Positions 1 to 30,814 of a DNA stretch of 30,814 nt are shown here, one piece after another; the stretch's first letter is position 1; every line of letters begins with the position of its first letter. Under the pieces are notes generated by a model. The model was given only the letters and a program-made list of their open reading frames with translations, searched no databases and was not told the origin of the DNA. The position numbers and the translations under genes were made by a program. Source of the stretch: a virus; the IMG/VR virus record IMGVR_UViG_3300007735_000596, positions 1 to 30,814 of that record. One strand, written 5' to 3'.

Positions 1-44
1 GCTTTCTGCAAAGAAAAGCCAGTTGGGAAAGGGCCTTTAGGTAG
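1..44. other. Left end, non-coding lead-in to terminase (cos side)
   Basis: No gene is visible. The 44 bases precede the small terminase start. Joined to the 124 non-coding bases at the right end, they would make a gap of about 170 bases between the HNH gene and the terminase, the usual place for cos in HK97-like phages. The cut position cannot be read from the sequence alone. Confidence 0.4.
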
Positions 45-479
45 ATGAGCAAGGCAATCAGGTTCACTAAAGAGCGTCGGGAACAGTGGTTGACGCTGCT
101 GCGTCAGGGCGAGTCGCAGGAAGACGCGAACCGAACCGTTGGAGTCAGCACGGCAACCATTAGCCGATGGTTAAAGGCAGGCAAGCTCGCAACGGCCGGC
201 CAAGAGTTTGAGTTTGTTCAGGCGTATGAACAGATCCCACGCCCCAGGGCGAGATCGAAACCGTCTGAACTTGTCAGTCAGGAACGGGCGGGGGGCCTTT
301 CCACCGAGCAGCTGGTCAGCCTGTTGGAGGGCGCAGCGGTCGATGGGAATGTGCAGGCCATGAAGTACCTGCTCGAAAGACCTTGGGAGCGCAAGGATGA
401 GCAAGAAGAAGCCAAGCCAGCCGAAGATCAAGTCTTCGACCAGCTTGCAGCACTCAGAGAGCGCAAGGCAGGAGCTTGA
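45..479 (+). CDS. Terminase small subunit (putative)
   Basis: 144-aa protein. It likely recognises the packaging site and hands phage DNA to the large terminase. Residues about 8-45 read as a helix-turn-helix (Glu-Arg-Arg-Glu-Gln-Trp, then GVSTATISRWLKAGK), the typical DNA-binding start of small terminases. The rest is charged and helical, with an acidic/basic tail (ERKDEQEEAKPAEDQ). It is the first gene of the window, directly upstream of and overlapping the large terminase by 83 bases, and an HNH nuclease lies just before it on the circular map. That context supports the call more than the sequence, since small terminases diverge fast. Start ATG 45 is preceded by an AGG-containing stretch but no strong ribosome binding site. 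Confidence 0.75.
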   Translation: MSKAIRFTKERREQWLTLLRQGESQEDANRTVGVSTATISRWLKAGKLATAGQEFEFVQAYEQIPRPRARSKPSELVSQERAGGLSTEQLVSLLEGAAVDGNVQAMKYLLERPWERKDEQEEAKPAEDQVFDQLAALRERKAGA

Positions 480-1896
480 CCTCTTTGTAGCGTTCGCTGC
501 ACAGGAGTTGATTACCGAGAACGGTGGTCACTTCGTGTTGGAGGACTGGCAGAGGGATGTGTTGCTCGATCACTTCGACGGCGCTCAAGAATTGGTGTGT
601 TTGCTGCCGAAGGGCAATGGCAAGACCACCTTGTTTGGCGCGATTGCCATTTGGCACTTGCTCAGTACGCCGGATGCCCGTTGTTACATTGCCGCAGCGT
701 CGCGTGACCAAGCGTCACTGATGTACCAGCACGCACAGGGCTTTGTTCAACGCTCAGAGCGCCTTGCACAGCGGATCACCGTTAGGGCTGGGTACAGGGA
801 GCTTCGCAGCAAGCAAGATTCGGGCTTTGTGAAGGTGCTCGCATCTGATTCCAACACTTCAGACGGTGTTGCACCCTCGTTGGCCTTGGTTGATGAGCTC
901 CACAGGCATAAGAGTCCTGACCTGTACGCAGTGTTCAGGGATGGCCTTGGCAAGCGCGACGGTCAGATGGTGACAATTTCAACTGCGGGGGCCGATCTTG
1001 ATAGTCCATTGGGCAAGCTCCGTGAGCGAGCGCATCTTCTGGAAGATCGCGAACAAGACGGCTTTCATCTTCGCGCTCGCAGCAACGATGGTTCTTTCAT
1101 CGCGCACGAGTGGGCGGTTCCAGAGGGCCAAGACTGCGATGACATCGCACTCGTTAAGAAGGCCAATCCGTCGAGCTTCGTAACCGTTGAGGATTTGTCC
1201 AGGCGGCATCAGTCACCGTCAATGCACAAACGAGAGTGGCTTCGTTACGCGTGTAACCAGTGGGTATCCAACCTTGAAGACGCGTGGATTGAGACTGGCA
1301 AGTGGGCAACACTGGCCGATTACGATCTTGTAATTCCAGAGCACGCCAAGGTTTGGGTTGGCGTGGACATTGGCCTCAGGCATGACACCAGCGCGGTGAC
1401 TTTGGTTCACCAGCTGGAAGATGAGCGCTGGGCGGTCGAGGCTGAAATCTTTACTCCACCAGAGGGCGGAGAGATTGACCTTGCTCTGATCGAGAACCAC
1501 ATTATGGACTTGCATGACAAGTTTGAGGTGCAGGGCGTTGTCTATGACCGTTGGGCGTTCAGCCGGTCAGCGCAGGAATTGGAAGCCAGGGGCGCACTCT
1601 GCATTGAGTTCCCCATGACGAATGAGCGAACCGTGCCAGCGTGTTCACGGTTGCTTGAAGCGGTGAACCGGGCTGAGTTGGTGCATAACGGCGATCCGAA
1701 ACTGGAAGCTCACATTGAGGCTGGCGCTATCAAGATGACTGAGCGCGGCTGGCGTATTGCGAAGGCTCCGCGCGGGCAGACTGGCCGGGGCAAGATCGAC
1801 GCGCTTATCGCTTTGTTGCTGGCGTTCACCGTTGCTACTTCGCAGGCTGGCGAGACCGAATCCATTTACGAGCAACAAGACCTGCTCGTCCTTTAA
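397..1896 (+). CDS. terL: Terminase large subunit (ATPase-nuclease)
   Basis: 499 aa, normal length for an HK97/phage_Terminase family large subunit. It is the packaging motor that pumps DNA into the prohead and cuts it. The Walker A-like loop is PKGNGKTT at residues 71-78, and Walker B is LALVDE at 162-167. The C-terminal RNase H-fold nuclease shows VGVDIG (Asp324), VVYDRWAF (Asp384) and GKIDAL (Asp468), three acidic residues expected to bind metal. The start ATG 397 lies inside the small terminase gene in another frame and is preceded by GGGAG at 385-389, spacing 7, so the 83-base overlap is probably real and gives translational coupling. Confidence 0.95.
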   Translation: MSKKKPSQPKIKSSTSLQHSESARQELDLFVAFAAQELITENGGHFVLEDWQRDVLLDHFDGAQELVCLLPKGNGKTTLFGAIAIWHLLSTPDARCYIAAASRDQASLMYQHAQGFVQRSERLAQRITVRAGYRELRSKQDSGFVKVLASDSNTSDGVAPSLALVDELHRHKSPDLYAVFRDGLGKRDGQMVTISTAGADLDSPLGKLRERAHLLEDREQDGFHLRARSNDGSFIAHEWAVPEGQDCDDIALVKKANPSSFVTVEDLSRRHQSPSMHKREWLRYACNQWVSNLEDAWIETGKWATLADYDLVIPEHAKVWVGVDIGLRHDTSAVTLVHQLEDERWAVEAEIFTPPEGGEIDLALIENHIMDLHDKFEVQGVVYDRWAFSRSAQELEARGALCIEFPMTNERTVPACSRLLEAVNRAELVHNGDPKLEAHIEAGAIKMTERGWRIAKAPRGQTGRGKIDALIALLLAFTVATSQAGETESIYEQQDLLVL

Positions 1897-1914
1897 CCCT
1901 TTAGGAGATTTACA

Positions 1915-3108
1915 TTGGGCATCTTTGACAGGTGGACTCGCGCTGCCGCACAACCAGTTGAGGAGCGCGCTGGCGATCTCCCAAACCCACTGGCAAATCA
2001 GACTTACAGCGGCAAGGTTGTCAGCGTTGGATCAAGCCTTGAGCTGATCCCCGTCTATTCAGCCATTCAGCTAATCAGTGGTGCGATTGGCAGCCTTCCA
2101 ATCAAGGTCTACCGTGATATGCCCGACGGTGCGCGCATTGCTGCCAATGGACATCGAGCACAACGCCTTCTAGATCGTCCTACGCCAACCATGAGCGGTG
2201 ATGAATGGCGACAGATCATGGCCGTTCACCTGTTGACTTGGGGCAACTTCTTTGCACTGAAGGAGCGCGACGCTGCCGGTTACATCAGCGCCCTTTGGCC
2301 CATCAAGCCGCAGAGCGTCAAGGTCACGCGTCAGAAGGGCTCGCAGAAACTTGAGTACTTCATTGGCGAGCAACGCTTTGACGAGAGCACCCTTCTTCAC
2401 ATCAGGGGCATGGGAGATGACGGCACGGTTGGGTACAGCCCAATCCAGCAAGCCCGCCACCAGCTTGGCATGGCTCAGAGCATTGACGAGTTTGGCTCCA
2501 AGTTCTTCAACAATGGCGCGCGCCCTGGCGTAATTCTTCGTCACCCGTCGCGCCTTAGCCCTGAGGCAGCCGAGCGCCTTCGCGCACAGTGGTCACAGGC
2601 GCACTCTGGATCTCGTAACGCCTTCAGCACTGTTGTTGTTGAGGAAGGCATTGAGGTCACGACACTGACGATGCCACCACCGTCTGATCTGGTTGCTCTG
2701 GGCAAGCTCTCTGATGTGCGTATTGCGCAGCTGTTCAGGATTCCACCAAGCCTGCTGATGACCGAGGCCGGCGGATCGCTTCAGTACACGACCACAGAGC
2801 TTGAAGGTCGTCACTTTGTCACTTGGTGCCTTCGTCCTTGGCTTGTGCGCATTGAGCAAGCCCTGTTGCGCGATCCTGACATCTTCAGTGACAACGGACT
2901 TGGCAGTCAGTTCAGCCCCATGTTCCAAGTTTCGGAACTCATCCGAGGCGATAACAAGACGGCAGCAGAAACGGATGTGATGCTGCTCAACGCGGGAATC
3001 ATCACCGTTGACGAGGCCCGTCAGAACCTTGGCCTGAACCCAATGGACGAAACAGTGCCATCAGACGCACTTGTAATCGCGCCTGACGCTACGAATCAAG
3101 ATGGCTGA
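1915..3108 (+). CDS. Portal protein, HK97 family
   Basis: 397 aa. It forms the ring at the capsid vertex through which DNA passes. Family features include the N-terminal segment with VYSAIQLISGAIGSLPIKVY at about 44-63, a central region LLTWGNFFALKERD, then GYSPIQQARHQLG, FGSKFFNNGARPGVILRHP and FRIPPSLLM, all typical of HK97 gp3-like portals. Translation begins at TTG 1915, chosen because AGGAG at 1903-1907 sits seven bases upstream and no in-frame ATG exists near it. The end overlaps the next gene by eight bases, as expected for portal-protease pairs. Confidence 0.93.
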   Translation: MGIFDRWTRAAAQPVEERAGDLPNPLANQTYSGKVVSVGSSLELIPVYSAIQLISGAIGSLPIKVYRDMPDGARIAANGHRAQRLLDRPTPTMSGDEWRQIMAVHLLTWGNFFALKERDAAGYISALWPIKPQSVKVTRQKGSQKLEYFIGEQRFDESTLLHIRGMGDDGTVGYSPIQQARHQLGMAQSIDEFGSKFFNNGARPGVILRHPSRLSPEAAERLRAQWSQAHSGSRNAFSTVVVEEGIEVTTLTMPPPSDLVALGKLSDVRIAQLFRIPPSLLMTEAGGSLQYTTTELEGRHFVTWCLRPWLVRIEQALLRDPDIFSDNGLGSQFSPMFQVSELIRGDNKTAAETDVMLLNAGIITVDEARQNLGLNPMDETVPSDALVIAPDATNQDG

Positions 3109-4507
3109 CCTAGTTGTCACAGAGGCGATTGCAAGCGCCGCAGAGAAGGGTTTGCGACTGGTCGAGGAGGGCAAGGCCGGAGATGGTCTAGTGCCTCGCA
3201 CGATCACTGATGCACGACTGATGGCTGACAAGAAGCCACTCTCGGAGCGCAAAGTTCGGGCAATGCCAGGGTGGTTTGCCCGTCATGCAACTGACAAGAA
3301 GGCTGGCTGGGACAAACCGGGCGAGGAAACCCCCGGTTATGTCGCATGGCTCCTCTGGGGTGGCGATACGGCAGCTGATTGGGCCAAGCGAAAGGTTGAC
3401 GAGTTGAATAACGAGAACAGGTCACTCAACGATCCAATGGACGACGAGGTAACTCCCCGTCAAGCGTCACTGGTTGAGGAATATGTCAGCAATGCGGAGG
3501 AGTACGGCCCGTTTGACACCTCGACTGGTGCCAATGGAGCGCACTACGCGCCAGCAGAGGCCAACCCATTCAAGGCAGAGGGCCTGATTTGCGCGAACTG
3601 CGAGCTTTACCAACCAATTTCGGAGACTGAAGGCCGTTGCGCCATCGTCGAAGGCCCGCTCACAGACGGCCACATTGAACCAGAAGCCATCTGCAAGCTC
3701 TGGGTTATCCCTGAAAGCAAACTCGCTGCTCCCGAAGCAGCAAGGGAGGCAGTAATGAACACTGAAACTCGCGTAATTGGCGCTGCCGATCTTCGCAATA
3801 ACCCGGATCTCTTGAGCGAACTGCGCGAAGGCGACGGGAATGTCACAGAGGTACGCGTCGCACCATCGGATCTTGAATGCAGGGCCAACGAAGACGGCTC
3901 CTGGACGCTGATTGGTATGGCAAGCGTGTTCAACTCACAGTCAGAAGACCTTGGCGGGTTCCGCGAAGTCATCCAGCGCGGCGCATTCCGCAAAGTCTTG
4001 AAGCGTGACGGGCTTGATGTGCTGGCCCTTTGGAACCATGACAGCCAGCTGATCCTTGGACGCACCACATCGGGAACATTGCAACTGCGTGAAACTCCCC
4101 AGGGACTTGAGTACCAAGTCACAGTCGCACCAACCACTTATGGCAACGATCTGAAGGTCTTGATGGAGCGCGGCGATGTGCACGCGTCCAGCTTTGCCTT
4201 CCGCGTTGATTCCACAGGCCAGCAGTGGGAGCACCAGCCTGACGGCACGCTCCTTCGCACGATCACCGAGTTCTCCGATCTCACGGATGTGAGCCCGGTC
4301 TCCGTTCCCGCTTACAGCGCGACCAGCGCCACTGTTGCCCGTAACCAAGATTCGTCAAATCACGACTCAGAGCAAGCCGCCGAGGGTGCTGCCGCACAGC
4401 AAGGCGAGCGGGCTGAGAGTGATGTCCGGCAGACAGACGATGCCAAGTCAGCGCGTGATTCTAAAGCGTTCTGGCTTGCTCATATGCGCCTCAACCGACG
4501 CGCATAA
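3101..4507 (+). CDS. Prohead protease with N-terminal Cys-cluster extension
   Basis: 468 aa, about twice the size of a plain HK97 prohead protease. Residues about 250-410 are the U35-type serine protease that cleaves the capsid delta domain during maturation. The likely catalytic His is in WNHD (His313) and the Ser in ASSFAF (Ser363/364). The N-terminal half has two other modules. Residues 33-100 contain LMADKKPLSERKVRAMPGWF and LLWGGD, a module I recall from other phage head proteins. Residues 164-200 hold Cys164, Cys167, Cys180 and Cys198 in a CxxC...C...CKLW pattern that suggests a metal or Fe-S site. An in-frame ATG with a strong ribosome binding site sits exactly between extension and protease (see 3742-3757). 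The last part, after about residue 420, is low-complexity and charged. Confidence 0.9.
   Translation: MADLVVTEAIASAAEKGLRLVEEGKAGDGLVPRTITDARLMADKKPLSERKVRAMPGWFARHATDKKAGWDKPGEETPGYVAWLLWGGDTAADWAKRKVDELNNENRSLNDPMDDEVTPRQASLVEEYVSNAEEYGPFDTSTGANGAHYAPAEANPFKAEGLICANCELYQPISETEGRCAIVEGPLTDGHIEPEAICKLWVIPESKLAAPEAAREAVMNTETRVIGAADLRNNPDLLSELREGDGNVTEVRVAPSDLECRANEDGSWTLIGMASVFNSQSEDLGGFREVIQRGAFRKVLKRDGLDVLALWNHDSQLILGRTTSGTLQLRETPQGLEYQVTVAPTTYGNDLKVLMERGDVHASSFAFRVDSTGQQWEHQPDGTLLRTITEFSDLTDVSPVSVPAYSATSATVARNQDSSNHDSEQAAEGAAAQQGERAESDVRQTDDAKSARDSKAFWLAHMRLNRRA
3742..3757 (+). promoter_or_regulatory. Strong internal ribosome binding site and in-frame ATG
   Basis: AAGGGAGG at 3742-3749 followed after five bases by ATG at 3755, in frame with the prohead protease gene (Met219). 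This is a better Shine-Dalgarno match than the one at the annotated start. It would give a separate 250-aa product (3755-4507) that begins MNTETRVIG and contains only the protease domain. The sequence shows the site; independent translation is inferred. Confidence 0.6.
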
Positions 4508-4532
4508 ACCATCCAAACAGAAGGAGTCTCAC

Positions 4533-5720
4533 ATGAGTGAGAAGATCGACGAGCTTGAAGTTCGTCACGGTCAGCTCTTGAATGAGATGCGTTCCACCAT
4601 TGACGCTGCCGGTGACGAGCTGACAGCAGAGGATCGCAGCAAGATCGAGAAGCTGGATCAGGAGATCGACACTGTCGAGTCCAACATCACAGCGATGAAG
4701 ACTGTTGCTCAGCGGCGCGAGCTGCCAAGCAACGAGGAGATTCGCGCAGCTGCTCTCCCAGCCGTTGAGCCAGTTGGCCTTGAGGCCGACGAGCCAATGA
4801 CCGAGGAGCGCGCATTCGACAAGTTCCTTCGCACGCGTGGCGAGGATGTCGAAGCACGAGCAAACCTCATCGCTGGCACTGATGCCAATGGTGGTTTTCT
4901 TGTTCCCGAGTCATGGTCAAACGATCTGATCCGCGAGCTTGCGATTCAGTCACCAGTTCTCAACCTTGCGAGGATCTTCCAGACCTCAACAGGTGAGACC
5001 TTCAATCAGCCAATCGTTGCGAATGCTCAGTCATACGCAATCACCGCTGAAGAAGGTGCGATCAGCGCATCAGCTGACACATTCACCAATGTTGCATTCG
5101 GCGCTCATAAGTTTGCGGCCATCATTAAGGTGTCCTCAGAACTCTTGAGCGACAGCGCATATAGCGTTGACGACGAAGTACGCGTCGGCGCATCCGAGTC
5201 ACTCGGTGCAGCCATCAGCGCGTACCTTGCAACGGGAACCGGCTCAAGCCAGCCACAGGGCGTCGCTAAGGCCACCGTTGGTGTCACCACCGCCAGCACC
5301 ACCGCAGTAACCGCTGACGAGCTTGTAGACCTTGTCTACTCAGTCTCGCCACGCAACCGTGTCAACGGCGCATTTGTCGCCTCCTCACAGCTTCTCAAGG
5401 CTGTAAGGAAGCTCAAGACGAGCGGCGGCGGCGACTATGTATGGCAGCCAAGCTATGTTGCTGGCACGCCTGCAACGCTGCTCGGATACCCGGTCTACGA
5501 GGATGCCTCACTTGAGGACATCACCGCAGGCAAGCTGGTCGCCACCTTCGGTGACTTCCAGCGCGGCTTCGGCATCCGCCGTGCCGGACAGATCGAGGTT
5601 GCAGTAGACCCAAGCGTCTACTTCGCCAACGATCAGGTTGCTTACCGTGTCAAGCTCCGTCTTGACTCGAAGCTCCTTGCGGGCGATGCACTTCGCACGC
5701 TGAAGATGAAGGCCTCGTAG
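4533..5720 (+). CDS. Major capsid protein, HK97 fold
   Basis: 395 aa. The N-terminal region (about 1-75) is charged and coiled-coil-like, with MSEKIDELEVRHGQL and ITAMKTVAQRRE, matching a delta/scaffold domain removed by the protease encoded just upstream. The mature part starts before or around residue 100, with FDKFLRTRG and LIAGTDANGGFLVPESW. The latter is a strong HK97 capsid signature, followed by PVLNLARIFQT and, near the end, FGDFQRGFGIRRAGQIEVAVDP. I chose ATG 4533 over upstream in-frame starts because AAGGAG at 4521-4526 lies six bases before it, and because the longer version would overlap the protease tail by almost 200 bases with no family counterpart. Confidence 0.95.
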   Translation: MSEKIDELEVRHGQLLNEMRSTIDAAGDELTAEDRSKIEKLDQEIDTVESNITAMKTVAQRRELPSNEEIRAAALPAVEPVGLEADEPMTEERAFDKFLRTRGEDVEARANLIAGTDANGGFLVPESWSNDLIRELAIQSPVLNLARIFQTSTGETFNQPIVANAQSYAITAEEGAISASADTFTNVAFGAHKFAAIIKVSSELLSDSAYSVDDEVRVGASESLGAAISAYLATGTGSSQPQGVAKATVGVTTASTTAVTADELVDLVYSVSPRNRVNGAFVASSQLLKAVRKLKTSGGGDYVWQPSYVAGTPATLLGYPVYEDASLEDITAGKLVATFGDFQRGFGIRRAGQIEVAVDPSVYFANDQVAYRVKLRLDSKLLAGDALRTLKMKAS

Positions 5721-5733
5721 GTCTGATTCGTAC

Positions 5734-5770
5734 TTGGAACCCAGCCCCCTTGTGGGGTTGGGTTCTCCAA
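5734..5770 (+). terminator. Hairpin after the capsid gene (possible attenuator)
   Basis: The left arm TTGGAACCCAGCCCC (5734-5748) pairs with GGGG-TTGGGTT-CTCCAA (5754-5770), with one G-T pair and a two-base bulge, giving a stem of about 15 pairs and a small loop. It starts 13 bases after the capsid stop. Only a weak T-rich tail (TCTTGAAA) follows, so it may act as a partial terminator or an mRNA 3' stabiliser that keeps capsid expression higher than that of downstream genes. Confidence 0.6.
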
Positions 5771-5797
5771 TCTTGAAACAGGGGAAAGGGGGCACCT

Positions 5798-5986
5798 ATG
5801 GCTAAGGTCAAGGTGCGGCTTCTCACCTCCCGCGTGGAGGCCAGGGGAGCAGTGCAGCATGAAGGCGATGTGATCGAGCTTCCTGCTGATGAGGCAAAGG
5901 CACTCCTAGAAGCTGGCAGTGCCGAGCCGGTAGTGACGCGCAAGCGCACTGAGAAGGCAACAACGAAACCGGCTGAAAGCCGTTAG
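5798..5986 (+). CDS. Small head/neck protein, paralogue of the one at 7273
   Basis: 62 aa, function unknown. It begins MAKVKVRLL, has a central beta-type stretch with GDVIELPADEAKALLEAGSAEPV, and a basic Lys/Arg-rich tail. The pattern 'x-G-x-x-hydrophobic-E-hydrophobic-P-A-x-x-A-x-x-L-x-x-A-G' is shared with the 57-aa protein at 7273, so the two probably arose by duplication. Small proteins of this type occur between the capsid and adaptor genes of actinophages. A GGGG run lies upstream of the ATG. A role in the virion is inferred only from position. Confidence 0.75.
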   Translation: MAKVKVRLLTSRVEARGAVQHEGDVIELPADEAKALLEAGSAEPVVTRKRTEKATTKPAESR

Positions 5987-5994
5987 GAGACACA

Positions 5995-6837
5995 ATGGTC
6001 AGGCTGCTTAAGGGTGCTCCGGGCACGATCAGCATTCCGCGTGACACCAAGCCCACGTCGGCAACGGTGACAATTACGCGCGATAGGGATAGTGCGTCGA
6101 TTGCATCAGCGGCAGCCTGCACTGTTGAAGCAGACCGGGTGATCTACTCGCTCGCTGCACAGTCCACTGTGAGCACGCTAACAGCAGTGTTCACCATTGT
6201 TGATGGCAATGGGACGAGCACGGTCACAGTGCCAGTGCAGGTTGTTGGACGGCGCACGGCAACTGTTTCTGACTGTCGGCGCTTGCGCCCATTGGATGAT
6301 GTGAACCGTTATCCAGATGAGTTGATCGAGCAGACCATTACAGAGATCGAGGATCAGCTTGAGCAGGCAGCGGGGGTTTCGTTCATTCCAGTTGAGCGCG
6401 TCAGCGTCCGTCACGATGGCTCTGGCACCACAGAACTGCTAACGCGTTATGCGCGCCCACAGTCAATCAGCGCGGTTACTACAAGTGATCTGCTGACCAC
6501 AACGACTTGGAGTGCAACGGATGTCAACGCCATCGTGCTTGATGAGCAAGCCGGTGTCCTAATCCGTCAGCTCTACACATGGCCCAAGGGCCGCAGGAAC
6601 ATTACGCTCACAGGCGTATTCGGTTATGCCGAGGTGCCAGGACTGGTCAAGCAAGCAGTTGTTGAGGGCGTGCGGCATTCACTTGTTGAGAGCAGGATTG
6701 ACGCGCGTGCGCAGTCCATTACGAATGAGGACGGCACGGCACAGCTGGTTACGGCTGGTGTGCGTGGCGCTTTGTTCAGCCTGCCAGCGTTGAATCAGGT
6801 AGTGCAGATGTACAAGCAAGGGTTTGGCGTGGCCTGA
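5995..6837 (+). CDS. Head-tail adaptor with N-terminal Ig-like domain
   Basis: 280 aa. The C-terminal part (about 90-280) matches gp6/gp15-type head-tail connectors: CRRLRPLDDVNRYPDELIEQTI, a long helical EIEDQLEQAAGVSF, a beta region, then a helical end with VKQAVVEGVRHSL. Such connectors dock beneath the portal. The first 85 or so residues are a separate beta-rich module (ATVTITRD, VFTIVDGNGTSTVTVPVQVVGRR) resembling an Ig-like or BppU-type fold, an extra domain on a normally shorter protein. It starts at ATG 5995 after TTAGGAG, directly behind the previous gene. Confidence 0.8.
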   Translation: MVRLLKGAPGTISIPRDTKPTSATVTITRDRDSASIASAAACTVEADRVIYSLAAQSTVSTLTAVFTIVDGNGTSTVTVPVQVVGRRTATVSDCRRLRPLDDVNRYPDELIEQTITEIEDQLEQAAGVSFIPVERVSVRHDGSGTTELLTRYARPQSISAVTTSDLLTTTTWSATDVNAIVLDEQAGVLIRQLYTWPKGRRNITLTGVFGYAEVPGLVKQAVVEGVRHSLVESRIDARAQSITNEDGTAQLVTAGVRGALFSLPALNQVVQMYKQGFGVA

Positions 6838-7268
6838 TGACTAACGCGTTGACTGTGAAGAAGGCTCTCATCAGGGCTTTCACCAATCACACTGCGTTCA
6901 AGAATCGGCAGTGCGTCATTGCTCATCCGGGCAGCGAAATGGAGCGCGAGTGTGTCTTCATTGACAGAGTTCGCAACAACGAACAGGCCAGGGCGCTCGG
7001 CAAGTCGCATCGCAGAGAAGAACTAACTGTTGATGTGGCAATCGTGTCACAGGTTTTGTCGCGTGACTTGCTTGAGAGCGAAGAGCGCGCGTTTCAAATG
7101 CTCGCAGGTGTTGAGGAAGCCATTGCTGCTGACTCTTCACTTGATGGGCGCGTTCTGATTGCCGAAGTTACTGGCTGGGAACAGCGCAGTTTCAACACGG
7201 ATCAAAGCAACATCATTGAGATCACAGTCTCGGTACGAGTGCTTGCCGATAAGGACTTGGAGGACTAG
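6837..7268 (+). CDS. Tail terminator / tail completion protein (putative)
   Basis: 143 aa. ATG 6837 overlaps the TGA of the adaptor gene by one base, so the two are likely translationally coupled. Size, position between adaptor and tail tube, and the alternating helix and strand pattern (SHRREELTVDVAIVSQ, AFQMLAGVEEAIAADSSL, EITVSVRVLADKDL) fit gpU-like or HK97 gp10-like tail terminators that cap the tail tube and join it to the head. No catalytic motif is visible. The assignment relies mainly on gene order. Confidence 0.65.
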   Translation: MTNALTVKKALIRAFTNHTAFKNRQCVIAHPGSEMERECVFIDRVRNNEQARALGKSHRREELTVDVAIVSQVLSRDLLESEERAFQMLAGVEEAIAADSSLDGRVLIAEVTGWEQRSFNTDQSNIIEITVSVRVLADKDLED

Positions 7269-7272
7269 CCGC

Positions 7273-7446
7273 ATGGCAAAGGTCACATACAAAGGGCCGC
7301 ACAGCGAGGTCTACATTGCCGAGCTGCGCGTGTTTGTAAAGCAGGGAGAGTCGGTCGAAGTGCCGGCGGCAATCGCAAAGGAGCTTACGCAGGCTGGTTT
7401 CAGCCCGGCGAAGGCTAAGAAATCAACGCCGAAGGGCGAGGAGTAG
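7273..7446 (+). CDS. Small neck protein, paralogue of the one at 5798
   Basis: 57 aa, function unknown. It begins MAKVTYKGP and contains FVKQGESVEVPAAIAKELTQAGFSPA, which follows the same layout as the 62-aa protein at 5798, then a Lys-rich tail. I chose ATG 7273 because GGAGG at 7259-7263 precedes it by nine bases; longer in-frame starts would sit inside the preceding gene. It ends four bases before the tail tube start. Confidence 0.75.
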   Translation: MAKVTYKGPHSEVYIAELRVFVKQGESVEVPAAIAKELTQAGFSPAKAKKSTPKGEE

Positions 7447-7449
7447 AAC

Positions 7450-8418
7450 ATGGCAAAGGTTGGAGATCACGTCCTCGGCGTTGGAGTCGAGAGCACATAT
7501 GGCACTGCAGTAAACCCGTCAACTCGTTTCGAGATTGTTTCGGAGAAGCTCGCACTCAAGCAGGACTACATTGAGTCCAAGTCATTGCGAGCTGGACAGC
7601 GTTACCTCAACAAGAACAACCATGTGGTTGGCAAGAAGCACGTTGAAGGCGACATTGAGCTTGAGATTCCAAGCGCAGGCGCGGGCTTTTGGTTCAAGCA
7701 GCTGATGGGCGCGGTCGCTACGACCACACCAGCAGGCGCGACCAATCGGCGTTTGCATACTTTCACGGCGAGCAGCAACTTGGACGGGCTTTGGTTCACA
7801 ACAGAGGTGCAGCGCACTGATGTTGCCGGCACGGCTCACAAGTTCACGTACACATCATGCGCCGTGACTGACATGGAGATCGCTTGCAAGGCTGGCGAGC
7901 TTGCCACATTGACTGCGAGCGTGTTTGGCAAGGATGAGAGCGTGTCTGCGGCTTCAGCAACCTCAGCTTCATACCCAACGAGCACACCGCTTGTATTTGC
8001 TGGTGCTGCCGTTCAAATTGGTGACGCGGGTGGATCTGTGACAACGCAGACCAACGTTTCCGAGTTCTCAGTGAAGATTGAGAACGGACGCAAGACTGAT
8101 CGCTACTTCTTGGGTGATAACACACCGGCAAGCCCAATCGAGGCTGACATGCGCAGCTGTGAAGGCAAGATCAACGTGGACTGGACTGGTTTGACGCAGT
8201 ACAACCGTTTCGTCAATCACAGCTCGGTCAAGATCGTTGCAAAGTTCGAGACTCAAGCTGTAATCGAAGGATCGGCCAAGGGTTACGTTCAAGTAACAAT
8301 CCCAGCCGCCGTATTTACTGGTGAAACACCAACTGGTGGTGGCGACATTGTTGAGCAGAGCATTGACTTCAAGGCTCTTGACGATGGCACCAACGAGCCT
8401 GTCACGATTGAGTACTGA
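7450..8418 (+). CDS. Major tail (tube) protein
   Basis: 322 aa. The start MAKVGDHVLGVGVESTYGTAV followed by a beta-rich body is typical of the phage tail tube family whose subunits stack as hexamers to form the siphophage tail. Recognisable pieces include LSKKG-like turns replaced here by SKSLRAGQRYLNKN, GDIELEIPSAGAGFWFKQLMG, and a repeat-like end QSIDFKALDDGTNEPVTIEY. It lies between neck proteins and tail chaperones, as expected. ATG 7450 follows GGCGAGGAG (part of the previous gene's end). Length is normal for tube proteins of actinophages that carry an extra C-terminal domain. Confidence 0.88.
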   Translation: MAKVGDHVLGVGVESTYGTAVNPSTRFEIVSEKLALKQDYIESKSLRAGQRYLNKNNHVVGKKHVEGDIELEIPSAGAGFWFKQLMGAVATTTPAGATNRRLHTFTASSNLDGLWFTTEVQRTDVAGTAHKFTYTSCAVTDMEIACKAGELATLTASVFGKDESVSAASATSASYPTSTPLVFAGAAVQIGDAGGSVTTQTNVSEFSVKIENGRKTDRYFLGDNTPASPIEADMRSCEGKINVDWTGLTQYNRFVNHSSVKIVAKFETQAVIEGSAKGYVQVTIPAAVFTGETPTGGGDIVEQSIDFKALDDGTNEPVTIEY

Positions 8419-8449
8419 GCCTGGACGCGGCTATCTAGTAGTGGAAGAA

Positions 8450-8863
8450 GTGGGGATCAACGTGGATGTAGACATCCACAATGCTCGCCATGCTTTGAAG
8501 CAGTACGCGCCCGATCTTGAGAAGGCGCTCAAGCAAACGTTCAAGAAGTATGCGGATAGGGGCGCTCAGTACGCACGTGCTGGCGCTCCTCGTCGTACAG
8601 GTGCCCTAGCTGACAGCTTTGAAGGCCGGACAAAGTTCACTCAGAACATGACGCGGTTACAAGTCACTTCGACTGGTGGCCGGGGAGTACCTAAGTACAG
8701 GTATCCACAGGACGTTGGCCGACACTCTGGCACGTCGTCAATGAGTGGAACGCACTATTTGACATCGGCTTGGAAGCGAGTAGTGCCGGAGGCAGTGAAC
8801 GGCATTTTGCGCGAGATGGATCGCGTGGGTGACGAATTTGAAAAACGAGCAAACGGGGGTTGA
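8450..8863 (+). CDS. HK97 gp10-like tail/neck protein
   Basis: About 137 aa. The core RHALKQYAPDLEKALKQTFK followed by YARAGAPRRTGALADSF is the signature of HK97 gp10-like proteins ('P.RTG.L..S'), which act at the head-tail joining region. The end LTSAWKRVVPEAVNGILREMDRVG is the usual amphipathic C-terminal helix. There is no ATG; GTG codons at 8441, 8450 and 8462 are all possible. I give 8450, but GGGG at 8452-8455 would serve 8462 equally well. Its position after the tube gene instead of before it is slightly unusual. Confidence 0.7.
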   Translation: MGINVDVDIHNARHALKQYAPDLEKALKQTFKKYADRGAQYARAGAPRRTGALADSFEGRTKFTQNMTRLQVTSTGGRGVPKYRYPQDVGRHSGTSSMSGTHYLTSAWKRVVPEAVNGILREMDRVGDEFEKRANGG

Positions 8864-8865
8864 TT

Positions 8866-9168
8866 GTGCCTAGCGATTCGCTAATGACTATCAAGATCGA
8901 CAATGAGCAGTTTCAAATAGACATGCAAGACTTGACCTGGGGTGAAGCTGAGGAGGTCGAGGATCTTATTGGTGGGAGCATTGCCGATCATGTTGAGAGC
9001 GTGAAGGGTGTCCTTGCTATTGCGTTTATTGCAAAGCGACGTAAGCATCCTTTGACAACGATTGACGATCTGCGCGCGCTTCCTATGGGCGCGATTGAGA
9101 TTGTGGAGGGTGACGACTCGCTCCCCCCTACACAAGGCGACGTGGCAGAGGACTCTGGCATCCAGTAG
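8866..9168 (+). CDS. Tail assembly chaperone, short product
   Basis: 100 aa product in the zero frame. Tail assembly chaperones bind the tape measure before tube polymerisation, like lambda gpG. The protein is small and acidic with LTWGEAEEVEDLIGGSIADHV and LAIAFIAKRR, similar to actinophage chaperones. GTG 8866 is preferred over TTG 8860 since GGGGG at 8855-8859 is six bases upstream; ATG 8884 is an alternative. It ends at TAG 9166-9168, soon after a slippery C-run that leads into the longer frame. Confidence 0.8.
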   Translation: MPSDSLMTIKIDNEQFQIDMQDLTWGEAEEVEDLIGGSIADHVESVKGVLAIAFIAKRRKHPLTTIDDLRALPMGAIEIVEGDDSLPPTQGDVAEDSGIQ

Positions 9169-9290
9169 TCGCGCGTCGTTACGGCATCTTGCCTTGGCAG
9201 ATGCATTTGTTGACAGATCGTGAGTGGCGCTTAATTCACGACGACCTCGAAGAAGAACGCCGAGAGGCTAGAAAGGCTGAACGTGCCTAA
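8866..9290 (+). CDS. Tail assembly chaperone, -1 frameshift product (G-T like)
   Basis: Predicted fusion of the short chaperone with the -1 reading frame. After the CCC CCT codons at 9124-9129 the ribosome moves back one base and continues with TAC at 9129 to the TAA at 9288-9290, giving about 141 aa. The -1 extension reads on into VVARRYGILPWQMHLLTDREW and a charged tail EEERREARKAERA. The ARRYGILPWQ segment is a hallmark of the extended chaperone in actinophages, so this frame is clearly coding. Its end overlaps the tape measure start by eight bases. The frame has no start codon of its own with a good ribosome binding site. Confidence 0.85.
9123..9129 (+). promoter_or_regulatory. -1 programmed frameshift slippery site
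   Basis: C CCC CCT fits the X XXY YYZ heptamer in the zero frame of the chaperone gene. A one-base backward slip leaves both tRNAs paired with CCC. Chaperone-like sequence continues only in the -1 frame after this point, and the +1 frame gives an unconvincing sequence ending at TGA near 9224. Confidence 0.85.
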
Positions 9291-10596
9291 GAAGTCAGTC
9301 ACACTTGAGATTGCTGCTGATGCGAGTCGTGCCGAGCGCGAGCTTAAGAAAACACAGCGTCAGCTTAACTACTTTAAGAAGCAGGCAACTCTTGCTGGGC
9401 GTGGCTCAGGTGGAATCTTTGCCCCTGCTACGAAGGGGGCAACTCAGCTCAGCGGCTCTCTTGGCGTTGTTGGCTCGCGTTTCAAAAATGTGGCAACGGC
9501 TGGCGTAGGCCTTGGCGTTGGATTGGGCGGTGCAGCCGTTGGTTTCGCTGTTATTGGCGAGGCGTTTCAAGTCATTGACGAGGGCGTTACCAAGCTCAAG
9601 AATCTCGTTGCTGAGACTAAGAAACTTGAGCGCGAAACAGGCATGTCAACCGAAACGAGCTCGGCTTGGATTGGTGTTGCAACACGGTTCGGGCTTTCAT
9701 CTCAACAGTTGAGCTTGAGCCTTGGCCTGTTGTCGAAGAAAATTGTTGCGACTGAGGGTGGCACGAAGGCTGCAAATAAGCAGCTTGCGATCTTTGCCCA
9801 GGCTGGGGTTGGACGATCTATCCTTGCTAGCCGCGACATGGACAGAATCCTTATTGCGGTGGCTAATCGGTTCAAAGCGATGCCTGATGGTGTCAACAAG
9901 ACCGATCTTGCTCTGAAGCTCTTTGGGCGATCTGGCAAAAATCTCATTCCTGTTCTGAATCAGGGTGGGTCACGCCTTGCCGCATTGAAGCGTGAGATGG
10001 CAGCTTTGGGGTTGACGATCAACGGCAATACCAAGGCGCGCGTTACCGAGCTGACGAAGGCTCAACGAGTTCTCAAGCAAGTTTGGGACGGCATTCAAAT
10101 CCAGCTTGCTACCCGAGTCATCCCACGCTTGGTGAATTTTGCTAGTGCTGCACGCGATGCTGCTGTCGCGTTGAGAACTGGACGCAAGCCAGCCCAAGGC
10201 TTAGCTGATGACCTGTACAGGATTGGGCGGGCGCTTGAAAAAGTCTGGTCTTTAATGAAAAAAGTTAAGGAAGTCAACGATCTTCTTCAAAACCTTGACG
10301 TTGCCGGACGTGTGCTCAACGGGCCCGTTGGCAAGTGGGTTGCTGACAAGCTGATGGCAACTGGTGGAATTGTCAGTGGGCCAACGCGAGCGATTGTTGG
10401 CGAGGACGGCCCCGAGGCTGTAATCCCACTCAGTCGTAAGCATCGTGCTCGGGGAGCAGCGCTTTATCAGGCCGCCGGAGCCGCGATGGGAATGAATGGT
10501 GGGCACACGTTTGTAGTGAATAACTACGGCAATCAACTTGACGAAACGCAACTGGCCGCTCGCTTCGCATGGCAACTTAAGACAAGGACTGTGTAG
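9283..10596 (+). CDS. Tape measure protein (short)
   Basis: 437 aa. It sets tail length and enters the cell envelope during DNA ejection. The N-terminus has a helical, Lys-rich coil (RAERELKKTQRQLNYFKKQ), then a glycine-rich hydrophobic segment at about 74-95 (GVGLGVGLGGAAVGFAVIGEA), long Ala/Leu/Lys-rich helices, and the end ATGGIVSGPTRAIVGEDGPE, a tape-measure signature. It is small for the family: at the usual ratio of about 0.15 nm per residue, the tail would be only about 65 nm. It starts at GTG 9283, inside the end of the frameshift product. Confidence 0.92.
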   Translation: MPKKSVTLEIAADASRAERELKKTQRQLNYFKKQATLAGRGSGGIFAPATKGATQLSGSLGVVGSRFKNVATAGVGLGVGLGGAAVGFAVIGEAFQVIDEGVTKLKNLVAETKKLERETGMSTETSSAWIGVATRFGLSSQQLSLSLGLLSKKIVATEGGTKAANKQLAIFAQAGVGRSILASRDMDRILIAVANRFKAMPDGVNKTDLALKLFGRSGKNLIPVLNQGGSRLAALKREMAALGLTINGNTKARVTELTKAQRVLKQVWDGIQIQLATRVIPRLVNFASAARDAAVALRTGRKPAQGLADDLYRIGRALEKVWSLMKKVKEVNDLLQNLDVAGRVLNGPVGKWVADKLMATGGIVSGPTRAIVGEDGPEAVIPLSRKHRARGAALYQAAGAAMGMNGGHTFVVNNYGNQLDETQLAARFAWQLKTRTV

Positions 10597-11445
10597 ATGC
10601 TCTCTAAGGTCACTTTCACGCCAGCTGTTGGCTCCGCTGTTGATCTGCACGCGTCAACGGGCAGTTACAAGGTCAGCAGGGCCGACGGCATTGTTGGCCC
10701 ACCAGAACCCCGCGAGGTCAGCAGGACTGCGCCAGGGCGCGACGGCACTCTTGATGACACAAGGTTTTTGACTGACCGAAAGATCACGCTTGAGGGCGAG
10801 ATCATCGGATCATCTCAGTCTGATGTGTGGACTAAGTGGGATGCGCTCGCAGCAGCCTTCCAGAGCACGCTGTTGTCAAAGGGCACGCTGACTGTCACGT
10901 TGCCTGATGGCAGTACGCAACGGCAGTGCACGGTGATCTTGACTGGTTCAGCGCAACCTTCATTTGAGGGCGGGTCAGCGTATTTGCAGTATCAGGTGAA
11001 CTTCCGTGCCCCCGATCCACGCTGGTATGGCACCACGCTTAACACCAGTGCGTTGACGATCAGCGCAACAGCAGCTACGACAAGCAGCAGCGCGAACGTC
11101 ACAAATGCTGGCAACGCACCGTCAGCACCCAAGCTGACATGGAGTCCAGTCTCATCAGGCCTGTACTTCGACTATGCAACCTTCACAGTGCCAACGGCTT
11201 ACACCTCGTTGAGCCCACAGGGAAGCACCATCGTCCTCGATGGCAGCACTGGCTCCGCTGCGATCTCCAACAACAACTATGTTGACTGCGCCACACGCAC
11301 CACCAATACGACCTCCGTGCTTACAGCGACAACAGAGTGGCCCGTGCTGTATCCGGGCACTAGCAGCTGGAATTGGACACAACAATACGCTGGATCAACC
11401 TCCAATAGCACCTGCACTGTTTCCTGGCGCGACGCGTGGTGGTAG
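10597..11445 (+). CDS. Distal tail protein (Dit-like)
   Basis: 282 aa, directly after the tape measure (ATG 10597 abuts the TAG). Residues 1-150 fit the Dit N-terminal belt domain that rings the tail tip: DGIVGPPEPREVSRTAPGRDG, ITLEGEIIGSSQSDVW and PDPRWYGTTLNTS, the last a common end of that domain. Residues about 155-282 form a second beta-rich domain (APKLTWSPVSSGLYF, TIVLDGSTGSAAISN, Trp-rich end) likely to be the galectin-like or carbohydrate-contacting domain. The next gene, a hub protein, completes the tail tip set. Confidence 0.82.
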   Translation: MLSKVTFTPAVGSAVDLHASTGSYKVSRADGIVGPPEPREVSRTAPGRDGTLDDTRFLTDRKITLEGEIIGSSQSDVWTKWDALAAAFQSTLLSKGTLTVTLPDGSTQRQCTVILTGSAQPSFEGGSAYLQYQVNFRAPDPRWYGTTLNTSALTISATAATTSSSANVTNAGNAPSAPKLTWSPVSSGLYFDYATFTVPTAYTSLSPQGSTIVLDGSTGSAAISNNNYVDCATRTTNTTSVLTATTEWPVLYPGTSSWNWTQQYAGSTSNSTCTVSWRDAWW

Positions 11446-11448
11446 CAG

Positions 11449-12474
11449 GTGGCAAACAGGCAGTACGGCCTCACCATTGAGAAGCCAGACGGCACCATTG
11501 TCGCTTACTTGCAGAGCGCCAGCAGTGCGCGCGCCAGCTTCATGCTCAACGGCATCAGCAACCTGAGCGTGACCTTTGACGCGTCGAGCAGTGACGCTGA
11601 AGCGCTTTACACGGCACTTGAGACCACACTGCCTGTTGCACGCTTGGCAAGGGATGGCAGCACAGTCTTTGTTGGCCCGCTTGAAGCAGTGGATCTCACA
11701 GTGGGTGACACGGGCGATGTGAGCGCCACGTTCACTGATTGGGCTGGCCTGTTTGGTCACTGGCGGCCTTATGGCAAGTACAAGAACACCAGTTCCAACA
11801 CGATTGTCAGCGCAATGGTTGGCCTTGCCCGCTGGCCGCAAAGTGTTCAGCAGCTAACCAAATCAGGCTCCGTAACTGCTACTGCAAGCGTCAGCAGTGC
11901 AGAGCAATCATCTGTCCTTGAGCAGCTGGTTCAGGCTGGCTCCGTTGCCCCGTTTGACTGGTATGTCGATCATGCAGCTGGCACCTTCAAGATCGCGAGC
12001 TCGCACGGGTCTGACAAGACTGGCAGCGTGCAATTCGGCGCTGGCGAGTTTGAGGCCAACCCAACCTTTGCTAATGCTCAGGGTGCGCGTGTGACGATGC
12101 AGCCACCTCGTAATCGCATTTGGAGCAACACGGGCAAGGGCAAACTGGTTGAGAACCAAGGCTCAACGGCTAAGACAAACAGTCTGAGCGGCTATGGCGA
12201 GTTCTTTGAGCGCGTGGAATCGGGTAAGTCCAATGCTCAGTCAATGGCGAACGCCTACGCGCGTTACAGCCCGCAGCAAGTCATCGAGTTAAGCGTTGAT
12301 CCCGTGCTCGCCCCAGCATGGCTGACCGATTACTACCTCGGTGACACGGTTGGCGTGACGATCTCCACACGCGCCTTCCAGTTCGCCGACGCGTTGCGCG
12401 TCAACCAGATTGACGTTGAGCTCGATGAGCAGCTGGTCGAAGTGTCCAACTCTCTCACCTTTGAGAAGGTCTAA
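11449..12474 (+). CDS. Tail hub / tail-associated protein (Tal-like, short)
   Basis: 341 aa. Its position directly after Dit, with YGLTIEKPDGTIVAYLQSA, LNGISNLSVTFDASS and a repeating beta pattern ending in QIDVELDEQLVEVSNSLTFE, fits the hub proteins (gp27/gpD-like) that close the tail tip. The section 'SVLEQLVQAGSVAPFDWYVDHAAG' matches the usual central hub domain. Enzyme domains seen in larger Tal proteins are absent. GTG 11449 is used as start, three bases after the previous stop; GGTGGTAGCAG before it is a weak ribosome binding site. Confidence 0.75.
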   Translation: MANRQYGLTIEKPDGTIVAYLQSASSARASFMLNGISNLSVTFDASSSDAEALYTALETTLPVARLARDGSTVFVGPLEAVDLTVGDTGDVSATFTDWAGLFGHWRPYGKYKNTSSNTIVSAMVGLARWPQSVQQLTKSGSVTATASVSSAEQSSVLEQLVQAGSVAPFDWYVDHAAGTFKIASSHGSDKTGSVQFGAGEFEANPTFANAQGARVTMQPPRNRIWSNTGKGKLVENQGSTAKTNSLSGYGEFFERVESGKSNAQSMANAYARYSPQQVIELSVDPVLAPAWLTDYYLGDTVGVTISTRAFQFADALRVNQIDVELDEQLVEVSNSLTFEKV

Positions 12475-12992
12475 TGGCTACTTACAATCGCAACCCAAGC
12501 CTTGTAACGGAGTTCAACCGCCTTCGCTGGCGACTTGACGCAGTAGAGCGCAAGACGCTTGGCACACTCTCGTATTCCAGCACGACGAATACGACTGTGA
12601 CAACGGGTACGAGCCTTTGGTCAGACACGATCTATGTGCCAGATGAGGGCATCCTTGAGTTCGCGGCCAACCTGCTCATCACGACAACGGGCGCGGCAGA
12701 GGCTTATTTCACCTTCTACATTGACGGCACGGCGGGCACACAGTTTGCGTATCGAAACGCGGCCGGCGCGGGCTCACTGCGCCTAAGCACTGTTCCCGGT
12801 GATCCAAATGGCGCGCAGGGCTCGGGCAATCCGGGCGCGTTCATCATCCCAACATCAGTCGCGCCAAATGGCACTGGCTCAGGTTGGAACATTGACCCTG
12901 GCGAACATGATGTTGAAGTGAAGTGCAACAGCAAGTCTGGCGCTGGCACTGTCACCGTTGCCGATTTCACGATTGGCGTGAGAGCCAGCTAA
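12474..12992 (+). CDS. Minor tail / beta-sandwich structural protein
   Basis: 172 aa. ATG 12474 overlaps the preceding TAA by one base. A short helical lead (LVTEFNRLRWRLDAVERK) is followed by an all-beta domain rich in Gly, Thr and Ser: SLWSDTIYVPDEGILEFAAN, AYFTFYIDGTAGTQ, SGWNIDPGEHDVEV, resembling C1q/TNF-type or jelly-roll tips of phage fibres. A short coil followed by a trimeric head is a common design for side fibres. No enzyme motif is seen. Function is inferred from fold style and place at the end of the tail operon. Confidence 0.7.
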   Translation: MATYNRNPSLVTEFNRLRWRLDAVERKTLGTLSYSSTTNTTVTTGTSLWSDTIYVPDEGILEFAANLLITTTGAAEAYFTFYIDGTAGTQFAYRNAAGAGSLRLSTVPGDPNGAQGSGNPGAFIIPTSVAPNGTGSGWNIDPGEHDVEVKCNSKSGAGTVTVADFTIGVRAS

Positions 12993-13016
12993 ACCCTCGA
13001 CCACACACTCTTTCCT

Positions 13017-13223
13017 ATGACCTCTGACGAACAACACACTTGGCTTATGCGCGAACTTGACGGCATTAAGAAGAACACGGACACGATCAGCGAAGACCTG
13101 TCCGAAGTGAAGGATCGCGTCACGCGCCTTGAAGAACGCGCGAGCACGACTAACCGGCTTATTGGTGTGTTGATCGCGTGCGTCCCTGTGGCGTACATCG
13201 TGGTCGATCACCTCAACAAGTAA
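13017..13223 (+). CDS. XhlA-like lysis accessory membrane protein
   Basis: 68 aa. Residues 1-45 form a charged amphipathic coil (SEDLSEVKDRVTRLEERAST) and residues about 46-64 a single membrane helix (RLIGVLIACVPVAYIVVDH). This layout is the haemolysin XhlA family, membrane-anchored proteins that work with holin and endolysin. It sits immediately upstream of the endolysin. No clear ribosome binding site is visible before ATG 13017, only the pyrimidine-rich run TCTTTCCT. Confidence 0.75.
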   Translation: MTSDEQHTWLMRELDGIKKNTDTISEDLSEVKDRVTRLEERASTTNRLIGVLIACVPVAYIVVDHLNK

Positions 13224-13253
13224 TTCCTCAAACCCTTAGAAGGGGGACATGAC

Positions 13254-13949
13254 ATGGGTGGAAGCGCTATCAAGCGTCGCCTTCGCGCGCACGGATTCTG
13301 GCCGGCAGGCTGGCCGATCAACAATGGGGTAGGCCCAAGGACGCGCAAGCAGATCGCCAAGTTCCAGAAGGCACATGGTCTTGAAGCGAGTGGCAAGGTT
13401 GGCCCTAAGACAACAATGGCCCTGAACGCGCCAGCGACGCGCAAAGCAGCTGGTGAACGCGCTCGTGCTGTGAATTGGGCCAAGTCACGGGTTGGCACGA
13501 CTGAGAACCCACCTGAGAGCAATCGGGGCCGGTACATCACAGCGTGGCAAGAGATGAGTGGCTATCCCGGTGGTGGAGTGCCTTGGTGCCAATGCTTTGT
13601 CAACGCATCAGCTTTTGTGGGATCTCGCAAGCGCATCAAGCCCATCTGGTTTGGTGGCTACACCGTCAGCGTCGTAGAGATGGCTGACAACGGCGAGCAC
13701 GGCCTCAAGCGCATCAAGCTCGCCGAAGCACGCCCAGGGGATTGGGTGTACTTCAACTTCCCCGGTGGTGAATCAGTTGACCATGTTGGCCTGTTCATGC
13801 ACGACAACGGCGACGGCACCATAGGCACCATCGAGGGCAACACCAGTGCTGGCGAAGCTGGCAGCCAATCGAATGGTGGTGGCGTATTCCGTCGCACTCG
13901 CCCCAAGTCGTATGTCGCAGCAGTAGTCAGGCCCCCGTTCAAGAGTTAG
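13254..13949 (+). CDS. Endolysin: peptidoglycan-binding domain plus CHAP
   Basis: 231 aa. Residues 1-60 form a PG_binding_1-like domain (WPINNGVGPRTRKQIAKFQK, ASGKVGPKTTMAL). Residues about 70-228 are a CHAP amidase/peptidase: Cys112 in PWCQCF, His177 in VDHVGLF and Glu194/Asn196 in TIEGN, plus PGDWVYF. The enzyme cuts host peptidoglycan at the end of infection. The cell-wall-binding domain is at the N-terminus, the reverse of many endolysins. No signal peptide is seen, so release depends on the holin. GAAGGGGG lies a few bases before ATG 13254. Confidence 0.93.
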   Translation: MGGSAIKRRLRAHGFWPAGWPINNGVGPRTRKQIAKFQKAHGLEASGKVGPKTTMALNAPATRKAAGERARAVNWAKSRVGTTENPPESNRGRYITAWQEMSGYPGGGVPWCQCFVNASAFVGSRKRIKPIWFGGYTVSVVEMADNGEHGLKRIKLAEARPGDWVYFNFPGGESVDHVGLFMHDNGDGTIGTIEGNTSAGEAGSQSNGGGVFRRTRPKSYVAAVVRPPFKS

Positions 13950-13959
13950 GAGACTCGCT

Positions 13960-14127
13960 ATGAGTAAAGCCCAGATCAGCGCCCTTTCAGGCGTTGTAGT
14001 TGCAGTCGTGTCAGTTCTTGTCAGCCGGGGTGTTCTCGGTGGCGAAACTGCAACTGATGTGCAGTCGATTGTGACAGCGCTAATCGCGTTTGGTGCCACT
14101 GTTGGCATCAGGAGCGCTCGCCCGTAA
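13960..14127 (+). CDS. Holin (small, hydrophobic)
   Basis: 55 aa, reading MSKAQISALSGVVV onward. Two hydrophobic stretches, about 8-22 (LSGVVVAVVSVLVS) and 35-50 (SIVTALIAFGATVGI), are separated by a short polar turn with GGETATD, and the end is basic (RSARP). Size and place after the endolysin fit a small class II-type holin that permeabilises the membrane. AGGAG at 13948-13952, overlapping the endolysin stop, gives a spacing of seven to ATG 13960. It is the last gene before the terminator at 14157. Confidence 0.75.
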   Translation: MSKAQISALSGVVVAVVSVLVSRGVLGGETATDVQSIVTALIAFGATVGIRSARP

Positions 14128-14156
14128 GACGGCCTAATCAAGTTTGCAGGCCGCAG

Positions 14157-14187
14157 GCCCCTCGCCCACACGGGCGGGGGGCTTCTT
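14157..14187 (+). terminator. Rho-independent terminator of the late operon
   Basis: An 11-bp GC-rich stem, GCCCCTCGCCC (14157-14167) with GGGCGGGGGGC (14172-14182) and an ACAC loop, has one G-T pair and is followed by TTCTTC. It lies 30 bases after the holin stop and likely ends structural and lysis transcription. Confidence 0.85.
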
Positions 14188-14193
14188 CGCGTT

Positions 14194-14268
14194 CTAGGAG
14201 CGGTGAAGAATCCAAACCATCAGTGCACCACCAATAAAGGCATAACTGCCAACGATCATTCCCAACAT
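14194..14268 (-). CDS. Possible 24-aa single-span membrane peptide
   Basis: Minus-strand ATG at 14266-14268, stop at 14194-14196. The peptide reads MLGMIVGSYAFIGGALMV followed by WILHRS: one membrane helix and a short basic end. On the minus strand GGAGAG (14276-14281) lies seven bases before the ATG, a good ribosome binding site. It sits in an otherwise empty gap, opposite to all nearby genes, and ends just short of the terminator stem. Phage membrane peptides of this size include holin inhibitors and exclusion proteins, but no family is recognised here. Chance occurrence cannot be ruled out for such a short frame. Confidence 0.35.
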   Translation of the reverse strand: MLGMIVGSYAFIGGALMVWILHRS

Positions 14269-14322
14269 CAGGTGACTCTCCAGTCTGTTCAGCGAGCGCG
14301 TAAAGGGGTGAAAGAAAACAAC

Positions 14323-14359
14323 ACGCTCACTGAAACGACAGTACGCTCTGGTTACGCTC
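14323..14359. repeat. Three phased ACGCTC direct repeats
   Basis: ACGCTC occurs at 14323-14328, 14343-14348 and 14354-14359. The last two share TACGCTC. Spacings of 20 and 11 bases put all three on nearly the same DNA face. They lie in the gene-free stretch 14128-14483 between late terminator and early gene start, so they may be protein-binding half-sites. Confidence 0.4.
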
Positions 14360-14452
14360 GGCGCAAGTGATAATCGGCCCCCATTTGTGTCGGGCGTACT
14401 ACCTAACAAGGTTCACGGGTTCTTACTGCACGCAATCCGTCTTATGTCCTGA

Positions 14453-14484
14453 TTCCGTCCGGGCATGGTCTCACGCTTAAAGTG
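14453..14484 (+). promoter_or_regulatory. Shared upstream motif, copy A
   Basis: TTCCGTCCG at 14453-14461 and CTTAAAGTG at 14476-14484. The second element contains the GTG start of the next gene. The same two elements in the same order occur at 27276 and 27293, and the first alone (as GATTCCGTCCGG) at 16850. All three copies lie in gaps before + strand genes, which suggests a phage-specific control element. Confidence 0.4.
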
Positions 14485-15923
14485 TGGCTATACGCAGGGA
14501 ATTGCCCAGCGGGGATGAGATCGTCAAGCTGCTAGAGCAGCACGGCACTGTTATTCGCATCTCTCAAGAGCTCAAAGTGCCCAATCAGACTTTGCACGGG
14601 CACATCAGCCGATTGGCGCAGACTGACCCTTCGTTGAAGGACAGGATGCAGGAGGCTCGCAAGAAGCAAACGGGGCGCATCCGTAAAGCGACGATGCACA
14701 GTTGGCCGCCGAAGGATGAACTGATCGAGCTCATCAGCAAGGCCCCAACCATGAAGGCGGCTGCGGCAACCTTGGGCGCAACAGCAGCTGGCCTTAGGTC
14801 TCATTGTGAGCGCCAGGGCATAGATGTTGCCAAGGTCAGAGAAGGCAGCCGGACTGTTGTCAGGGGTGACAGTGCCGAGCTGACTGCTTCAGAGCTTGCA
14901 ACCGCTGAGGACTTGATGCGCGAGCGTGGGTTCAGCACTGATGACTGGCGTGTCAAGTCAGCAACGGTGAACGAGTGGGGTCTTGACCCTGAAACCGGCC
15001 AGCCTTACAAGCAGCTGAAGGTCAACCTTGAGCGCAAACCCGATCTAGAATGGATCTTCCCAGCAGTAGACGGCCCGAAGCGCAAGCAGGTGCCTCTCAA
15101 ACGGCCTTCTAAGGGCACTGTGCAGCGCGTTTGCCTCGTAGGGGATCACCAAGCGCCCTACCACCACGAAAAGGCACAGGCGGCCCTATTGCGCTTCCTT
15201 GAGCGTGAGCGCTTTGACCGTGTGATCCATGTTGGCGATCTCATTGACCTTCCAACGATCAGCAGGCACCGCGACTCAGCCGTTTATAACGCCAGCGTTC
15301 AGGAGTGCATCAACAGTGGCTATCTCATCCTCAGGGACATTGCCGATGCAGCGCGCAAGCAAAACCCAAAGGTGAAGCTCGATCTCATCGTTGGCAACCA
15401 TGACGAGCGCATCCGAACCGAGCTGCTACTCAGGGCAGAGCGAATGTTTGGCATCCGGCCAGCTGACATTCCTGGCGCTGACACTGAAGACGATGTACTC
15501 AGCCTCAGGCGACTCCTTCGTCTTGACGAGCTTGGCTACGAGCTCCACGATGACGCAGCCGGTTACAAGCACGTTGAAGTAATGCTCAGTCCACGCTTCG
15601 TAATCAGGCACGGCTGGCTAACAGGCCAGAACCCAGCCAAGCGCAGCATGGAAACGCGCGGCACAGGAATTGGAGTGGGCCACACCCACGCCAAATCACA
15701 AGTTTGGGTGACGAAGTACAACGATGGGAACGCTCGCACTGACGTTGCAGTCGAGCTAGGCACGATGAGCCAAACAGCGAGCGGGATTGGCTTTAGCGTC
15801 CTCCCAAACTGGCATCCGGGCTGGGGCACCGTGACCGTTCACCATGACGATCTCGTAAGCGTCGATCACGCCGTATTCCACGAAGACAAGGGGGTTCTCC
15901 TATGGAGAGATCAGCGGTACTAG
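14484..15923 (+). CDS. Metallophosphoesterase with N-terminal HTH region
   Basis: 479 aa. Residues about 215-470 are a calcineurin-like phosphoesterase with the expected metal ligands: Asp221/His222 in VGDHQAP, Asp252 in HVGDLID, Asn305-His306-Asp307 in VGNHDER, His376 in RHGW and His400/His402 in GHTHAKS. The first 110 residues hold two helix-turn-helix-like segments (VIRISQELKVPNQTLHGHIS and TMKAAAATLGATAAGLRSHC). Similar HTH-phosphoesterase proteins occur in actinophages near terminase or lysis genes, with unknown substrate, possibly DNA or nucleotides. Translation starts at GTG 14484; no ribosome binding site is visible just upstream, so another start or a near-leaderless mRNA is possible. 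Confidence 0.88.
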   Translation: MAIRRELPSGDEIVKLLEQHGTVIRISQELKVPNQTLHGHISRLAQTDPSLKDRMQEARKKQTGRIRKATMHSWPPKDELIELISKAPTMKAAAATLGATAAGLRSHCERQGIDVAKVREGSRTVVRGDSAELTASELATAEDLMRERGFSTDDWRVKSATVNEWGLDPETGQPYKQLKVNLERKPDLEWIFPAVDGPKRKQVPLKRPSKGTVQRVCLVGDHQAPYHHEKAQAALLRFLERERFDRVIHVGDLIDLPTISRHRDSAVYNASVQECINSGYLILRDIADAARKQNPKVKLDLIVGNHDERIRTELLLRAERMFGIRPADIPGADTEDDVLSLRRLLRLDELGYELHDDAAGYKHVEVMLSPRFVIRHGWLTGQNPAKRSMETRGTGIGVGHTHAKSQVWVTKYNDGNARTDVAVELGTMSQTASGIGFSVLPNWHPGWGTVTVHHDDLVSVDHAVFHEDKGVLLWRDQRY

Positions 15924-16222
15924 CCAAGCGCGACCAGAACTATGAGCGACTGCTGATTGTCGCTACGTGTCAGACACTCGATCTGCCTCATGTGGCTGAT
16001 GCACTATTGGCCCGCCATGACAGGCGCGCGCAGGTCACGGTCGAGAACGGTTTGACCTCTTGGCAGGACAGCATTGTTGATGCGTTCATCACTGCCAGCT
16101 GCGAACTGCAACGCCGTATGCGCGAAGAATCCGATGATGACGACCGCATCGCGTATTTGCAGGATGCGTTGCGCCACAGTGCTCTCACCTTTGCCGCGCT
16201 AAGGAAGGCAGTGCAGGAGTAA
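15902..16222 (+). CDS. Hypothetical helical protein
   Basis: 106 aa, not recognised. ATG 15902 lies inside the end of the phosphoesterase gene (22-base overlap) behind AAGGGGG, so it is probably co-translated. It is mostly helical and charged, with VATCQTLDLPHVADALLARH near residue 22, a short acidic cluster ESDDDDR around 80, and a closing helix ALTFAALRKAVQE. No membrane segment or metal site is seen. A role with the phosphoesterase is only inferred from the overlap. Confidence 0.75.
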   Translation: MERSAVLAKRDQNYERLLIVATCQTLDLPHVADALLARHDRRAQVTVENGLTSWQDSIVDAFITASCELQRRMREESDDDDRIAYLQDALRHSALTFAALRKAVQE

Positions 16223-16298
16223 CCACGCCTACCACCACAGTCGAAGCGCGCTTGCAGTTAACTTTGCGTATCGTTTTCGATTCGTGAAAGGAGAACAC

Positions 16299-16520
16299 AT
16301 GACAGGCCAGCATCACAGCCCAGAGCACATTGAGGCACTTGGCTTTCAGATCAGTTGGGTATTGACCATGTTGAGCGCGCGACTTACTTCAGACGATCCG
16401 CGCAAAGCGACGCTCGAAAACCTCGCTGAGGCTATTGGCGGCGCTCTTGAATCTCCGTTAGACGCTCCGCAAGCAATGGGGCAAGCCTTACCGCAAGGCG
16501 ATCCAGTTCTTCATCAGTGA
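16299..16520 (+). CDS. Hypothetical small protein, tail overlaps the repressor gene
   Basis: 73 aa, not recognised. AAAGGAG at 16287-16293 is five bases before ATG 16299, which I prefer over GTG 16284. It begins MTGQHHSPEHIEALGFQISW, has a mainly helical middle, and a Pro/Gln-rich end that reads through the last 89 bases of the minus-strand HTH gene. The final 25 or so residues look less protein-like, suggesting the overlap arose by loss of an earlier stop. Confidence 0.6.
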   Translation: MTGQHHSPEHIEALGFQISWVLTMLSARLTSDDPRKATLENLAEAIGGALESPLDAPQAMGQALPQGDPVLHQ

Positions 16521-16761
16521 AGCGCTGTGCCTCTGGCATGAGGTAAACGAAGTTAGCGAGAACATCGGGATCTTCGTTAAAGGCCCTTGCAATTCCCTGC
16601 AATGTTTTTGGCGCTGGTGTTTTCGTCTTGCCTGACTCGATCAGCTGCCAAGCCTCTTTCGTGATGCCAGCACGCTCGGCAGCCTGGGCCTGAGTTAGAG
16701 CCCCACGAAGGTCTCGCAGTTTCCTCCCGATGGGAGTTGATTTGTCGTTCCTTACGGCCAT
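16432..16761 (-). CDS. HTH (Xre/cI-type) repressor, likely immunity repressor
   Basis: 109 aa from ATG 16759-16761. Residues about 11-70 form an HTH_3 domain: IGRKLRDLRGALTQAQAAER, GITKEAWQLIESGKTK, TLQGIARAFNEDPDVL. The C-terminal part is helical with LDRLAVRLAPLLAERL, suited to dimer formation. There is no LexA-like autocleavage domain, so it would not be a classical RecA-cleaved repressor. It is the only minus-strand gene in the central block and diverges from the early operon at 16921, a typical lysogeny switch layout. A longer frame reaches 16872, but GGTGA eight bases before ATG 16761 favours the shorter start. Confidence 0.85.
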   Translation of the reverse strand: MAVRNDKSTPIGRKLRDLRGALTQAQAAERAGITKEAWQLIESGKTKTPAPKTLQGIARAFNEDPDVLANFVYLMPEAQRFTDEELDRLAVRLAPLLAERLTEIQERRQ

Positions 16762-16851
16762 TGCAATTTCACCGTACCGAGGCTGGGAGGACTTTGCCGC
16801 TGCATGTAGAAAACCCCGCACAATGCGACCGAAATATGAAAGTCGTCTTGA

Positions 16852-16860
16852 TTCCGTCCG
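16852..16860 (+). promoter_or_regulatory. Shared upstream motif, copy B, in the repressor/early gap
   Basis: TTCCGTCCG within GATTCCGTCCGG, identical over 12 bases to the copy at 14451-14462. It lies in the divergent region between repressor and the gene at 16921. Next to it, CAACGGTGCAATGGTGCC has half-site-like symmetry with the CACCGTACC near 16771, so repressor operators may be here. This is inference from position. Confidence 0.4.
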
Positions 16861-16920
16861 GCAACGGTGCAATGGTGCCGAGCCAGATTACCTCGCATGG
16901 AGCGGGACTGGGGGAAAAAC

Positions 16921-17085
16921 ATGAGCACAGTATGTGCAGCAGCAACACAACACGAGGACATTGGCGGGCTTCTGATCCTGCTCCTAGGCGTAGTGCTCTA
17001 CGCGGGAACACTCCTACGGGACTACATCAGCGACGTTCGGTACTACCGCGCTCGCAAGATTGTCCGTGAGCGGAGGGCTGGCTAG
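16921..17085 (+). CDS. Small membrane protein, first gene of the early operon
   Basis: 54 aa. A hydrophobic helix at about 15-31 (GGLLILLLGVVLYAGTLL) is followed by a basic tail with YYRARKIVRERRAG, so it should span the membrane once with the tail inside. It is the first + strand gene opposite the repressor. GGGGG precedes ATG 16921. No family is recognised; small early membrane proteins in phages often affect superinfection or host physiology, but nothing in the sequence decides this. Its stop overlaps the next start. Confidence 0.7.
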   Translation: MSTVCAAATQHEDIGGLLILLLGVVLYAGTLLRDYISDVRYYRARKIVRERRAG

Positions 17086-17735
17086 TGAAAGGCCCAACCG
17101 ATTACATCGAGGTCAAAGACCGCCTCGTTTTGTTCTTTGACAAGTACCCAGACGGGTCAGTGCAAGGGAGCTACGAGCTCGCAGACGTAAACGGGCAAAC
17201 AACGTACATCTATGAGGCTCGCGTTTATCGCAGTCCTGAAGACCCAAGGCCGGGAGTTGGACACGCATCCGAGTCATTGCCCGGCTCAACTAATTTCACA
17301 CGCGGCAGCGAACTCGAAGTAGCGGGTACATCAGCCGTTGGCCGTGCGCTCGTAATGATCGGCATTGCCGCTCATAAGGGCGTGGCAAGCGCCCAGGACG
17401 TTCGCATTGCGCAAGCTAAGAACGCTTCATCTGCACCAGCTGGCCCGTCTGCATCGGATCGGGGGAACCGAAGCAAGAACTCTGGCGAGAACGGGTCAGC
17501 TGGTGTGCCTCTCTCCAATGAGCAAGCACTCAACCTTCAGCTGGAAGTTGACACGCGCTCGATCAGTGACGAGCAACTAATCACCGTCATTTGCGACGTG
17601 ATGAACGTTGATGATCCAGCGCTGAAGGGTGCGGCAGCGTCCAAGTGGGCTGACAAGGCTCTCACACGCTTTCCGCAAGACCGTTACGACGAACTTGTAG
17701 AGCGCATCAAGCGCTTTGCAGCGGTGGAAGTCTGA
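17085..17735 (+). CDS. Erf-like single-strand annealing protein (putative)
   Basis: 216 aa. Residues 71-95 contain RGSELEVAGTSAVGRALVMI, close to the 'ETSAvGRALa.lG' segment shared by ERF-type phage recombination proteins, preceded by a beta-rich part (GSYELADVNGQTTYIYEARVY). These proteins anneal complementary single strands during phage recombination. A Ser/Asn/Gly-rich linker (about 112-142) separates it from a helical C-terminal region. A PD-(D/E)XK nuclease follows two genes later and an SSB further on, which supports the recombination role. GTG 17085 overlaps the previous TAG. Confidence 0.6.
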   Translation: MKGPTDYIEVKDRLVLFFDKYPDGSVQGSYELADVNGQTTYIYEARVYRSPEDPRPGVGHASESLPGSTNFTRGSELEVAGTSAVGRALVMIGIAAHKGVASAQDVRIAQAKNASSAPAGPSASDRGNRSKNSGENGSAGVPLSNEQALNLQLEVDTRSISDEQLITVICDVMNVDDPALKGAAASKWADKALTRFPQDRYDELVERIKRFAAVEV

Positions 17736-17980
17736 TGGCACCTCGCAAGAAGGTTCAGCGCAAGGAGAAGCCCAAGCGTGAAAAGTGGGTTGTTGTTGAC
17801 GCTGCCGGTCAGTTGAAGTACCCGCCAAAGCTCGGAGAACAGGCTGAGGGTTATTCGCGTGAGAAGGCAGAGCGTCTTGCCCTGCCAGCGCATGAGTCAC
17901 ACGCTTATCACGCCGTGCCCATTGGGTATTGGCGTGGCGAGCATGAGCAACTTGACGGTCTTGACGGGAGCGAATCATGA
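17735..17980 (+). CDS. Hypothetical basic protein
   Basis: 81 aa, not recognised. The first 25 residues are strongly basic (MAPRKKVQRKEKPKREKW), then VVVDAAGQLKYPPKLGEQAE and an acidic end (EHEQLDGLDGSES). ATG overlaps the previous TGA by one base and the end overlaps the nuclease start by four bases, so it is part of the coupled recombination block. The basic start could contact nucleic acid. Confidence 0.7.
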   Translation: MAPRKKVQRKEKPKREKWVVVDAAGQLKYPPKLGEQAEGYSREKAERLALPAHESHAYHAVPIGYWRGEHEQLDGLDGSES

Positions 17981-18360
17981 GCGGCAACCAATCAAGGCTC
18001 AAAGGTGCCAGGGGCGAACTTGAAGTCCAAGAACTGTTCCGGTCAAGGGGCTTTCAATGCACTCGCGGGTTTGCTTCTGGCGCGTCAGGTGGTGGCGATC
18101 TCGCAGGCGACCTTCCAGATCATGTCGAGATCAAGCGAATGGAACAGGCTCGCCTGTACACATGGATTGACCAAGTAGGCGAATCCATCGCTAGTGGTGT
18201 AGCCGGGGCGGTTGCCAGCCAAGTGATGAATTGGGTCATCTTCCACCGTCCTAGCAGGCGCGCGTGGACGGTCACAATGCCCGCCGAGCGCTACCTCGAC
18301 CTCATCAGCAAGGAGCGCGAGCTTGACGCACGTTCACGCCGCGAGGACAGCGCATGGTAA
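17977..18360 (+). CDS. PD-(D/E)XK nuclease, Holliday-junction-resolvase-like
   Basis: 127 aa. The order Glu14 (GARGELEVQELF), Asp41 (GGGDLAGD) and Glu51-x-Lys53 (HVEIKR) matches the active site of Hjc/VRR-type endonucleases that cut branched DNA in phage recombination or replication. The N-terminal KGARGELEVQELFRSRGF segment is typical. The remaining half is helical, with WIDQVGESIASGVAGAV. Neighbours are an Erf-like protein and replication genes. I cannot tell whether the substrate is a Holliday junction or a replication fork. Confidence 0.8.
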   Translation: MSGNQSRLKGARGELEVQELFRSRGFQCTRGFASGASGGGDLAGDLPDHVEIKRMEQARLYTWIDQVGESIASGVAGAVASQVMNWVIFHRPSRRAWTVTMPAERYLDLISKERELDARSRREDSAW

Positions 18361-18509
18361 GGGTCGTCAAACACCTTTGGAAGCTGCGCGAGAGCGAAGT
18401 GAACCAGCGCATCAGGCACTTGGAATCACAGCTGGCCGTTGCCCTTGATCGCATCAAGGAGCTTGAGGAACACGCTGTTACGAAGCAGTTCAAGCGGGGG
18501 CAACTGTGA
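18354..18509 (+). CDS. Small coiled-coil protein
   Basis: 51 aa. It begins MVRVVKHLWKLRESEVNQRI, followed by a heptad-like run HLESQLAVALDRIKELEEHA and a short basic tail. It overlaps the nuclease by seven bases and the next gene by four, fitting the operon's coupling pattern, and the reading frame is intact where no other gene fits. Function is unknown. Confidence 0.65.
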   Translation: MVRVVKHLWKLRESEVNQRIRHLESQLAVALDRIKELEEHAVTKQFKRGQL

Positions 18510-18853
18510 CCCAGAAACAGCGCATCTTAAAGGCGTTGCAAGCTGCGGGCGCGGCTGGCATCAGGCCAGAGGACTTTCTACTGCCTGATGTGGTCGATGG
18601 TGGCAGTCCCATCTTGCGCGTCGCAGCACGCATTGAGGACTTGCGCAAGGAAGGACACACGATCCTTACGGATACGAGTGGTACCACCGCGCGGTACGAG
18701 TTGAGTGGGGTTGAGGTCGCATCATCAGACAGCAGGGGTGTGCTGTCCACAGCGTCAAGCGTCTCCAGGCTTGACGAGTCCGATGGTGCGGCCCCAAGCC
18801 TATTCATCAGTGACGAGCCCGATTTCTATGCGCAGGACATGGAGTGGGTATGA
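18506..18853 (+). CDS. Winged-helix DNA-binding protein (putative)
   Basis: 115 aa. Residues 1-67 resemble a small winged helix: MTQKQRILKALQAAGAAGIR, then LRVAARIEDLRKEGHTILTD and a strand pair TARYELSG. The rest is acidic and Ser/Asp-rich (SSDSRGVLSTASSVSRLDES), probably unfolded. Similar small winged-helix proteins occur in early phage operons. GTG 18506 overlaps the preceding TGA. The target is unknown. Confidence 0.65.
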   Translation: MTQKQRILKALQAAGAAGIRPEDFLLPDVVDGGSPILRVAARIEDLRKEGHTILTDTSGTTARYELSGVEVASSDSRGVLSTASSVSRLDESDGAAPSLFISDEPDFYAQDMEWV

Positions 18854-19161
18854 GCCACGACTTCACTGTCACTCAGAAGCAGGTGGGCCTGATTCGCTTT
18901 AAGGCTCGCAAGGGCCATGTTGACGATCTGCGCCTCATCGAGCTCCTGTTTGAGGCTGCAAGTAGTCAGAAGCCACGCCCTCAAGTGTTGAGCAACAGTC
19001 AAGCGAACGCGTGGCTGTGCGAACACCTGCCGAAGTACAAGCACAAGCACGTCAACCGCCTTCTGAGCCTCATCGAGGAAGAACCCGACAGTCGCAGCGA
19101 AACCGCTAAGGCGAGGGCTGCACACGCCTTCCACATGAAGAACAGGCGGTACTACGACTGA
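18850..19161 (+). CDS. Hypothetical protein
   Basis: 103 aa, not recognised. GGAG at 18841-18844 is five bases before ATG 18850, which overlaps the previous TGA. Helical and basic: VGLIRFKARKGHVDDLRLIE, a central EHLPKYKHKHVNRLLSLIEE and an end AHAFHMKNRRYYD. Lys/His content suggests nucleic acid contact but no domain can be named. Confidence 0.65.
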   Translation: MSHDFTVTQKQVGLIRFKARKGHVDDLRLIELLFEAASSQKPRPQVLSNSQANAWLCEHLPKYKHKHVNRLLSLIEEEPDSRSETAKARAAHAFHMKNRRYYD

Positions 19162-19385
19162 TGCGCGCCTACCTAGACCTATTGCACGCCGAGGCCAAGA
19201 ACGCTGGCTTTCATGTGGGCCTTGCCAAGCACGGCGGCCAATGGGCCCTTCGACTCTTGAAGCCAAACGGTGGCGGAATCATCAACGAGCTTCCCGTGAC
19301 CAATTTGCACAAGTCGCTTGACGCTGCTGCGGACATCTTGACCGAGTGGATCAGGTACGAAAAGAACAAGGGGGCCAAGAAGTGA
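19161..19385 (+). CDS. Hypothetical protein
   Basis: 74 aa, not recognised. ATG overlaps the previous TGA by one base. A helix (LDLLHAEAKNAGFHVGLAKH) leads into a short strand region with GGQWALRLLKP and a helix LDAAADILTEWIRYEKNK. It looks like a compact alpha-beta fold. Confidence 0.65.
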   Translation: MRAYLDLLHAEAKNAGFHVGLAKHGGQWALRLLKPNGGGIINELPVTNLHKSLDAAADILTEWIRYEKNKGAKK

Positions 19386-19546
19386 GCACTGACGACATGG
19401 CGCGTCCGTTGCCAACACCAGTACAGAATCGTGTTGACCAGCTTGAGAAGCGCGTCAATCACCTAGACGAGATCGTCACAGGGCTAATTAGCGCCTTGCA
19501 GATCGCAGCCCTGGCACTACGCACCCTTGAGGAGCGCGACCAGTAA
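19382..19546 (+). CDS. Small coiled-coil protein
   Basis: 54 aa from GTG 19382, supported by AAGGGGG at 19368-19374, seven bases upstream. VDQLEKRVNHLDEIVTGLIS is a clear heptad pattern followed by a hydrophobic helix ALQIAALALRTLEERDQ. It overlaps both neighbours by a few bases. Function is unknown; a structural helper in replication is only a guess from location. Confidence 0.6.
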   Translation: MSTDDMARPLPTPVQNRVDQLEKRVNHLDEIVTGLISALQIAALALRTLEERDQ

Positions 19547-20034
19547 TGGCTTGGTTTAAGTGCTGCGACACCCTGTTTAGCAATCGGAAGGTCACTAAGG
19601 CGTGGATGACTGACCCTGCAAGCCTGGGCGCATGGCTGATGTGCGGCACATGGTCAGCCAATCAAGAGACTGACGGTCACATTCCAGAGCACATCGTCCG
19701 AATGTTTGGCATCTCAGACGATCAGATCGAGGCTCTTGTTGATGCTGGTTTGTTCTTGCCTGATCCAGTTGACACAGGCTGGGTTATGCACGACTTCCTT
19801 GAGTACAACCCTTCGCGCGCCGAGCTTGCAGAGAAGCGGCAGAAGGATGCTGTCCGTCGTGCGTCCGCGCGGACACCACGCGGACAACGCGCGGGCGCAA
19901 AGCGTCCCGTACCCGAACCCGTACCCGAACCCGTCACACCACTTCGTGGTGTGAATGGCGCGCACATTTCAGAAAAAGCAGTGAGGAATAGGAAACGACT
20001 TGGCATTGAGCCAACAGGGGGTAACGCAGCATGA
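19546..20034 (+). CDS. Replication initiator / replisome organiser-like protein
   Basis: 162 aa. Residues 1-95 fit the N-terminal domain of phage replication initiators: WFKCCDTLFSNRKVTKAW, LGAWLMCGTWSANQETDGHI, then a winged-helix-like LVDAGLFLPDPVDTGWVMHD. The rest is basic and Pro-rich with a VPEPVPEPV repeat, encoded by a tandem CGTACCCGAACC-type repeat at about 19908-19935. Origins often lie within such initiator genes, so this GC-rich repeat is a candidate. A helicase-loader-like gene and SSB follow downstream. ATG overlaps the previous TAA. Confidence 0.75.
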   Translation: MAWFKCCDTLFSNRKVTKAWMTDPASLGAWLMCGTWSANQETDGHIPEHIVRMFGISDDQIEALVDAGLFLPDPVDTGWVMHDFLEYNPSRAELAEKRQKDAVRRASARTPRGQRAGAKRPVPEPVPEPVTPLRGVNGAHISEKAVRNRKRLGIEPTGGNAA

Positions 20035-20318
20035 GTCTCGTAGAGGATTACAAATGGCGCGTTGGGTATAAGCGCTGGCAGGTAGACGATCCAAGACCAA
20101 ACCATCTAGATCGGCGCGTCCTTGAGGTGGAGTCAACAGACGGTCGCTCTGTAATTGGAGGCGACATTGCCTTGGTCACGTCCCGCACAAGTGATTTCGG
20201 AGATCAGACACGGCTTTGGATTACGTTGAGCATCGAGCAAGCACGCGAGCTTGCGCAGCACCTCGCAGGGTTGATCGAACGAGTTGACGATGGAAGCTCG
20301 ATTGGCGGTGCAGCATGA
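20031..20318 (+). CDS. Hypothetical protein
   Basis: 95 aa, not recognised. ATG overlaps the previous stop by four bases. A beta-rich start (YKRWQVDDPRPNHLDRRVLE, VIGGDIALVTSRT) is followed by a helix with LSIEQARELAQHLAGLIERV. The 'WITLSIEQARELAQHLAGLI' type of ending is common in small phage proteins of unknown use. Confidence 0.65.
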   Translation: MSLVEDYKWRVGYKRWQVDDPRPNHLDRRVLEVESTDGRSVIGGDIALVTSRTSDFGDQTRLWITLSIEQARELAQHLAGLIERVDDGSSIGGAA

Positions 20319-21190
20319 GTTACGAGGCGCATCCAGCAGCTGACTTGTTTCCGATGCTTCTCGAAGATGACCTTGAGCAGCTTGCCGCTGACATCAAGGC
20401 AAATGGGCAGCACGATCCGATCCAGTTGCATGAAGGTCTTGTCTTGGATGGTCGAAACAGGCTCGCAGCTTGTGAACTGGCCGGCGTTGATCCTCAAACA
20501 GTGCTGTGGAGTGACCCGGGTTGCGGCCCTACCGCATGGGTTATTTCCAAGAACCTGCATCGACGGCAGCTGAGTAAGTCGCAGGCGGCAATGGTTGCAG
20601 TGGACGCTCTTCCAATGCTCGAAGCGGAAGCGAAAGAACGGCAAGGCAGCCGATCAGACCTTGTGGCAAAAATGCCACAAAGTGACTTGCCAAGGTCACG
20701 GGATACTGCGGCTGATCTGGTAGGTGTAGGCGGTCGCTACGTCTCGGATGCGAAGAAGCTGGCGCAGGAAGCTCCCGAGACTGCCGCGCTCGTAAGGGCT
20801 GGCAAGATGAACCTTCAGCAGGCCAAGCGCGAAGCGAAGGTGGAGCAAGCCCAACGCGACCCTTGGACGGAGCGCGATAAGCAACTTAAAGATGCGCTTC
20901 AGGCTGGCAGGACAGTGGTGCTCAACGCATCCTCTGATGCTCGAGTAATCGGATGGGCGCAGCCCAAGGGGTTGATCGTCTACGTGGACAGAACCTCGCC
21001 CTGGGGTAACCCGTTTGTGCTCAATGCAGACGGCGACCGCGATCAGGTTTGCGACGCATACGCCGAGCACTACCTACCGCACAAGCCCAGTCTTCAATCC
21101 AAGCTCACTTCCCTTCGCGGAAAGGGGCTTGTCTGTCACTGCGCTCCGCTGCGCTGCCATGCCGACGCGCTTAGGGAGCTTGCAGGATGA
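20315..21190 (+). CDS. ParB-like nuclease domain fused to DUF4326
   Basis: 291 aa with two recognisable domains. Residues 1-95 are ParB/sulfiredoxin-like: FPMLLEDDLEQLAADIKANG, LVLDGRNRLAACELAGV (DGRNR at 45-49) and KNLHRRQLSKSQAAMVA. Residues about 100-200 are helical with an HTH-like AADLVGVGGRYVSDAKKLAQ. Residues 215-291 are DUF4326: VYVDRTSPWGNPFVLNADGD, a Tyr-rich helix, and CHCAPLRCHADALREL (Cys/His cluster 274-282). ParB-type proteins bind DNA and use CTP in other systems; DUF4326 is of unknown function. The fusion suggests DNA targeting by the first part and a second activity on DNA or a nucleotide by DUF4326. It overlaps its partner at 21187 by four bases. Confidence 0.85.
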   Translation: MSYEAHPAADLFPMLLEDDLEQLAADIKANGQHDPIQLHEGLVLDGRNRLAACELAGVDPQTVLWSDPGCGPTAWVISKNLHRRQLSKSQAAMVAVDALPMLEAEAKERQGSRSDLVAKMPQSDLPRSRDTAADLVGVGGRYVSDAKKLAQEAPETAALVRAGKMNLQQAKREAKVEQAQRDPWTERDKQLKDALQAGRTVVLNASSDARVIGWAQPKGLIVYVDRTSPWGNPFVLNADGDRDQVCDAYAEHYLPHKPSLQSKLTSLRGKGLVCHCAPLRCHADALRELAG

Positions 21191-21942
21191 TCCTTACGAA
21201 CTTCACGATGCTCGGTACAACTGCGCCCGAAGTGCAGGCAGATGGCCGACGGTTTGTCTGCTCGGCTGGCATTGACCCTTCAGTGGGGCTTGTGCGGATC
21301 TACCCGCTTTCCGAAGAAGGTGCTCCTAAGCGTTGGAGTCAGAACACGATTGAGCTCACTCGTAATCCGCGTGACCAGCGGCATGAGTCGTTTCAGATCG
21401 ACGGCGACCGCAACCCTGATAACCACGCGGCGATCAACCGAATGTTCACAACCATTGGAACATCAAATAAGCGGGATCTAGCGTCAATGATTGACCGTCA
21501 CACGGTGACATCAATTACAGAGCTGAATGAAAAACGACGTAGCCTTGCGTTTGTTCCGCTGCCAGCTGGCACCGGGCGTGTCACATGGCGCGAAGATCAG
21601 TCACACCCAGATCACCCACAGGGGGTGCTTGATCTCGGCATCCCTGGGGAAGGAGTTGTCGGAAGTCGCTCGGAGTCAAAGGCGTTCACTCCAGTTCTTA
21701 ACTTTAGGCTTGAGGACGGAGAGCACAATCTGACGATTCGCGACAGAGGATCGTTCGAATATATCCGTAAGGGGTTTGATCGCGACGCACTGTCAGGTGC
21801 GCTTCATCTCGAGCGCGACCGCCTACTCCTCATTGGCAATCACAACAGGTTCCGCAACGCGTGGCTCGTGATTAGCGTCTTATCGCCGGTTGGAGAATCA
21901 GCTGGGCTCGCTCATAACCAACTTTCACTGGTGTCGGCATGA
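21187..21942 (+). CDS. Unknown protein paired with the DUF4326 gene (dual OB-fold-like?)
   Basis: 251 aa. The pattern GLVRIYPLSEE near residue 34, TRNPRDQRHESFQID near 60 and FTPVLNFRLEDGEHNLTIRD in the second half is mostly beta. From memory it recalls a 'dual OB-containing domain' family found beside DUF4326-type proteins, which would imply nucleic acid binding, but I cannot confirm this. The ATG overlaps the TGA of the upstream gene, so the two are made together. No signal peptide or membrane segment. It is one of the larger unassigned genes here. Confidence 0.7.
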   Translation: MILTNFTMLGTTAPEVQADGRRFVCSAGIDPSVGLVRIYPLSEEGAPKRWSQNTIELTRNPRDQRHESFQIDGDRNPDNHAAINRMFTTIGTSNKRDLASMIDRHTVTSITELNEKRRSLAFVPLPAGTGRVTWREDQSHPDHPQGVLDLGIPGEGVVGSRSESKAFTPVLNFRLEDGEHNLTIRDRGSFEYIRKGFDRDALSGALHLERDRLLLIGNHNRFRNAWLVISVLSPVGESAGLAHNQLSLVSA

Positions 21943-22253
21943 CCCGCGCTGAGTTTGCTCAGATTGCTGTTGTCCTCGATCAGTGCTGGATTGGCAACTT
22001 CGACGAGACCGCCGAGGCTGCCTACTACGCGCTGCTTCGTGATCTCACTTCTGAGCAAGTTGAGACTGCGCTGCTGCGCCTTCGTGCGGCGAAGTTCAGG
22101 CCTAGCGTGTCGGAGATCGTGAATGCAGCTGGCATCACTGAGCAAACACAACGCCTCGAGCGTCAGCGTGATTGGTGCATAGGGCGTTATGGCCTTGAGA
22201 AAGCCAATGAGTTGTTTCCACAGCTGCCAGCAGCAAAGGAGCTAGCAGCGTGA
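21939..22253 (+). CDS. Helicase loader/inhibitor-like protein (putative)
   Basis: 104 aa. MTRAEFAQIAVVLDQCWIGN, then AYYALLRDLTSEQVETALLR and FRPSVSEIVNAAG follow the layout of small G39P/DnaB-loader-type proteins ('..L.dl....v..al......f.Ps..ei'). These deliver the host replicative helicase to the phage origin. It lies between initiator and SSB, which fits, and no phage helicase gene is present, so host helicase use is likely. Helical throughout. Confidence 0.6.
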   Translation: MTRAEFAQIAVVLDQCWIGNFDETAEAAYYALLRDLTSEQVETALLRLRAAKFRPSVSEIVNAAGITEQTQRLERQRDWCIGRYGLEKANELFPQLPAAKELAA

Positions 22254-22327
22254 CTACACCGTCGTACATCGCAATCGGCTGGCTGTGCCTAATGGCACTG
22301 CGCGGCCATCTATCTAACAGGGGGTAA
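22250..22327 (+). CDS. Possible 25-aa leader peptide before ssb
   Basis: GTG 22250 overlaps the previous TGA in the same 4-base style as the real genes of this operon and runs 25 codons to TAA 22325-22327, four bases before the ssb start. The peptide contains IAIGWLCLMALRG, mildly hydrophobic. It fills the only gap in the block and would couple ssb translation. It may be chance. Confidence 0.3.
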   Translation: MTTPSYIAIGWLCLMALRGHLSNRG

Positions 22328-22330
22328 GTA

Positions 22331-22711
22331 GTGGCATCCAACATCAACCGTGTTGTCCTCAGTGGCAACCTAACCCGTGATCCAGAACTGAAAGAGATTG
22401 GCGCAACGAGCCTTTGCGTCCTCGGACTGGCCGTTAATGCCAGCAGGAAGAACGCCCAGGGCGAGTGGGAAGACAAGCCCAACTTCTTCGATGTGAACGT
22501 CTGGGGGCCACAAGGGGTGAACGCTCACAAGTACCTGTCGAAGGGCAGCAGCATTGTCCTCGATGGTCGCCTTGAGTGGCAGTCTTGGGAGAAGGACGGC
22601 AAGAAGCAGTCGAAGGTCTTGGTAGTCGCGCAGCAAGTGCAGTTCTTGAAGACCAATAGTCAAGACGCGCCGGCAGCTGCGCCAGACAGCACTGACGACA
22701 TTCCGTTCTAA
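22331..22711 (+). CDS. ssb: Single-stranded DNA-binding protein
   Basis: 126 aa. It is an OB-fold SSB that coats single-stranded DNA in replication and recombination. NRVVLSGNLTRDPELKEIGA, LGLAVNASRK, DKPNFFDVNVWGPQGVNAHKY and LEWQSWEKDGKKQSKVLVVA are classic SSB pieces. The acidic tip DSTDDIPF is the conserved tail that recruits partner enzymes. Shorter than bacterial SSB because the linker is reduced. GTG 22331 follows AGGGGG at 22319-22324, and the stop overlaps the next ATG. Confidence 0.95.
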   Translation: MASNINRVVLSGNLTRDPELKEIGATSLCVLGLAVNASRKNAQGEWEDKPNFFDVNVWGPQGVNAHKYLSKGSSIVLDGRLEWQSWEKDGKKQSKVLVVAQQVQFLKTNSQDAPAAAPDSTDDIPF

Positions 22712-23052
22712 TGAGCGATCTGGCGACACTTCAACGACGCGAAGCCCTAGAAGCTGCCAACCGTGTGCGCAGCATCAGGTTTCAAGTCAAAGAGCACATT
22801 CGCTCCTTTAGAACCTTGGAGGGCAGCATTAACGCTGCGGCTGATGTTCTTGAGTCAGCGCCAGTCGAGTTGGACACGATGCGCGTGGAGACTTTGCTCA
22901 AGAGCGTGTTCAGGTTGGGCCCGTCGAAAGCGCAGCGGATGATGTTGCAGGCTGGTGTTCCGTTGTCACGCTCGATTGGGTCTTTGACTCGCAGGCAGCG
23001 CGAGATGCTAGTTCAGTTGATGCGGGAGAGGGACTTGCCTAATGCTGGATAA
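22711..23052 (+). CDS. mIHF-like H2TH DNA-binding protein
   Basis: 113 aa. Residues about 55-105 (TMRVETLLKSVFRLGPSKAQ, RMMLQAGVPLSRSIGSLTRR, QREMLVQLM) match the helix-two-turns-helix region of actinobacterial integration host factor (mIHF), which also resembles ribosomal S13. The host family bends DNA and helps phage integration; a phage copy may support integrase or shape the replication origin. This is one of the better hints that the host is an actinomycete. It starts at ATG 22711, overlapping the ssb stop. Confidence 0.75.
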   Translation: MSDLATLQRREALEAANRVRSIRFQVKEHIRSFRTLEGSINAAADVLESAPVELDTMRVETLLKSVFRLGPSKAQRMMLQAGVPLSRSIGSLTRRQREMLVQLMRERDLPNAG

Positions 23053-23254
23053 CGCGCTGGCGAGTGGAAAGCTGCTCCGGCAGCTGCGCGATGAGATCCA
23101 TGAGAAGGACGCGCTGATCGTCGATCTCAAGAATCAAGCCCTGCTGTTACGGCGGCAGGTGCGGGAGATCGCAGTGGACTTCCGCGCGATGCAGCAGGAC
23201 TTGAAGGGCAAGCAGCGCAAGATTGACCAGCTTGAAGCGGAGTTGCGCCGATGA
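23042..23254 (+). CDS. Coiled-coil protein
   Basis: 70 aa, almost entirely one long coil: LLRQLRDEIHEKDALIVDLK, ALLLRRQVREIAVDFRAMQQ, LKGKQRKIDQLEAELRR. It overlaps the upstream gene by 11 bases and the next by four. Function is unknown; it may dimerise or tether a partner in the same operon. Confidence 0.7.
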   Translation: MLDNALASGKLLRQLRDEIHEKDALIVDLKNQALLLRRQVREIAVDFRAMQQDLKGKQRKIDQLEAELRR

Positions 23255-23424
23255 GCTTTCTTGAAGCCTGGACTAAAGCCCTTGATGAGGCTGTGCGTGA
23301 TGGTCAGCCGGGGCGCGTTTGGAAGATCGAGAACGGCATCAAGCGCCTTGTTGGTCGGACTCGCCACCCGGCGTTCATGGGGTTGCCACCGAAGAAGCAT
23401 GACCCGGAGCGCGACAATGGCTAA
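23251..23424 (+). CDS. Hypothetical small protein
   Basis: 57 aa, starting MSFLEAWTKALDEAVRDGQP and containing WKIENGIKRLVGRTRHPAF, with a basic, Pro-rich end. It shares four bases with the upstream stop and eight with the HNH gene, matching the coupled layout. Not recognised. Confidence 0.6.
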   Translation: MSFLEAWTKALDEAVRDGQPGRVWKIENGIKRLVGRTRHPAFMGLPPKKHDPERDNG

Positions 23425-23755
23425 ACGCAGGGATTGGACAGCAGCCAGGGCAAAGGTTGAAGCCGAAGGCGGATGTCGAGTATGCGGAGAGCAACCAGTT
23501 GACGCTGCCCATGTGATCCCAAGGTCAATAGATCCAAGAGAGTCCAACATGAGCGCTGACAGCATCGTTGGTTTGTGTCGATCTCATCATCAGCAGTACG
23601 ACTCGCACGACCTTGATCTACTCGCACATCTAAACCTTGACGAGCAAGTAGCGGCTGTTATTGCAGCAGGCTCGATTGAGCGCGCTCGTCAGATCATCAC
23701 AGGAGAGCGCGTAACTGGTTACACCGTGCGCCTTGAGCAGGGAGGCTGGCAATGA
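23417..23755 (+). CDS. HNH endonuclease (early region)
   Basis: 112 aa. A zinc-binding Cys20-x-x-Cys23 and Cys54-x-x-His57 frame an HNH core: DAAHVIPRS (His32), Asn44 and GLCRSHHQQYD. A short helical tail follows. It cuts DNA or nicks it; in an early operon it may be homing-type or take part in recombination or host DNA breakdown. It differs from the HNH gene at the right end and does not interrupt any gene. ATG 23417 is used because longer frames overlap the preceding gene fully. Confidence 0.85.
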   Translation: MAKRRDWTAARAKVEAEGGCRVCGEQPVDAAHVIPRSIDPRESNMSADSIVGLCRSHHQQYDSHDLDLLAHLNLDEQVAAVIAAGSIERARQIITGERVTGYTVRLEQGGWQ

Positions 23756-24024
23756 CCTTCGAGCGGAATGTGCACGAGCTCATGGCGGAGGCGCAGCTGA
23801 TCCTTGACACGCGCACTAAGCAGTACGGCGACCCGTCAGCGATGTTGGGCACGATTGGCCGAGTGTGGGGTGCTCTCTTGGAGCGCGAACCATTGACGGC
23901 ACGGCAGGTGGCGTTGTTGATGGCCTCATTGAAGATTGTCCGTGAGGCAACTGGCGCACACCAACGGGACAACAGCCTTGACGCGTTGTCTTATATCTCG
24001 ATTGCCGAGGTTGTCGGTGACTGA
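23752..24024 (+). CDS. DUF6378-like protein
   Basis: 90 aa. RTKQYGDPSAMLGTIGRVWG, RQVALLMASLKIVREATGAH and DNSLDALSYISIAEVVG form the layout of small phage proteins now grouped as DUF6378, distantly like MazG-type all-helical folds. That similarity hints at nucleotide handling but no metal-binding Glu motif can be confirmed. ATG overlaps the HNH stop by four bases. Confidence 0.65.
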   Translation: MTFERNVHELMAEAQLILDTRTKQYGDPSAMLGTIGRVWGALLEREPLTARQVALLMASLKIVREATGAHQRDNSLDALSYISIAEVVGD

Positions 24025-24388
24025 AAGCCCGTTCACGTTCAGTGAGGCTCGCGCAGCAGCGCATCAGGCCAGTCTCAGGCAGGTTGAGTCCGAGCGGGCG
24101 CGTCGTGACGCAGCTGAGGACTTGGCAGCAAAGGAGCTCGCGTATAGGCGTTTGTTCGCGGAGCGCATTGTCAAGTTGCACGCTGACGGTGTGGCTTGGA
24201 CTGCTGCTGGTGACATTGCCAGGGGCGATAGTGATGTGAGCCAAGCACGCTATGAGCGTGATGTGGCGGCTGGCGTGTTGGGCGCTCAGGAGGCTGCTCA
24301 GTTCAGGTTGCAGGCTGACCGTCGGGTGTTGGAGCGTTTGACTGATTGGTCGATGCGTCGCGAGTTGGCAGAAGGTGGCGCAACATGA
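24017..24388 (+). CDS. Coiled-coil protein, last gene of the early operon
   Basis: 123 aa, Ala/Arg/Glu-rich and helical: SEARAAAHQASLRQVESERA, AAEDLAAKELAYRRLFAERI, FRLQADRRVLERLTDWSMRR. GTG 24017 overlaps the previous stop by eight bases. No enzyme or DNA-binding motif is seen. It ends just before the tRNA-like fragment. Confidence 0.65.
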   Translation: MTESPFTFSEARAAAHQASLRQVESERARRDAAEDLAAKELAYRRLFAERIVKLHADGVAWTAAGDIARGDSDVSQARYERDVAAGVLGAQEAAQFRLQADRRVLERLTDWSMRRELAEGGAT

Positions 24389-24390
24389 CA

Positions 24391-24460
24391 CTCCAAAGAC
24401 AGGATTTGAACCTGCGATTGGGACAGGTTCAAGCCAGCGGACACGGCCTTTCAAGAGCCA
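24391..24460 (-). other. 3' part of a tRNA gene (tRNA-like fragment, possible attP core)
   Basis: Read on the minus strand, a perfect-length T-arm GCAGG-TTCAAAT-CCTGT (24399-24415) is followed by a 7-base acceptor-like strand CTTTGGA and a further G. Upstream, TGGCT-CTTGAAA-GGCCG (24444-24460) can form an anticodon arm with two wobble pairs and a UGA (Ser-type) anticodon. The D-arm and 5' acceptor strand are missing, so it is not a working tRNA. Phages that integrate into tRNA genes carry such 3' pieces. It lies between the early operon and excisionase/integrase, the usual attP place. Confidence 0.55.
24406..24432. repeat. Inverted repeat TTGAACCTG / CAGGTTCAA
   Basis: A perfect 9-base inverted repeat, TTGAACCTG (24406-24414) and CAGGTTCAA (24424-24432), with a 9-base spacer. 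The left arm is part of the T-arm of the tRNA-like fragment. Its symmetry would suit a recombinase or excisionase binding site, or could be an incidental echo of the T-loop. Confidence 0.5.
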
Positions 24461-24481
24461 TATTCGTGGTAACAACTAGGC

Positions 24482-24706
24482 ATGACAGATCGCTCAAAGA
24501 TCAACTTGCAACAACGCTGGGTAACAACTCAGGAACTAGCCGCCTATCTCGGATTCAGCACAAAGTGGGTTACCAGACGCGTGGCGGAGGGGATGCCGCA
24601 CGCCCGGATGGGCTCAAGGCTTCGCTTTCAAATTGCGGCTGTCGAGCAGTGGTTACATGAGCGCGACGAAGCCAAATCAAACTGCACGGTCTGGTGGGAT
24701 AAATGA
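24482..24706 (+). CDS. Excisionase / recombination directionality factor (HTH_17 type)
   Basis: 74 aa. WVTTQELAAYLGFSTKWVTR, RVAEGMPHARMGSRLRFQ and AAVEQWLHE form a MerR-like winged helix as in phage excisionases (HTH_17). It sits next to and converges with the integrase, so it probably directs excision, although serine integrases often use unrelated directionality factors and a plain regulator is possible. No strong ribosome binding site precedes ATG 24482. Confidence 0.7.
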   Translation: MTDRSKINLQQRWVTTQELAAYLGFSTKWVTRRVAEGMPHARMGSRLRFQIAAVEQWLHERDEAKSNCTVWWDK

Positions 24707-24767
24707 TCCCGTAGTTGACGCGGCTGCTCGCGCGTTTCAAGCGATCCTCGCTGCCCGCAGGCCCGAT

Positions 24768-26228
24768 CTAGTGTGGACTGTCAGGCCACTTGAAAGAGCG
24801 GAGCGGCCTTCGTTTGCCTTTACGCGGGACGCTATCGGGGAGTTCTCCAGTCCAGAGAACATGAGCACGGTCGTCAATGGGAGCGCGGCCGCGTCTAATC
24901 ATCACTGCGTCGATCGTGCTGCCTAGCAAGATGCGCAATTCGTCTGTCTCCAGATCTCCGAGTTCGTCAGCAACAAGCAAGTCCATGTCAGCTGAAACAA
25001 CTCCTTTAACGCGTGCGAGCTCAATGGAAATCTCGTCAATGCGATCAGACCTTGCTCGTAGACCAGCTGCAAACTCGTCAACACTTAACGCGTCAGCAAT
25101 TCGCTGGTCTCGAAAGACCTCAAGCTCAAATGATGCTTGCTCAAGCTCATTCTCAAGCTCGGTGACGCGCTCGCCGATGTGCCTGCCCTGGGCGTGGAAG
25201 TCAATGCCCTTCAAACGAGTCTCTAGCTGGCGCACCAACCAAGGTTCAATCACCCAACCGGCAACCGATGCTGGTGCTGTGCATTGTCCTGATGCGTATT
25301 CAACGCGACAACGGTATGTCCTCATTCGACGACCTTTGTGCTCGCCAGATACGCGCTTCATTGAGTCAGGGCGCATGATGTGTTGGCATCCAGCACATCG
25401 GATTAGCCCAGCGAGTAGGGCTGGCGAGTTACTTCGCGCGGGAGTTGGTTTGCGCTGATGGTTAGCTTGCTGCCAAAGAGATGGGCTGACGATTGGCGTG
25501 TGTGCCGCCATGTTCACGAACTCACCGCTTCGCGCTTCGCCCTTGTACACAGGGTTGCGAATTACATTGACGACATTCTGGACGATCCAGTTAACTTCGC
25601 CATACGGCCCTGGCACGCTCAGACGCGTCAAGTGTTCGCCGATTATGCGCCAATGCACGCCTGCGGCAGCTTGCTCAAATGCTTGGCGAATAGCTGGGGC
25701 ATGAATTGGGTCAGGTTCAAGCACTCGGTCAGCGTTGCGGCGATAGCCAGCTGGTATCGCACTGCTGATGTGTATTCCACGCGCAACTGCACGCTGCCGA
25801 GCGTCGCGCCAACTATCTCTGATGCGGTCGAGCTCAAACTCCGCGAGTACGAGCATCAAGCGTTGCATCATCTTTCCAGCGGGAGTGGTGCTGTCGATTC
25901 CTTCAGCGACGCTAACGAATTCCGCGCCAACATCTTCAAGCTCGCGAATAAGCTCAAGTGCGCCAACAAGACTTCTAGCGAACCGGTCAATCTTGGCAAC
26001 AACAATGCCATTGGATTGCCCTTCGCGACAGCGTTCCATTGCAGAGTTAAGCCCTGGGCGTTTCGTCTTACCGCCAGATTGGTCAAAGTCTTCGTGCCAA
26101 GCCTCGATGACATTGCCGGTAGAAATTGCCCACGCGTTAATGCGCTCGCGTTGAACATCTGGGCTGATGAAGCTATCGCCAGCGCGTCCCCCAACGCGAC
26201 TGACACGAATGTATCCGTCGTAACCCAT
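24768..26228 (-). CDS. int: Large serine recombinase (integrase)
   Basis: 486 aa. The resolvase domain (1-150) contains GYIRVSR with Arg8 and nucleophile Ser10, and IDRFARSLVGALELI with Arg82 and Arg85. The recombinase domain follows (GYRRNADRVLEPDPIHAPAI, NPVYKGEARSG), then a zinc ribbon with Cys278, Cys281, Cys307 and Cys316. A coiled coil (ERVTELENELEQASFELEVF) is inserted near 350-380, the feature that controls integration versus excision. It would catalyse attP x attB recombination without host factors. It is one of only two clearly coding minus-strand genes. The start ATG at 26226-26228 has no clear ribosome binding site. Confidence 0.95.
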   Translation of the reverse strand: MGYDGYIRVSRVGGRAGDSFISPDVQRERINAWAISTGNVIEAWHEDFDQSGGKTKRPGLNSAMERCREGQSNGIVVAKIDRFARSLVGALELIRELEDVGAEFVSVAEGIDSTTPAGKMMQRLMLVLAEFELDRIRDSWRDARQRAVARGIHISSAIPAGYRRNADRVLEPDPIHAPAIRQAFEQAAAGVHWRIIGEHLTRLSVPGPYGEVNWIVQNVVNVIRNPVYKGEARSGEFVNMAAHTPIVSPSLWQQANHQRKPTPARSNSPALLAGLIRCAGCQHIMRPDSMKRVSGEHKGRRMRTYRCRVEYASGQCTAPASVAGWVIEPWLVRQLETRLKGIDFHAQGRHIGERVTELENELEQASFELEVFRDQRIADALSVDEFAAGLRARSDRIDEISIELARVKGVVSADMDLLVADELGDLETDELRILLGSTIDAVMIRRGRAPIDDRAHVLWTGELPDSVPRKGKRRPLRSFKWPDSPH

Positions 26229-26276
26229 CCGAACGCGACTCTACCGTGTTCTGACCTATTGGAGGTATCTAGTTAG

Positions 26277-26804
26277 ATGGTATTGGACAGGGCAGAACGC
26301 TTTAGCGAAGCGCCTACGGTTGATTATGCAGGTTTCGAGCAGCGCCTAGACAAGCTCATGGTCAGGCTCCTGTTGGAGCTTGCAACGATCAGTCAGGTCA
26401 AAGCAGCGCCAACGAATGTGCAGGCAGCTGACGCGAACGCGTTGCGCCTGCCAATTAGCGCCCAGGGCAAAGCACTAACGGAAGACCCGGTGGGGTTGCT
26501 TGCAGCGGATTACAAGCGCGCAGCGCACATTGCCGATAGGGGCAAGCGGGTCAGCGCGAAGGTTCATGTTGCGACGCGCGCTCAAGTTGAGATCAAGGCG
26601 TGCAAGTTCAGCCGGAGAAGCACGCCCGACCTTGGGACGCAGGACGGTCGCCTCATGGTTGCCCGGTATGCACGCGAGCACGGTACGCGCAGGGCAGCCG
26701 AGGCCTACTGCGTTGATCCATCAGACAGCAAGTCAATTAAGCGAATGCAGCGCAATATTCAGCGTTACTTGCAGGAGCTTCAGCGAGTGGAGGCCATGCG
26801 ATGA
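26277..26804 (+). CDS. Putative DNA-binding protein divergent from integrase
   Basis: 175 aa, not assigned to a family. The N-terminal half is helical (FEQRLDKLMVRLLLELATIS) with an Ala/Gln-rich linker. The C-terminal part, DGRLMVARYAREHGTRRAAE followed by DSKSIKRMQRNIQRYLQEL, reads like a helix-turn-helix region. It starts 48 bases from the integrase start on the other strand, so the two share a control region. GGAGG at 26261-26265 is 11 bases before ATG 26277, somewhat far. It may regulate integrase or the cassette that follows. Confidence 0.65.
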   Translation: MVLDRAERFSEAPTVDYAGFEQRLDKLMVRLLLELATISQVKAAPTNVQAADANALRLPISAQGKALTEDPVGLLAADYKRAAHIADRGKRVSAKVHVATRAQVEIKACKFSRRSTPDLGTQDGRLMVARYAREHGTRRAAEAYCVDPSDSKSIKRMQRNIQRYLQELQRVEAMR

Positions 26805-27274
26805 AAACCCGCAAACGACAAACAGCCAAGATCGTGGCCTGCCTACTGATCGTCCTCGCGCTCGATCTCGTCTGCGTTAAAGCAGCGAACGCGCAGCTGG
26901 GCCGCATCCCAGAAGCAAGCAAGTACGCGCTCAAGGTTAGAACAGCCAGCGTGGGCTCTAAATGGGATGGGCCGTTGAGCACTTACACGGGTGGCAGCTA
27001 CCTGTCAGGGCACATCAACGCCCTATGGCCGAGTGCGCCCAGGGGCAAGCGCAGGCAGATCGTCCTCGGTGCAGCCCTTCACCATCATGTTCCATTCAGA
27101 CTCTTGCTTGGCATCTGGGGTGCAGAGTCAGGCTTTGGACGGTACGCATGTCACTTTGGACTGACTGGCTTCTATCGCAGTGGCACTAGTGGAAACTTCC
27201 GCAAGGACGCGCACATTGCCGCCGATCTCCTCGACCGCTTATACCGGAGTAGGTATAAACGGCGCGCAATTTAG
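26801..27274 (+). CDS. Secreted lysozyme/transglycosylase-like protein
   Basis: 157 aa with an N-terminal signal peptide: basic start (MKTRKRQTAK), hydrophobic core IVACLLIVLALDLVCV, and likely cleavage after AANA at residue 31. The mature part has ALHHHVPFRLLLGIWGAESG, then GRYACHFGLTGFYRSG, the pattern of SLT/glucosaminidase-type domains with catalytic Glu109. It would act outside the membrane on peptidoglycan. The place next to integrase, away from lysis genes, suggests a lysogeny-expressed or entry-related function instead of normal host lysis. It overlaps the gene upstream by four bases. Confidence 0.75.
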   Translation: MKTRKRQTAKIVACLLIVLALDLVCVKAANAQLGRIPEASKYALKVRTASVGSKWDGPLSTYTGGSYLSGHINALWPSAPRGKRRQIVLGAALHHHVPFRLLLGIWGAESGFGRYACHFGLTGFYRSGTSGNFRKDAHIAADLLDRLYRSRYKRRAI

Positions 27275-27301
27275 GTTCCGTCCGCTCTAAGTCTTAAAGT
27301 G
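27231..27301 (+). promoter_or_regulatory. Possible promoter plus shared motif, copy C
   Basis: TCGACC (27231-27236), 17 bases, TATAAA (27254-27259) forms a plausible sigma70-type promoter inside the end of the lysozyme-like gene. It is followed by TTCCGTCCG (27276-27284) and CTTAAAGTG (27293-27301), the same pair of elements as at 14453 and 14476. Transcription from here would produce the structured leader before the Cys-rich gene. Confidence 0.4.
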
Positions 27302-27305
27302 CGTC

Positions 27306-27414
27306 ACTGACTGTATGTTGCTCCCGGAGCAACTGCGGTCAGTTTGCGTTCTGGCCCCCGTATCAACGCGCACCCACATCAGTTGGGTGAAGCCAAACAA
27401 GTCTGGGGGCCAAG
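27306..27414 (+). promoter_or_regulatory. Structured mRNA leader that hides a ribosome binding site
   Basis: First hairpin: ACTGAC (27306-27311) pairs with GTCAGT (27338-27343), enclosing a perfect GTTGCTCC-C-GGAGCAAC dyad (27317-27333). Second structure: TGGCCCCC (27352-27359) pairs with GGGGGCCA (27405-27412), enclosing a CACCCA/TGGGTG hairpin (27371-27376 with 27384-27389). The GGGGG at 27405-27409 is also the ribosome binding site for ATG 27415, so this stem would block translation until opened. The inner dyad could instead be a protein operator. Structures are read by eye, not folded. Confidence 0.55.
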
Positions 27415-27612
27415 ATGCAATGCAAATGCCGACAGTGCTACGGCCTGCACGAATACCTTGCAGAGCGCAACCGGCCTTCATCAGCCCTCGTTGAGCCAAT
27501 GCCAGGGCACGCTATTGGCAAGCTCCAATCGTGCGATGGCTCTTACACATGCCGCTGCGCTGACTGCGTTGAGATCCTGAACCGCAGACTACGAAGGCGC
27601 GGAAAGCGATAA
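27415..27612 (+). CDS. Cys-rich mini-protein (putative zinc binding)
   Basis: 65 aa with seven cysteines: Cys3, Cys5, Cys8, then Cys40, Cys46, Cys48 and Cys51. The CxCxxC plus CxCxxC layout suggests one or two zinc sites, with a basic tail (NRRLRRRGKR) that could bind nucleic acid. No signal peptide. Its start codon lies directly behind a stem that covers the ribosome binding site, so expression is likely controlled at translation. No family is recognised. Confidence 0.6.
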   Translation: MQCKCRQCYGLHEYLAERNRPSSALVEPMPGHAIGKLQSCDGSYTCRCADCVEILNRRLRRRGKR

Positions 27613-27616
27613 CCAC

Positions 27617-27910
27617 TTGTCCAATGACAACTCGGGGCAAAGCATTTACGACCTTGCCCTTGAGCGTGTCAACCGGGGCATAGCAGTCGCCATAGTTCCC
27701 ACTGAGACACAAGACGGTGAGCTCGCAGGCGTTTATGCGCTGACAGTTGACTTGAGTGTCCGTGACGATCTTCGCAGCGCGTTCTACGAGCAGAGCGCAG
27801 CGAGCAGGGCGGGCAGTGCCATTGGCCTCTTGTTCGTTGCCAAGTCTTCCTGTGAGGACGCTGGCCTCAATTTGCGTCGTGTTCCACATCTTCACTCAGC
27901 AGACGAGTGA
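27617..27910 (+). CDS. Hypothetical protein of the integrase-side cassette
   Basis: 97 aa from TTG 27617, with no ATG in frame nearby and only a weak ribosome binding site, so the start is uncertain. A helical start (IYDLALERVNRGIAVAIVPT) is followed by a beta-like GVYALTVDLSVRDDLRSAF and a helical end. Not recognised. It follows the Cys-rich gene by four bases and may be co-expressed. Confidence 0.55.
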   Translation: MSNDNSGQSIYDLALERVNRGIAVAIVPTETQDGELAGVYALTVDLSVRDDLRSAFYEQSAASRAGSAIGLLFVAKSSCEDAGLNLRRVPHLHSADE

Positions 27911-27980
27911 TGCGGGCGGCACTGGTCGCGCACTCCCCCGATGCCCAACTGGTGTCGCCCAACACTTCTAAGGAGACAAA

Positions 27981-28322
27981 GTGAACGCTCAAGAGTTCGA
28001 CATCAAGACCTATGCGCAAGAGTCACTTGATCTCTCGCTGACCTATTACGCTGACAGTGACGGCACCACACCAGTCAACCTCACGGGTTACTCGGCAGCC
28101 ATGCGGATTATGGACAAGCCCAATGGCACTGTGATCGCAACGCTGACGCATTCATCTGGCATCACATTGGGTGGCAGCGCTGGCACGGTTGTCGTGTCGC
28201 GCACACCAAATCAGGTGCAAGCCTGGGCGATTGACAAGGGTGCTTACGATCTTGTAGTGACCAGTGGCAGTGGCAAGGCCGATCTGCTCATTCACGGTGT
28301 GATCGAGGTTGTCAAGACATGA
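27981..28322 (+). CDS. Fibre-associated beta protein (BppU N-terminal-like)
   Basis: 113 aa. LDLSLTYYADSDGTTPVNLT, GYSAAMRIMDKPNGTVIATL and GAYDLVVTSGSGKADLLIHG are the layout of small BppU-like/virion proteins that precede fibre genes and may attach them to the tail tip. AAGGAG at 27970-27975 gives a good ribosome binding site for GTG 27981. It overlaps the fibre gene by four bases. Likely first gene of the late transcript in the circular genome. Confidence 0.7.
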   Translation: MNAQEFDIKTYAQESLDLSLTYYADSDGTTPVNLTGYSAAMRIMDKPNGTVIATLTHSSGITLGGSAGTVVVSRTPNQVQAWAIDKGAYDLVVTSGSGKADLLIHGVIEVVKT

Positions 28323-30349
28323 GCCTTGTGAATGTCAACGCCAGCGAGCGCGTTGTCAAAGTCACTAACAATGGACTCAGCGTCAAGCCAGCCGATCAGA
28401 CCAAGGTCATTAAGATCAGTGGGACGGGCCCACAAGGGCCAGCTGGTCAAACAGTCACACCCGCTGGTGCTTGGACTGCACAGGCTTACGCTGCTTACAG
28501 CGTTGTCAGCTATCAAGGCTCGTCGTACTTAAGCTCGCAGGCCACAGCATCATCGGACACTCCTGGCATATCTGGCAAGTGGACACTCCTTGCAAGCAAG
28601 GGTGACACGGGTGCAACGGGTAGCCAAGGCGCAGCGGGTAGCCAAGGTATTCAAGGCCCAGCGGGTGCAGCGTCAACAGTTCCCGGCCCCAAGGGTGACA
28701 AGGGCGACACTGGCGCGCAAGGTAGCTCAGGTGTCATCGCAGTCACAGCACCCATCACCAACACGGGCACCAGCACCTCAGCGAACATTGGCATTACGAC
28801 TGGCACGACATCTGGCACGGTCGCAGCTGGTAACGACTCTCGCATCACAGGCGCAGAGCAAACGAGCAACAAGGGGCAGGCCAACGGCTATGCAGGCCTT
28901 GACGCTGATGGCAAGCTCTCCTCGAGCACCATTCCGGCTGTTGCGATCACCAGCGTCTTCGAGGTAGCAACACAATCAGCCCAGCTTGCACTGTCAGCCC
29001 AAGAGGGTGATGTGGCAGTCCGAACGGATGAGAGCAAGAGCTACATCAAGAACAGTGGCACGGCTGGCACAATGGCCGACTGGACACTGCTGCGCACACC
29101 ATCCGACACGGTACTCAGCGTTAATGGTGCAACAGGCGCGGTCACATTGACTTACTCGGATGTAGGTGCAGCCGCGAGCTCGCATACGCACACGATGAGT
29201 GCGATCACCAACGCTGGCGACTCAGCCACCAAGAATGTTGGAACATCAGCAGGCACCGTTGCAGCAGGCGACGACAGTCGCATCACCGGGGCGGCACAAA
29301 AGGCCAGCAACCTCAGCGACCTAGCCTCCGCGTCCACAGCGCGCACCAACCTTGGACTTGGCAACAGCGCAACGCTTAACACCGGAACTAGCGCAGGCAC
29401 GGTTGCAGCTGGCAACCACACGCACACCAAGAGCGATGTTGGCCTTGGCAATGTTGACAACACTTCTGATGCTAGTAAGCCAGTAAGCACTGCTCAGCAG
29501 ACAGCGCTTGATCTGAAGGCACCACTCGCAAGCCCAGCACTAACTGGCACCCCCACTGTTCCGACGGCAGCAGTTGACACGAACACAACACAGGCAGCCT
29601 CGACTGCCTTCGTGCTTGCCCAAGCAGCATCAGCGCTACCCCAAGTCAATGGCACGGCAGCAGCGGGAACCAGCACACGCTATGCCAGGGCAGACCATGT
29701 GCACGCACTAAACACTGGCACCACATCCGGCACCGTTGCAGCCGGTAACGACAGTCGCATCACTGGCGCAATCCAAGGCAGCACATGGGACTCACACGCA
29801 GGCGCTTATGTCATCAGCCCACCAGCAGCGTATGTCGGCCAAGTATTCCCCGGCAGCAACGGCACTGGCGCACAGGGCAGCTGCGCGATCAGGTACACGC
29901 CAGTCAAGGACATTGTTGTAGCGAGCTACTCACTGCTCTGCATGACAGCACCAACATCTTCAGGCAGCTTCCGAATGACGATCTACGCATCAGACGGAAC
30001 AACAACCCTGACTGCCAGCGCAACCGATGGCACAACGAAACCAGTCGCAGGCATTGGATCTGTCACCACATCAAGTGGCAACACGATCATTACTGGCACG
30101 ATGACAGCGAACACTGGCTCGGGTTCGATTGCAACGATCACACTTACGGCAGGCACCACCTACTGGATTGGCGTGTTCTTCAACACTGCCGCAGCCACAG
30201 GGCAATACGCAGGCCTTGCAATCCCCTCACTGTTCGGCACCACGCTCACCACTGCTGACTGCTGGTTCCGATCTGTAACAGCATCAGGGCAAACACTGTC
30301 CGGTGGGGCAGTAGACAAGATCGCCCCACTCGTAGCGCTCAAGACCTGA
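28319..30349 (+). CDS. Tail fibre with collagen-like and repeat modules
   Basis: 676 aa, the largest protein here. Order of parts: N-terminal attachment region; collagen-like Gly-X-Y stretches at about 37-45 and 95-140 (GDTGATGSQGAAGSQGIQGP, GPKGDKGDTGAQG); repeat region about 150-490 with four copies of GT-x-GTVAAG-x-x (SRITGA in three) and His-Thr-His turns (SHTHT, NHTHTKSDVGLGNVDN); then a unique beta-sandwich head about 495-676 (YTPVKDIVVASYSLLCMTAP, ITLTAGTTYWIGVFFNTAAA), the probable receptor-binding part. It should form a trimeric fibre. It is located away from the other tail genes in the window but just before terminase on the circle. Confidence 0.88.
   Translation: MSLVNVNASERVVKVTNNGLSVKPADQTKVIKISGTGPQGPAGQTVTPAGAWTAQAYAAYSVVSYQGSSYLSSQATASSDTPGISGKWTLLASKGDTGATGSQGAAGSQGIQGPAGAASTVPGPKGDKGDTGAQGSSGVIAVTAPITNTGTSTSANIGITTGTTSGTVAAGNDSRITGAEQTSNKGQANGYAGLDADGKLSSSTIPAVAITSVFEVATQSAQLALSAQEGDVAVRTDESKSYIKNSGTAGTMADWTLLRTPSDTVLSVNGATGAVTLTYSDVGAAASSHTHTMSAITNAGDSATKNVGTSAGTVAAGDDSRITGAAQKASNLSDLASASTARTNLGLGNSATLNTGTSAGTVAAGNHTHTKSDVGLGNVDNTSDASKPVSTAQQTALDLKAPLASPALTGTPTVPTAAVDTNTTQAASTAFVLAQAASALPQVNGTAAAGTSTRYARADHVHALNTGTTSGTVAAGNDSRITGAIQGSTWDSHAGAYVISPPAAYVGQVFPGSNGTGAQGSCAIRYTPVKDIVVASYSLLCMTAPTSSGSFRMTIYASDGTTTLTASATDGTTKPVAGIGSVTTSSGNTIITGTMTANTGSGSIATITLTAGTTYWIGVFFNTAAATGQYAGLAIPSLFGTTLTTADCWFRSVTASGQTLSGGAVDKIAPLVALKT
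28797..29770 (+). repeat. Four dispersed repeats within the fibre gene
   Basis: Related segments near 28797, 29239, 29384 and 29717 all encode GT-x-x-GTVAAG followed by (N/D)(D/H), and three continue SRITGA. The DNA copies are close to identical over short runs, so in-frame recombination between them could lengthen or shorten the fibre shaft. Confidence 0.75.
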
Positions 30350-30690
30350 TGCACACCACCTGCCTGACCTGCGGCAAACTATTCGCCCAAGGCGGAGGAC
30401 GAAGCCGCTGCCCCAACTGCCATCAAGCACGACGGCAAGCAATCGCCAAACGACGGCCATACCAATCAAGAGCCGTGTACCAAACCCCAGAATGGCGAAG
30501 GGCAAGGGCCACAGCAATAGCATGGGCGGGCGGTCAGTGCACACGATGCGGCAGCACACACGATCTGATCGTGCACCACATCCTCCCCGTTACTGAGGGT
30601 GGCGGTCACAACCAAGAGAACCTTCAAGTTGTCTGCCGCCGATGCCACCCAACAGTCGAAGCAATCCACAAGGCAACAAGAGGCACCTAA
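30349..30690 (+). CDS. HNH endonuclease beside the terminase (packaging-linked)
   Basis: 113 aa. An N-terminal zinc ribbon (Cys5, Cys8, Cys21, Cys24) precedes an HNH nuclease: AWAGGQCTRCGSTHDLIVHH (Cys64, Cys67, His76-His77), EGGGHNQENLQVVCRRCHPT. HNH proteins next to terminase in HK97-like cos phages are needed for specific cos cleavage together with the large terminase. Here the gene ends at the right edge and the terminase begins at the left edge, so the two are neighbours on the circular form. ATG 30349 overlaps the fibre stop. Confidence 0.88.
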   Translation: MHTTCLTCGKLFAQGGGRSRCPNCHQARRQAIAKRRPYQSRAVYQTPEWRRARATAIAWAGGQCTRCGSTHDLIVHHILPVTEGGGHNQENLQVVCRRCHPTVEAIHKATRGT

Positions 30691-30814
30691 CAGCCGACAA
30701 GATGCAGTCGAACTGCGGGTTGAGCACGCAACAGTAATGGCTTGATAACCCCATTAACGGGGCTTAGAACGCAAATTAAAACGGGCGAATTTTTGATTTT
30801 TGTTTGCGATGAAC
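30691..30814. other. Right-end non-coding region, likely cos-flanking
   Basis: No gene is seen. A small hairpin TAA-CCCC/GGGG-C-TTA at 30746-30766 lacks a T-run and is only a weak terminator candidate. The last 45 bases are AT-rich, with AATTTTTGATTTTTG and flanking GCAAA (30771-30775) and TTTGC (30803-30807). Bendable AT-rich DNA beside the terminase genes fits a cos region. Confidence 0.45.

Follow-up and report, generated by a model that had tools for sequence, protein, structure and literature searches.

The locus and its genes

The window, by which the whole stretch of DNA that was analysed is meant (a virus record of 30,814 bases), belongs to a temperate phage, and the element described here lies in a gap of 140 bases between the genes of two small proteins, p157 and the cysteine-rich p65. 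The genes of this neighbourhood are the following:

24768-26228, minus strand: serine integrase gene
26801-27274: p157, a 157-aa gene, upstream of the gap before p65
27415-27612, plus strand: p65, a 65-aa Cys-rich protein
27617-27910, plus strand: p97, the next gene, which starts 4 nt past p65

The leader of p65 heads a run of structural genes, the operon continuing with genes for the tail fibre and for packaging, and p97 is possibly coupled translationally to p65. An earlier note on this DNA, made from the sequence alone, had placed the leader's gene next to the integrase, and the two do share a neighbourhood, but they are not directly adjacent, as the integrase gene lies about 1.1 kb from the leader with two genes in between. 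No match to p157 was found in Pfam or PHROGs; a weak similarity to lytic transglycosylases of the MltB type can be seen. Elsewhere in the window, the gene at 13960-14127 is closely followed by a GC-rich hairpin of very high stability that carries a T-rich tail (14156-14183); it has the look of an ordinary intrinsic terminator that closes a gene block.

For p65, a family search returned no match and none was found in the PDB either, and its structure prediction, with a pLDDT of 47, is too poor for a fold search. That p65 may be a zinc protein, as the earlier note suggested, is read only from its seven conserved cysteines.

The predicted fold of the leader

The leader folds into two hairpins in tandem, the second of which encloses a third:

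27307-27342, plus strand: hairpin H1, whose stem has two levels and, on the 5' side, a single bulged base, in MFE and centroid folds
27317-27336, plus strand: top of H1 plus TGC, 20 nt, a candidate recognition site, the same in both phages compared below (alignments)
27344-27363, plus strand: 5' arm of helix P2 (folds)
27368-27393, plus strand: small hairpin P3, enclosed by P2 (folds)
27401-27420, plus strand: 3' arm of P2, which holds the ribosome binding site and the start codon (folds)
27405-27409, plus strand: GGGGG ribosome binding site, read from the sequence and fully paired in P2

The upstream two-level dyad that had been noticed before is present as H1, where 27307-27315 pair with 27334-27342 and 27317-27323 with 27327-27333, and also the downstream stem was described correctly: TGGCCCCC (27352-27359) pairs with GGGGGCCA (27405-27412), the second strand containing the GGGGG, but the helix is longer than had been stated, as it extends across the ATG (27344-27350 with 27414-27420). 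Two structures had indeed been recognised; they are not nested in each other, however, H1 and P2 being arranged in tandem and only P3 being nested, in P2.

The fold that the earlier note had proposed to compute, that of 27260-27430, confirmed the predicted structure at -72.1 kcal/mol (z -4.79), and the shorter segment 27307-27435 reached -58.2 (z -4.96), in each case with none of 200 dinucleotide shuffles being equally good. In a scan of 1536 windows of 120 nt over both strands, the leader region ranks among the ten with the lowest z-scores, the very lowest lying elsewhere. The predicted cost of opening the p65 start region, 21 kcal/mol, is the highest among about 50 starts of the genome, a list in which a few positions were guessed and may be wrong, the next value being 14.8. 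When the start region was kept fixed and the leader was shuffled, no more than 0-1 of 1000 shuffles buried the start equally well.

The leader occurs once in the window, and no intrinsic terminator was called on the plus strand at this place. Its complement was sought elsewhere in the genome and, except for one 12-mer, no long match was found, which is why no antisense partner is apparent. The leader is a real element that probably has a function.

A related phage keeps the genes and the leader

One relative was found, the contig IMGVR_UViG_3300032246_001409 (L002/L087; the whole record is G702), in which the gene order is kept: a 175-aa gene, a 157-aa gene, the leader, the Cys-rich gene, p97, p113, fibre, HNH and terminase. 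Between the two phages the terminases are 82-83% identical, p113 79% and p157 71%, p97 and p65 only 38% and 37%, and all seven cysteines of p65 are kept. Protein scans with p65, p97, p157, TerL and p113 led to the L002 contig and to one distant terminase only, and p157 had no match in phages, plasmids and about 1,390 bacterial genomes, mainly of actinobacterial groups. A 17-mer core matched three stretches in viral contigs and 80 in genome contigs; the matches outside the L002 contig have none of the neighbouring genes and were rejected as relatives. The closest named terminase is that of Pontimonas phage phiPsal1 (29% identical), and the annotated gene list of this phage contains no obvious counterpart of the leader region.

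As read from its sequence, L002 carries the end of a tyrosine-type integrase ahead of the region (1-218), whereas the integrase of the window is a serine integrase. The integration module has thus been swapped while the neighbouring genes and the leader were kept, and the leader is therefore independent of the integrase type, for which reason the idea that it might be an attachment site was dropped.

From the matching start, L002 folds as H1-P2[P3] as well (z -2.95, two of 200 shuffles equally good), with these counterparts:

1448-1479 of L002: H1 (fold)
1503-1523 of L002: P3 (fold)
1531-1549 of L002: 3' arm of P2 (fold)

In both phages the start site is buried in a stable leader helix, and in L002 the start codon is 0.2% unpaired. 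As MAFFT misaligned P2, the start codon and H1 served as anchors for comparing the pairs. In this pair-list comparison, all eight pairs in which both bases have changed still pair: three in H1 (C-G to G-C, A-U to G-C and G-C to A-U), four in the start-codon part of P2 (at -1, +1, +4 and +5 of the start codon) and one in P3, while L002 lacks the three outermost pairs. The chance of such conserved pairing was estimated at 1.1-2.2% for P2, i.e. for the start-covering helix and the ribosome-site pairing, and at 5.9% for the outer arm of H1. The compensatory changes in both arms that had been named as a test are thus present in a relative that keeps a start-hiding leader; as only two sequences (n=2) can be compared, this covariation is supportive of the fold, not conclusive. 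The opening cost in L002, 10.8, lies modestly above that of its neighbours (7.5-9.6) and of shuffled leaders, 55-81 of 1000 of which reach this value. Read-through transcripts of L002 (1428-1495) can also fold otherwise, the 5' arm of P2 then pairing with the promoter region, and this alternative fold, which was not seen in the window, holds the start region less tightly.

Of the hairpins of the leader, H1 is the better conserved one, and its apex, GTTGCTCCCGGAGCAACTGC, does not differ at all between the two phages, while its base does. Since the apex is invariant and the base has changed, H1 resembles an operator hairpin that is recognised by a protein, although as a hint at protein binding this is only suggestive. 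The leader includes GTTGCTCCCGGAGCAAC, a perfect 17-bp palindrome (8+1+8) that is the same in both phages, and such a palindrome just downstream of a promoter could also be a DNA operator for a repressor, in which case the RNA fold would be incidental. For DNA binding, though, it would be needless that the flanks vary in a paired way and that the bulge is kept on the same side, and at the repressor region a second copy of GTTGCTCCCGGAGCAAC was sought and not found, so that this explanation is highly improbable.

Upstream elements and the predicted start of the transcript

Ahead of the leader lies a short motif, TTCCGTCCG, that recurs in two other control regions, as had been noticed before:

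14453-14461, plus strand: second TTCCGTCCG site, 31 nt ahead of a phosphoesterase-like gene that starts with GTG
16852-16860, plus strand: third TTCCGTCCG site, flanked by a repressor-like gene on the minus strand and by the early gene that starts at 16921
27276-27284, plus strand: TTCCGTCCG, exact copy, probably a promoter element or an operator for the leader transcript
27295-27300, plus strand: TAAAGT, a possible -10 box read from the sequence

These three exact copies, all on the plus strand, compare with 0.18 expected in the window, and G702 carries the motif at the three syntenic places, which is consistent with a promoter or operator that is shared by both phages. The three rightward control regions probably form one regulon, with TTCCGTCCG as promoter element or operator. 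L002 has CATAGT at the distance that matches TAAAGT. A scan for the sigma-70 consensus, which covers promoters of this type only, called no promoter upstream of the leader; of the possible promoter proposed earlier, what holds is a promoter-like region with a shared motif just upstream. At the 14453 site, a start codon with no evident ribosome binding site follows the motif at a distance of 31 or 32 bases, which suggests that the mRNA of the region 14453-14484 is leaderless.

As the spacing from TTCCGTCCG would be the same as at the 14453 site, the leader transcript can be expected to start at about 27307, at the foot of H1. This predicted start places H1 at the extreme 5' end of the mRNA in both phages, and together with its better conservation this would fit a terminal hairpin that stabilises the mRNA, P2 merely setting a constant low level of p65 without any switch. 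Such a role would leave unexplained why the H1 apex is identical base by base and why the start-codon helix is kept up with changed letters, and it is considered unlikely. The leader might also act on transcription, as an antitermination RNA of the put type or as an attenuator at the head of the operon, and two adjacent strong stem-loops that directly follow a promoter-like site and precede a run of structural genes would suit this; H1 of L002 is not followed by a U-run, however, the plus strand has no called intrinsic terminator here, and it is specifically at the start codon that pairing is kept, all of which makes the idea very unlikely. Finally, expression could be timed by transcript length as in gene e of T4, long transcripts being silent and a later internal promoter producing short, open mRNAs, a mechanism known to operate in T4 e and I-TevI (PMC3014915). 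In both phages, though, the sole promoter-like motif lies upstream of the entire structure, and the scan, which covers sigma-70-type promoters, found none on the plus strand within the leader; this reading is considered very unlikely.

A model for the control of p65

It is fairly likely that the leader is a start-hiding control that keeps p65 off by default and that is opened or controlled via a factor that recognises H1, or by a nuclease. The segment 27307-27414 would form the 5' leader of a transcript that runs rightward, with p65 and p97 as its first genes, and would fold while being synthesised, H1 forming first at the 5' end and P2 then pairing the ribosome binding site and the start codon of p65. 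Because P2 pairs both, translation of p65 would be off by default, and by coupling perhaps that of p97 too. Translation is then probably opened, or controlled further, either by nuclease processing of the helices or in trans by a factor to which the invariant top of H1 serves as recognition site; this factor would most likely be an RNA-binding protein, with p65 itself as one candidate.

With respect to the trigger, for which the earlier note had named ligand, protein or temperature, temperature is unlikely, as in silico the start codon of either phage is still paired at 55 C (7.6% unpaired in the window, 5.2% in L002), and nothing speaks for a ligand, a search of the leader against Rfam 15 having given no match at the gathering score. 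An autogenous switch, in which p65 binds the H1 apex on its own mRNA and thereby opens or locks P2, is quite unlikely, but would, if true, represent a translation circuit of a zinc protein and a hairpin like that of Mu com/mom, but self-acting.

To call the leader a new regulatory system would be an overstatement, since phages are known to hide a start in a helix of the leader, as in T4 e, soc and 49 and in Mu mom. To our knowledge, RNA regulation has not been described in the phage group of the window and L002. If the start-hiding model is true, the leader is an unlisted phage RNA element that controls a small zinc-type protein and that has been conserved although the two phages differ in their integrase type. 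With about 110 nt the leader is compact and testable, and together with the TTCCGTCCG sites it begins to show how genes are controlled in a group of uncultured phages.

Comparison with known systems

The put RNA of phage HK022 consists of two neighbouring stem-loops near a promoter, and RNA of this type contacts RNA polymerase and suppresses downstream termination. The likeness is limited to the layout of tandem hairpins near a promoter, whereas the conserved feature here is the pairing of the start codon. Among actinobacterial phages, the SAS/ESAS elements of Cluster K mycobacteriophages are likewise inverted repeats that immediately precede translation starts, but the SAS is a 13-bp repeat, GGGATAGGAGCCC, with 11-19 copies per genome (PMC3203893), and the leader has a single copy. 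Since the SAS repeat is absent from the window (no match when up to 2 mismatches are allowed), an identity of the leader with the Cluster K ESAS was excluded.

More similar are systems in which a hairpin or a start-hiding helix acts on translation. In the autogenous gene 43 operators of T4 and RB69, the top of the hairpin is identical and the base varies between the relatives (PMC3014915), and the leader shares with them a hairpin upstream of the start with an invariant top and a varying base; the regulator of gene 43, however, is the DNA polymerase and its operator overlaps the ribosome site. In the T4 genes e, soc, 49 and I-TevI, the Shine-Dalgarno sequence and/or the start codon is buried in a leader helix (PMC3014915), as seems to be the case here, but gene e yields open transcripts from a late promoter within the helix, for which the sigma-70-type scan found no equivalent in the leader, and the leader has an additional conserved hairpin upstream.

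In com/mom of phage Mu, a hairpin that is recognised by a protein stands beside a translation inhibition structure that hides the start site, and the operon also encodes a small zinc protein (PMC6483171). The likeness to the leader, known here from the sequence alone, thus comprises a hairpin beside a start-hiding structure as well as the gene of a small Cys-rich protein. In Mu, however, the hidden gene is mom, on which Com acts, whereas here the Cys-rich gene itself is hidden, and p65 differs from Com in its CxCxxC pattern; no Com-type zinc-ribbon model of Pfam matched p65 of either phage at E up to 5. On the features tested, the leader falls outside the com/mom family, and it would work like the cases known from T4 and Mu.
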